Source: Purpureocillium takamizusanense
Lineage: Eukaryota > Ascomycota > Sordariomycetes > Hypocreales > Ophiocordycipitaceae
DNA length: 64,000 bases
Reading direction: 5' to 3'
Assembly: GCF_022605165.1 (NCBI RefSeq)
Contig: NC_063075.1
Location: 434,001-498,000, forward strand
Shown: positions 1 through 64,000 of the stretch, piece by piece
Layout of the letters: every line of letters begins with the position of its first letter
Position numbering within the stretch: position 1 is the first letter of the stretch
Notes under the pieces: generated by a model
The model's database searches: none
What the model was told of the DNA's origin: nothing
The model's input: the letters and a program-made list of their open reading frames with translations, nothing else
Made by a program: the position numbers and the translations under genes

Positions 1-1783
1 GGTCAAAACCCACCCCGAAGGGCTAGCGTGCGAGCGACGGCCCGATGACCGAAGTTACGTCGAAAGATAACGACGCCCGAAGAAAGTGTGAAGCACGATA
101 AAAATGCGAGTTTTGATTGCGTACAACGACTACCTACCTAAATACGCGGGCTGCTGTTTCATAAACGCAAAAGGACCATCTATGATTTGGTCGTACTTTC
201 CTCGTCTGCATGTACCAAGCCAGCCCTCGGAGTGTTCCAGATCACGACGGGCCTTTTTAGAGATAGCCGAGGTTTATCGACTGGAGAGACTATAGGTTTG
301 CGGCGAACCTGATTTAGAAGGCGACGTAATCGTCTCAGTCTACAAGGCAGGCCCTGTATCCTGTAATTAAGGTAGCTGACATGCTGGGGTCAGAATATGA
401 CACAATGCCTCGCAGCGTGAAGAGTCTAACTCGCAAATCTGGCAAGTCAAGGTATCCATACGAGGCCGAGGGCAGCATTGTTAAAACATGGGACCGGACC
501 CGGCGATGTGAGGGAGATTGGAGGGATACATAGTACCGGCTAACAGCCCAACAGACTGCCAGCCCTAGGTCGTTTCACATTTAACCCCGTCCATGGTGTT
601 TGCGCTTCTAACTGACTAGCCGAGCAGATTTTGATATTTGCGTCATTCAGCGAGAATGGAGAGGGCAGAAATCACTTTATGTAACATTGTTAACATTACG
701 GAGTAGATGAGGTAATAACCCGGTGGTTGGATAGCGAGGCTGGAGTGAACTTCCGTGTCTAGCCGGCCGTATATATTACCTGCCTGCGGGCCATTGCAGC
801 AAGTTCCAGCTGCCTGTTATGACATACTCCAAATATCCTATTCAACAACGAGAGCAGCGTCATTGCATCTTTCTATGACCAAGGCTCTGTCCTGGCGGGC
901 GTATATGTAACTTCGCCTGAGTTGACAAAGGAACGCTCTCCATGTGCCGTTCAATTTCAAGTACATGTATATTGCGGCGGAGGCGTGCTATTTGGATACT
1001 AGCTATTGTCTTTTTGGCCATCAAGGGTCAAAGGACGCTGAAGCGGCGGCTTGTAGCTACTGCGGGGCTCCACGAGCAATTGAAGCCGGCCGATTAGCTG
1101 CAGAATTGAAGCTATCGCGGCAGCCGGGCTGCCGTAGTAATTGACGCTATCGCGACTTGCGGCATTTACCTCTTTTGACGGCCTTCGCCCCGAGTATGGT
1201 GTCTGAATAGAAGACAGGCGGTGGCCAAATACCTGCTCTCGGAGTAGGCAGGCTTACCTGAACTTGGACTTACCTAATTCATTCTCTCGGTCGGTCAGAA
1301 TATACGCCGCACGAGAGGCGCACATGACGCACCATCACGCCCTCCCCGCGTTGAAGTAAGGCGTAGCGGAATTCTGAGCGTTCTCCGCGTCGGTTCTCGC
1401 CAGGGCCTCTTTACCCCACACCGTTTCCCGCGATGCTCTCTTCCCCAGGTCTGTGGCACAGGGGGGCACTGATGCGGGGTGGCAAGGTCGGTCGCGGACG
1501 CACATGTAGTGCTTCTCGTTTGAAGAGCTGCGCCGCGCTAAAGCAGACTCGAGTATTGTTGACAGTCGATCCATCGCGAGCTTCTCAAGTTAATAGTGAT
1601 GCGACGGCCGCTTATAGTGAGATGTGGTGTGCGCACAAGGGGTCGTGGCAAGGTATGGCTGACCCGTGACCAGCGATGCCTTCGTCTGCAGGTATATATA
1701 GCTGAGCTGGTGCCGCCTATGGCTCTCTCGAAGGAGCAATGTCCAGGCAGAACACGCAATTATAGTTCTATTCTATCCGCCCA
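1..1783. other. Gene-free left flank
   Basis: The only open frames are short, overlap on both strands and lack recognisable domains, signal peptides or sensible splice sites. I see no tRNA, transposon or long repeat. The last 100 bases contain a TATA element and act as the promoter of the DUF4185 gene. Confidence 0.6.
1693..1700 (+). promoter_or_regulatory. TATA element of the DUF4185 gene
   Basis: TATATATA lies 84 bases before the chosen ATG, a normal distance for a fungal gene with a short 5' leader. A small out-of-frame ATG lies between the two (near 1719) and could be an upstream ORF. Confidence 0.45.
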
Positions 1784-3478
1784 ATGGCTCCCTCTAATAC
1801 TTGGGGTCGCCTTCGTGTTGCTGGGGCTCTCTCGATCTTGGCGGGCCTCAGCGGGGTCAGCGGCATTCCCAAGAGCACGCTCATCAATCCTCCAAGCTCC
1901 TTCTTCGCAACCAGCCAAGTTGAGTACTCCTCAGCTCTCAACATCGCTGCGAGCGATGGTGACTTGTGGCCTACTACGTGGGCCGACGATGACAACATCT
2001 ACACGGCCAACGGTGACGGACGAGGGTTCTCTACCAATCAAGCTGATTTCGCCGACGCTGTGGCGAATCGCATTTCTGGCACACCGGACACCGGTATTTC
2101 TGGCTTGCGCTTGGCCGCCGGGAACCAGCTTGGCCCTGTCTGGACGGCAGGTACTTACAATAGAAAGCCGACAGGCATCGTTGCTGTCGACGGTGATGGC
2201 GATGGCAAGGACGAGCTGTATTTGGCTATTCAGGACTTGAACTATGGAGGAAATGGTGCTGCCTTCAACGATGTGCCTGCCGCAAGCATCCTCCGCTCGG
2301 CCGACTACGGCAACACTTGGACGGCGACTCAATCTCCTATGTTTTCAAACTACACTTTTACGACTGTCTTCTTCCTGGACTTTGGCAAGAGCCAGTCGCA
2401 AGCCTCAGTGCTAGGGGCAGATGGTCCCAAGTACGTGTACGCCTACGGCCTAGACAACAATTGGCGTGACTCAGTGGCAGGGACCGTGCCTGACCCTCAA
2501 GACCTCTATCTCGCGCGGGTTCCCGTCAATGCTGTACAGGACGTCTCAAAGTGGCAGTTCTTTAGCGGCTCAGTGTCGGCGCCTGCTTGGACGGCAGACA
2601 TCAAAGCACGCCGATCGGTCCTTCACGACTCGCGTCGGGAGTACCCAGGCGACCAAACGGCCGACGGCTTTTCCGTCCTCTCCCAAGGCAGTGTCGTGTA
2701 TAACGCGCCGTTGAAGAGGTACATCTATACCAGCTGGACAGACTACACCTTTGACTTCTACGAGGCGCCCCAACCTTGGGGCCCCTTCACGCTTTTTGAG
2801 TCGAAGGACTTCGGCGTCACTCCATGGTTCGGACGCAACACGAGCACACCTAAAAACGGCGGCTATGCCACGACCATTCCTTCAAAGTTCATCTCTGCAG
2901 ACGGCAAGAGTATGTGGGTTCAGTCCAACTGGTTTGTGGGCGCCGCGGCGGGCAGCGACGTCAATTACTCCTTCTCCTTGCGACGTCTCCAGGTGACCAA
3001 GTACACGTCAACCCAGGCAACCAACCAGCCTGGCAATACCAACCTAGCCCGTGAGACGGGAACGGTGCCGATTTGCAAGGCGGCGCATTACGGACATTTG
3101 CAATACCTCAATGACGGCGCTACGCTGAGTGAGGACAGTTGGGACGGGTCCCAGAAGGACCTCGACCGCTGGGGCTATACCTGGTCTACCCAATACCACA
3201 TGAACCGCGTAGTCTACACCACTGGCAACTCTTTCGCAGACGGCGGGTGGTTCTCCAGCAACCTGACTGTACAGGTCCGGAAGAACTTTCAGTGGGTCAA
3301 CGTCAACGATCTCCAAGTCAGCCCGCAATATCCATACAACAATGCCGCGGTGCCTAACAAGGCTTTTACGTTCGAATTCGCCGACGTGGTCGGTGATGGC
3401 ATTCAAATCATTGGTGTGCCTGGTGGTTCGTTCTTCTTCACGTCAATCGCCGAGCTGGAGGTGTATTATGACAGTTGA
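1784..3478 (+). CDS. Secreted DUF4185 protein (GH183-like, putative endo-D-arabinofuranosidase)
   Basis: Intronless 564-residue protein. Residues 1-27 form a signal peptide (basic start, Leu/Ala/Gly core, small residues before the cleavage site), so it should be secreted. The N-terminal two thirds carry the DUF4185 signature GDLWPTTWADDDNIYTANGD near residue 60, followed by blocks such as GDGDGKDELYLA and SWTDYTFDFYEAPQPWGPF, as expected of a beta-propeller glycosidase. DUF4185 is the Pfam family from which GH183 endo-D-arabinofuranosidases were defined. After about residue 420 a second domain ends in FFFTSIAELEVYYDS, which looks like a discoidin/CBM32-type beta-sandwich that could bind substrate. 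The gene converges on the neighbouring regulator (128 bases between stops) and leads a cluster with a GH172 glycosidase and a sugar transporter. The family call is firm. The D-arabinan substrate is inferred from family and neighbours, and I did not verify catalytic residues. Confidence 0.8.
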   Translation: MAPSNTWGRLRVAGALSILAGLSGVSGIPKSTLINPPSSFFATSQVEYSSALNIAASDGDLWPTTWADDDNIYTANGDGRGFSTNQADFADAVANRISGTPDTGISGLRLAAGNQLGPVWTAGTYNRKPTGIVAVDGDGDGKDELYLAIQDLNYGGNGAAFNDVPAASILRSADYGNTWTATQSPMFSNYTFTTVFFLDFGKSQSQASVLGADGPKYVYAYGLDNNWRDSVAGTVPDPQDLYLARVPVNAVQDVSKWQFFSGSVSAPAWTADIKARRSVLHDSRREYPGDQTADGFSVLSQGSVVYNAPLKRYIYTSWTDYTFDFYEAPQPWGPFTLFESKDFGVTPWFGRNTSTPKNGGYATTIPSKFISADGKSMWVQSNWFVGAAAGSDVNYSFSLRRLQVTKYTSTQATNQPGNTNLARETGTVPICKAAHYGHLQYLNDGATLSEDSWDGSQKDLDRWGYTWSTQYHMNRVVYTTGNSFADGGWFSSNLTVQVRKNFQWVNVNDLQVSPQYPYNNAAVPNKAFTFEFADVVGDGIQIIGVPGGSFFFTSIAELEVYYDS

Positions 3479-3605
3479 GGCGCACGTACGCCATGTCTTG
3501 AAGACGAAGCATGTCGCTGCACTGCAGGGACATGTACGAGCAACCGTTAGGTAGCATGCCTTTGCAATATACCTGCATCTCATACATTTATTTCGCTGCA
3601 AATCA

Positions 3606-5636
3606 CTATATCCTGTGTAGATCAACGTTGGACAAAGTGGCCTTGATGCTGTCAGCCATCACCGACAGAGACGGACTGCAGCGGCATTCCTCCCCAAATG
3701 CATCACGAGCTAACCAGAGTGCCGCCCAGGTCTCGCGCCCAGCTGTAGATGCGAGTAGGGAGCTTGATGCTCCCATATATGCGCCAAGAGAGATGGCGAA
3801 AATGCTGAAGGGCCCAGTCAGTTTGCATCTGATAGGCTGGTCGATCTGAGATGAGAAGATCTTTGATGACCTACCTCGCATATAACGTCCACTTGTTTGG
3901 AAGGCAAGCGTCCAGAGCCACTGTGGCACTGTTGATGAACTCTCGGTATGACCGGAAGTACGTTTCGCAGCCGCTCATTGTGACATCTGTCAGCCGATCG
4001 GACTCCATGACTTGGACAACTGACGGCCAGTAAAAGGACACCATGCAGGCCCAGTACTGAGTTCGCAAAAATGGTATCTGCATGTGGCCATCTTCATGCA
4101 CGCCATCAAACTCTCGAGAGAAGCGCAAGGGCTCTGGTAAATACGAGAACCACTGCTCGAGCTGTGCCTCTAGCTCCTTGGCCACCAAAGGAGCGTACTC
4201 AACGCTGCCACTTGTGGTGACGGTTATTGCCGTGGTGTTCCGCCGCAGCATTCTCCTCATGGCTATTTCAGCTAGAAGATAGGTTATGACGTCGTCGGAT
4301 CGAGTCGTCTGTGGAGTCATGGCAGGTGATTGAGGGTCAGTTTCGAAGGTCCAAATGTCAGTGCCTGTAGGCAACGCGATATCCTCTTCGGACTCCCAGG
4401 CGTTGCTGTCAGCCAACTGGAGAGGCACAACCAGCTCGCCTTCGATGAGGAGGACTACCCTATAAACACGCGTCCAATGCTCCATACTCTCTTTTTCGCG
4501 TTGTATGGCTCCGCTCAAATGGAGATTTTGCGCCTTCTTAATGGCGAGCACAGCCAGATCATGCGCTTGCAGCGGCTTGAGCAACAGGTAGTAATGAATG
4601 CTCATGGCCACCAAGCATTGAACACTCCGGAGGCTCTGCTCAAGGAAGACGAGGTGTAGCATCTCCATGGCAGCGCTCAGGTACATGGCGTCGGGCCTTT
4701 GCTCCAGGGCTACGCTATGTGCCGCTTCCTGTACTATGGTCCCGCTGGCCAGCACCATAAGGACCAGGAATGCATCTGCGCCTCGCTCGAAGGAGTTGGC
4801 CAGAAAAGACGAGACGCAGTCTGAGAATCGGTCTTCCAGGATGGGGTACCACGGGTGGATCCTGTCGGAGAAGCTCTGCAGCGCTGACATGACCTTGGCA
4901 TGCTGGAGCACGAACATGGTCGATGTCGGCCCCGTTGCGGCGGGGAGATCCTGCTCGAGCCGAATGACCGTGTTGCCGTAGTCCTCGCCGAGGCCGGCCA
5001 TGCCGGTGAATGCGCTCGTCTGAAGCTTCATGTACGGGAACCCACTCTCTGGAGACCCTGGGCTCGCTGTTGTGCTAGACGCGCTTCCGGGGTAGGTCCA
5101 GGGGCTCAGAGCCACAGCGTGGATCTGCGTGGCACCGTTCCGAGGCGCTGGTGGGCCATGAGCTGCAAAGGTTGATTCGATGCGGTCCAGCTGAGATCTG
5201 ATTTGGGAAAGCTGGTCTTCCACGCTGCTGCGCCGTTGAGTCGTCAGCAGGCCAGGATGGGATAGCTAACTTGGACAAGCTTGAGACGCACCTATTGCTT
5301 GCCGGGCGCTTGTTATCCTAGGAAATAGTCGTTAGGGGATTTCGGTTCGGGCGGCATGCCCCAATGCGTCGCACTCACTTGTGGATAGCTGCATTCGCAA
5401 CTTCGGGCCTCACATGTTCCGCAAACTGGCTTCCGGCCGTCGCATCTCGTTCGCCGGGCGCGACAAGCTTCGCACGCCAGCACGCGTATCTTTCGTGTTT
5501 GGGCGCGTGATGGAGACGCCATGGTCGTCCTCCCGCTCTGCGCGGATGACGGTGGACATGTCCGCGACGATGTCCTGGGAGGGACGGAGCCATGCCCGGG
5601 TGCGGAGAGGGCTTTAAGGTTCCCCGTTCGTGTCAT
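3606..5636 (-). CDS. Zn(II)2Cys6 fungal-specific transcription factor
   Basis: Three exons: 5379-5636, 3875-5265 and 3606-3804. The first intron (GTGAGT...TTAG) is phase 0; the second is 70 bases (GTAGGT...CTGAC...CTTCAG) and replaces an early stop, adding about 65 residues. The 615-residue product has a perfect binuclear zinc cluster: Cys55, 58, 65, 72, 75 and 82 (C-x2-C-x6-C-x6-C-x2-C-x6-C) with the basic run RARRTR. A short Leu/Ile/Arg heptad-like segment follows (around QLSQIRSQLDRIES), then a long helical region typical of the fungal_trans/middle homology domain. An in-frame Met at 5522 is an equally good start and gives 577 residues. The gene is transcribed divergently from GH172 and sits inside the carbohydrate cluster, so pathway-specific control of that cluster is the natural inference. 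Ligand and binding site are unknown. Confidence 0.85.
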
Positions 5637-6071
5637 CCATCTCCCAGGTTTTGCCCCGACCCCGGACTGGGCTGCTCACCTTGTCACGCCAGCGCTGGTG
5701 CTTCTCCACATCAAAACCTGTCCAGACTCCAAGTGCTAGCTCCCAGGCCGCCGAAATTCCCGGGCATGTTGATGCGGGGTTTGCATGCTGCCGTGTGGTT
5801 GGCGCCGGGTGAAGGAACATCTCCATTAATAAATTATTCCCAAATTGGACTCCTTGCAGCGGGACAGTGACACTCACGGCAAGAAATGGGGTCTTCAGGT
5901 TGCAGGCCAGACTGACTACCCCTATAACGTTATATACAAATTAACTTAGTCCGCAGGCAAATAACAAAAGCACCCCCAGCTTACGTCGCCTCGTCCTGTC
6001 TCGCGATACAACTTCGGAGAGAAACTACAAGGCGCGAATACGAAAGACTAAAGCACAGACGATTAAGCAAA
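5637..6071. promoter_or_regulatory. Shared divergent promoter, regulator and GH172
   Basis: This 435-base spacer separates the divergent starts of the Zn2Cys6 regulator and the GH172 gene. A TATATAC element at 5931-5937 lies 135 bases before the GH172 ATG. A CCG-N4-CGG pair at 5656-5665 could be a zinc-cluster binding site, but such pairs arise easily by chance at this GC content. Confidence 0.4.
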
Positions 6072-7556
6072 ATGCTGGGCCAAGAACTTCTCGGATCGGT
6101 CACGCAACAAAAGCAGGCTAGGAGCGCTCGGATATCAAGTTGGGATCACTCCGGCCTCAACGAAGATGCATTCGTTGTGCAGCCCGGTGAGACGGCTGTT
6201 CTAGCCGATATCGAAGGACCTGGCACAATCACGCACCTCTGGTTCGTTCAAACATGTCGTCGAATCTTGGGGCCTGGCCTTGTGCCCTACACCAAATCCG
6301 GCGTTGCGATGCAGGAAGTCGAGAACGGCCAGGGAGCCAACTACGAGGTCATGGATCCAGACTACTATCGCAAAGTAGTCATCAGAATGTATTGGGACGA
6401 TTCAACTACTCCCAATGTCCTGGCCCCGCTAGGCGACTTCTTCTGTGTCGGCCACTCGATCGCAGCCAATTTCCAGTCTCTTCCGTTCACGGCATCAGTC
6501 AAGCCAAGCGAAGACAAGAAGTTTGGCGGCGCATCGGCTTTGAACTGCTATCTTCCCATGTGTGTATTTCCCGATCTGATCCCCGGCCAGTATGTAGCTG
6601 ACCTATACTCCAATCAAAGGCCGTTCAACAAGCGCGCCCGAATCGAGGTCGAAAACCAGAACGACATCGCGTACTTTCAGTACTTTTATATTGACTACGA
6701 TATCCAACTGCAGCTGCACGGTCCCGAGACGCTGTTCTTTCATGCCCACTGGCGGCGACAGAATCCCACAGCGGGTTGGGCCCCCCACGACTTGCAGACC
6801 AACTCACTCGAAGCAAACGTCCCCAACTTGGACGGAAAGGCGAATTATGTTCTTCTCGAGACCACTGGTGCTGGTGCATATATAGGGTGTAACCACTCTG
6901 TGTATCATTTCCAAGGCACATGGTGGGGTGAAGGCGATGATATGATCTTCATCGACGATGACACATGGCCGCCCTCCATGCACGGAACAGGTAGCGAGGA
7001 CTACTTCAGCCAAGGCTGGGGGATGCAGAAAAACGCCTTTCCGTTCGCGGGTAGCATCATTCATGAGGGCGAGATGCCTCATTACCAGGTCTCATATCGC
7101 TGGCACCTTCCTGACCCCGTCCGCTTCAACACCAGAATCAAGGTCACCATGGAATCAGGTCATGCCAATCACTTGAGCGATGACTGGAGCTCGACAGCAT
7201 AGTGAGTGCCGATCGGCGAAAAAATGACGAGCAGAATTACCCCAGGCTAACTTCGATGCAGCTGGTATCAAACCCTCCCGGGCCCCAAGCTGGAAATAGC
7301 TCCAGTCGCCGAGCGTCTGCCTCCAAGGGCCGAAGTATCGCCACCAAAACAGCCCGAGGGACCTGAGCTTACGGAAAGACAAATGGAAATGATCAAGCAG
7401 AGACAGCAGAGGCTAGATGAGTTTATTGCGGATAAGACGAAGTGGCTCGAACGCCGGGCGCTGGACAGCAGGAAGCGAGCTGCTCAGAACAAGGAATGGG
7501 CTGCGGATGTTCGTCGCCGGTACAAAGACTCTGTCACGAAGGGAGAGGAGCGATAG
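6072..7556 (+). CDS. GH172 (DUF2961) glycosidase, putative exo-D-arabinofuranosidase
   Basis: Two exons, 6072-7201 and 7262-7556, joined across a 60-base GTGAGT...GATGCAG intron that restores the family sequence SSTAYWYQTLPGP; the product has 474 residues. It matches DUF2961/GH172 throughout: ISSWDHSG near residue 21, ADIEGPGTITHLWF near 45, DPDYYRKVVIRMYW near 95, the acidic WWGEGDDM at 284-291 and GTGSEDYFSQGWG from 305. GH172 enzymes have a jelly-roll fold and include exo-alpha-D-arabinofuranosidases and alpha-D-fructofuranosidase/difructose-anhydride enzymes. There is no signal peptide, so it should be cytosolic and act on imported oligosaccharides. The last 80 residues are charged and helical (RQMEMIKQRQQR...), an extension I do not associate with the core family. 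Family is near certain; substrate is inferred. Confidence 0.9.
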
Positions 7557-8422
7557 TCCAACATAAACGGTGATTTGCTTAGACAAGCTCGAAACGCTAG
7601 ACCAGCATTTGGTGCAAATATACAGCTCAGAAGAGTCTTCCCTCGCCCATGATAGCAGACCAGTAGTCGTTTACAATCTGATCCACTAGGCAGCGTTGAG
7701 GAAGAAAAGAGGCTCCGGTCAAACTTTCACATGTATACATGTACCGCTTGGAGGATCTCGATGCCGAGAGAGCGTTTGTTGGCAAATTCCACGTGGGACG
7801 GCACCAGCAAGGTGCAGTCGACAAATTTGGTTTGTCCAGACTGCGCCCTTGCTGATGCTTGATGGATCCGCTCCGCCCAGCGACATCGGGGTCATCATGT
7901 CCAAGTTGGATGGTCCCCACTGACCACCACACCACTTGGATGACCGCGGAGTTTCTGAACCCTCTCCGCGCGGTGTGTGGGCTCAACGGACCAATGTCGA
8001 CCATTCGGCGTCCAGAACAAGCAAGCGCCACCATCATCAGCCGGGTATTATTTCCATGGCGTGAGGTCTCGCGCGCCTAAACTACCTTAGCTTGACATCT
8101 GGGGGTTCCTTGGGGTCGCCCTCACGATGCGCGGTTCCCCAGATTCTTCCCCGCGTCATGTTTTCCCCTCTCCAGCTGTTCGAGGGTGATTCCAGGGATG
8201 CCTTGTGGCGCATCTAATATGTCGTTAGACGAGGTGGCTCGACATCAATGACATTGTGGCCGGCGAGGACCTCAGTCCAGACTTGCACTCCTACTTGTTG
8301 CCAACGCTGCAAGGTGGTTGTGCCAGCATATATAGCGCGCGCAAGTACGCCTCTCGGTTTCGTCCAGTCGTGATTTTGGCTGCGCGCATCAAAGCTCCGA
8401 TACACCAACAGCAGTCACCAAA
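7557..8422. promoter_or_regulatory. Promoter region of the sugar transporter
   Basis: No credible ORF. A TATA element (ATATATAG, 8328-8335) lies about 90 bases before the transporter ATG. Two everted CGG motifs occur 22 bases apart, CCGCGG at 7944-7949 and CCGCGCGG at 7966-7973. These are plausible zinc-cluster sites for the regulator encoded at 3.6-5.6 kb, unproven. Confidence 0.4.
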
Positions 8423-10466
8423 ATGGCGTCCTCACCTGCAGCGTGAGTAAGGTTGAACCATTTCCGCATCGTCATGCTAAGTACTTGGTAAACAGGATCG
8501 ACTACAATGTCATTAATCCGTCCAAAAAATGGCGGATGCTTCGAGTTCAGTGGCGATACGGCCTTTGGGGTGAGTAATTATCGGCAGGGCATGCCCCGTC
8601 GCCCCCATCGAGTCCAACTCAACCTAACCGACAAATTGGCAGCACTGTGGACGTCGATCGGCTCGATGATGCTCGGTTTTGACTACGTCATTGGAAGCCA
8701 GCTGGCCGCCCTCTCCGAGTTCCAAAAGTTTTTCGGTGTTCAACAGCCAGACGGCAGCTGGATCATCCCGGCAACGTACCTGTCGGCATGGGGCGCCATC
8801 GGTCTGGGATGCGACGTGGTAGCTTCATGGCTCGCAGCGCCTCTGCTGGAGAAATACGGTCGCAAGCCTCTCATTCTCTTCTCAGCAGGTGTTTCTGTTG
8901 TCGCCATTGTTCTCCAGCAGCTGGCTACCAATTGGCGGGTCCATCTTACTGGTCGCGCAGTAAATGGTCAGTTGGAGTGGCGCGGCCTCGAACCCAGAGA
9001 ACTGCTAACAAAAGTGCGCCAGGTATCGCCATTGGCATCATGTTTACCATCTCGCCACTCTGGATTGGGGAAACTTGCCGTCCAGAGCTTCGGGGCTTCT
9101 GGCTTTGCTTCTGTGAGTGTTCCAAGAGGCACACAGACTCGACCTACTTGTGTATGTACTGACCTGATCAGTCAACACCAGTATTATCTGGGGACAGATG
9201 CTCGTGTAAGTGGACCCAATACCATGGGCGCTCAGAGAACCGCATATTCACATCATATCCTGTCAGGGTCATCGTATCTCGCGCGAGCAGCTCGCTCGAC
9301 ACAAAGTGGCAGTGGTGGATTCCCATCATTTGCATGTACATCTATCCACGTAAGTATTCGGGATGAAGTGATAGTGACCACAGCTAATCCCCCTGACAGT
9401 TATGCTCATCGTTGTCTGGCCATTCTTCCCCGAGTCGCCATACTGGCTAGTACGCGAGGAAAAATATGAGGCTGCACGGAAGTCTCTTGAGCGAATGTAC
9501 GGCTTCGACGATCCCAACTTCTACGACATCGAGATCCGACGCTTGCAAGAGGACGTGCGCCTCTGCGAAGAGATGACAGGCACAAGCAAGTCCGAAAAAC
9601 TCATTTTTGGCTTCCTCCCCTCGCCGACAGCCGAGTTGCAGTGTTTCGACAAGCAGAACAGGAAGCGAACGTTGACAGCCATCTGTGCAGCCAGTTCACA
9701 GCAGGTCATCGGGGCCGCGTTTGTCATTGGAAACGCGACATACTTTCTGGAGCTTCTGGGCGTCAAGCAGTTTTTCGACGCCTCCGTGGTCTTATATGTC
9801 ATCATGCTTCTCTCTTCCGCCGCTGCGTTCCCTCTGAGCGAGGTGGTGGGGCGCCGGACACTGATCGTCCCGTCGCAGTTTTTGCTCTGCTTCTTCTTGC
9901 TACTCATTGGAATAATGGGCTGCGTTCCTAACCAGGCAAAGGCGGGCTGGGCTATCGTGGTCTTCATTTACCTCTGGGCCATCGTCTACCAAGTCAGTAT
10001 CGGCGCCACTGGCTTTGTTTTGGCTAGTGAGGTGGCCACCCTGCGACTTCGGGCTGTCACACAGGCATTGGTGACAATGAGCAATGGTGTCTGGGGTCTC
10101 ATCATGCAATTCACGATCCCGTACATGGTCAGTGGCAGACACAGCAGGTGCCATAAACGTGAACCCAGGACATAAATGCTGACTCGGATACAGATCAACC
10201 CTGACGCCGGCCACCTTGGCGGCAAGGTGGGGTTCATCTTTTTCGGTTTGGGGCTAATTGTTTCGGTTCTTGGGTGGTTCCTTTATCCAGAGACCAAGGG
10301 CGTCCGTTTTGAGAAACTCGATGAGCTTTATGCCAAGGGTGTGAAGCCTCGACACTTCAAGAAGCACGAGAATCAGACGGACATTGATAACCAAATCGGC
10401 TCGAAGCAGGAAGAAATTGAAGCAGAGTCCCGGGTCGAGACAAAGATTGATCAGCAGGCGGCATAA
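8423..10466 (+). CDS. MFS sugar transporter (sugar porter family)
   Basis: Eight exons: 8423-8442, 8496-8569, 8643-8966, 9023-9112, 9172-9205, 9267-9349, 9400-10127 and 10194-10466. All joins keep phase and give 541 residues. Signatures of the sugar porter family of the major facilitator superfamily are present: [15 protein letters not shown] after helix 1, EKYGRKPL (the R-G-R/K loop), [20 protein letters not shown] before the central loop, and [15 protein letters not shown] after helix 12. The N-terminal part resembles the maltose/alpha-glucoside proton symporter branch. The C-tail is hydrophilic ([16 protein letters not shown]) and cytosolic. Following GH172 on the same strand, it probably imports the sugar or oligosaccharide released by the secreted enzyme. 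The specificity cannot be read from sequence alone. Confidence 0.9.
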
Positions 10467-12196
10467 TGATTGAAAGGGGTTTCAGAAGTCCTCCGAAGGC
10501 CCTGTAAATTTTACTTGGGGCGAATTGCTCCACCATGTTAAGGTCGGGCGAGTGGAAGAATTTCAGTAATAAGCTTTGCACTTGACCTGACTCATCCGTG
10601 GCTGAGATCTCTAAGGGGCAGAGGGTTTATGGCCTCACAACTCCGGGTGGTGCACTGGCCTGTCTGCCGCAGGCGGACATTGACAATACGAGGTGGAGTA
10701 AACCAATTTTGGCGATACCCAGGAGGGCATTGTGATGGTTGTATGGTAACCTCGGGAGTGGGCAGATGTGGCTTACGATCGGCCCGGTAGCAGAAGTAGG
10801 TACATTGTACCTATAAGCTCGGTGACGGGACCATACGTTACGCAGGTACGCGGGCAATCTCTTACGTTCCCTTTCGTAGTGGCCTGTGTATATCTAGACC
10901 GAGCCAGCCCGGCCAGCCCGCGAAACTCAGCCAGCGGCGCATTGTGGCATAGCGTAGCTTAGTATTATCCTTGCTTTGAGGCCGTCGCGAACTCTCTGTT
11001 GCCGAGCTCGAGCTATTAATTTCCTCCTTTACTGCATGTGTTGTGTGTGTATGCTGACGAGCTGCGCCTATCCGAACTTGGCGTACGTTACGAAACCAAG
11101 GCGGGCATAGGAGCTCAATTGCTCCAGGCCCGCGCCCGGGCTCAGGCAATGAAAGCTAACCCTCTTCACGAACACTGGGGCAATATGGGCATCGCGACTG
11201 CATGGTCACCTGCCGTGATCATTTCGTAGGCGACTATTGTTACCTGACATCCTAGCAACCACCAGCACTTCTCAGTCCCTCAGGCTACCTGTAGCCTGCT
11301 CGGCCCTAAACGGCGGCCCCATGGGAAGGTCACGGGGGCTGGAGGGCTTGCATGACCACGGCCAACTCCTCCAACAGCGTGCGCTTCCCACACCTACTAC
11401 GTTACTAATGCAGCCCGGTTGCGACCAAGCCACATGTGCCGCAGGGCGTGGCGCGGTGCGGGGCTCGTCCAACACCCTGTGGACGGGGGCAAAGGCGCTC
11501 TGAAGGGATACGCAGGGCTGCTCGTGAACCGAACCGTGGTGTCTCAAGAGTCAGGAGTCAGGACTTCTGAGTCTTTAGCCCCAGTGGGTGAGTCCCACTC
11601 ACTGTCTCACTTGCACCCGTATGTGGCCAGTGTCTCAAATTCAGCGTTGGCCGAATTCTCTCATCTGCCGTAGTAAAATAGGGGGAAACTCGTAATATGG
11701 AGGTTATCAAAATTCATTATTCCATGGCAAAGTCCATGTCGGAAGCGATCAGGGACCGTTACGAAGTACTATCTAGCCTAATTTCAGCTTGTGCGTATTG
11801 GGGGGCTCTTTTATTGTGGTGTCTCAAGATGTTGGGCGCGTCAATCCGGCCTCCTTCCACTGTCTGAATGCGTCAAAGATTCCGCCAGCGTCTACAGAGT
11901 CCAGCATCATGTGCGTGGAGCAGCACGGGAGTCTTCCTCGGCATGACCGCTCCGTAAATAGGCATGATAGACATCGACGTGTTCGGCAAATGATCGCTCG
12001 ACATAGCACACCGGGTTGGTACCTAGGCCACGACAGATCAACCCTGACCTACTTAGACTCTTAGAGAGACGCTGCTTCAAGACCATGAGTTTCACCTATA
12101 AGGTGGAGGAGCGCCGCTTCAGGCCGAGGCTCAGAGTTGTGTATTTCGCGCCAAGGTTCTACAATTTGACTATCGTTATCGTTGAAGGTTGCCAAT
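10467..12196. other. Gene-free spacer, 1.7 kb
   Basis: Only short overlapping frames without domains. The segment around 10,750-10,870 has many GTAC/TAGG words common in intergenic DNA of this window. The last part is the promoter of the GH18 gene; no clear TATA box is seen. Confidence 0.55.
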
Positions 12197-13276
12197 ATGC
12201 GAGGGCTATCTGTGCTCCCGCTACTCCTCGCATCCCTTGGTGGAGTGTATGCTAAACCCACAGAATTGGCCCGGGGTTCCACGACGGCCTTGCCACGACT
12301 AGTGCTTTACTTTCAGACAACTCACGACTCTGACGGACACCCAATATCGATGCTTCCGCTTGTCCAAAAGCAGGCGATAGCATTGACTCATTTGATTATC
12401 TGCTCTTTGCACATCAACAAAGAGGACAACATACATCTTAATGACTATCCTCCTGATCACCCCCACTTCTTCACACTATGGAATGAGACAGTTACAATGA
12501 AGAACTCAGGAGTCACGGTTATGGGGATGATTGGCGGAGCAGCCTCCGGATCATTCACGAAGGATACGCTTGATGGAGACCAGGAAACTTTCGACAGATA
12601 CTACGGTCAACTTAAAGAAGTCATTCAGAACTTCGGTCTCCAAGGCATGGACTTGGATGTTGAGCAGCAAATGAGCCAGAGCGGTATTACCCGGCTAGTC
12701 AACCAGCTACGCAGCGATTTTGGAGCCGACTTCGTTATCACACTCGCCCCAGTTGCGTCAGCACTCCGAGGGGGAAGCAACCTGAGCGGATTTGACTATT
12801 CTACACTAGAGTCAAGCGACGGAGACGATATCTCATTTTACAACGCCCAGTTCTATTCAGGATTTGGAAGCATGAAAAGCCCTAGCGACTTCAATGCCAT
12901 TGTGTCGCGCGGATTAGCCCCGTCTAAGATTGTTGCCGGACAGCTAACATCCGCTGACAATGGCTATGGTTACATACCGTATGACCAGCTCAACTCGACT
13001 ATCGTGCAACTACGCAGCCAATACAGCCAGATTGGCGGAGTGATGGGATGGGAATACTTCAACAGCGAACCGGAAGGCACTTTTAAGCCATGGGAGTGGG
13101 CCGAAATCATGACAGAAATACTTCGACCAGGACAAGCCCGGAAACTGCAGCTTTCGGCGTCGGATGTGAAGAGGTTGCAGAAGGCATATCGAGACACTGT
13201 CATGGCCTCGAATACACCACAGGCCAATGTTGCTGCTGTCGAGAAAGTCAACTATACCGCGTTGGCAAGCATGTGA
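12197..13276 (+). CDS. Secreted GH18 chitinase-like hydrolase
   Basis: Single-exon, 359 residues. I start at the ATG at 12197 because the longer reading begins at TTG. The signal peptide is MRGLSVLPLLLASLGGVYA. The catalytic strand reads LQGMDLDVEQ, giving Asp152, Asp154 and Glu156 of the GH18 D-x-D-x-E motif, with Glu156 the expected proton donor. The first Asp of the usual D-G-x-D-x-D-x-E is Gln149 here. A later GGVMGWEYFNSEPEG block is the typical beta-8 strand with its conserved Trp. The length fits single-domain fungal GH18 enzymes (chitinase or endo-N-acetylglucosaminidase type); there is no chitin-binding module. The C-terminal 60 residues are helical and atypical. It probably acts on chitin or N-glycans outside the cell. 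Confidence 0.85.
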   Translation: MRGLSVLPLLLASLGGVYAKPTELARGSTTALPRLVLYFQTTHDSDGHPISMLPLVQKQAIALTHLIICSLHINKEDNIHLNDYPPDHPHFFTLWNETVTMKNSGVTVMGMIGGAASGSFTKDTLDGDQETFDRYYGQLKEVIQNFGLQGMDLDVEQQMSQSGITRLVNQLRSDFGADFVITLAPVASALRGGSNLSGFDYSTLESSDGDDISFYNAQFYSGFGSMKSPSDFNAIVSRGLAPSKIVAGQLTSADNGYGYIPYDQLNSTIVQLRSQYSQIGGVMGWEYFNSEPEGTFKPWEWAEIMTEILRPGQARKLQLSASDVKRLQKAYRDTVMASNTPQANVAAVEKVNYTALASM

Positions 13277-15738
13277 AGCCACGAGAGCGGCTCATCTTCA
13301 TCGAGTGGTTTTTCTGGGGCTTGGGGGGGCCCAGAAACGGTACATTAAGTCATATAGAACTCTGTATATGCGAGGAATTACTTTTGTTCCAGAATTTCAT
13401 ACATGCCACCGACGTAGCTTTTAGTTTTGGCGGCATGTTTTTCGGCTCCCAGAGGCGATAAAGCCGAGGAACAACCAAGCGTGCCAGTTTCCCATCGCCA
13501 GACTATGCTTAGCAAGGAAGTTCCAGTGAGTTCAGACGAACCTGAGATATCTGCCATTTAATTTGAATGAAAAATGATAGGATTCAAAAGTAGCCCAAAC
13601 TTACTCGAGTCATAAAGTCATCGTCACGTACCTGGGTTGGCTAGCAGTTCATAGCAGGACAGCCGTTCCACGGTACGGAGTGCATCTACTAGTGAGGCTA
13701 GTTTGTCGACATGTTATGCCTAAGTGCTGTATTCACCGAGTCCATGCGACCTTCTCTCTTCGGTCCCTCGGCTCGTCTTCTTTGGCAGCCAATACAACCA
13801 TCCAGTCCCTGTCGGTTCAGCCCAAGGCTTTTACTCGGCTCCGCAAGCGCTATCTGGGCGCGACTGCGCAGTTGGAAGGTGGCAGGGATCCTGTTCGCCT
13901 AAATGCACTAATTTGTTTACCGAGGTGCGCGACCGCCGTGAACCACACAGCGAAACGGCACCCTGGGTGGAAGAAGAAAGCACGTCACCTATGTGGGGGT
14001 TTGTCCCTCTTGATGGTGCAGACTTGGGGCGTTTCGGCAGTTCAATCATTCCACTATTACTATTACCGCAACCCCGGACCCGCGGAGGAGTCAAGCTGTC
14101 TACATGTACGAAGTAGTCTCTACTCGGTGTCACTGCGGGCCAATTCCCGAGGCAAAGCGGGCGACCGAACGGCAGCCACCTTTTCAATTTCGGGTCTGAT
14201 ATCTGACCGGGAGGTGCTTCTGGACCCAACTGTACGGGCCCGGAGACAGCCCCGCGAAAATTGCGATCTCCGCCACGAATCGGCATTCGGCTCGCAAGTA
14301 CTTCGTAGCGGATTAAAATTAGAAGAAGTACAGCCGCAACTGGAAGACCCGGTCCGGCGGTCCAGCTCTGGAGCGGCCAACCCCAATTTCTGCTCCCTGT
14401 CTGCGCGCCACGCTGTTCCCGCTACAGCTTCAACATACCAAATGGCCCAGCGGCAATGGGGAGGGCTTTCTTAGCAGTCCTTCTCGCGAATTATGGTCTG
14501 GTGTAGACTCAGGACCAGAAAGGCAGGCGATGTTGGTGCCCCCACGGCGGTGCACCGAGACCGGAATTGAACAATCGCAGATTGATAGACTACAGTACAC
14601 AAATTAAGCTTATCCACAACCCTCCTTCCTAACTTCGTCTAGTCAATGCTTGGCCATCGAGAGTTGGGTTTCATCGAACCACATTACAGGTAAAGGTCAT
14701 GAAGCAGAGTCCAATAAGCGTACATGCAAACAGTCATTGAGATGCGAAGTACATATTGCTCCGTGGTTTTGGCCTCTCCTTTTCATGTCCACCGTGACGA
14801 ACATGAGTGTTCTCAGACGACGTGCGCGACCCGTCATGTAAACCGAGGAACACGAGTCAAACGTTGCATCTTGGGGACTGGTGTGACCCAGTATGCGATC
14901 CGAGTGCATCACAATCCGGTGTCCTATGTATAGGCTCTATTATTCGTCAGTAGTTCGTATGCCCGAAACACTGCGATTATCGTACCAGTAGTTAGTCGTT
15001 CCTTTCTAGCCACGGACAGTATCACAAACGTGTTTCAGGGCCAGTCTCTGGCATTGAGTATGTAGCCTACAGTAGATCAAGTGACCCCCATGATCTTGCC
15101 ACCTTCCTGGACTGGACAGCCCGCCGCCACGTCGCACGACCAAGACTGGACATGGAGCACCAAACCGCCTACGTGCGCAGTTCGCTCCCCGCGTTGGCGA
15201 AACGCCAAGCATTGTGTGCCACCAAGGTCGACCTACGAAACTACTACTACGGCATGTGTGCATCGAAGATTCACTATTGGTCTGGTTTTGCGGGGGAGGC
15301 AAAGCCAACAACTGCCGTTGGATTCAAGTTCGGTTCGCGTCGACCACCTCCCTAACACGTCAAGTTGCAGAAAGTTGAGCCTTGGTAATGGTTAGTTACC
15401 AATGTCAAGGATACTCCGGACATGAGGCAAAAACGGGAAAGTAATATCAGTATTGAGGCCAGCTTTCGCTTGGCACTCGTAGCCCGGGACTCCGTCTGCA
15501 GGCCGCTACGTCTTCATCAATATCGATTTACTGAACAGGGCGATTGTAGTGCGATATTTTTGACCTTTTCTTGCCGAGGCCGAAACAAGTTACATGCATT
15601 CGTAGACTGGATTATACAATCGTATCGACGTTCTATATAATCCTCGTCATCACGTTGTCGGTCGCCAGTGCCATTGTCAGACCAGAGCACAATCGCAAAC
15701 CACTTCCAGTTCGAATCTATTGGACTTTTAGCTCAAAC
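13277..15738. other. Gene-free spacer, 2.5 kb
   Basis: The longest frame (13,680-14,474) begins at GTG, lacks domains and overlaps other frames of similar length, so I do not call it. No repeats or RNA genes recognised. The last about 170 bases form the leader of the deuterolysin gene. Confidence 0.5.
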
Positions 15739-16838
15739 ATGAACACTCTTGCAAAACTTCTGGCTTTGGCAGCCTTCGCTGCTGCTGCTCCTTCTGTGGG
15801 CAACCGTGGCCCTTCGCCGTTTGAAGTCCAACTGGAAATGCGTGGAAACTCCGAGGTCAAAGCCACCTTCACAAACAAGGGCAAAGATGCTGTGAAGGTT
15901 CTTAAGACCGGCAGCGTGCTCGACACCTCCTCTGTTGAGAAGGCCAAGGTCTTTTCTGGCGGTATGTCATTCGACTCAGCATGCGATCTTTATACTGACA
16001 GCCGCCAGGGGCGCCTGTGCCCTTCCAAGGTGTTCGCCTTAGACTTGCCACGGATTTACTCAATGACAGTGACTTTCAGCGCATCTCTCCTGGCGAAACC
16101 GTGGAAGTGACTTTCGACATCGCTCAAACGCACGACCTTTCGTCTGGTGGCAAGTTTGACATCTTGGCTGATGGTTCCTTTGCCTTTGCAAATGAGAAGA
16201 GCAACGTTTTGATCGGCTCCATTCCCTATGTCTCGAAGCAACTTGGCATTGAGGTTGACGGTGGGGCTGCTGCTGCTGTTCATTCTGCCTTCCATGAGAA
16301 GCGCACTCGTGTGCAAAGCGACTGCCAAGGTCAACAGCTACAGGTCACCCAGACGGCGCTGCGCAACTGCGCTTCGATTGCTCGCAAGGCTCAGCAGGCT
16401 GCTGCATCTGGTCCAGCCGCAAAGCTGCAGGAGTACTTCAAGTCATCTAGCCAGCAGGTTCGCAACACGGTTTCGACCGTCTTTGGTCGTGTTGCCTCGG
16501 AATGCGGCTCGACCAACAGTGGCGTTTCCACCTACCACTGCCGCGACCCCTACAGCTATTGCGAGGGCCGGGTCCTTGCGTACACGATCCCGTCGTACAG
16601 TGTCATGGTGTACTGCCCGCTGTACTTCAACAGCTTGCCGGATCTCAGCAACGCCTGCCACGCCCAGGACAAAGCCAACACTAATCTTCATGAGTCTACC
16701 CACCTGACTCAGATTAAGGGCACTGACGACTACGGTGGTTACGGCTATGACTTTGTTCGCAGCTTGACCCCGGCCCAGAATCTCAACCACGCGGACACAT
16801 ACACTCTTTATGCGCAGGCGATCAACGTTGGCTGCTAG
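15739..16838 (+). CDS. Deuterolysin (M35 metalloprotease)
   Basis: Two exons, 15739-15961 and 16009-16838, with a 47-base GTATGT...CGCCAG intron, giving 350 residues, the usual preprodeuterolysin length. Signal peptide MNTLAKLLALAAFAAAAPS is followed by a propeptide of about 150 residues rich in F-T-N-K-G-type strands. The zinc site of aspzincins is intact: His302-Glu303-x-x-His306 (HESTH), then GTDDY at 312-316 and a downstream Asp in HADTYTLYA. Conserved cysteines are present (DCQGQQ, NCASIARK, NACHAQ and the C-terminal GC). It should be a secreted broad-specificity endopeptidase acting on basic nuclear and other proteins. The leader upstream has in-frame codons but a poor start, so I place the start at the signal peptide. 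Confidence 0.93.
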
Positions 16839-18092
16839 TTTGCTCACCTGGTAGCTGAAGAAGATCTGCGCCAGACCTGGATGAAGCACATGTTCCCGAG
16901 CTTCCGCGAAACCCGCGGCGTTCAGAGCTTGTCACCAACGCGGGTGCGACGTGACGGATTTTCGAGATTTCAATGGCAGCGTTGAAGGACAGGACTACTT
17001 CGTACGCATACTATTAGTTACGGCAGCACGAGGTAGAGCAATATCACATAATCACAGACGCTGCTCCGGTACCTCCAATCTTAAGGTATGCACGAATAAC
17101 GGCGACGCTCATGCAGATCACACAGTCCAGGCTCGCGAGAGAGGAACCGAGCGAAGGCGGCAAATGGCCAGCCTCTGCCACACCCAGTGGAGAGGCTCCC
17201 TTGTAGCCTGTTCGTAATGTACTGTCCCGATCGAAATGGCAGTGACATGCCATTGTTAGGCGTTGTTGAATCTGACGAAGCCAACAGAGACAGCACCCTG
17301 GTTCGTGGTTACGGTGCTCGGGACTTGCCGTTTATTCAGTTGGTCATGCTCATCAAAAAGTGACATGTTCTATATAATGGACCCGACAATTCCAAAAAAA
17401 AAAATTGAAAAAGCATAAAATTATCATTTGCATGCGCGTGATAGAACACGGTGTACTGGCGGAAGAGGGAGTCTACTAGAGCTGGCACGCCACAAAGTCG
17501 CTGTAATACATACAACGTGATGAACTTGTGCCAGACGCGTTACCTACTATGCCATTTGACGTCGGCTAACGCGGCGTCAGCGCAGCGCCACTTCATGGTA
17601 TTCGCCCAACCTGTGACACAGACGGTGCTAATGACCAGGCGAACATGGTTGTATGCGCTCAGATATCGCAGCACCAGCTGAGCGTGGACCGTTTGCCACA
17701 TGAACGCGCAATCCTCTAGGTTACTGGACCGCTCGAACGCGACGACGTTGGCTCTAGTTCAGTCAGAGACTTCGGCTATCGTCATTTTATCAGAGTCTTC
17801 AAATGAGCCTGGATCATCAATGATGAGTGTTGGATGGGGAGTCCAGATTGATCGATGACAGGGGTCAGCATGTTGAGATCACGTTGCTGGCTCGCTCAAG
17901 AAAGCCCCCGAGAGCCACGGTGCTACTTAATTGCACCGCATCCAGGCTTTCATACCGTTCGTTCAACTGCCAGATAGCTTCATCGATCTCCGAAGCCATT
18001 TAATTCAGGCCTGTTCAGACCCTTCTCAGGGACGGTGCTCTGCCAGGCTGTCCACTCCTTTGCGGCTTCGGGTTCCTCAACTTTCCTTCACA
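16839..18092. other. Gene-free spacer, 1.25 kb
   Basis: No credible ORF. It contains a short A-run at about 17,395-17,404. No repeat structure or RNA gene recognised. The 3' part is the promoter of the membrane-protein gene. Confidence 0.55.
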
Positions 18093-19329
18093 ATGAGCAG
18101 CATTGATCTTGCCGTCTTGTACTTCGGCCTCTTCCTGGGTATTTTCCCATTCACTCTGGTCAAGGTCGCCGATCAGACACGTAAAATTCTCGTGCGATCT
18201 CGAGGTCTATACAATGCCTACTTGTACATGATCTGGATTGAGGCGCTAGTCAATTTGATCTTTGCTCTGATCACCTTTCTCTACTTGAAAGGCATCATTC
18301 CCGGCTCGTGAGTCTAATTCATCATCCGCAAGCCGCCCAAATACTGACTGGTATGCTATAGCTATACTTTTTATGCTGGCACTGGTACGCCTGGTCCAAG
18401 TATTCACGCTCTCGATGTCCAGAAGACTTACTCGCGGCTTCAGTCTTACTATGGGCCATTCAGACACAGCTTCTCTCGCAAATCATTGCGAACCGTGTTG
18501 CCCTCATCATGGTCCACAAACACAAGGCAAGGTGGCTCAAATTAGGTCTCCTCGTATCAGTTGCCTGCATCAACATTGCCGTGGCGGTAATTTGGATCAG
18601 AGCACACGCCTTTACCGCTACTCCGTTTGACGTCAAGCTCAATGATCGGTTTGAGAAGGCCGAGAAGGCATTCTTTCTCGTCATAGACCTGGGGCTCAAT
18701 CTGCTTTTCTTATATCTGGTTCGCTTCCGCTTGATTGCTTCGGGGCTCAGCAAATATTGGAGGTTATTCAAGTTCAATATTGGCATGGTCACTTTGTCCA
18801 CCTCCATGGACATGCTTCTTCTCGGGTTCCTGAGTCTACCTGATCCATATCTGTTTGTTTTCCCTACCAAGCGTCGGAAGCTAGGTACCCAGAAGCTGGT
18901 ATGGATGTTGCTGATGCGCCAAGCAGCTACGTACAATTCTCCCCAGTGGCCTACATCGTCAAGCTATACATCGAGCTCACCATGGCCACGCTCATAGCGA
19001 AGATTGTCCGCAGCAGCACAAACGACAGGGTGGTCGGGTTCAATAACCAGTCATCGGGAGCTTACCGCAAGAGTCATGGGCACTACACAACGTTCCCAGG
19101 CCCGGGATCGAACAGCGGCACCTTGGCAGAAGGAGACGATCGAAACTTTGGGCACGAAGTCGAAATCAACAAAGGCAGTTCCGGGTCAGATATTCATCTG
19201 TCACCGTACTCCGGTGATGATGGAATTCTCAAGACTGTTACAACAGTGGTGGTGACAGAGCACGATAAGGAGCAAGGCAGCACGACCTCAGGTCCTAGTG
19301 ATCGGGAGCACCCCCGCGACATGTGCTAG
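18093..19329 (+). CDS. Seven-helix fungal integral membrane protein, function unknown
   Basis: Four exons: 18093-18307, 18362-18384 (23-base microexon), 18444-18852 and 18927-19329. All phases agree, giving 349 residues. About seven hydrophobic segments are visible, for example LAVLYFGLFLGIFPFTLV, LVNLIFALITFLYL, LLVSVACINIAVAVIWI, FFLVIDLGLNLLFLYLV and VTLSTSMDMLLLGFL. The motif ATLIAKIV is followed by a hydrophilic, Ser/Gly/Asp-rich cytosolic tail of about 115 residues. The topology is receptor-like and the type is common in Pezizomycotina as 'integral membrane protein', but I see no assigned function. The last join (SLPDPYLYVQF) uses donor GTTTGT and acceptor AAGCAG. The gene has no obvious functional link to its neighbours. 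Confidence 0.8.
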
Positions 19330-19816
19330 CCATATTAAAACAAATTTCTCTCCAGGACTCACTGTTCACATAGTTACGTTACATACAGAATGCGACATGT
19401 GCATTGATCTTGGATAAGATCTGGTTGCAATGCGGACATGGGGCTGTGAACCTGCACAGACGGAAGCTGCTAGGCGCCAGAGCATGGTTTGTGTGAATTG
19501 CAAATTGGCATGCGAGACGTTGCTGTTTGATACTCAAGGTGGGTGAGGGCTTCATGCCGAGGCGCATGATGCTGGGCCCTGGCAGAATTGAATGTAGCTT
19601 CAAGACCATCACACTCCAAGCACAGGGGCGGGGCAACCACCAGCGTCAGTGTATGGCATAGCGACATCTGCCCATAGTAATCGAGAGCAGTCTACTACAA
19701 GCGGCGTAGCTTTTGCATCAACTACTGTAATCGAACATCGTTTCCTCAAGCCGCATGGCAATGGAACAGAGCCTTTCAGGGCCAGTGCCATCATTGATGA
19801 CTGAGAGGCGGCAAGG
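19330..19816. other. Convergent intergenic spacer
   Basis: It separates two convergent genes and holds their 3' regions. No ORF, repeat or RNA gene is credible here. Confidence 0.5.
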
Positions 19817-20422
19817 CTACTTCGCATCGTTCGCCCACTGTTTCGCCTTTTGGTCGTCCCCCAGAATCCCCGTGTCCGGTTCGACTCGCAACGTTGTGGC
19901 CACACGCGCCCACATGTAATAAAATCCCTAAGAACGTTTAGACTTGCCCCATTGAGGTGTGGAGATGACGCGGGACGGCCTGCTCACCTGGGCGGTAATG
20001 ATCTCTACTATTTGCTGCTCATTAAACCACTTCCCGGCTTCCAAAAAGGTTGTGTCGGTCGCCTCAGGCCGGTCGATAACGTCACCAAGGAAGGCAAGGA
20101 GTGCCATTTGCTCCTCGGTCCACACGTCACGATTGCTAATGTCATGGCTCCTGAGCGCCTGGAGGTGACTGTCTGTAAGACCTGCCTTCCTCGCATCGTC
20201 TGTATGTCGATTCCAGATATACTCGCACTCGAACTTGACGGAACAGTAAAGAGCGAGGGCCTCTCGATGGAACGGAGAAATCGACAGCGCTGTGATACAA
20301 GCCGTCCCCAACGCCAATCCCGGGCGCAGGGTCGCGGTCGAGTGGGCCCACATCCGGAGCATGTTTGCCGGCGGCAGCCCAGGAGGGAAAGAGTCCGCTG
20401 AGACGTATGGGAGGCGAGCCAT
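19817..20422 (-). CDS. Carboxymuconolactone decarboxylase-like (AhpD-fold) protein
   Basis: Two exons, 19988-20422 and 19817-19927, with a 60-base GTGAGC...TTAG intron; product of 181 residues. The start is the Met of MARLPYVSADSFPP, typical of the family, rather than the longer in-frame extension. The CMD core is clear: helix HREALALYCSVKFECEYIWN, then RHTDDARKAGLTDSHLQAL, and the end block EIITAQGFYYMWARVATT created by the splice. The family includes AhpD-type peroxidase partners and decarboxylases with an all-helical fold. This copy lacks an AhpD Cys-x-x-Cys pair at the active helix (it has CSVKFEC), so alkylhydroperoxidase activity is doubtful. Cytosolic; pathway unknown. Confidence 0.85.
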
Positions 20423-20650
20423 GATGTCCCCGATGCAATGTAGAACGAGGTTTTGCTGGTCACGGTTTCGCAGTTCGACACGACGACATTCGCGACTGCG
20501 ACGATATAAAGGCTTTGCTGACATCCGTCGCCCTGGCCGTCCGATCCATTTGGAATCACTCTCCACTTTGCCGGGCGGCGCGGGCTTATTTCGTGACTTA
20601 CACGAGGCATTCTAGCCGCTGCCCGGAAGCAGAATGTTCGCGATCAATCA

Positions 20651-21187
20651 CTAGGCGTCGCCATGTGGCATCAATGTAAGCATACCAGTGAGAATTACGG
20701 TTAGGCCTCCAGCTTTGATGGAGTCACGACTTTTCGGCTCCATCTGCTTTCGGTTCACTTTGGCAAGGGAATAAGCAAAGCATTGTCTAACATCTACCCA
20801 CAGGCGCGGCGCTAGAGGCAAAGTCCAGTCGCATCCCTTGGGCACACCCGGGTCAGACCAGACGCTACAGTACGGTCCATCTTTTTCACAAGCACGTGTT
20901 GATGTTGAGGCGACGTGAGATCTGTTGGCAATGCCGAAAATCTCGATTGCAAGCTGCTGTTCCATGCCGGGCCATCGTGTTATGGTATGTATCATGGCAG
21001 ACCCACTGTGGTGGTCATATATCACCTGCAGTACTCTGCGGGCCATCCTTTGCGCACTCTTCCTGTCTGGGAAAATGATCGTTGCATGACCAACCTTATA
21101 AACAAGACGTAGAGTGCACAAGAGGCCACGGGCTTCTGTCTGGGCTCGCGATGCATCTCTCAAACTTCCATTCTCGCGGTAGAACAT
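20651..21187 (-). CDS. Candidate orphan ORF, possibly a decayed secreted-protein gene
   Basis: A 178-codon open frame starting at a true ATG. The middle looks like protein rather than noise: SAQRMARRVLQVIYDHHSG, AMIHTITRWPGMEQQLAIEI and WSDPGVPKGCDW, with four spaced cysteines (CEKDGPYC...GCDW...RQCF). The N-terminus has no signal peptide, and the frame upstream (21,206-21,391, minus) is Cys-rich but not joined by a phase-compatible intron I can find. It may be the 3' exon of a secreted protein whose first exon I missed, or a relic. I recognise no family. Confidence 0.3.
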   Translation of the reverse strand: MFYRENGSLRDASRAQTEARGLLCTLRLVYKVGHATIIFPDRKSAQRMARRVLQVIYDHHSGSAMIHTITRWPGMEQQLAIEIFGIANRSHVASTSTRACEKDGPYCSVWSDPGVPKGCDWTLPLAPRLWVDVRQCFAYSLAKVNRKQMEPKSRDSIKAGGLTVILTGMLTLMPHGDA

Positions 21188-22068
21188 CCTGCACTCATCC
21201 GAAACTCAATGTAAACAAGCACGGGACGGCACAGGCAATATACTGATTGCATGAAGCGTGGACTCGAGACATTCGGGCTCAGCACAGTTCTCACAGCACG
21301 TGGACAGATTGTGGAGGTCATATACACACGTGGCTCGGAAATTTTGGTCTCGGTCTCGCCTCAAACCGTTATGCTGAACCCGTGAGGCCATGTGGTGCGA
21401 AAGGACGGCGGCCGTTGGAAGACCCGGTAAGAGGGGGGCACCTCGTGTTGCCCGTTAGTTACGGGGCAGCTCTTTTTGCATCGTCAATTTCTCGCAAAAA
21501 GCAATCCGTGTACTACGGCGGGCGAGGAGCAACCGCTTAAACGCCGGCGCAATCGGCCGTTGGCCCGCGATGATGCTCAGTAAGTCGACCCGTCAAAGCG
21601 GCTGGGAAAAAGCAAACGAGAGCAACTCGCCCATTTGGCCGAGCTTCATTGGTGCAGCTGTCCTAGTGGCGCCAAAAGAAGACTCAGAGCGCCTGCCGAT
21701 CAGGGGATCACGTCGAGAAACTCGATTTGAAGGATCCCGACAGTTTCTTGCGATCACGATGGGTTCAAAAGATTTGGATGGCCATGAGAACACAACAAAG
21801 TACTTGAGTCGGCCCTCCCCAGAGATGTCTGTACGAAGTGGGAGATTTTCCCAATAATTCGCGGTTCGTTTCTGCCTCAATTCATTTTGTTCAAAGCACT
21901 AAACACATTGCTGGGAGTGCCTGCTCTTACTTGTTGTCGGGCGACCAAGGGTCTTCAGACAAGTGTCGCGTGGCGGCATTGAGACCAGCCAACTGTCCGC
22001 CTCTTCAGACCTGATTCGCCAGAAAACCTCCTACTCGCATCAACCTTCTGTTAAGCAAATCACTCGTA
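21188..22068. other. Intergenic spacer before the RGS-LOV gene
   Basis: Apart from the short Cys-rich minus-strand frame at 21,206-21,391, I see no coding signal. The last few hundred bases are the promoter and leader of the RGS-LOV gene. Confidence 0.45.
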
Positions 22069-24044
22069 ATGGAACGAGGTGATGTCCAGACTAGCGTCCC
22101 TCCATTGTCTCCTTCCTCTAGGTACGGGAATTTGTCCAATGGTCTTCCAAGCCCAGCTTGCTGACCGCTCTTTTCGCAAGTCGCAGTGCCCTAAGCCTCG
22201 AAGAGCTCGACCTTGCCGCGGACCCCTATCCGTTTCAAGCGACCCAGTCGAAGTGGAATACGGTCAACAAATCACAAACATGCGAGATCGATCTCCCAGA
22301 GCTACAAACAGCACATGGCGACCCCGAGGGGCTTGACCCAATTGGCATCGATGGCTTGCAGCCGGGTAGCTTCGATCTCGTGAACCCAGTTGAGCCAAAT
22401 CGAGCCGGGGGTGGAAAGTATGAACTCGAGAAGCGCTCCGAGTTGCTCTTCTCCAGTCGTCACCTGGAAGCCATCTTCAACGATCCAGCATACTTGTATC
22501 GTTTCGCCCGATTCTTGCATCAACACCGACCAGCCTCAGTCCCACTCTTCACCTACTATATGGAGAGTCTGAAAGCCCTAAAGGCTATCGACTATAGCAA
22601 TGCTTTGATGAGGGGCTTGGGCTCATTGACCGAGTTTGACTCGGACGATGAATGTGCCTTGGCGCATTCAACCGCCAACAAAGAGCTTGAGACATACGCC
22701 CAGGCGGCTTTTGATCTTCTGGCAAGGGAGGATCTCCCAATGTACATCACACATATCTGGATTCAAACCGTGACAGTCTCCATCAGGCACAGGATCAAGG
22801 GACTGCCTCGGCCGGCATCAGAAGGGTTAGCCGAGGTGTTTTGTCTCACAGACCCATCACGGCCTGACAATCCCATTGTCTTCATGACCGAGGAGTTCAA
22901 TAGAACAACACAGTATGGAGTGGACTATGTGGTCGGACGAAATTGTCGGTTTCTTCAAGGACCAAGCACCAACCCATTCAGCGTCAAGCGCATTCGAGAC
23001 AGACTAGCCGCCGGCATGGAGCATTACGAAACATTTATTAACTACAGACGGGACGGGTCTCCGTTCATGAACCTCGTGATGGTAGGTCAACAACTAGCCT
23101 AACTAAACGAGATTAGGTTGACTGATTCGATGCACAGCTCGCGCCGTTATATGACAGTCGAGGTGTCATAAGGTACTTCTTGGGTGCTCAAGTGGACGTG
23201 TCGGGTTTGGCGAGAGATTGTTATGGTCTCCCGGCACTCAAAAAGTTGGTTATCGAAGAAGAAGGCGATCCCAAAGAGCCGCCACAGCCCAGTTTCGACA
23301 AGGATGAGTTCACACAGCTCGCTGAGTTGCTTGGACGTCGAGAGCTCGACGTCGTGCGAGAACAAGGCGGACGGATGCATGAGCCGCCGTTCCAGCAGAC
23401 GGGAGCGGGCCCGCGTCGCTTCCAAGAAAAGCCTTTGACGAACCCAACCGCCAATAGTGCCTATGATGTCGAGCCTTACACGGAAAGCGCAGCAAGCAAG
23501 CATCGGGTCATATTGAAAGATCCTGAGCCGCAAAGCTCTGCGACGGGCGAGTACGGTCAACAGGCCGATCCTTCCGAGCACGCCATGTCGATGGCACTCA
23601 AGCACAACGGTCGACTCGCTGGAGTATACGAAAACTACGTTCTCGTGCGGCCATATCCGTCGCTGCGCATCCTATTTACGAGCCCGTCCATGCGAATGCC
23701 AGGCATCCTGCAATCGCCTCTGCTTGACCGAATTGGCGGCTCGGCGAACATGCGAGACCAGCTCGTGCAGGCCCTCGCCGAAGGACAGGGGGTCACAGCA
23801 AAGGTCACCTGGCTCAGTGGATCTCAAAGGCCGGCCCAGTTCAATCCTCAGCCTCCGAGACGGATGGCAGCCTACAACCATCCGCTGGAAGCACACCTGG
23901 GCTTCGACGACGATGCCGACACTTTGATGGAGCCAGAGCCGCAAGGCCGGCCACGATGGCTTCATTGTACACCATTGGTGGGATCCAACGGTAAAGTCGG
24001 CGTATGGATGATCGTAATAGTCGACGATGAATCGGAACACGAAC

Positions 24045-24080
<36 letters not shown>

Positions 24081-24772
24081 GCAACAACAACAACAACAGC
24101 AACAACAACAACAACGCCAGCGGCCACCCGGGCAATACGAACCGTACAATGACACCAGATCGTCGTCGTCCTGGGTCTGCAATGTCGAATAGATCGACCC
24201 CGGCCACTCAGGACTCGATAGACAGCGTCCACGACGAACAAATCATGTCGCAGACGCAAAGAGCACGACCACGAAGGTCCTCGGAGACACTCGGGACGTC
24301 TTCGGCGAACACACAGCCCTACGACGATGCGGCGCCGATGCCCAGGCGACGCCCGGCCGCCTTCACCATCACTCCCCGGATGCCAGGCTCCGGTCAAACT
24401 ACCACCAGACTACCAGCGCACTTCTTTAGCCGAGCGGCCCTGGCACGGGCCGCTGCGTCCAACATTTCACCAAGTAGGCCGATGCTAGGAGGTGGGACCG
24501 ACGGCGGCGATCAACAATGGCATGGGGCGGAACAGCACACCAAATCCCCAAACCGAGACGAGCTGTTCATGTCACAAGCGCCCTCGTGGCCCTTGCCGCC
24601 GAAAATGACTTCGCAAATGAGAAGACGGCGAGAGCATCAGGTCCACGTACCGCCGCCCATTCGGGAACAGTCCTCTGACAATGGTCGAGCGGACGCGCTG
24701 GGCCACGACAATGGGGAAACGTCTTCCATTGCGAGCCGAGGATCGGCCTTTACAGTCAAAATCGAGGAGTGA
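22069..24772 (+). CDS. RGS-LOV blue-light photoreceptor protein (BcLOV4-like)
   Basis: The main exons run to 23081 and from 23138 to 24772, separated by a 56-base GTAGGT...GCACAG intron inside the LOV domain; about 880 residues in total. An RGS-like helical domain (SSRHLEAIFNDPAYLYRFAR onward) precedes a LOV domain with the flavin-binding motif GRNCRFLQGP; its photoactive Cys is codon 22944-22946. The other LOV blocks are present (PIVFMTEEF, GSPFMNLVM, then LAPLYDSRGVIRYFLGAQVDV). A third conserved block (ENYVLVRPYPSLRILFTSPS...) follows, then a poly-Asn tract and a disordered tail. This is the architecture of Botrytis BcLOV4, an RGS-LOV protein that moves to the plasma membrane in blue light. 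The N-terminus is unresolved: the ATG frame from 22069 reads sensibly to about 22155, then the domain frame starts one base off. Confidence 0.85.
24047..24115 (+). repeat. AAC trinucleotide repeat encoding poly-Asn
   Basis: Twenty-three codons in frame within the RGS-LOV gene, 21 AAC and 2 AGC, encoding an Asn tract broken by two Ser. The near-pure codon use suggests recent slippage. Confidence 0.95.
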
Positions 24773-27467
24773 GGGCTGTTCATTTGTAAGAGCAGAGATG
24801 CACATTGAGAACTCCAGGCGCAAAACTGGGGTGGGCTTTCGTCACAGTTCCAGGAAAGCGTTACCCTGAATCCATACCAGCACACACCACCTTAAGGAGC
24901 CACAGACTCCATCCACCATAAGAGAGATTTACCGTTGGATATACCGCTTTCGTTCCGACACACTGGAGCTCGGTATCCCACCCACATCCTCCAGGAAACC
25001 TCCCACAGCAGAGTTTTCTGGTTCCTTTGTTTGTTAAGCAGCGAGCCGGTGTCAGGCGGCAAAGGAAAATGCGACGGTATTAACTAGCCGTCGTCATCTG
25101 AGCAAATAAGCCAAGGCTTTCGATCCATTTACTACGTTGAGAGATTTTTTAACGCTCCGGGTCCATTGGCGCACAGTACATGTAAGAGTTATTTGTGCCA
25201 TAGAAGATAGAGTATACGTGTAAGCGTGGACCGTAATGATTGCAAGGAATACAGCTTAGTGACCCCATCGCAAGCCCTGGAACAAGCTTCATGTGAGCAG
25301 CCGCTGCTTGGTCGCAACTGACCGGTATTGAGGCCCTTGACCTGCCATGAATCAACCCGTGTACACTGCGCGGGCCTGGTAAGAGATCGTCGCCGCTGCC
25401 GTGGTTGACCCGGACGCAGCCGCATTCTGGTTTGCGAATCAGAGAAGCTCTTAGTGCCCGAGGCGCAATACCGGCCTCATCATCTGCAGTACTTACTCCC
25501 GTTCAAGACAGGATCCTGCGGGCTAATGTACGAGGCGACAGCCCGTGGGCTAGGGTGAAGATCCCGCACGATGCCAGTTGGCAGCCAGCATCCCCGTCTG
25601 CTACTGAGGCGCATCGAAGCCTACGTGTTGTTCAATGCAGGCAGGCAACGCGAAAGCCGCCTGAAAGTGGTATGCACGCATTCCATTGGGTTCAGGTCTG
25701 GCTCAGCCGCTTCCGAAGCGACGACGATCAGGTTGCCGTCACCAGCCACGATCCCGTATCGCCTCGCCGGGTCACCTCACCCCACGATCCGTGAAAACAA
25801 CGACTAAGGTCCTTTCAGGCTCGAAGAAAACAAAATCGGAACACGGCTGGCAACGTGAGCCAGGTTCAGGCAGCTTGAGCGCCCGTTCCCCAGTCGAGTC
25901 TTGACTGTATGATGACGCAATACATCATGCATCACGGCGCTGGCCCAAGCCATTTTTCGAAACTATTGATGCAGGGGCCGCATCATGGGCAGCGTCCCCC
26001 GCAGCCTTGCCGTCTCTTTATGTTGACTGGGATAATTACCTTCCCACTTCCGAATGGATAGGCAGTGGTCACCACACTTATCGACTGCACTTTCCTAGTT
26101 TTGTTTTATTGGCTGGGCAACACATACTACGTGGGGGCAGCGCCATAGTCACGATGAGTCCATCGGGCCGTGACTTGACGGCTCCCTGGGTCATGGAGTG
26201 CTCGGAACAAGAATCTAGCAGGAGAGAACTCCGTGACTCTAAGACTTCGAAGTGGATTGCACAATTTATTTTGTTCGTGACCGCAGTCAGACGCGCGGCA
26301 ACCGGGTGCGTCGAAAGTGACCTGATTTTGACGCGGTGTAACTGGGTCTCTTCTGCCAAAACGAGCACGCCCAGTCAAAGATGTCCTGATCTCCCACCTT
26401 CAATGTCAAGATCCATCAGGTGAGGAACAGGGGAGAATACGGGCCCCGTACCAGCACGAGGTGATAGCTAGGGCTTTGCAACAACGGGAACGTGGCGTGG
26501 TCTGACCCAACTTTCCAGAGCCAGGAATCAAACATGTCACGAAGAGCCAATGTTCCCTTTTCGCAACATCACACGCATCAGGCGCTCCGGGCAAATACCC
26601 GCAGCCAAGACCCCAGAGTGCCACCATCCGTGATCGCAAGGATTGCTCCTTGCTTGCGCTGCTGTACAGTGAGGGCTATTCTGGGGCCCTGCGGCTGGCG
26701 CCGATCTCTTCCAGTTGAGTAGTCTTAACGCCTTCGTCAAGAGAGAGACGGACTCGAGTCCTGCTCTGCGCTTCCAGGGTTTAGACTCATATTGCGGTCA
26801 AGGAAACCCCTCCCGACGCGCGCCCGCTTGTAGACAGTCTTTACTTAACCCTTCAAGCTAGGCGCTAGGCGCTGCTTCCCGTCTGCCTCGAACGCCACTG
26901 GTGGCGCCTCTGCTTCCGTCGCGTCGTCTGCGCCCGCAGTAACAGATGTCGATCTGAGATGGGTGCCTGTCGTCCCGTCAGTCTCCTCCGACGTCCCGGT
27001 CAACGGGAGCAAAGCGGGCATTCATCCACCAGGCGTCCGTCCCCCTGCCCCAGCTGCCCAGCCAGTCGTCGCCTCAAGCAGGCTGGTATGGGCAGGTGAG
27101 GGCGAGCTGAAGCCCCCCGCCATCCACTCGCGGGATGCCCCGGGTGCAGTAGCGTTGGTTTTGCCACCCCTTGGGCGGCAACCGCGATCGAGAGGCCGCG
27201 ATTTCGTTTTCTTGGGGGCTGCTGCTTTTATCTCGGCGGGCATCTTGTCGGTGCTGGTGCTGCACGGGGCTGCGGGATGTCTGCGGCCGCCCGATCTCGA
27301 GCTGCCATACTTGGGGGCGCAACAGGCAGGTTCACGAACCGTTCAATGGAAGAGGTTTGCCATCGAAGTAACGGTCCCGCCGCATGAGAGCGAGCGACAA
27401 GGGCCGGGCGACATCGGCAACCCGCTGGGAACACCCTGCACGGTGAGACATTTCTCACGTTGCAATG

Positions 27468-27490
27468 TCTCTCTCTCTCTCTCTCTCTCT
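27468..27490 (+). repeat. CT dinucleotide microsatellite
   Basis: Uninterrupted TC/CT repeat of 23 bases inside the gene-poor region. Confidence 0.9.
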
Positions 27491-29056
27491 GCGCCTCACC
27501 AATGCACGCAATGCATGACGATTGGGGTAATCGATCGAGAGCAGGTCAGCGTTGCTTTTTCCTTACCCTTGCTTGAGGGCCCAACAATGAACAGGTCAAA
27601 CCCGCTGGGCTCGGACGGCAGCATCACATCTGGTCCGCACCTCTCCGGCCCCGCATCGCCCCTTTAGTTTACCGCCTCTCTCTCTATCCCATCCGCCAAA
27701 CAAAGAGGGCCCGCGCCCGCGCTTCGAGACCAAAGAAGAAAGATCAGGCCCCACGGCATCGGCACTCCTAGCGGGCGCCGATCCGGGGCGCCGCACAAAG
27801 GACGTGGCGTGCATGAGGCTAACCGGCGCAAGGGGGCTAGCGCATACCACGCCGCCCACCCAAGCTGGCGACACATGTACAGGCTCGGTAGGATGTGTGT
27901 AGGGAGGTATGAGGCGGGAGGCGGGACGCCAACATCGGCGAGTTCAGGAGAAGCGCCGGCTCGTCGCACCCAATGGCGGCTCCCATGCCGTGCGGCTGCT
28001 TGGTCGAGTGATGTCAACGGCGGCAGAACGAACAGGGGCGCGACCCCCCCCCCCCCTTTTCTGCGGGCCGGACGGGAGCAGCCCTATTTACTCGGACCAT
28101 TTTTCTGCAGTGTGGTATGAGACCACTACTATTTTCATGCATAGTACGTACTCACTTACACAGCTCGGACGACATGGCTCGTTGTAAAACAGTGAGGCGC
28201 GGGGGCCGCGGGTCCCAACACCCGTTGGAGATGCGGAGTTCTGCACGAAAGTTATCTCAAAAACCTGATACCAGGCCCTTCTGTTCATCTAAGACGCATT
28301 TGATGTCGCACAGGCAGCATCAGGGTCGATGCTACGTCCGGCGACAGGAATAATCCCGGGACGCAGCCTAGGGGGAGGCGCGATCCTACTCCAAGCTGAT
28401 GACAGTTGAGCCGGACCCAGACGCAAAACGACATTACCCTCTGGGCTGCTTGCTGCTCTTGGTTCACCGCAACCAGAAGAGGATGGGCTCGTATGCAGCC
28501 TCGATGCCGCGGACAAGCCCATCTAGCCCATAGGGGAAAGATGTTCGCCCCGACTACCATGTTCAAAAGAGTATGGTGGGTGGTATGGCAAGGTCACTCC
28601 CGATGGCGTTTCGTCGAGAACTTGTGCAGCCCATCTCTCTCTTCGCTGCGCCTCAACATACTCCCATCACCAGTCCTCCCTTGCTTTGACACGGAGGATA
28701 GCCTCCTGGCACGCCGGACATGTAGGCCCCAGGACTAGAGCCAGGCTTGCGCAGACCAGGAGTGCCCCTACCACCACCTCCTTTCTGATCCGGGGCCTTG
28801 CTCCTCCTACTCGTCATTCGTCCCCCTTGGCATCACGGGCCGGCAACAACTCGCGTCGATGGCTGACGTCCGTGTACGAGGCGCTCAGCGCTGGCATCAA
28901 ACTATCGACGCCGATCTTGTAACCGTGACTAATGCGCGCTTGTAGTTGCAGCAAAGTCCGGATGAACTTCAGCGCGTTTCCTCTTTCCGCGGGGATCGGG
29001 GAATCGCTGCCTCACCGAATGACAAGATGCGGTGTCACGGTACTGTGGGCAACATC

Positions 29057-29064
29057 TATATAAA
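29057..29064 (+). promoter_or_regulatory. TATA box of the hydrophobin gene
   Basis: TATATAAA lies 169 bases before the ATG and is followed by a C/T- and A/C-rich leader ending in CAAAACCGCCAAAATG, a layout typical of strongly expressed fungal genes. Confidence 0.6.
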
Positions 29065-29225
29065 CCCCCGTCTCTCTCACCCCTTCGACTCGACCTGACC
29101 TTGACGACAGCCCAGCAGCCAGCACAAGACAGCCTCTTCTTCGCTACATCCTCCCAGACATCCACCTTTGTTCAAAACTTCTTTAGTCCCAAGGCCTTCC
29201 TCAGGTGACAACCAAAACCGCCAAA

Positions 29226-29576
29226 ATGAAGTACACTGCTGCCCTTTCCGCCCTTGCCCTCGCCGCCACGGCCATGGCCGCTCCTGCCGAGCTCGACGCC
29301 CGCACCAACAGCAACCCGCCCAGCAACTGCAACAACAATGGCAAGCAGGTCTGCTGCTCCGGCCTTCTCAACTGCCTCGTTCAGGCTATCGGCTCTCCCT
29401 GCCAGAATGACGCATACTGCTGCAAGACCGATGCCCCTGTTGTGAGTCACCCCCGAGGTTCCGCGATGTCGAGACATGGACGCGGGTTTCCCCCCAGTAG
29501 CAGAAAAGGACTAACCCGTTCCTACCAGGGCGCTCTCATCAACGTCGCACTCCTCAACTGCCTTAAGCTTCTTTAA
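29226..29576 (+). CDS. Short class I-like hydrophobin
   Basis: Two exons, 29226-29441 and 29529-29576, with an 87-base GTGAGT...CTACCAG intron; 87 residues. Signal peptide MKYTAALSALALAATAMA. Eight cysteines in hydrophobin order: Cys35, 43, 44, 50, 59, 65, 66 and 83, i.e. C-x7-CC-x5-C-x8-C-x5-CC-x16-C. The final block GALINVALLNCLKLL is a hydrophobic strand typical of hydrophobins. Such proteins self-assemble at air-water interfaces and coat hyphae or conidia. The Cys3-Cys4 loop of five residues is much shorter than in standard class I (tens of residues) or class II (11), so class assignment is uncertain. The TATA box and pyrimidine-rich leader suggest high expression. Confidence 0.88.
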   Translation: MKYTAALSALALAATAMAAPAELDARTNSNPPSNCNNNGKQVCCSGLLNCLVQAIGSPCQNDAYCCKTDAPVVSHPRGSAMSRHGRGFPPSSRKGLTRSYQGALINVALLNCLKLL

Positions 29577-30056
29577 GGCAGCATCGATGATGTTCATAGT
29601 CAGCTCTCAGTCAGACCAGTGGGGAGGTCAGTTGGGCCGCACAAAGGTGGATGCTTGGGCTGTATGTCGTGGCTACTCAAGTTTTGGGGGCGTCCGCTCA
29701 TTGGCATCCACGAGGCGTTGCCGGCGCGCCGGATGGAGCTCACAAGTTGCTAGTCAGGAGGCGAAAAGAGACAAATAAACGTTTATTTATGCCCAAGGCC
29801 CGGTCCACCATGCCAAGGTTTTGTGCGAGGCTTCACGAGCCCAGCTGTTCATGATGAATAGTCACTCCTTTTCCACATGCCCTCATTCATCATGTTTCTT
29901 CCGAGATTGTAGTTGTCGCCAGATGTGCACTTTATCGTGCACACGTAGAAGTGCGCCCACACCGTCCGTTCACTGTCTTCGCGTAAACGGAGATAGTCAT
30001 GACCTGCACGCCTCCCTTACCGCTTACATAGGAGTACGTTTTTAAACCACGTCAGA
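29577..30056. other. Convergent intergenic spacer
   Basis: Holds the 3' regions of the hydrophobin and the MFS gene on the opposite strand. No ORF or repeat of note. Confidence 0.5.
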
Positions 30057-30798
30057 TCACTGATCATGGGAGTCGGTTTCGCTTGGCATGTCGTCAAACT
30101 CGTCATCCTCAACGAGCGTGCTATCAGGGGAGGGGAAAGTGGAGAAGAGGAGGACGCCCATGCCCACCACCGCGACAGCCTGGAGAGACAGTCAGCTGTC
30201 GAATGACGCAGGGGGGAAGAGTTTTGGAGGGGACGAGAAGACATACAGCGTTGCAGAAAAACGTGGCGTACGCCTTGCCCACCTCGGCCAGACTCGCAAA
30301 GACGAAACCAAACAGGCCCTGTGTCGCGAGTTGCGCAATGTTCTCGACGAGCGTCACGGCGTTGAGCGCGTCGGCTCGCTGCGACTCGGGGCACATTTCG
30401 GTGATGACGCCCTTGGCGGCCGGCGCGGAGCCGGACCCAAAGGGCAGCAGGAAGGCGGCTACCGTACGGATTAGCACTGTTCGGGCAAGAAGGGCGTACT
30501 ACGCAGACGGACGAGGGATGGAGAGAAGAGGGAGGGCAGGGCAAGAGAGATCTGGTCCGAGAATGCTCACCTAGATATATGTGCCAGCGCTTCGTTGCAA
30601 ACGCCGCGATAGTCGTCAGCGCTCCGTCAACGACGAGGCTCCAGCGTAGAAGGATGAGATCGAAGAGGCAGTCGTCACGACCGGCGTCGGACTCTGCTAA
30701 CAAGACGGCCTCGCTGTGGACCTGCTCACCGGCCGCGGCGTCGAGCTGACCCGGTGCGGTGACAAGCAAAGCCGACGCCTCATCGTTGTTGTTGTCGT

Positions 30799-30832
<34 letters not shown>

Positions 30833-32716
30833 ATGTCGTGCCCGCCCCCGAGACGCCGGTCGCGACGCACCACCACCCCGGGGCGCCGCCAACATGAGTC
30901 TCCTCCCCCAGCTGATGACGCGCGGGAAGAGTAGGATGAGGAACAGGCTCCGCATCAAGGAGAACTCGGACATGAGCCAGCCGTTGTCCGCCTGGTTGAA
31001 CTCAAAGGCGGCAGTCGCGTACATCTGGATGAGCAGCGGGGCGTAGCCCGTGGCGAGCTGCGAAAGAAAAGAAAGAGGTCGTCAGCGGGCGTGCGGCGGA
31101 GTGAGACGGATGCTACTAGACGCGAAGAGAGGCGCAAAACTTACCACTCCGAGGAAGATGCCCGCGCAGAGAAAGATGACGCCGTAGTGCTTGACGAGCC
31201 GACCGTCAGCGCGTCGCAGTCGCTGCGGCACGAGGATGCGCAGCGGCGCGAGGAAGCCCGAGACGCCCTGCTGGCCGGTCTTCTTGCCGCCGCCGGACAT
31301 GGCATCCGGGGCTATATACGGCAGTGCGAAGCGTGCGTAGACGCCGCAGACGAGGAAGGACACGAAGGCGACGTCGAACGGGGCGCGGACGTTGATGGCG
31401 TCTCCAATCATGCCGCCGGCTGTAGGGGGGGCAAAAAGGGGGTGGCCATGTCAGCGCATGCACCTAAGCAAAGTACAAAGACCCCGGAGGGAGCCATGGC
31501 ATTGCGTTTACTCACCAAAGTAGCCGATGCCCTGGCCGAGCATAATGCAACCCTGCAGCATACCAAAGACGGCGGTGCGGCGCGACGGCTCGACGACCTC
31601 GCCGACGATGATGTTGACGATGAGGCTGGCGCGGGCGGGCTCTCGGGTCAGCGGTGGACGTCAACTTTAAAAAAAAAGGATTTGGTTCGATGGGGGGGTT
31701 TCTTTTCTTGCTCCCAACCTATACATACATGTAGCCAGCGGGCCCGCCGAGGATGGTGATGAGCTGCGTGCACTGGATGATGATGATGCCGGTGCGCTTC
31801 CCGGCGACGACGCCGAGGATCTGCGTGGCGACGCGCACGGCGGGCACGAACGTCTGGGCCATGAGGGCCGCCCGGGGGCCGAACCTTTTGGCGGTCCATC
31901 CGGCGACGAAGAGGTTCAGAGTCCCTACAATGGTCAGTCATAGTTACAGTCACAACAGTCAGGTCAGAAAAATGTGTTCGTTCCAAGGTCGGCCGGCTAG
32001 ACAACTCCGAGCACGAAAGACGAGCAGTGAGAAGCAAGCAATAACAGGCAGCAGCAATAGCAACAACATGAGAACAACCGCAACAACAAACCACTATAAC
32101 CGGAGAGAGGGGGGAACAACATACCGCACAGCGTAGTGCTCATGCCCAGGATACTAAACTGCGTAGCCGTCCCGGCCGCAATCTCGTCCCTACTGCAGCG
32201 GTCGCCGGTGCCGTTATACGGCGGGTGCGCGTCGTAAAAGGTGTCGCACTCCATGAGGTGGAACACGTAGAAGAGTCTTTTTCGCAAATCACACACACAC
32301 ATAGACACATCAGGTCAGCAGGCCACGTCCCGTTGATGAGCTCATTCTCGTATCTCGTCTTTTTTTTTTTTGCCGGCTTTCTTGCGCCTCATCCTCGGAT
32401 TCCGGCTGCTGAGAGAGAGAGAGAGAGAGAAAGGGGAAGAGAAGAGGGGGGGTTGGTTGACTACGTACGGAACGAGGGTGTAGCTAAAGGCCAGGGTGAT
32501 GAGGAAGCCGGCAAAGAGGATGCGGCGCTCGACGTTGAAGGCATCGCGCAGCCACGCGGCGAGGCCTGCTCGGGTCTTTGCCATGGTTCTCGTCGTCGTC
32601 GTCGTCGGCGTAGTCGTCGTTCTCGGATGCTTTCTGTGCTGCTGCTGCCTCCCCTTTTTGGTCCCGTTGCCCCGCGCCCGACTTCCCAGCAGTGGCGTCT
32701 CCTCGTCGGTCGTCAT
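30057..32716 (-). CDS. MFS transporter with N-terminal EETPLL motif
   Basis: Eight exons, all phase-consistent: 32469-32716, 32125-32276, 31725-31924, 31516-31639, 31145-31419, 30571-31057, 30247-30476 and 30057-30179; 612 residues. The third intron is the least certain (donor GTATAG). The membrane core is a drug:proton-antiporter-like MFS fold with blocks FAGFLITLAFSYTLVP, GTLNLFVAGWTAKRFGPRAA (loop 2-3 motif), GGPAGYM, GEVVEPSRRTAVFGMLQG and APAAKGVITEMCPESQRADA. The N-tail contains DEETPLL, an acidic dileucine motif of the kind that sends fungal transporters to the vacuole. The central loop contains low-complexity Gly, Asp and Asn runs. Intron 1 carries a GA repeat (32411-32430). Substrate unknown. 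The ATG chosen is the one giving MTTDEETPLL; an in-frame Met lies 20 codons upstream. Confidence 0.8.
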
Positions 32717-33757
32717 GTCGACCGTAGCATCGAACGGCGGGTTCTTCCCCCCTCTTTCAACCCGGTTCTGGTCCAATCAATCCCTTCCAGGACGTTTTCC
32801 CTTTTATCCCACGTCGTCGCCCCAGCGCAGCCTTGGCCGATGGTCGCTTTGCTTGCTTGCCAAGGTTCGTCGCGACCGCGATTGAACAAAGACGAGCAGC
32901 GGGGGGGAGACAAAAAAAACCGGCAGTCGACAAAGAGAGGAAAGGAACCGCTATCATGGCCTCGAATTCCGCAACAACCCATTGCTATACTATACTACAT
33001 ATAGGCTATGTGTTTTTTCTCCCGTCCCCGCGCAAGACGGCAATCCCCAAGACACCGGGGTCGGGTGTCGCCCGGTACGCGGTAGCTAACGGTGGCGTCC
33101 GCGCCGGCAATTGCCCCAACGACCGACTGACCGACTAGCCGCACAGTGAAGTGTAAGTTTTTGTAGCAAGCCCGTGTCTTAGTGGTTGTCCGAATGCGTG
33201 ACAAAGGACGCCTCGTTTTTCAATATCCTTACGTATTTCCAACGTTGGTCGTGGTCGTGGGCACGTGTTCGCGACCAACTGTGTGGCGTTCCCACCGGGC
33301 TGGTTCATGTTGTGGAATAGCGGGACAATGTCATGCAAGGAGGCCCGGCGGCTTTGAGACAGACAGGGAGCTGGCTCAGACAGGAGCTGGCTCAGACAGG
33401 AGCTGGCTCATATTCGTGAGAAACAGCGTGCTACCAGACAGGAGCTGGTCGTGTTCGTGTTGAACGACGTGCTATGAAGAGGGCAATATAAGGTTAGCAG
33501 TTAGTCAAGACCCCGGGCGGTAGGCTCCTTGCCGAATAAGACCAGCAAGATATTGCACATGGGTTATTATATATGTTGTGCAAGTCACGGCTTGCCATCT
33601 AGAGCACCGCTCTCTCCTATATACGCGCTATAAAGGCTTGTCAAATTGGTATCCAACGAAACGAAAAGGAGAAGAAAAAAATGTCCACCTGCCCGCCATC
33701 GGCCTCCAAACACGTCGACATGTACGAATGCTGTTGATACATCCATCGACGGTCCTG
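32717..33757. other. Intergenic region with tandem repeat
   Basis: Promoter of the MFS gene on the left, 3' region of the large disordered-protein gene on the right. It contains a short tandem repeat at 33,362-33,450. No coding signal. Confidence 0.5.
33362..33450 (+). repeat. 16-bp tandem repeat
   Basis: The unit CAGACAGGAGCTGGCT occurs about three times head to tail between 33,362 and 33,410, the first copy with one extra G. A further copy of its core (CAGACAGGAGCTGG) appears near 33,435-33,448. Confidence 0.8.
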
Positions 33758-36700
33758 CTACTCGTCCTTCCACTCCCCGAACCCAGGCTCGCCGTACGGG
33801 TTCCACTCCTGCCCGGGATAGCTCGTCGCGCTCATCTGGGGCGCAAAGTCCTCCGCATCCTCGGGCTTGTACAAGATCTTCTCCTCCTGCGATTCAAGCC
33901 GCCGGCTGCGCTCGTATCGGTCCGCCGTGTCGTCCAGCTCTGCCGTCGGTGTCTCCTCGCCACCGGCGTCATGGATCACGATGGCGTGTTGCTTCACCTC
34001 GCCCAGCGAATCAATCGTCTCTCCCGACACCGTTCGCAACATCTGGGCGGGCCTCTGCTTCTGACTCCCCGCCGTGCTCGTCTTATTCAGCCGCGGTGTC
34101 GCGTCGTAAATGTTCTCCTCTGCAAGCTTCTTGGCCTTGTCCACATCGATGCCGAGATTACTGTTTCGAGGGCCCGTCTGGTCTGTCAAGCTCAGGTCGG
34201 GTGACTTAGACTGCTGCGAGACAGTAGCCCCATCAACTGACATGTGGCTGCCATCGCTCGAGTGACCCGCCACAAACTGTCCGCTCACTTTGGGCTGCAA
34301 GTGGCCCTGGTGGACTCCTGTCTCCGTGTCGCCCGGCCGACTGCCACCCGCGGCCAGTGAGTTGGTGCTTGGCTGATGAGCCAGCACATCGTTTATACCC
34401 ACGCTCTCGCGCCGATCTATCGTGGACGGCGGCGAGGGCGAGGAACCCATAGGAGGCGACTGCGCAGACCCTCGTCTCGGGAATCCTGTCTGGCCTACCG
34501 GGGGTGACTGCCGCGGCGATCCCTGTTCCAAGCTGATTTGGCGCTGCTGCTGCTGGTAGTGCCCCTGAGACATGTGTCGCGGAATATTGTACGGCGAAGA
34601 GGCCACCATTCCCTCGCCTCGGACTGTGCTATACCCTTGAGGAATAGGCACCTGATCATAGACAGGCTCCTGTTGCAAAACAGCTGCGTGCTGTTGGGCG
34701 GGCTGCCGGCCGAGTTGCCGGATGGGGCCTTGCACGGGCATCGAGACATGCCTCTGATGTGGCACTTGCTGAGGCGGCGGGCCCATCGCCTGGCCCAGCG
34801 GCGGCTGGCCTGCGGATGGGCCATTCGCCATCGGATAGGGCTGTGCAGGCCTTTGCACCGGCTGAGCTTGCTTGTTTGGCTGCCACTGAGGATCTGGCCG
34901 CCCAGTGGGCTCTGATTGCCTTGGTCCTCGTTTAAAGGCGCCCATCAGCTTCGAGCCAGACAGACGGTCGCTTTTTTCACCTTTCTCTTGCTTGGCTTGA
35001 TTCTGCGGGGCTATCTGCGCCATCTGGCCAGACACGCGGCTCTTCAAGCCCTTCCATCGAGAAGTCGCCTGACTGCCCTGGTCTTGCTGGCTCGGGGGTG
35101 ACGGCAGCCTGGTTCCAGCGGATACTAAGTGCGGCTGCATGGGAAGTTGCTGCGGTTCACCTGGCGCTGCTGCTCCTTTCTGCTGCATCTGCGGTGGCGG
35201 CATGCGCTGGGGGTGCATAGGTTGAAGATGCTGACGCAATCCAAGCCCTACAGGCGCACGCTCCTGAGCACGGGCTGATTGAGGTTGAAGCGCAGGAGAG
35301 GATCCTGGCTGCGGATCCAACACTGGGACTGGAGACGCTTGCTTCAACTGAGAACCACCCCCCGCTGTAGCTTCCTTGCTGGTATTGCGAGCGTGACGTC
35401 CTAAGTCGCTGCCCGGCGAACCTTGTGCGTTAATGATACCGAGCGGTGTATGGTCCGCGCCCGCTCTCTCGCGTGGAAGACCGTTGGGAGCATCTCCTCG
35501 CGGTGCCCGAACTCCTAGAGGAGCGTTGACGTAGCCGCCGGGTGTGGCAGTAGACTGCCGCGGAGTACCCATGTTCCCGGCGTTGCTACCCGTATGCACG
35601 GGTTGCTGCTCTGCTTTACCGTCAGACGCGATGGACAAATCTGGCGAGACAGTCGCTGTCCGTAGGATCTCAACGTCCGCATCGTGTTGGGCTCCAATGC
35701 CAAGAAAGGGTCCTTGGCGGTCCGTCTCTGACAAAACCATCTCCCTCTGCGACATTTGAGGTGTCGATGGCTTGCGAGAGTGCAACGACACCGGCTTGTC
35801 CGTCTTCGCAAGATCATGTGGTCTGACTGCCGAGGGGGAACCTCCACGTGCGGCCGGCGATCCAGGACCCAGCGGTGAGGGGCGTGTCTGTTGTCCGTAC
35901 TGAAGCTGAGCAGTAGGCTGAGCTGGCCGGCTGCGGTCCGTTGATGTCCGACTAACTTGCGGACTGGGAGGAGTGGCAGGAGCCAACATGCCAGACGGAG
36001 CCGGGGAAACATTGCCAGTCGGTCGCGGATACACAGCCATGCCGTGTGGGTGTTGTACACTTTGCTGGCTGACCACTGGCTGATTGTGACCCAAAGACAC
36101 ATCTCCTTGTTGCCGAGTTTTGGAATCAGATCTCCGTCCCGTGAATGCTGAGAAGAGATTTGACGCAGATCCCCTGCGGCCGCGCTCCTCAAGGCCACCT
36201 TCAGCCACTACAGGCTGCGGCGGCGGCAGGTCGTGCGAGTTGGCCGCGCTACCCCTCCGCGCGCGCTCGTGGAAGGGCGCAGCAGGTGGCATCACCGCTC
36301 CAGGTCCCTGCAATTGAACGCCGGGGCCAGGTGTCTCTTGAATCTGGTCCTTGGATTTCTCGCTGTGGCCCGGGCGAAGGAATATATCTTTGATGCCAGA
36401 AACCTTAGCGAGGTTAGAGAAGCGCTTCTTCTTTGGTGTACCGTCCTCGACGGTGGTAGCGATGGCAGAGCTTGAGTCATTCGCGACGCTGGAGTTGGGC
36501 GATTGACCAGGTACCAGCTTGCTGCCAATGCCCGCACCAAAGAGCGATCGTCTGCGCTCCGCCGGAGGCGGAGGACTGTCGGGGCCACGAGGCCTCGCTT
36601 GGTCCGGCCCGTTGATGCTCTCAGTACGCAAGGAGCTCTGGTCCATGGAAGCGCGGCCGCTCCGCCCAAACATGAAACTCGGGCGCCGTTTCCTCGACTC

Positions 36701-39700
36701 CGCGGCATCACTCAGGGCAACGCTATTCTCAGAGACTTCATCTCCGCGAACATCTCCGAGCTGCATAGGGTGTTGGCCTGCGGCCGAGGGGCGCCGCTCT
36801 CTCGACGTCGCCCTCGAAATCCGTTCGCCGATACCCTTGAACATGCCAGAACTGCGCTTGCTTCGGCCGCGCTCCTCCTCCGGAGGCCCAACCCCAGCGA
36901 TGGCAAACTCGCTTGCCTGCTGCCTGGGATTCACCACGTCGGCTCGCGCGTTCATCATAGGGTGCTGTTGCGGATAAGGCCGGCCGGCCCCCGAATTTGC
37001 TCTCGGGCGCTGGCCCTCATATTCGGGGCGGCGCTGGAATAGCTCCGGCCATCGCTGTGCAGACGACGGCGGCACGTCCGAGGTCCTTTGCCGCTGTGGC
37101 GGTGTCGGCGGCGGCGGCATCGTTATGCCCATTTCCTTTTCGAAACCGAATGTCGGCGTATGCTGAGAGCCAGCGGTGCCAGAACGGTTTCGCGTTCTCT
37201 CATGCAGCGGCTCGGCCAGGTGGCTTTCCTCCAAAGACCAATTGCCTTGAGGGAACATTTTCTGAGCCTTGGTCATCAATGGCGACTTTGGCGGCGGCGC
37301 CATCGTCTGCTGAGGCGCTTGTCGAGCAGCCGAGGATGGAGCAGGATACTCTTGGAACTGCGCATCCTCCTTTGCAGGTGGCTGACCTGACGCGTTGGCA
37401 TCAACGAGGGTTCGCTGCGTATCAGTGCCCTGAGTCCTCTGAGTCCCGGTGCCCTCTGCAACCTCAGCTTGTGGAATAGAGGCACTGGCACTCGGATGCG
37501 CCGCCGACTCGACCAATGCTGCCCCTTGGTCGACCGGCGCCGGCGGTAGTGACTTATCTAAGTCGACCGAAGGCCGCGACGCAGCTGCCCGCTCTACAAC
37601 CGCACCTCCGGGCACGTTGTCCTCATCGTCATCCAACGAGAAGCGGTCGGTCGCCCCCTTCACCTTGGTGGTGAGTCCAAACGTCGAGGTCCGGCGAATA
37701 GGTGGCAGGCCGACGAAGGAGGTCTTACGCTGCGGCGCAGCGCCTTTAGCCGAAGGCTCAGGCTGTAGAACTACGCCACTATCTTGCGTAACGGGCGGAG
37801 CCGGCTGAGGAGGCACGTTGGCCTCCCGAACACCGGCAAATCCTATGGGGTGGTCTCCAGAGTCGCGCGGGACGACCACCCATTCTTCCGATGCCCGCGC
37901 CTCGGTCGCCCGTTGGTCGGACTGCGCTGGCTTGGCGGCCATAGGCTGCGCATTGACGACCTGCCAACCCCTGGCTGAGTCGCCCGCCACCGGTTGGCCG
38001 CCCGGGGGAATCTCCAACTTGCTCAGGCCGGCCGTGGCCCGGCTGCCCGGTCCAGCGGGATGGGGCGACGACGGTGGAGGTTGCTGGCCGTGGCCCATGG
38101 CGGGCGGCGGCTCGATGATGCCCCACGAGCCCGTCTGCCCGGGTGGGCTCAAGGAATTGAGTGGTGACATTAGCGTGGGCTGAGGGATCTGTGGAGCGAC
38201 CGTCGGCGCATTGTCCATGTTGGAGCTCGTGTCGGTGCCCACGTCGGCCGGTGGGGCCGGCCCATCATGACGAGGGCGCGACGAACCCAGGGCAAGTCCC
38301 CAAGACATGCGCTTCTCACTCTTGGACTTCGGCTCCTGGACTGGAGCATGACTGGCTTCGTCCTATTCAACAAGCAACATTAATATTCGTTCACGCCTGG
38401 ACATGGGTGGGGGGAACATCATGTCGTGTGTCGTGACGTGGCGGTGTGGGGAGAAACAATGTGGTGTGTAATTCCTATCTTCATGCGATCCATCACTTCA
38501 TCCTGACACGCCCTGAGCGGTTCGTCCAAGCACGCCAGATCAAGCAAGCCCCAAAAAACAACATTTGCCCGCGTGCGATAAAGAGTGTAAAGGGAGCGGG
38601 GGGATCCCACTCACTGGGGGGTCGGGAAAGAAAGCATCAGTGAAATACCTTGTCCCCGCTCGCTCGCAACTTGCTCTTGCCCTTGCTTAGCAGACCCTTG
38701 CCCATCTTGCCAGCCGAGTGCATGAACTCCTTGCTCTTCGTGCCTATTTGGTTGCCCGAGTGCCCGAATGCGCTGCCGCTTCCTTGCGAGGGCATCTGCA
38801 GGCCGCCGAGCCGGGAGCGCGACGTCGGCGACGGGCCAGCTGTCGGGGAGCTGGCATTGAGGTATTGCTGGTAGTAAGGCTGTTGTGATGGAGGCTGCGT
38901 CCCAACGGGAGACTCGTTGGACGACCCTGGCGCTGACTGTCGACCAGCCACGGCAGCACCGTACGGCACGGCGCCGTTGGCGTACTCTGGGTGCTGGTCT
39001 TTGATGGTCACCAGCCAGTTGTCCAGCCCCGAGTCGTTTGCGGCGAAATATTCTCGCGTCTCGTTGTACTTGTCGATCCTGTCGGTCGAGCTCGACAAGC
39101 CCATGATCTCGCGAAATGTCATGACCTGTGTCTGCTGCTGCTGCGGCTGTGTCGGAGCTGGCGACGCCGTAACGTCGGCTGTTGGCGGACCTGCAGTCGC
39201 CGGATGATCCTCCGGAGGCGGGGTAGGGGCAAGCTGCGACACGGCCTTTTCGTCTGCCAGAGACAGCCTATTGTCAAGACGGGCGTGCTCGTCGCTGGTA
39301 GACACGGGCGAGGGCGGCTCGGCCTCTGTGGCATGCTGCGCTGCGACGGCAGCCGAACTGGCGGGTTCCTGCATCTTAGACGCTTCCGCCTCTAGGGCGT
39401 CACCTGCAGCATCAGCAGTCGTTGTGGCGGGGAGGCGAACAGCTTCAGCAGCGGGAGCAGGAGCAGGCGACCGGTTCTGTTCCGTCTCATCGGCCTCCCA
39501 AGAAAACTTGCGCCTTAGGCCGGCTTCACGAGGTGACGTGGCCTTGATTTCTGCTTTGGCCTCTTCAGGTGGGCCGGCCGGCAGAATCTTTGTGTCAACA
39601 GCTGGTTGCCCTGCCTCCGTGGGCGGTTCACATTCGGGAATGGGCTCGGGTTTCGATGTATCGGCCCAGTAGCTGTCGTAGTCCTTGAGGGTATAGCTGC

Positions 39701-41329
39701 TCTCCCTTGCCACGTTTCGTTCGCCCGGCTGCAGTTTCGAGGCGTCGGCGTCGCCAAGCACGGCGTCTGAAGGGCCCGAGCGCGTAGGGCTGAGTGATCT
39801 GAGAATCTCTTCGCTCAAGGCATCGTTATCTTTCATGGGAGACTCGTTCACTGTGCTCAGCGTGCTCTGCCGAAGGAGTGGGGTGTTATCGAACTCGACA
39901 TGTGGTTGAGTGGTTTCCACCGTGAGTGACTTGACTGCCTCTGATGAGAGCGGCCGAGCAAGCTCGACTTGTTTTTCTGCAGGCCCACGGGGGCTGGGCG
40001 TTCTCAAGGGAGGAATGGCAGAGAGACCACCGTCAGGTCTGAGCTCTGGAGGCTCAGAAACTGACGAGCCAATCGTGCTGTGAGGCCCCACGCCCGGCTC
40101 CGAGACAGGCGAAACACCCGGGTCCTCGGTCGAGTCGGTCGCAGTTGGCGCTGTGGGACGCGCAGCGGATTCGTTGACCCCAGTAAAGCTGGGGTCGTGA
40201 GTGGCAGAGTCGGTGCAGCTCGGCCTATCCATGTCAGCAATGGGTGACTTGTCGCCAGTAGACGTCTTCGCCACATCGCCGAGCTGTTCATTCGCCGGTG
40301 CCGGCACAGACTCTGTTAGAACAACTGGCGCTTCATCAGTAACGGGCGGTGACACGGCGGCGGCAGCAGTCTGGGGTTTGGCCAATTCGGCATCGTATTG
40401 CGCGAAGCATGTTGGCGATGCCAGCGACGACACGTCACTGTCCTTCTCTGTAACAGTGGGTTCAGCTAAGAAGCCGCTCCCGCCGGACGAGAACAAGTCT
40501 GTGCCAAAGGCGGACATACGGGCGACGGCTGGCAGCGTAGGGCTGACGGAGAACCGGCGGCGGTCGCTCTCGTCAAACCCAGCACCACGATTGTTCTTCG
40601 CTTCGGATTCCCCGACCTTAGCAGAGGTCTCGTGGCGATCAGATGCCTCCACCTCTGTGAGTCGCTCTTCGATTGCGGGCTTATTAGGAGGCTGTTTGTC
40701 GGCCTCGGACGGAGGGTGTGTCGTGTCGGAACGCTTCCCAACAGGCGTCTCTTCAGCAGCAGCCCCAAGAGGCTGCGTGTTCGATGCGACAGAGATGCCG
40801 GCGATGGTGGATTGTGGGGAGACTACCCTATCGCGATCAACCGGGCTCCCCATGCTGGACGGGTCTGACGCCACAGGCGACGTGACGCCTGCCGGTCGAG
40901 GCTGTTGGGGTGATGGACCGGCCGCGGGGGTGTGCAGCGTCTGACGCGCCGGCAGGCTGCCAGTGACAGACGATACCGTAGGGGGCGCCGGAGCTGCATG
41001 CTGTTCGGGGTGGGCTGAGGGCAGCGGAGCATTATGCTTTGCGGGCGGGACTTGGGGTGTAGGCTCAGGCTCGTCGTCCTCGTCATCATATTCGTCGGCG
41101 CCCCAGTCGTCGCCATCGTAGCTCTGGATCTTGGCTTCCACCCATTTTCGGGTCTTGGTTCGATTCACGTTGACCTGGTAGGCGCTGGCGCCGCCGGGAG
41201 TCTGCGGCGACCTTTGGGGGGGAGGCCAGATCAGCCGAATGCTCGAGCAGGTCGAGGGACACGAGTGATGGGGAAGACATACGTGGGAGACTGGCCGCGC
41301 CCGAAGCCCTGGTTGAATGGGCTATCCAT
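33758..41329 (-). CDS. Very large disordered Pro/Gln/Ser-rich protein, function unknown
   Basis: Three exons: 41283-41329 (16 codons), 38649-41211 and 33758-38362, giving 2404 residues. The short first exon (MDSPFNQGFGRGQSP) joins through a 71-base GTATGT intron to SPQTPGGASAYQVNV and then NRTKTRKWVEAKIQSYDGDD, the only strongly structured-looking block. The rest is low-complexity, with many PxxP stretches, acidic DEYDDEDDEPEP near the start, and Gln/Pro repeats. The C-terminal motif ATSYPGQEWNPYGEPGFGEW reads as conserved. The second intron (286 bases) is long for this window. No enzyme domain is seen. Composition suggests a scaffold for SH3 or cortical/endocytic proteins, but this is only a guess. 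Two conserved ends with a disordered middle imply a true single gene rather than two. Confidence 0.75.
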
Positions 41330-43328
41330 GGCGTCTAGGGGCAGCGGGTGGGTTTCTCAGTCATGCTTCCGCCCAAGACAGAGTGATAGCGAAGGTGGCG
41401 CTGGAATGAATGACGATGCAGCCGTTGGAGCCCGTCGCGGCGGATAGCGATGGAGGGCAGGAGGGGAAGATGGGATGGAAGTGTGCACGGACGCGCGCGG
41501 ATGATAATGCGATGGCGTCCTGACGACACACGGAACAAAATGCGGGAAGTGATGGGGGAAATGAAAAAACGCAGGGGAGATTGAGGACCGCGATCACGAT
41601 GGCAGGAGAGCGTTGGACGCGGCGGGCGCTGAAGAAGGCTGATGTGGGCGGTCTGGCGCCCTGAGGCCCAGTGCATTCGGTGGTGCTATTCTTGGCCCGC
41701 AAGAACCTGGCTAGCGTTCTATAACAGCTGAGACACTGCAAGAGGTATCCAGTCCGCAGTGGGCACTGCGGTCGGCACGCAGCGCCGGCTCGTAGCTGCT
41801 AGTGCGTGGCGGTGCAGTTACAGGCAGTGGAGGCCCACTACTAGCACCTTGGGGGGTCGTCCCGTTGTCAGGAGCAGCGTGACGCGCCTCGCAAAAGATC
41901 GGTACGTACGTTGTACCGGTCGCCGCTTGTCAACGGCAACGCGCGCGAGCCGCGATATGAAGATTGTGCCAAACAAGGCTTGGTCAAAGTGCTGTTCCTC
42001 GATGCCCGTGATGAGGCATCCTGCACGGGAGACGGGATCGGGGGCCCAAGGGGCGGGGTTGCAGGTCACGGGCATGAGCATCTTCACCATCTGGTCCCTG
42101 CCCCCAACGGCTCGTGTCGAACCGCTCAGTAGGTCTGCGACAGAGTGTCTGCTGTCTCAACAGCCGCAGACCCTTGGGGTACCACAAAGTCGGCTGTTCC
42201 ATGCAAGGGGGTCGTGCACTGACGTGTTGATGAACAGCCGACGCTCCTCGCTTGGCACGCTCGGGTGGCCAACGGGCCTTTCTATGCCGGCAGTGCTGCG
42301 CGAGTCACACTCAACAAACATGAGGCAATGTTGGAGGCAGTAGTCGGGTTGCGATTATGCAACAGGTGCCCCGGAACACGAGGCATCCGTGACTGCTGTA
42401 TTTGGTATAGGGTGGCCAGAATCGTTTCGGCAACGCCGTCGCACAACATGTGCACCCCATGTCATCGTAGCTACCTACCTTGACATTACGTAGGTACGTA
42501 CCTAGATATCTTGCCAGATGAGGGTTACAGCGGCAGTGGGACGATCCTTGTCAGACTCGTGTCCTGTTGTAAGCGAAGCGACGAACGCTTTCCTTTAGAA
42601 TTTCGAAAACCAAGTTCAGAATCTGTCTGCAGGCTTGCTAGCTGGCCGGCCTGGCGGCGTGGCCCAATGGACTAGGGTCGGTCTCTTTGAACAGATGCTT
42701 GACATGAGGTTAATTTCTTTTAGAGCCTCAAGAATACCAGCATACTTTGCCGACCTTGCATACTGACTGTAATGGCTTCAGTTGGTGACGACGAGGATGG
42801 AAGTGTTGTACTACCTCAGTACCTACTAGGTATGGTATTGACTAAGTACGTACCTTGAGAGCTGGGTTGTCCCCTTGTGGCGGTGTCATGTGGCGGTGCA
42901 CTCCTTTGTTGCGTGGCGGCTGTGCATTCCCTCCAGCAATTGAAACGAACCCACCACGTGTCGCCGGCTTCATCATACAGACACGCAACCCTCTCGCTGC
43001 ATCCGTCGCCGTCGCGCGGTTCACAACGTCGCTGCTTTATTGCGCTCCTCCTAGTCCTGAGTTCCTGTCGCGTCGGTGCACCAGTCATTTGTCCCGCAAC
43101 TCGGATCGGCACGCGCATTTCTACGAACCAGCGGCCAACGCCTCGACTGCCGGACGTCGACACCCCCTGACTTTGCCCTGTGGCGACACTCTAAGACCAC
43201 GTCCAAGCGACCCCTCGGCGCCTCGAGAGAACATATCCCGAGCGCGCATCCCCTTCGCCACGGAATCCTCGTCGTAGCGGCGCCCGCGCGGGTCGCAGCA
43301 GTCAGCCGCCGACCGCAAAGCCGTCGCC
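41330..43328. other. Divergent intergenic region, 2 kb
   Basis: Promoters of the large disordered-protein gene and of SED5. It contains clusters of GTAC/TAGGTA words (about 42,474-42,510 and 42,815-42,853) and a tRNA-like A-box stretch near 42,654-42,700 that lacks the rest of a tRNA. No credible ORF. Confidence 0.5.
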
Positions 43329-44424
43329 ATGGCGGTCGCCTCCATCCAAGACCGAACCGCCGAGTTCAAGTCGGTGCTGGCACAGGCTCAGCGTCGGCAA
43401 AACGCCAACAAGGTCTCGTCGCAGAGGAAATCGCTGCTAAGCGACTCAGAGAAAGCCGCCGCAAATGGCGACGCGAGGCCACAAAGGCGGTCCGATTTTG
43501 CCAGAAAGGCGGCCGAGATTGGGCGCAGCATCTCTGCCACCATGGGAAAGCTGGAGAAGCTGGCACAGCGTGAGGACCCGGGCGCGCGCGCGCTGCCGGC
43601 CATGGCATGGCTAGATATGTGTTTGCTAACGAGATGCAGTTGCCAAGCGCCGCACGCTGTTTGACGACCGGCCCGTCGAGATCAACGAGCTCACCTTTGT
43701 CATCAAGCAAGACCTGTCGTCGCTCAACCAACAGATTGGCGCTCTCCAGACGCTCTCGAAGCAGCAGCATCCCAAGGCGGACCAAGAAGGCGAGCACAAC
43801 AAAAACGTCGTCTATCTGCTGCAGGGCAAGTTGACGGACGTGTCGGTCAACTTCAAGGACGTGCTCGAGGAGCGGACACGCAACATCCAGGCGTCGCGGT
43901 CACGGACAGAGAACTTCATCTCGTCGGTATCGCAGCATGCGCAGCCATCGATGCAGCAGTCAGCGTCGCCGCTCTACGGCACGCCGAACCGGGCGTCGCC
44001 GGCGCCGGGGTCGGACACGCTTTCACTGAACCCCGTGGGCGACCAACAACTAATGATGATGGAGGAGGCGCAGCCCACGAACACGTACATTCAACAGCGA
44101 GGCGAGGCGATCGAGTCGATCGAGAAGACGATCAGCGAGTTGGGCAGCATCTTTGGGCAGCTGGCGACCATGGTGTCGGAGCAGAGCGAGATGATCCAGC
44201 GCATCGACGCCAACACGGAGGACGTGGTGGACAATGTCGAGGGCGCGCAAAGGGAGCTGCTCAAGTACTGGTCGCGCGTGTCGAGCAACCGATGGCTCAT
44301 CGCCAAGATGTTTGGCGTGTTGATGATATTCTTCCTGTGCGTGCTCCTTTTCCCTCCGTCTGCGCAACTCACCGGCGCGTTGCTAACAGTCAGTCGCAGG
44401 CTTTGGGTGCTGGTGTCGGGTTAG
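43329..44424 (+). CDS. Syntaxin-5 homologue Sed5 (Qa-SNARE)
   Basis: Three exons, 43329-43569, 43640-44336 and 44400-44424, giving 320 residues; the tiny last exon completes the membrane anchor (FFLLWVLVSG). N-terminal MAVASIQDRTAEFKSVLAQA is the Sed5 signature region that binds the Sly1-type SM protein. The Habc region contains RPVEINELTFVIKQDLSSLN. The SNARE motif runs from IQQRGEAIESIEKTISELGS to the anchor, with the zero-layer Gln in QLATMVSEQSEMIQRID. The single C-terminal helix starts at RWLIAKMFGVLMIFF. Sed5 is the Golgi t-SNARE for ER-Golgi and intra-Golgi fusion and is essential in yeasts. Length is typical. A Kozak-like CGCCATGG supports the start. Confidence 0.95.
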
Positions 44425-45366
44425 ATGCGAGCCCGCCATGGCCCCGTCCCGCGGCATGCTCCTCCCTGCCCGAACGCCCGACGGCCTTCCTTGTATTGAT
44501 ACCATGGACAAAAAACGGCATTTTGATTCTTTTTGCATGCGAACTGGGTTTCTCTGCGTCACGTTTACTAGAGGCGTCCTTTTGTGACATGGACTAGACG
44601 ATATTTAATACAAGGGCAGCACCTGGAACTGCCGCTGACTCGCCCTGCTGTGTGCCTGTCTAGTCGTGTATGTATAACGTATGCATATGTGGTTCTGTGT
44701 GTGCAACGGGGCTCCCATGGATGCACACGTCGTAGTATCGCCACTGATCCTTCTTTGGTCCCAACTATGCCGAGCTGCGGAGCGACAGGACACGATACCG
44801 GCCGTCGGCAAATGATGCGGCGACACTCATTCGCCGCCGCCCGCAGTCCACCAACCTACCTACCACCGGTTGGTTGGTTCCAGTTCCCCATGGGCTGTTT
44901 GTCGCGGGCGTTTGACCGGGACCTAGCCCCGAACCTCCTCCGGCGCTAACAGGCGGCCCCCCCACTCTCGACAGACGGTCTTAATTCTCCATGGCTGGAT
45001 TGGGGACCCCGCCGTCCCTCCTGGGAAGCTCTCGGCGGCGGCAGCCCGTTGCGGCCGGGACAGGGTGTTCCTGCCCGTCTGTCATGGTTCGTGTCTAAGT
45101 AGCGGCGGCTCTCGCACCGAGGTTGCGACGACTCCCCGAGGAGACGAGGTAGGGGACCCAAGATATAACCAACGCGTGTGACCCTTATGTGTGCTTGGCC
45201 TTTCTGGCTTTGCATTCTGTCACTGTATCCAAGTAACCAAGTCACGGCCGCGATTTCCATTCTGTGAAACCAACAACAAGTCCGGGGCTACGCGTGTCGT
45301 AAACGAAAGCCCACAGCAGCGGCAACATCTTTTTATTGCAAAGTGAGGTTCGAAGCCTGTCGGACA
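44425..45366. other. Intergenic region
   Basis: 3' region of SED5 and promoter of the aldo-keto reductase gene. No domain-bearing ORF; short open frames only. Confidence 0.5.
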
Positions 45367-47130
45367 ATGGCGACTAGGAGCATGTTTACGCTCAACACGG
45401 GCGCGGAGATGCCCGCCGTCGGCTTCGGTGAGTTTTCACACCCACGGAGGGGAAAAGGGTCAAGTCAAGCAGGCCCCTTTGAAGGGAAGAAGGCCCAGAG
45501 CAAGACAAAAAAAAAAGGAGACAGAGAGAGGAAACTGCTCAGATTGTCAAAAAAAAAACCCTCCCCCGTAACGGTGTAGCACTCGCTGACACGAGGCGAG
45601 CGTGGCCGAAACGACAGGAACGTGGCAGTCCAAGCCCGGCGAGGTGCAGGCCGCCGTGTCGTACGCGCTGCAGAACGGGTACCGGCTGGTGGACTGCGCG
45701 TACTGCTACGGAAACGAGGACGAGGTCGGCAAGGGGCTCAAGGAGGCGTTCGAGTCTGGCGCTGGTGCTGCTACAGTGAGGCGCGAGGACGTCTTCGTCA
45801 TGACCAAGGCGTGGGCGACGTACAACACGCGCATCGAGGAGGGGCTCGACAAGAGCCTCAAGAGCTTGGGGCTGGACTATGTCGACTTGTACCTGATTGT
45901 GAGTTTACTCTTTGTCTTTCTCTCTCACCCCCACATTCTCACTCTCTCACTCTCTCTCACGACGCTGGGCCACTCCCTCCTACACTTCCTTTGCCTTTTT
46001 CCCTTGTCTCTCTTCTTCTTCTCTGTTGAGAGGGCATCGTGGAGGCGGCGGATAATTGCTAACCCTGGGCGTGCACTCGCTCGCCCAACAGCACTGGCCG
46101 GTCCTCCTGAACCCAAAGGGCAACCATGACAAGTTCCCGACGCTGCCCGACGGCTCCCGCGACGTCATCCGAGACTGGAACCACATCGAGGCGTGGAAGC
46201 AGATGGAGGCCCTGCTGAGCACGGGCAAGGTCAAGGCCATTGGCGTCTGCAACGTACGTTTGAACCCCCCCCCCACCCCCCCAGCCCTCCTCCATCGAGT
46301 TGTAGGGTCCGTATATTCTACGAGGCGCGTGGCCGTGTCAAGACTCAAACGAGAGAGAGAGAGGGATCTAATACAGCCCTCTTCCCTCCTCCAACACTTG
46401 ACCCGAGGCCAATCACACGCTCACGCCCGCCCGTCATGATCACTCGCATCCATCCTACGTCGCTAACCCGCCGTGCCCAAAACACAACAGTACAGCAAGC
46501 GTTACCTCGAGGAGCTGCTCAACCACGCCAGGGTCGTCCCCGCCATCAACCAGATCGAGAACCACCCCAGCCTGCCGCAGCAGGAGATTGTCGACCTCTG
46601 CCGCGCCAGGGGCATCCACGTCGTGGCGTACAGCCCGCTCGGCAGTACGGGGAGCCCGCTCTTCGCCGCCGAGCCGGTCGTCAGGGTCGCCGAGCGGCGC
46701 GGCGTCGGCCCCGGGACCGTACTGCTGAGCTACCACGGTGAGTGACTTGACGGACTTGATATGAATGGGACCCCCCCTCCTTCGGTGCACAAACACTGTT
46801 TCCACACTTCCGTTTCCGTTGCTTGCTTCCCCCGCTCCGCTACGTGTGTTTCCTGTTATACATCTACAAACGAGCTTTTTCTGAACTGGCTGAAACTGAT
46901 GACTTGCCCTCCCCTACTCTCCCCTACGCACAGTCGCCCGCGGCAACACCGTCCTCGCCAAGTCCGTCACGCCGTCGCGTATCAAGGCCAATCTCGACAT
47001 CGTGCCGCTCGACGCCGAGGACATGAAGCTGCTGGACGACTACTCGGCCGAGCTGACGCGCAGGGGGGAGCTGAAGCGCTACGTGTACCCGCCGTTTGGC
47101 GTCGAATTTGGCTTCCCGGACAAGTCATGA
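45367..47130 (+). CDS. Aldo-keto reductase
   Basis: Five exons: 45367-45427, 45618-45898, 46092-46253, 46491-46737 and 46934-47130; 315 residues. The catalytic tetrad of the AKR superfamily is complete: Asp46, Tyr51, Lys84 and His115 (in VDCAYCYGNE, VMTKAW and YLIHWP). Later blocks NQIENHPSLPQQEIVDLCRA and VVAYSPLGSTGSP are canonical, and AKSVTPSRIKANL binds the NADPH 2'-phosphate region. It resembles glycerol/aldose-type reductases; substrates could include short aldehydes or pentoses such as xylose or arabinose. All four introns are long for this genome (about 190-240 bases) and rich in C/T, G/A or C runs. Cytosolic. A role in pentose reduction is possible given the polyol dehydrogenase at 51.4 kb. 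Confidence 0.9.
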
Positions 47131-47331
47131 TGGGGGCCTGCCGCAGCGAGAGCGGGGACCGGATAGACGTAAAGGAAATACAGGAAAATCATGCGAGCTG
47201 GTAGTAGTACAGAACGCGGGCACGGTCCAGGATGCCAGATATCTGACCCTCGCGTCAAAAAATAGCAAAGACGTCCTATTAATTGGCTACCTGCCGTCCC
47301 TAGGTCGATCGATTCGCATCATGCCCTGCGG

Positions 47332-49742
<2,411 letters not shown>

Positions 49743-51406
49743 TTTGCAGGGGGAACATTGGCGCCATGGGGATGCCCAGCAGAAGGTTCGTCAGGCGTTA
49801 GGGTCGCGAGAGACGGACGTGCGGGGAGCACGCGTGAGGCATGAGGTGTCAGCGGGCCATTTCACGGCTCATGGCCGCCAGTGTGGAAGAGGGTGATGGA
49901 TGGCGTGTCTAATAAGCAAAGCAGACGGGCTCGTTCTTTGTCGACGCGGCGCGGCGCGGGCTGTCTCTTGCCGGGGGTCTGCGCAAACGGGTTTGCTGAG
50001 CGTCGGTCGGCACGCGCCTCGAACTCGACAAAGCCAGCGGTTGCGGACCGTTGGCAGGCGAAGACGCAGAGAGACGGGAGGGTGGGGAAGCGTCGCCAGG
50101 CTGGCCTTTTGTGAGTTGATTTTGACAACGGTCCAGTGCAGGAGGATCCCTGCATGCTAATCATGCTGCTTCGTAAATAAGCGCGAGACACGCCGGCTCC
50201 ATGACAAAGGGTGTAGTAACGTTAGTAGTACAGTAAGGTAGTGGTCAAACACGGGGGGCCAGGGCCATTGAGTCGCGCGGACAAAGCGAGCAGCGCTTTG
50301 AAACAGCTGCGCGTGCGGGAAGGGGGTGAATTCGACGAGATTTCGACAGGGGTCGGCAGCGGCGGCGACGCACTGGTCTTGTGCAGCATCATCGGCTGGA
50401 CGGTGAGGACGACGTGACGAGGTGAATCTTGACGCGCAAGAGATGTCGCTATCCTTCAGGTACCTTGCCTGGTGGTATGCAAGGGTCGCGTCCCGGAACA
50501 CAGTACGAAGTTTGCTCATAGGCACCTTGTAATCGAAGCTTTTCCCTGCCACACAGGGGGTCGGCCATGTCATCATGCCACTGTTTGATGGGCTGCGCGT
50601 GCCATTGGTAAGCGAGAGAGGCCCAATAGAACAGACACGACGCACAAGTTCGATATGCCGGTTCGTCGGACATGAGATACTAGGTACTAGGTATGGAAAC
50701 GGCCTTTCACTGACGGCAGTTAGTAGCAGCATTGTACGAAGTAGGGCCGCTAGAGACGCAACTTGGCGAAGCGGTTGCCCCAGACTTGGTGGTGCAACAG
50801 AGGTGAAAGTGCGCGCGCACTGTATCGGTACTGTATATTTCCCAACGCGGCAAGTGCCCACGGGCAGGGATCTGTGCATCCAGGGGCCGCCCGGCGCCAC
50901 TCGAAGCAATCCGACCCTCCCCACCCCTCATTCATTCTGGAGCATTGAACAGTTGGGCGCTGAGGCGAGCGCCCGTCACTGGTGAAGATCTCGGCGCGTC
51001 AGCCGGTGTCCGCAGGCCCCTGTGCCCTGAGCTCAATCCACTGCAGGCGCCACCTGGCACGGCCCCCCCGGAACTGCCCCAGTGCACGCACCGCAGCCGC
51101 TATGCTGCCCCGCGCTATAAATGTCCGTCGGCAATTGACCCCCCCGCCCTCTGGAGGGCGATTTCGGGGCACCTCAGTCTCCAAACGCCGCTCCTCGTTA
51201 CATCACCATCAGTCATGCTCGTCCTCACGCTGCGCGACGTCGGAGCGGCAATCACCTCGACTCTTTCCGTCAAAGCCCCGTCATAACCAGCACGACCGAA
51301 CGCGGTCTCCTTCTGCGGCTCATTCCAAGTTCCAACACCAACATCTCCTTGCGAGGCTCGCGAACGACCTGCATGCAATAACCGACATCCTCCAGACTTC
51401 AACATC
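49743..51406. other. Divergent intergenic region, 1.7 kb
   Basis: Promoters of the PAK kinase (left) and the polyol dehydrogenase (right). TAGGTA-type words recur near 50,675-50,700. Overlapping frames on both strands lack domains. A TATA element is annotated separately. Confidence 0.5.
51116..51122 (+). promoter_or_regulatory. TATA element of the polyol dehydrogenase gene
   Basis: TATAAAT, 291 bases before the ATG, followed by a C-rich and then pyrimidine/CAA-rich leader. Confidence 0.4.
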
Positions 51407-52660
51407 ATGCCGCCCGTCAAGGCTTCCGTCCTGCACGCCGCCCGCGATCTGCGCCTCGAGGAGCGTGACCTCGCCGCCCCAGCTTCCGATGAGGTTCAGA
51501 TTGCTGTCCAGTCCACTGGGCTCTGCGGCTCCGACTTGCACTACTTCAACCACTTCCGCAATGGCGACTTTCTCGTCCGCGAGCCGCTCACCCTCGGCCA
51601 CGAGTCCAGCGGCACCGTTGTCGCGACTGGCGCATCCGTCTCCAACCTGCAGCCGGGGGACCGTGTCGCCATCGAGGTCGGTCTGCCGTGCGAGAGCTGC
51701 GAGTATTGCAGCCAGGGCCGTTATAACATCTGCCGCGGCATGCGCTTCCGCAGCTCGGCCAAGGCCATGCCTCATGCCCAAGGTACCTTGCAGGAGAGGA
51801 TAAACCACCCCGCGCGGTGGTGTCACAAGTATGCCTTCAGGCGGCGACACCTTTACGCTCAAAAATGCGAGACTGATGTCCATGAACAGACTCCCCAACG
51901 ACCTGTCACTCGACCTTGGCGCGATCGTTGAGCCACTCTCCGTCGCCATGCACGCTCGCGACCGCGCCAACCTGCCTGAGGGGTCAACCGTGCTCGTCTT
52001 CGGCGCCGGCGCTGTCGGCCTGCTGGCTGCCGCCGTGAGCAAGGCAGCACGGGCCTCGGCCGTCGTCATAGCCGACATTCAAAAAGACCGCGTCGACTTT
52101 GCTGTCGCCAACGGCTACGCCGACGCCGGCGTTGTGGTGCCCATGGCCCGCCCCCAGACGATTGAGGAGAAGCTGCTGTACGCGGCCGACGTTGCGGACA
52201 AGATCAAGACCACCGAGGTGCACGGCAAGCCCATCGGCGAGGTAACGGCCGTGTATGAGTGCACCGGCGTGGAGACGTGCGTGCAGAGTTCTATATACGT
52301 GAGTGGGCCTGCTTGTCCCCCCTGCTCGGCGGAGCGTCCACTGGCTGACGTCTGTAGGCCACCAAACCTGGCGGCAAGGTCATGATCATCGGCATGGGCA
52401 CGCCCATCCTCACGCTCCCCATGTCGGCGGCCGCCCTGCGCGAGGTCGACCTCTTGGGCGTCTTCCGCTACGCCAACACGTACAAGCGCGCCATAGAGCT
52501 GCTGTCCAGCCCGCCGCCCGAGATGCCGGACCTGAAGACGCTCGTGACGCATCGCTACAAGGGCATGGCGCTCATCCCGGACGCCTTCTCCATGGCCGCC
52601 CGAGTCAAGGATGAGGAGGGCAAGCTGGTGCTCAAGGTAGTGGTTGACATGAAGGAGTGA
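51407..52660 (+). CDS. Zinc-dependent polyol dehydrogenase (xylitol/sorbitol/arabitol type)
   Basis: Three exons, 51407-51828, 51890-52298 and 52358-52660; 377 residues. It is a medium-chain dehydrogenase: catalytic zinc ligands Cys40 (GLCGSDLH), His65 and Glu66 (LGHESSG), structural-zinc cysteines 95, 98, 101 and 109 (CESCEYCSQGRYNIC), and Rossmann motif GAGAVG. The block HPARWCHKLPNDLSLDLGAI, restored by the first splice, and VEPLSVAMHA are typical of sorbitol/xylitol dehydrogenases and the fungal L-arabitol 4-dehydrogenase. It oxidises a sugar alcohol to a ketose with NAD+ in the pentose catabolic or polyol pathway. Distinguishing xylitol, D-arabinitol, L-arabitol and sorbitol activity is not possible by eye. 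Confidence 0.92.
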
Positions 52661-53451
52661 TGTGAGCCATGGGGGGGAGCTGGGCCTCGGCTGCTACTCG
52701 CCAATACCAACGGCCCTTTGCAAAAAAGTCTCTCGTGTCTTTGTCAACGAAGACACTGTCATGGTCCCCGTCGTCAGGCCGGCCGCCGAATGCTCCGTCT
52801 GACGATGGGCAGACCCCGCAACGCCAACGCCATGCAGTCGTAGAATGTAGTTTTAGCATGTCAATACCACGAGCCTGCCGCACGTGGCGGCGGGGGCCGC
52901 CTCGCTCACACTTGCAGAATATAGTCTAACGCGCCACCCGCTGTCTGTCAGTCAGTCAGTCGGGGACACGCGCTGAAGCCACATCACGACCTTTTGTAAG
53001 CATTCGCAGCAGCCGACCGGCCAGCCGTTCCGGACTGCTGTGCCCCGATGGCGATACGAAGCGGGGAGAACGCTCCTTTTCTTCGCTGGCTTGTAAGCGG
53101 GGCGCGATGATTGTCATGATCAATCATTTACGCCGACCTGGGCGAGCTGTTGACGTCGCGCGGGGAGGGAGGGGATGCACGCGATGCATTCGAGCTGCCG
53201 GGGGGGAAGGATATAAAGTACCGAGGCTGAACCCTTCTCTCTGACGAACGGGACTTGGGGGACCTTTAGCCAGCCGCGGACTTTTGCCCTCAACACGCCT
53301 CCCATCACCAGCACCAGCACCAGCACCATCATCATCATCATCATTGAACGGCACCGCATCCGCCATCGTCACCAACGCCGTGGATCAGAAGCACAGTACA
53401 GCAAGCTCCCAGGTCCAAAACCCCCTCGTGCTGCGTCACCTACCAGCCACC
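52661..53451. other. Intergenic region
   Basis: 3' region of the polyol dehydrogenase and promoter of the metallo-beta-lactamase-fold gene. A CATCAT-type simple repeat lies near 53,325-53,345 in the leader. No ORF of note. Confidence 0.5.
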
Positions 53452-54654
53452 ATGGCCGCGTCCTTCACGCCCGAGCCCTACGACGACGCCGAGGCAGCCG
53501 AGTGGCTCATCTGCGTCGCCTGCGGGACGCAGTTCCCCACGAGCGACCGCTCGGCCGTGACTACGTGCCTCATCTGCGACGACCCGCGGCAGTACGTCCC
53601 GCCGTCGGGCCAGGCCTTTACCACGCTCGCCGCGCTGCGCGCCTCGAACCACCGCAACGTCTTTACGCCCTACCATCACCAGCAGCAGCAGCAGCAAAAG
53701 GGTCACGGCGCCGTCTCCCCGGCGGGCGAAAGCACGGCCGCCGCCGCCACCGCAGACATCACATTCGTGACCACGACGCCCAAGTTCGCCATCGGGCAGC
53801 GCGCGGCGCTCGTGCGCACCCCCGCGGGGACCGTCCTGTGGGACTGCCTCACGCTGCTCGACGACGAGACGGTGCGGCGCGTGCGCGACGAGTTCGGCGG
53901 GCTGGCCGCCATCGTCATCAGCCACCCGCACTACTACTCGACGCACGTGCAGTGGGCGCGCGCGTTCGGCTGCCCCGTGTACGTGGCGGCCGAGGATCGG
54001 GCGCGCTGGACGACGCTCCGCTCCGCGCACCAGGTGGACCTGACGGAGGAGGACACGGAGATTGTGGTGCGGCGGCGGCAGAGTCGTCATGGCGGCGCTG
54101 GTAGTAGTAGTAGCAGTGATGAGCGCGGCGGCGAGGCAACTGAGGGAGCCGGAGGAGAAGGAGGAGGACAAGGCGAAGGAGAAGAGCTGCAGCTGGTGAG
54201 TACGGGCGCCCGCGCGCTCAAGCTCGGCGGCCACTTCCCCGGGTCCCTCGTGCTGCTCTTCCGGGAACGGCTCTTCATCGCCGACACGCTGGTCACGACG
54301 CCCGCGGGGCTCGGCCGCTGGGACGTGGACAGCCTCGGCACGACTCGCGAGCAGCGGCGGCGGCGACCCTCGGGGCTCAACACGTACGCCTTCCTGTGGA
54401 GCATCCCCAACGCGATCCCGCTGGGCGTCGACGAGCTGGCGCGCATGTGGGCGGTGCTGCGGCGGTACGAGTTTCGGGCCACGCACGGCGCGTTTGCCGG
54501 CATGGACATTGAGGATGATAGGGGTGATGGTGATGGTGCTGGCGGTGACGGTGATGAGGGGAACCGCGTCAAGAGGCGCGTGCTGGAGAGCATGCAGATC
54601 CAGGCGAGGTTCATGGGATACGGGACGCATGCCCTCATGAGCGAGAGGGTGTAG
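53452..54654 (+). CDS. Metallo-beta-lactamase-fold protein with N-terminal zinc ribbon
   Basis: Single exon, 400 residues, start in a strong CACCATGG context. The first 45 residues carry two Cys-x2-Cys pairs (Cys21, 24, 39, 42; ICVACGTQF and CLICDD), a zinc-ribbon/rubredoxin-like knuckle. The rest follows a metallo-beta-lactamase fold: KFAIGQRAALVRTPAGTVLW, then VISHPHYYSTHVQWARAF with clustered His residues at the metal site, VYVAAEDRARW, and GGHFPGSLVLLF as a later His motif. Low-complexity inserts occur (a Gln run near residue 80, and Ser/Gly/Glu around 215-245). The classic H-x-H-x-D-H is replaced by H-x-H-x4-H, so substrate and even catalysis are uncertain. Very GC-rich codons give long shadow frames on the other strand. 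Confidence 0.8.
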   Translation: MAASFTPEPYDDAEAAEWLICVACGTQFPTSDRSAVTTCLICDDPRQYVPPSGQAFTTLAALRASNHRNVFTPYHHQQQQQQKGHGAVSPAGESTAAAATADITFVTTTPKFAIGQRAALVRTPAGTVLWDCLTLLDDETVRRVRDEFGGLAAIVISHPHYYSTHVQWARAFGCPVYVAAEDRARWTTLRSAHQVDLTEEDTEIVVRRRQSRHGGAGSSSSSDERGGEATEGAGGEGGGQGEGEELQLVSTGARALKLGGHFPGSLVLLFRERLFIADTLVTTPAGLGRWDVDSLGTTREQRRRRPSGLNTYAFLWSIPNAIPLGVDELARMWAVLRRYEFRATHGAFAGMDIEDDRGDGDGAGGDGDEGNRVKRRVLESMQIQARFMGYGTHALMSERV

Positions 54655-55064
54655 GTACTTTTGGTCACGGCAGCAGCGAGATGTTTGTGCCCAGAGAGAA
54701 TGTATCGTGTCAATATCCGACTCTGTCTGTCTTGTCTGCGCAGACTGCATCAGGCCGACGGCTGCCAGATTCTTGCTGATGCCCTTGAGCGGATACTCAT
54801 TATCATCCCATTCCCACCCCCACACTTCATGTTGCAGGGGTAGCTTGACGAAGCACGCCCGACATGAGCGAGATGTTCCATACAGTGACTGTGGCCGCCA
54901 GTGCCATCATACGTCTCAGCAAAACAAAAAGGTATGTAGTTATTTCCAACACCAAATGTTCTAGAACAGCGCTTGCCAACGGATCCTTAACCCCGTCGTC
55001 GTACCTTCGTATGCGTCATTACGTGATCATTTTTTTCGAAAAAAGAAGAAGAAGAAAAACGCCC
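54655..55064. other. Convergent intergenic spacer
   Basis: Separates the 3' ends of two converging genes; contains an A/G-rich run near 55,031-55,060. No gene seen. Confidence 0.5.
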
Positions 55065-57313
55065 TCATACTTTCTTCACGTCTTGGAGCTGCTGCTTCTT
55101 ACGCTTCTGCTTCTTCTTGCCCTCCTCGCGCGCCTCCCACCACTGCATGATCCTGTTCCAGTACAGCGCGAGCAGGACGGCGACGAGGCTCAGCGGGACC
55201 GCGACGGCGAAGAAGACGCAGTACACGATGGCGCTGCGCTGGCTCAGCTCCTCGTTCATGCTGAGGAAGCTCGTCACGAAGCTCATGGGCACGAAGACGA
55301 ACGCCAGGTACGTGATGCGGCCCATGTTGCGGCTTTCGAGCATGGCCCGCTTCGTCTCCTCGATGCTGATGATGGCCACGGCCATTTGCATGATCTTGTC
55401 TGCCCGCAGCTGCAGCACCTGCAGCCGCGCGAGGAGGCTGCCGAGGTCGCGTCGCACCCCTGCCTGCCAGCAGCCCGATGCCGCCACCGCTGCCGCTGCC
55501 GCCCCTGCTCCTGCTCCCGCACCCCCAGCGCCCCTTCCCTTGTCCGAAAGCGCGTGGTGGTAGCGGCCCTCGAGCGCTGTGATGCCATCCTGAATGTACT
55601 CGACATAAAAGGGCAGGCGGCGCTGCCACTTGTGCAGGCTGTCGATGCACGACTCGAGGCCGTCGAGCTTGCGCGTGCGCGCCGAGTCGAGCAGCCACTC
55701 GATCTGGAATAGCCCCGTGAAGGAATACTCGAGCGTGACGAGCACCTCGGCGAAGATGAAGGGGTACACGTGTGACGTGACGTGCTCCGGGTCGGCGGCC
55801 AGCCGGTCGCGGTCCTGCGCCGACAGGCCCCCGATGGTCGACGTCAGCCCCTCGAACAGGCCCATGTCGGCCAGGTGCCTCGAGTCCGGCTCCGGGTCGT
55901 CGAGGCCCGGCGGCGAGCTCAGCCTGCCGTAGCCGTTCCACAGAGGGTGGCCTGCGTCCACGTGCGGGTCGACGAGGATGACGCCTACCACGTGTGAGCT
56001 CCCAGTCAAGTAAAGGAAGAAGGGGGGGGTTCGCTCTGGTGTCAACATACCGGTCCAGCCGTCGTCGTCCTGTCGGCTCCAGATGCTCACCTTGCTCCGA
56101 AGCAAGCCCACCTCGTGCGGTGAGTCCTCCCACCACGCATTCTTGCCCGACTTGACCTGTCCCTCAAAGTCGATGCGCCGCAGCACGTTCCACTCGCCGG
56201 CGTGGTCGCGCGCGCGGTCCGAGACGGACTCGTCCTCGAAGAACCTGGGCTTCATGTATGCAAGCGTCACAAAGTCGCGGCCCTGAGACTGCGACTCGAG
56301 CTCGGGCATCTCCACCCAGTCGTCCTTGATGTTGAACCACGTGTGGTCTTCGAGATGACCGCGGAAGAATGTCGGGTCCATGTCGAGCCCGGCGCCGAGC
56401 ACCTCGATGCTTGTGCTCGACAGGTCCTCGGCGACAAAGAGGCGGTTGCGTTTGGTCGCGGTGTCCGTCAGCGCGAAGCTGTTCTTTAGCCCACGCGCCA
56501 GGGCCTCGCCGGTGGTGAACGTTTCTTGCTTGATGTCGTGCGGGTCGGTAAAGTCGACCAGGGCCACCTTGACGCGGGCGCGACGCTGCATGACATCGTT
56601 GAGGTCCAGGGCGGCGCTTTTCTTGGGCACCGTCCCGGCCTCCATGAACTCGGCTAGGTATCTCAGGCGCGGCCATTGCCTAGACAGGTTCTTGACGTGT
56701 CGCAAGTACACTCCTTCACTGCAGATATGGCTTCAGCTGGGCGCGACGCAGGGTGGTGATGAGACCTGGGAAAGGGGACTGCTTCTTACCCTTTTTCCGA
56801 GTGCACGGTTTGCGAACCGTTTGACTCGTCCTTGTAGATGGTACCGACAAAGTACGGATCGCCGACGTGGGGGTTGACCGTCACTTCCACCAGAGCAGGC
56901 CCCTTCCTGTCGGAATTGACGGCCGAGGCGATGCTCCTGAGCTGCGAGCCCGAGGACGTGGCGCTCGTTGTGGTCGCCACCATGGGGAGGGGAGCGGTGG
57001 ACGAGGACGAGGACGAGACGGTGGCCGCCGTGGGCCTCCGGGGACGATGGCCCTCCTCGAGGGCGCGAGGATTGTCCGAGTCGGCCATGATGAAGGTGCT
57101 GCGAGGCGTCACAGTCGTCGAGGCAGGCGAAGACGAAGAAGACGAACAGTCCTCGGGCTCGTCCTGATAAGCGTCGTCGCCTTCGCCCCAGGCGTCGGCC
57201 ACGCCGCCGAGGAGGCTCTCCGCCTCCGCCGTCTCCTCTGCACCATGCTGCACGTGTCGCCGCCGTCGACGACGACCGGGGTGGGAGGACCGGGACAAGG
57301 GGGCGTCGGCCAT
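55065..57313 (-). CDS. CorA-type divalent cation transporter
   Basis: Three exons: 56790-57313, 56051-56718 and 55065-55984; 703 residues. The N-terminal 150 residues are disordered (poly-Ser, Thr, Arg). A large cytosolic domain follows, then the helical stalk (QVLQLRADKIMQMAVAIISI) and the two C-terminal helices of CorA: ITYLAFVFVPMSFVTSFLS and IVYCVFFAVAVPLSLVAVLL. Between them the signature loop reads SMNEEL, so the Gly of the usual GMN is Ser. A Lys/Gln-rich tail (EEGKKKQKRKKQQ) ends the protein. It should move Mg2+ or another divalent cation at a cell membrane. The second intron (55,985-56,050) is 66 bases, a multiple of three and free of stops, so its retention would add 22 residues. 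I treat it as an intron because of its GTATGT donor. Confidence 0.88.
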
Positions 57314-59813
57314 GGTTCAACGAGGACTACGGAGTACAATGTCGACTTGTTTTGCAAGGCTGGCGGGCGCCTAGGTAGGATTGATTCCGGGGCGGCCGCG
57401 GCGGCGATGACAACGGCGTTTGGATGGGGACGAGGGGATGGGATGGGGGCGCGCGCGGGGGGAGAAGGGTAGGACAAGCAGGGTAGTGGGCGAGTTGGCG
57501 GCTGCTGACTGCATGCATGAAGGCATCAAGGCTTTCAGCCGCCCGCCCCGGTCAGCCAGTCCGGTGTGCCTCGATGGAACATGTGCAGTTCAGTTTGAGG
57601 CGGGAAGGGGGAGAGGGAGGGGTGTGGGAGAGCGGACGGTTCTTCTGCTGCAGCAAGGAAGGAAGATGGGTCCCTCGAGGTTCTAACTTAGTTGCCAGTA
57701 CTAGTAATAATTGAGGCAATTGGCGATGGCGCCCAGTCACGTGGAACAGCGTTACAACCCGCAATCGTTCGATGCCTTGTCCCCATGCCACCGGGACGGA
57801 TTGAAGTAACCATGCGTTACAGGGCCGTGCAGTGTGTATGTGTTACACTCTTTCTGAACGTGCAAGACTCCTTGCTTCTCGTTGCCTTGTTCCCGGGGCC
57901 CTGGCCCTTGCAAGCCCCGGCGATCCAGCTGCCGCTGCTGGACACCTCTCGTCCCCCGTCTCCCCGGGCGCCTTTCGGTGGCGGCCTGGAACGAGATCGA
58001 CATCCTTTCCCAGGCGGCCGTGTGCGCTGTCCTGGCTGCAAGGCGGTCATAAGGCGAACGAAGCCCCTGCTCGCCGTGGCGGGGGGGGGTGGCATGGTAG
58101 GTACTAAGGTACTACCTACCGCCCCTGTGCGGCAGTAGTATAATTGTACTGAGCGTCTCTCCCAGCGAGGCGCCATCCGAGCCAAGGGTTGCTATTTGTG
58201 GCCTACTTTCCGGTATCCAGATCTGGTCCTCACCTCAATCCCATCTTGACGGCATAGCGATGTGAAAGTGGCCCAAGCCCATCTGATAAATCGTCCCGCT
58301 GTGGCATTCCAGAGGGACAATGGGAACCCTGTCGGTTGAGGAGGTGGAGGCGCTAAAGGAGCCGCAACGGCCCGCTGTGGCTCCAGCCGCCTGTGTGAGT
58401 GCGCCCCTGTCCCAGTGGCCAATCACCGCGCACCAATCTCACTCCACGATGCAATCAGAGTGCAAGCATAAATCAGCCACCCTGCACCAGCCATCCGTTC
58501 TCAACGGATCACGGGGGCGTGCAACGCAGGCTCGGCTTTCGCGCCAAGCCATAGGAAAGTAGGTCTTAGGTCTTCAGCAGTGTTGGCCCTGAAGAAAAGG
58601 CACTGCCTCCGACCACTAGAGGTAGGCACCCTAACCCCACTGTTTCTCCAATGTGCCTGTGCTGGGCCCCGGCAGTCTGAATCAGACCTTCCATGTAAGT
58701 CGAACGAACATCGTGTTCAGTCAACAAGGTCTTGAAGAAAGTTGTATCTCCGAAGGAGTGTATGGAGGAGGAAAGAAACCCGGCGGTACTCGAAAATTGC
58801 TTCTCTGAACCATTCCATAGCGTCGACCGGCTCTGAAGGCTTGAGTGGTGGCGGACTGTGCATGTGTTTCTGGCACACCTCAACGCCGTGACTGGAAGTA
58901 AAGGCTCTCACACATAGGGATAAATCATATGTATAGCCACCATTTCCTCGCATGTACACGGTTCACTGTAAATATCCAACAGCTCGGTCGCTCATCTGAA
59001 GTCCTACTGCGGGTCGTTTCACCTAGTGTTTGGTCGGTTATAATTCACACATACTCGGACTTCATCCGCCGGCGGCCGTGACCGCGTCATGTCGTTTATT
59101 CTTGCACGTCGTCTCCCGACACAACACTGTCAACATATTGACTCTGCTGTCACGCACGGGGCCTTTAACACTGGGGAACAAGCCGTACATGGGTGTCAAG
59201 GCGCTCGAAAGCTTCGTTGCCCGGACGGTGCACTCGCACCTCTACGCAGACGGCCGCACTTGGCGGTTACCAAGCGAGCTAAACTGAACAGCCGCGAAAG
59301 TCATGCCATCTTGCCAACAGCACCCCAGCACCCCAGCAACCCTGCCGTGGCCAAGGTCAATGATTCACTGACATCCAGTGTTATGAAAATGTCCTTGCGG
59401 TCAGCTTCCACGCGTTCATGTTTTTCTTCCTTTCTCCTCTCCCGCTTCACGCGAGCAGTGCAACTTTTCATCACCCGCCCGCGTATCATCTCGTCGCTTG
59501 TCTTGCCTTCATCCCTCAGACGCCTGTCCGACTCGCCCTGAGACGCCGTCTGTACTCGTTTAACCACGGCTGGCTTCATCCCAAGGCACCGTCTCAAGTG
59601 TCTGCGCGTTGATACACAAAGGCTCACAAAACGCCACTGCGAAAACAAAGATCAAAGAGCCTTAGCTCTCACTGCGCGTCATCTCCATGATGTCGACCCC
59701 TGAACTGCACGTATTCTCCTTGAGCGAACAACCCTCGCTGGGCGCTACAGCCAACCGCTCCTTACGTCCCGACCACTCGATGCTAACCCTCATGTAGATC
59801 TCACGAAGGCCTC
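57314..59813. other. Intergenic region, 2.5 kb
   Basis: No convincing gene. A perfect inverted repeat lies at 58,096-58,120 (GGTAGGTA and TACCTACC arms). Just before the next gene, TGCTAACCCTCATGTAG is a textbook branch point plus 3' splice site, so part of this stretch is probably a 5' leader or a short first exon of that gene. Confidence 0.5.
58096..58120. repeat. Short inverted repeat
   Basis: Arms of 8 bases, GGTAGGTA and TACCTACC, around a 9-base loop. Similar TAGGTA words recur in other spacers of the window. Confidence 0.7.
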
Positions 59814-61176
59814 ATGGCCATCTCGCTCTTTTGGAACGAGCCCGCGTCCGGTGTCTCCCGGGCACTCGACCGCCTCCGCTCCGTCTCTGAGCGCCCCGTC
59901 ACCGCGATCCCCTTCTGGCAGCAGCAGGTCCCGCACCTCATGGCCGCGTACGGCACCCAGACGGAGGCGGTCAAGGCCATCGCGTTGTGCCACGAAGCAC
60001 TCGCCGTGGCGCTCGCCAGCTTCTTCGTCACCAACCGCGTGCGCGGAAAGGATGCCAGATACTGGCGTCGCTGCATGAACGGCAACAATCAGGGACATTG
60101 CGCCATGTTCTTGGAGGTGAGTCCTTTGACTTTTGCGCATCGACCCCGTTGCTACCTCGACGTGACTGACTGGCGCCTTACAGATCGACTGTGCCCCAGC
60201 CAACAGCGGTGATGCTGTCACCTTGGTCTTCAACTCTGGCGCTGGCCTTTCCTATTTTGTCATGTCACTTCCCAAGGGCATGGCCCTGGGAGAGAAGAGA
60301 GATCTCATCCCTGCTTTCCAGGACCAGATCTTTGAGCTCATTACCACCAACCTGCCCGTCGACGAGATAAGCCGGGCGTCATCTGTTCTCACCACTAGCA
60401 CCCACCAAGATAGCATGTGTGTCGAGCCCAGCGAGAACGTGCCTGAAGGACCCGCTTCGTCCATCGCAGACGTGGAGGAAGTGCCCGCTCCATCTAATGT
60501 CGATCCGGACGAAACACTCGTCCCATCCAGCGCGAGCGTCGAGCAAGTGGCCACTCAGCCAGGCGCGGGCGCGGAAGCACCTGTCGAGTCCAACGCGGAC
60601 TCTGAGGCCATCTCCGGCACCGACACTGCCGTGCCTCCCAACTCAGACAAGGATGAAAAGCGCCTCCCGAGCGTAGCCACCTTTGCAGCTGGCCATGAGA
60701 TGCTCCGTCGCCCCCCTTACCACATCATCGTTCGTCTCGGACAGTACGACGTCCCCGAGGTCCATTGCAGCCACCCGGCCTCGGCCGACTTTATACGCCA
60801 GTACCTGGACCAGTGGTATCGCGAGGACTTGGCTCGGCTAGAGGTGGCTCCCACCAGAACCTGCCGCTCAGCCATTTGCCGCGCGTTTGCTAACCAGGTG
60901 CTACAGATGGCGACCAACGGAGGCAGCGAGAATGTCACCGCCGCCGCCGCTGAAGGCGGGCTCATGATCCTTTTGGACGCCATGGACGTCACCCAGCACG
61001 ACCGTGACTACGTCTCGCGCGTTTCGCTCCCCGTCGTCATCCTCCAGATGATCGAGACGTGCCTCGGGTACGAGCTCCACAACAGCGGTGAAAACTGGTG
61101 GCACTTTCGTCGCGCCGTGGCCTTCATTGAAGAAGAGGGCCTTCGTGACGCAAACGTGGGACCTTTGGCTTTCTGA
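59814..61176 (+). CDS. Unrecognised fungal protein
   Basis: Two exons, 59814-60116 and 60184-61176 (intron GTGAGT...CTTACAG), giving at least 431 residues. I do not recognise the family. The N-terminal part (SLFWNEPASGVSRALDRLRS) and the C-terminal part (HIIVRLGQYDVPEVHCSHPA, then VVILQMIETCLGYELHNSGE) look folded. They are separated by about 120 acidic Ser/Pro/Glu/Asp residues. No signal peptide or membrane helix, so probably cytosolic or nuclear. A branch point and acceptor lie directly upstream of the ATG in a frame that stays open (SHEGL before the Met), so the true start may be in an upstream exon I could not place. Confidence 0.7.
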
Positions 61177-61970
61177 ACAAGTCGTGAACGTTGCATTGGT
61201 GGCGTCTACTGAGGGATTCTTGAAGAGGACACTGTGAGCTGAAGATGGGACTGGCTGGATGATCAAGGCTGTTTCTTGTTCCGTGTGCAGCGAATGATGG
61301 CGTTATGGAGGACCGCGATACAGGGAATCACTGCTGACGGTTGGGTCAACCCTTGAAATGTATTATATGAGAAGAGTCCGCCTTCAACCCATCAATAGGC
61401 CTACAGAGAGCTCGCGGACATCCCCCAACGCACGACTGCATCCATCATCGAAAGTCACTGCTAGTTGTCGCAAGTGTATCGAGGCCGTGATTCAGTGATA
61501 AGTCTCTCAAACATTCCTCTCGCTGTTGAGAGATCTACTCCTACCTACCGGTTGACGCCGTGTGCTTTCATCTTGACCTTGGCACGTTCTGTTCATTTGG
61601 ATCAAGCGTCGCAAGGTATGTACTGTGAATGCGTATCCCTGTGTCGCCTGTTCACTTGCCCCTGGTGCAGTCCGAGCTTCCCGGGAAACAGCCATTGACA
61701 TGGATTCAAAGGTAGCCAGCCACCTTTGTATTCTAGCCGGTGCAGTCCAATCTTGCAGAACTAGCTTTGATTCGGTGACAGTGGCATATGCTTCCACGTA
61801 TTGAGAGTGACTCACTAAAAGAAGCCTGAGCAGTACAAACGTGGCTCCAGACTACGTCAAGAATATAAATATGTGCTGCCGGCCAGTAGTAGTTTCTCCA
61901 AGCGCAGTGCAGACAACATTGAACCCAACACAACAACACAACAACACTACAAAGAAACCAAGATATCAAA
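61177..61970. other. Intergenic region
   Basis: 3' region of the unknown gene and a leader-like stretch. The segment before 61,971 is rich in CAA/CAC (about 61,918-61,970), as in 5' leaders of secreted-protein genes. Confidence 0.45.
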
Positions 61971-62295
61971 ATGAAGGCCAGCCAACCCCTCCCCTTCCCC
62001 TCCCGCGGGAGACTGTGTGAAACATGAGGCTAACAAGCTTTGCCGCGTACTGCAGACCGCAGGATCTGTGCTACTCCTGACCCTCTTGACGTGGTCGACC
62101 CACGTCCTACCGGCCATGGCAGCGCCGCCAACACCAAGCACAAAGCCCACGTACAACGCTGGCTGGACCCTATCCTGCGACGGGGAGTGGGCAAATAAGT
62201 GCCGCTTGGATATCAACACGAGCTGCAACGCCGGGGAAGCACAGTCACGTATTCTGGGGTGCAGCCCCAGGAATTGTAGATGCTATCATTTTTAA
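61971..62295 (+). pseudogene. Small cysteine-rich secreted protein ORF, frame disrupted
   Basis: A leader-like CAA-rich sequence and a good context (TATCAAAATGAAG) precede an ATG at 61,971, but that frame stops after 18 codons. The next frame encodes a hydrophobic stretch (VLLLTLLTWSTHVLPAMA, signal-peptide-like) and a mature part of about 57 residues with six cysteines (...SCDGEW, NKC, TSC, LGC, NCRC). A candidate intron (GTGTGA...GCTAAC...CTGCAG) sits at the junction, but its phase does not connect the two frames. It is either a broken gene, a sequence error, or has an unidentified start. Not similar to any family I know. Confidence 0.4.
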
Positions 62296-63217
62296 AATAT
62301 CAGCATCACTGCATGACAGAGACATGGGGACGAGGGATGGTTGCGCATTGTCAGTGCTGGGATGTTGCAGAACCTCGAGCATCCATCGGACATCGAAGGG
62401 GCTGGAGGAGGCTGCCTGGCAATGAGTCGGCGAGCAAGGGCAGGCAAACCGCCGCTAGGTCTCATAGCCTGTTCCACCCATCTTGCGCACGCAATACAAT
62501 CCGTAAACTAAGTATCAGTTGAGGCCTCACGTGAATACCCTGCTTTGTCCCTATGCCGACTGGACGTGAGCCAAGTGAAAACCTGCGTGATGTCTGGTGC
62601 AGTCGGGGTACTCGTGCAGCACCGCTGAGCTACGAGCACACTGCCAGTCACCTCTATGCAGACGCGCGGCGCGTGCTTCGTATACCCATTTCGGTATTTT
62701 TTTCCTATGTGCTCCCTGCTGAACTGGCTGTTTCCGAGGCACGTGGCAGATGCCGTTCCATGCCCTGTTTTCCACTGGTGCAGCCAAAGAGGCGCTCTTG
62801 CATGTTATGCTGTTGGGGGCTCCTGGGCTGCTGCCCTTGTCCGGGTTCATGATGGGAAAGCCGTTGGGTATGGCCTCATGGTTGACGAGGCGCGTATGGA
62901 TTGATGCCCTGGTGCCCTGTCGTGGCGCAGCAAGTGATGTGCCGTGACATAACAAGACGGGCCTGCCTGAAACCCCGTCTGACCAACCGACCGACCGTTC
63001 CATGCGAACAGCCTGCGTGAAAAGTTGCACGCATGTATGCTGCCTGATGATGTGCCTTGCAGTCGAATCTGCACAGGCGTGTGGCCGGTAGTTGACATGT
63101 GGAAACGTGATGAGCCAAATGGCATATAAAGGTTCAATGGCCGTCTCCGAACAGGCCCTTTGATGGCTTCATGCAACCTCATTTTCACTCACTGCAGCCA
63201 TCACAGTCACCCTCATC
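62296..63217. other. Intergenic region
   Basis: No coding signal. The right end is the promoter of the kinase-like gene, with CATATAAAG near 63,122-63,130 as a possible TATA element, about 90 bases before that ATG. Confidence 0.45.
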
Positions 63218-64000
63218 ATGGCCCCCAAGCCGTTGCTTTCTGCTGCCAGCGCCCTCGCCGCTGCCTCCGCGCTACGAACCGACGGGCAAACCGCCCACCT
63301 CATCCAAGGCACAGAAGACAAGCCCATCCAGTTGGGCCAGACTCAGATCTTCGTCGTGCAGTTCGCCGGAGGCGACGTCTGGGCCGTCCGCATTGCCGTC
63401 CATCAGGACAGCACCCTGTCGCCTGACTCCGTCTCGGATTTGGTCCAACAAGAGGCCGCCACCATCGCCAAGCTCAATGAAGCTGGGTTCCGCTGGGCGC
63501 CAAAGCTTGTCGGCGCGGTGCCCAGCTTCGACAATCCTCTTAGTTATCCGTACATGGTCGTCAGCTGGCTACCGGGTGCCGCGTTAGAGTGGTCCCCGTC
63601 TGCGCTGGCTGATGAGCAGAGACACAGGATTCTTTGCCAGCTCGCAGAGATACAGCTGGAGCTGGCACAATGCACTATTGAAACGAGTCCGGAACCCTGA
63701 TTCCACCCGTTCAAGGAGCCTGGAAGTGTCGATGGCTGACCTGCTGCAGGCACTGAAGCATTGGCCCAACAACACCTGGTGGGCATCGTTGGCAGCAAGG
63801 TCTCGCGCGTAATGAACGGAACGCTTCCTGAGGTGGACCTTCGCAGCTGCTTCGTCCTTCGAGCTCTGCTTCGAAAAGCTGTTTGTATGGAATCGCCACT
63901 CCTTGCGTTGACTCACAGCAACTTGGCCGCGCACAAGATAATCGTGGACGCCGATTGCAACATCACAGGGCAAGTTCCCTAACCAGGACACTCACATACA
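63218..64000 (+). CDS. APH-like phosphotransferase, partial, catalytic loop degenerate
   Basis: Exons 63218-63686 and 63750 to about 63972; the gene is cut by the window edge. The N-lobe is of the aminoglycoside phosphotransferase/choline-kinase-like type: QIFVVQFAGGDVWAVRIAVH, then YPYMVVSWLPGAAL. The catalytic loop reads THSNLAAHKIIVDADCNITG where fungal members usually have H-G-D-x4-N. Here the catalytic Asp is Asn and the metal-binding Asn is Lys, so phosphotransfer is unlikely unless the sequence is in error. The second exon probably ends at a GC-AG type donor (GCAAGT), since the expected continuation of the domain follows ITG. The donor of the first intron (GTCCGG) is weak, so that join is tentative. 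No signal peptide. Confidence 0.65.

Follow-up and report, generated by a model that had tools for sequence, protein, structure and literature searches.

Could a fungus use D-arabinan? The question is raised by four genes in a 64,000-nucleotide stretch (hereafter, the window) of the genome of Purpureocillium takamizusanense, an insect-pathogenic fungus. An earlier note on this DNA had proposed that their products cut D-arabinan outside the cell, import the fragments and finish hydrolysis inside. The genes encode a DUF4185 protein, a Zn2Cys6 regulator, a GH172 protein and a sugar porter of the MFS, and we found them side by side at positions 1784..10466 (Table 1). The spacers said to isolate them are also there: a gap of about 2.3 kb separates the group from a subtilase gene upstream, and one of 1.7 kb from a GH18-like gene downstream. 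The regulator matched Zn_clus with 40.9 bits and Fungal_trans with 31.1 bits. We read the MFS gene model exon by exon, the automatic splice models being wrong in places, and its product is 100% identical over 100% of its length to P. takamizusanense JDV02_008175 (541 aa). The relatives of this porter are named alpha-glucoside transporter, maltose permease, hexose transporter or general substrate transporter.

Table 1. Features of the four-gene group (positions in the window).
Feature	Positions	Strand	Remarks
DUF4185 / GH183-like protein, putatively secreted	1784..3478	+	one exon, 564 aa
Zn2Cys6 transcription factor	3871..5522	-	about 508 aa; PF00172 and PF04082
Zn2Cys6 gene, exons	5379-5522, 5292-5317, 3871-5227	-	short middle exon uncertain
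GH172 (DUF2961), predicted alphaFFase1 type	6072..7556	+	exons 6072-7201, 7262-7556; 474 aa
Sugar-porter MFS	8423..10466	+	eight exons in model, 541 aa

Family profiles say little about the DUF4185 protein: hmmscan matched it to no Pfam family at E 0.01. It was the only DUF4185 match listed in a six-frame search of the genome, where PF13810 scored 39.4 bits, or 41.3 with the frame neighbours, for a cut-off of 39.5. The same profile matched 12 of the 25 members of our first DUF4185 alignment. Searches of PDB sequences with the protein and its alignment returned no real relative, the matches being haemoglobin and sialidase noise (E ≥ 0.12). Its likeness to EndoMA1, a GH183 enzyme, was revealed only by the predicted structure and by profile comparison. 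The former has a five-bladed beta-propeller of EndoMA1 type (residues 41-410, approximately), followed by a beta-rich C-terminal part (about 428-564); the latter aligned the clade of the protein with EndoMA1 at 98.9-99.4% probability. Together they confirm the protein as a relative with the GH183 fold. A PL42 polysaccharide-lyase identity, brought up by a paper on fungi, was tentatively set aside, as no PL42 occurred among the 50 structural matches listed, which speaks only weakly against it. By eye and hydropathy, the N-terminus has a hydrophobic stretch resembling a signal peptide, consistent with the secretion proposed earlier.

The active site is partly kept. The catalytic aspartates of EndoMA1, the nucleophile D33 and the acid/base D51, appear to correspond to D60 and D78. 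D51 paired with D78 in all four alignment settings, whereas D33, left unplaced by a 25-row profile alignment, was put on D60 by the 201-row set in two settings and was unaligned in the other two. Both aspartates are kept in all ungapped rows of the 201-row clade alignment. R198 of EndoMA1 aligned to R228 in three of the four settings, and its equivalent is kept in 201 of 201 rows. The third essential acid, Glu243, is kept neither in the protein nor in its clade: the position is Q301 in all four settings, and Gln in 198 of the 201 clade rows, while every one of the 19 classical rows has Glu. The E243Q change nearly abolished the activity of EndoMA1 (PMC10509167). W138 and Y293 of EndoMA1 align to Gly and Asn. 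The assignment to GH183 made in the earlier note thus stands for the fold and the aspartate pair, but not for Glu243.

In bacterial and archaeal genomes, 281 relatives were confirmed. Gene contexts were counted in the best 80 of these 281 loci. The 80 are not independent of one another, and their flanks are often cut; five of them (L021, L032, L035, L056 and L078) are query loci that match by construction, and eight duplicate a database row of the 201-row set. D-arabinose-type isomerases were found in 24 of the 80 loci. The counts support a frequent link of the bacterial clade to GH172 and to D-arabinose-type catabolism genes, in favour of the earlier note. "D-arabinose-type" is a reading by family, because in L021 the FGGY kinase reached no NCBIfam cut-off (at best 301 of 380 bits, for xylulokinase) and the isomerase stayed far below those for L-fucose isomerase, though above Pfam's. 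Marker genes were absent from seven of the first eleven loci by score (L004-L014). Within the best 80, they were missing from the loci of Nocardia and from three of the five of Saccharopolyspora. The branch uniting the fungal clade with bacteria bearing D-arabinan loci has a support of just 63, in a tree made, like that of GH172, with FastTree only and with long-branch warnings.

The GH172 protein is a different case. Its first exon matched PF11175 with 238.3 bits, and both catalytic glutamates (E270, E291) are aligned, which places it in DUF2961/GH172. No hydrophobic stretch or signal peptide was seen at its N-terminus, as had been claimed. The proposal that it is an exo-D-arabinofuranosidase fared worse, since it groups with the fructofuranosidase-type enzyme alphaFFase1, a kind of result that the earlier note had named beforehand as refuting, although alphaFFase1 also cleaves alpha-D-arabinofuranosides. 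The first exon scored 400.9 bits with alphaFFase1 (7v1v) against 88.3 bits with ExoMA1 (8ic8), and the protein falls in the alphaFFase-type group of the tree. In GH172s of the exo-alpha-D-arabinofuranosidase type (ExoMA1, DgGH172c), Gly299 is replaced by Asn or Cys and Glu85 is missing; this protein has Gly, following the W298 equivalent as in alphaFFase1, together with Glu85 and Lys147 of the +1 subsite. From these residues we predict an enzyme of alphaFFase1 type (difructose dianhydride I synthase/hydrolase). In 45 GH172 ORFs near members of the bacterial DUF4185 clade, the Gly299 position is Asn (22), Cys (18), Tyr (4) or Ala (1), and none has Glu85; the tree omits five of them, four divergent ones with Tyr and one from L076 with Cys. 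In the crystallised GH172 of Dysgonomonas gadei (8ah3, DG02479), in our reading DgGH172c, the counterpart of the fungal Gly is Cys. A second DUF2961 gene of the genome looks secreted and is divergent, and we saw no tie between it and the cluster.

These traits suggest another function. Glu85, Lys147 and Gly299 have been tied to fructose handling (PMC8605356, PMC10509167). The alphaFFase1 operon of Bifidobacterium dentium encodes LacI, GH32, GH172 and an ABC transporter (PMC8605356); its GH172 shares with the fungal one E85, K147, E270, E291, D292, W298, G299 and the lack of a signal peptide, whereas the calcium ligand N272 is Asp in the fungus, and a secreted-type DUF4185 protein adjoins the fungal gene instead of a GH32. 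Four close bacterial relatives of the fungal GH172 (70-74% identity) were found, and both loci read carry GH32. In other fungi, where synteny was taken from equal contig sizes and locus tags in search tables (best 120 rows each, one longest contig per cluster), so that counts are lower bounds, GH172 and the MFS apparently share a contig in at least ten Ascomycota cases, and their locus tags are 1-3 apart in all six cases with both tags. A fungal GH172 clade and a difructose-anhydride synthase of Aspergillus fumigatus have also been discussed (PMC8605356). The cluster might then serve fructans or difructose dianhydrides: the MFS would bring in inulobiose and DFA I for interconversion by the intracellular GH172, and the DUF4185 protein would have shifted to an extracellular polymer or oligosaccharide that contains fructose. 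We consider this fairly unlikely. No GH32 was found in the 80 best DUF4185-clade loci, in contrast with the isomerases; GH183 acts on alpha-D-Araf, while the linkages of common fructans are beta (PMC8605356); and in the genome GH32 was matched on C6, C7 and C10 but not on C8.

The GH172-MFS pair also shares contigs in fungi without a listed DUF4185 (names are given for four of the 29 fungal DUF4185 rows), which, with the replaced Glu243 and the Nocardia and Saccharopolyspora loci devoid of markers, would fit a DUF4185 gene that is an accidental neighbour. Its product would have its own extracellular task, metabolically separate from GH172 and MFS; it might, for example, act on some other D-furanoside glycan, whether from insects, nematodes, fungi or bacteria. 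This is improbable in our view, as DUF4185 apparently shares a contig, by size, with GH172 or MFS in at least four other fungal entries, and the GH172s of P. takamizusanense, Conoideocrella and contig 20237 form one five-row clade (SH 100). Parts of the neighbourhood recur in other fungi, a check that the earlier note had set. In Pochonia, DUF4185 and MFS are apparently on one contig, with no GH172 among the best 120. DUF4185 linkage is not tied to one +1-subsite type, because the linked GH172 on contig 280998 (P0174) has Asp and Arg at E85 and K147, where that of Conoideocrella has Glu and Lys. Least probable of all is that GH183 ancestry gave a protein that binds or is otherwise non-catalytic, to which the Gln at the third carboxylate and the changed aromatic subsite residues would point. 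With the aspartates and the arginine intact in bacteria as well as fungi, an inactive enzyme would be unexpected.

We favour, at somewhat less than an even chance, a mosaic cluster for alpha-D-configured furanosides with two sources. The older fungal module would consist of the MFS and the intracellular alphaFFase1-type GH172, here with the Zn2Cys6 regulator; it would import and cleave small alpha-D-fructofuranosides, and alpha-D-arabinofuranosides as well, since the chemistry is shared. The gene for the GH183-like enzyme would be a bacterial acquisition added to this module. Most probably, this enzyme would be secreted and cut a D-arabinofuranose-containing glycan, with actinobacterial arabinogalactan, lipoarabinomannan or some related D-Araf glycan as candidates; the MFS would import the fragments, and the GH172 would free the terminal sugar inside the cell. 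The mosaic reading is weakened by the fructose-type residues and GH32 loci of GH172, the EndoMA1 residues lost, the seven marker-free loci, the branch support, and the absence of Glu85 from the 45 bacterial ORFs. Cleavage of alpha-D-Araf by alphaFFase1, too, has been called a side reaction (PMC10509167). It is also weakened by the genome, in which we found no match for GH116 (PF04685) or for the fucose-isomerase-type D-arabinose isomerase (PF02952, Fucose_iso_C), and by P. lilacinum, whose MFS listed by name is 58% identical against 93% for GH172. A partial KpsF/GutQ-like match on C6 (129 bits) is under the cut-off. The original proposal thus keeps its secreted-enzyme side, while the GH172 type, the loss of Glu243 and the missing GH116 and isomerase count against it; we infer that D-arabinan use by the fungus is possible but unproven.

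The D-arabinan locus of Microbacterium arabinogalactanolyticum, with GH183 EndoMA1/2, GH172 ExoMA1 and GH116 ExoMA2 (PMC10509167), shares with the fungal cluster a GH183-fold secreted enzyme (predicted to be so in the fungus), a signal-less GH172 and a sugar transporter. There, too, cutting outside the cell is followed by import, as we propose here. The transporter there is of the ABC type, the GH172 is of the Asn253 type rather than the Gly299 fructose type, and the fungal cluster has no GH116, isomerase or kinase gene next to it. The fungal DUF4185 clade is distant from the GH183 of that locus and lacks Glu243. PUL42 of D. gadei, a Bacteroidetes locus, also co-locates DUF2961 and DUF4185 enzymes, but has a predicted fucose isomerase (PMC10115798).

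A bolder claim, which we hold to be doubtful, is that this is the first fungal D-arabinan utilisation locus. A bacterial GH183-like enzyme of a new GH183 subfamily, with Gln for the third catalytic carboxylate, would be coupled to an alpha-fructofuranoside import-and-cleavage module whose intracellular fructose-type GH172 acts as an alpha-D-arabinofuranosidase, and the cell-wall glycan of actinobacteria would serve the fungus as food or as a target of attack. We found no description of a fungal D-arabinan locus among the literature matches listed; D-arabinan degradation in microbial eukaryotes is mentioned in one sentence of PMC10115798. The cluster is a direct test case for such use, and suggests how, in fungi, a cell-wall enzyme of bacterial type may have come to be joined to a fructofuranoside module. 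More broadly, the large uncharacterised GH183-like clade often lies in D-arabinan-type loci without a residue essential to EndoMA1, and what this clade does should be informative about changes in GH183 specificity. DUF4185 is known from bacteria and fungi (PMC10509167), and a DUF4185 orthogroup is among the families contracted in psychrophilic fungi (PMC11412873).

The four genes that the earlier note had placed in this cluster on contig C8 (size 2,396,511; the window spans C8 434001-498000 in a genome of 35.6 Mb and 14 contigs) were all borne out. The Pfam assignment of the DUF4185 protein is borderline, and the MFS product is 100% identical to JDV02_008175 of P. takamizusanense, an entomopathogenic fungus with a published draft genome announcement (PMC9302088).

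Genes of the cluster, in window coordinates
Gene	Position	Strand	Gene model
DUF4185 protein	1784-3478	+	
Regulator	5522-3871	-	
GH172	6072-7556	+	One intron
MFS	8423-10466	+	Seven introns in model used

The DUF4185 protein belongs to a clade of bacterial and fungal proteins that is distinct from classical GH183 and does not have Glu243 of EndoMA1. A genome scan across bacteria and archaea confirmed 281 relatives, and gene contexts were counted in the best 80 of these loci (flanks up to 10 kb per side; five of the 80 had supplied queries). GH172 lay near the clade member in 39 loci, classical GH183 in 14, a fucose-isomerase-type gene in 17, an FGGY kinase in 16, KpsF/GutQ and PfkB ribokinase types in seven each, and GH116 in three; one or both of the isomerase types occurred in 24. 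GH32 was found in none of these 80 loci, the query recovering its positive control (locus L141) at E 3e-226. Marker families were named from representatives, using NCBIfam and Pfam: the KpsF/GutQ and ribokinase models exceed their cut-offs, the isomerase is above the Pfam fucose-isomerase cut-offs and far below those of NCBIfam for L-fucose isomerase, and the FGGY kinase is below every NCBIfam cut-off. Of 15 genomes chosen from these loci (97.9 Mb), nine have a classical GH183 no more than 11 kb from the clade member, and five of 12 Fucose_iso_C matches lay within 12 kb of it. One Microbacterium locus (L078) unites the clade member with GH116, FGGY kinase, a classical GH183 and a GH172 that shares 90% identity with ExoMA1. 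On the other hand, among the eleven top-scoring loci (L004-L014), seven had no marker gene, GH172 occurred in L005, L009 and L013, and classical GH183 in L012. Overall, the genes around the bacterial relatives of the secreted enzyme point to D-arabinose.

Seven loci (L032, L036, L045, L053, L063, L068, L080) encode both the ribokinase-type PfkB and the KpsF/GutQ-type isomerase, which suggests a route from D-arabinose via D-arabinose-5-phosphate to ribulose-5-phosphate, alternative to isomerase plus FGGY kinase.

The GH172 protein speaks for D-fructose, by its residues and its context. Its first exon scored 401 bits against the fructose-type alphaFFase1 (7v1v), 146 against BACUNI, 130 against DgGH172c and 88 against ExoMA1. 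It keeps N31, D33, E85, K147, Y187, W267, E270, E291, D292 and W298 of alphaFFase1, with Asp at the N272 position and Gly directly after the W298 equivalent, the position at which, according to PMC10509167, fructose (Gly299) versus arabinose (Asn253) is decided. The 45 GH172 ORFs from the surroundings of bacterial clade members carry Asn (22), Cys (18), Tyr (4) or Ala (1) at this position, and none of them has E85. Mutants of E85 and K147 lost activity on inulobiose and retained it on pNP-alpha-D-Araf, as PMC8605356 reports. In the tree, the window protein and those of Purpureocillium lilacinum, Penicillium psychrofluorescens, Conoideocrella and contig 20237 form a five-row clade (SH 100), nested in a 124-row group that includes alphaFFase1 (SH 97); this goes against the exo-D-arabinofuranosidase type implied by the D-arabinan pathway of the earlier note. 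Relatives at E 0.001 occur in 18 of 22 genomes from the family of a Jiangella genome, four at 70-74% identity, and in both loci read among these four, GH32 adjoins GH172, with ABC-transporter and LacI genes. A fructan/DFA cluster, which these observations favour and the bacterial surroundings of DUF4185 do not, is somewhat unlikely.

The chemistry of GH172 allows both sugars, and our leading, still tentative reading is a mosaic cluster acting on a D-Araf glycan. Most likely, cleavage outside the cell is followed by import and intracellular hydrolysis: the GH183-like enzyme would cut an alpha-D-furanosidic glycan, the MFS would take up the products, and GH172 would strip alpha-D-Araf or alpha-D-Fruf, under control of the adjacent regulator. 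The gene families are already known; the fungal pairing of a GH183-like enzyme without Glu243 and an alphaFFase-type GH172 was not found in the literature searched.

Six-frame, exon-by-exon searches of the genome matched DUF4185 once, GH32 in three places (C6, C7, weak at 26.6 bits, and C10) and KpsF/GutQ partially, below cut-off; neither Fucose_iso_C nor PF04685 (GH116 catalytic region) was found. There is one alphaFFase-type GH172, and one larger, divergent DUF2961 gene with a signal-peptide-like N-terminus (C8:727177-727962, minus strand; L139).

Fungal synteny was approximated by equal-sized contigs and locus tags in search tables (best 120 rows each), so that counts are lower bounds. DUF4185 and GH172 shared contig size in at least three of 29 fungal-clade DUF4185 rows (317616 of Conoideocrella, with tags _000901 and _000903; 280998; 20237), and DUF4185 and MFS in Pochonia (841546). 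GH172 and MFS did so in at least 10 cases (Xylogone, Elasticomyces, Exophiala sideris, two Cadophora, Aspergillus spectabilis, Saxophila, Trichomonascus, Fusarium oxysporum and one more), and where both tags are given (six cases) the gap between them is 1 to 3; none of the fungi named here is among the four of 29 DUF4185 rows with an organism name. We read this pattern as an older fungal GH172-MFS module that DUF4185 joined later. That the DUF4185 protein has no functional tie to its neighbours we consider improbable. Least probable of all is that the protein is non-catalytic.

Beyond the cluster, a GH18-like gene with a putatively secreted product (PF00704, 43 bits; window 12179-13276, plus strand) lies directly downstream of the MFS gene. 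The nearest upstream neighbour, in the flank C8:424001-434000 (L002), is a putatively secreted subtilase (PF00082, 67 bits; minus strand), about 0.5-1.9 kb before the window start, and the same flank holds a hexokinase-family gene (PF03727, 215 bits; PF00349, 184 bits; plus strand) 7.2-9.0 kb before it.
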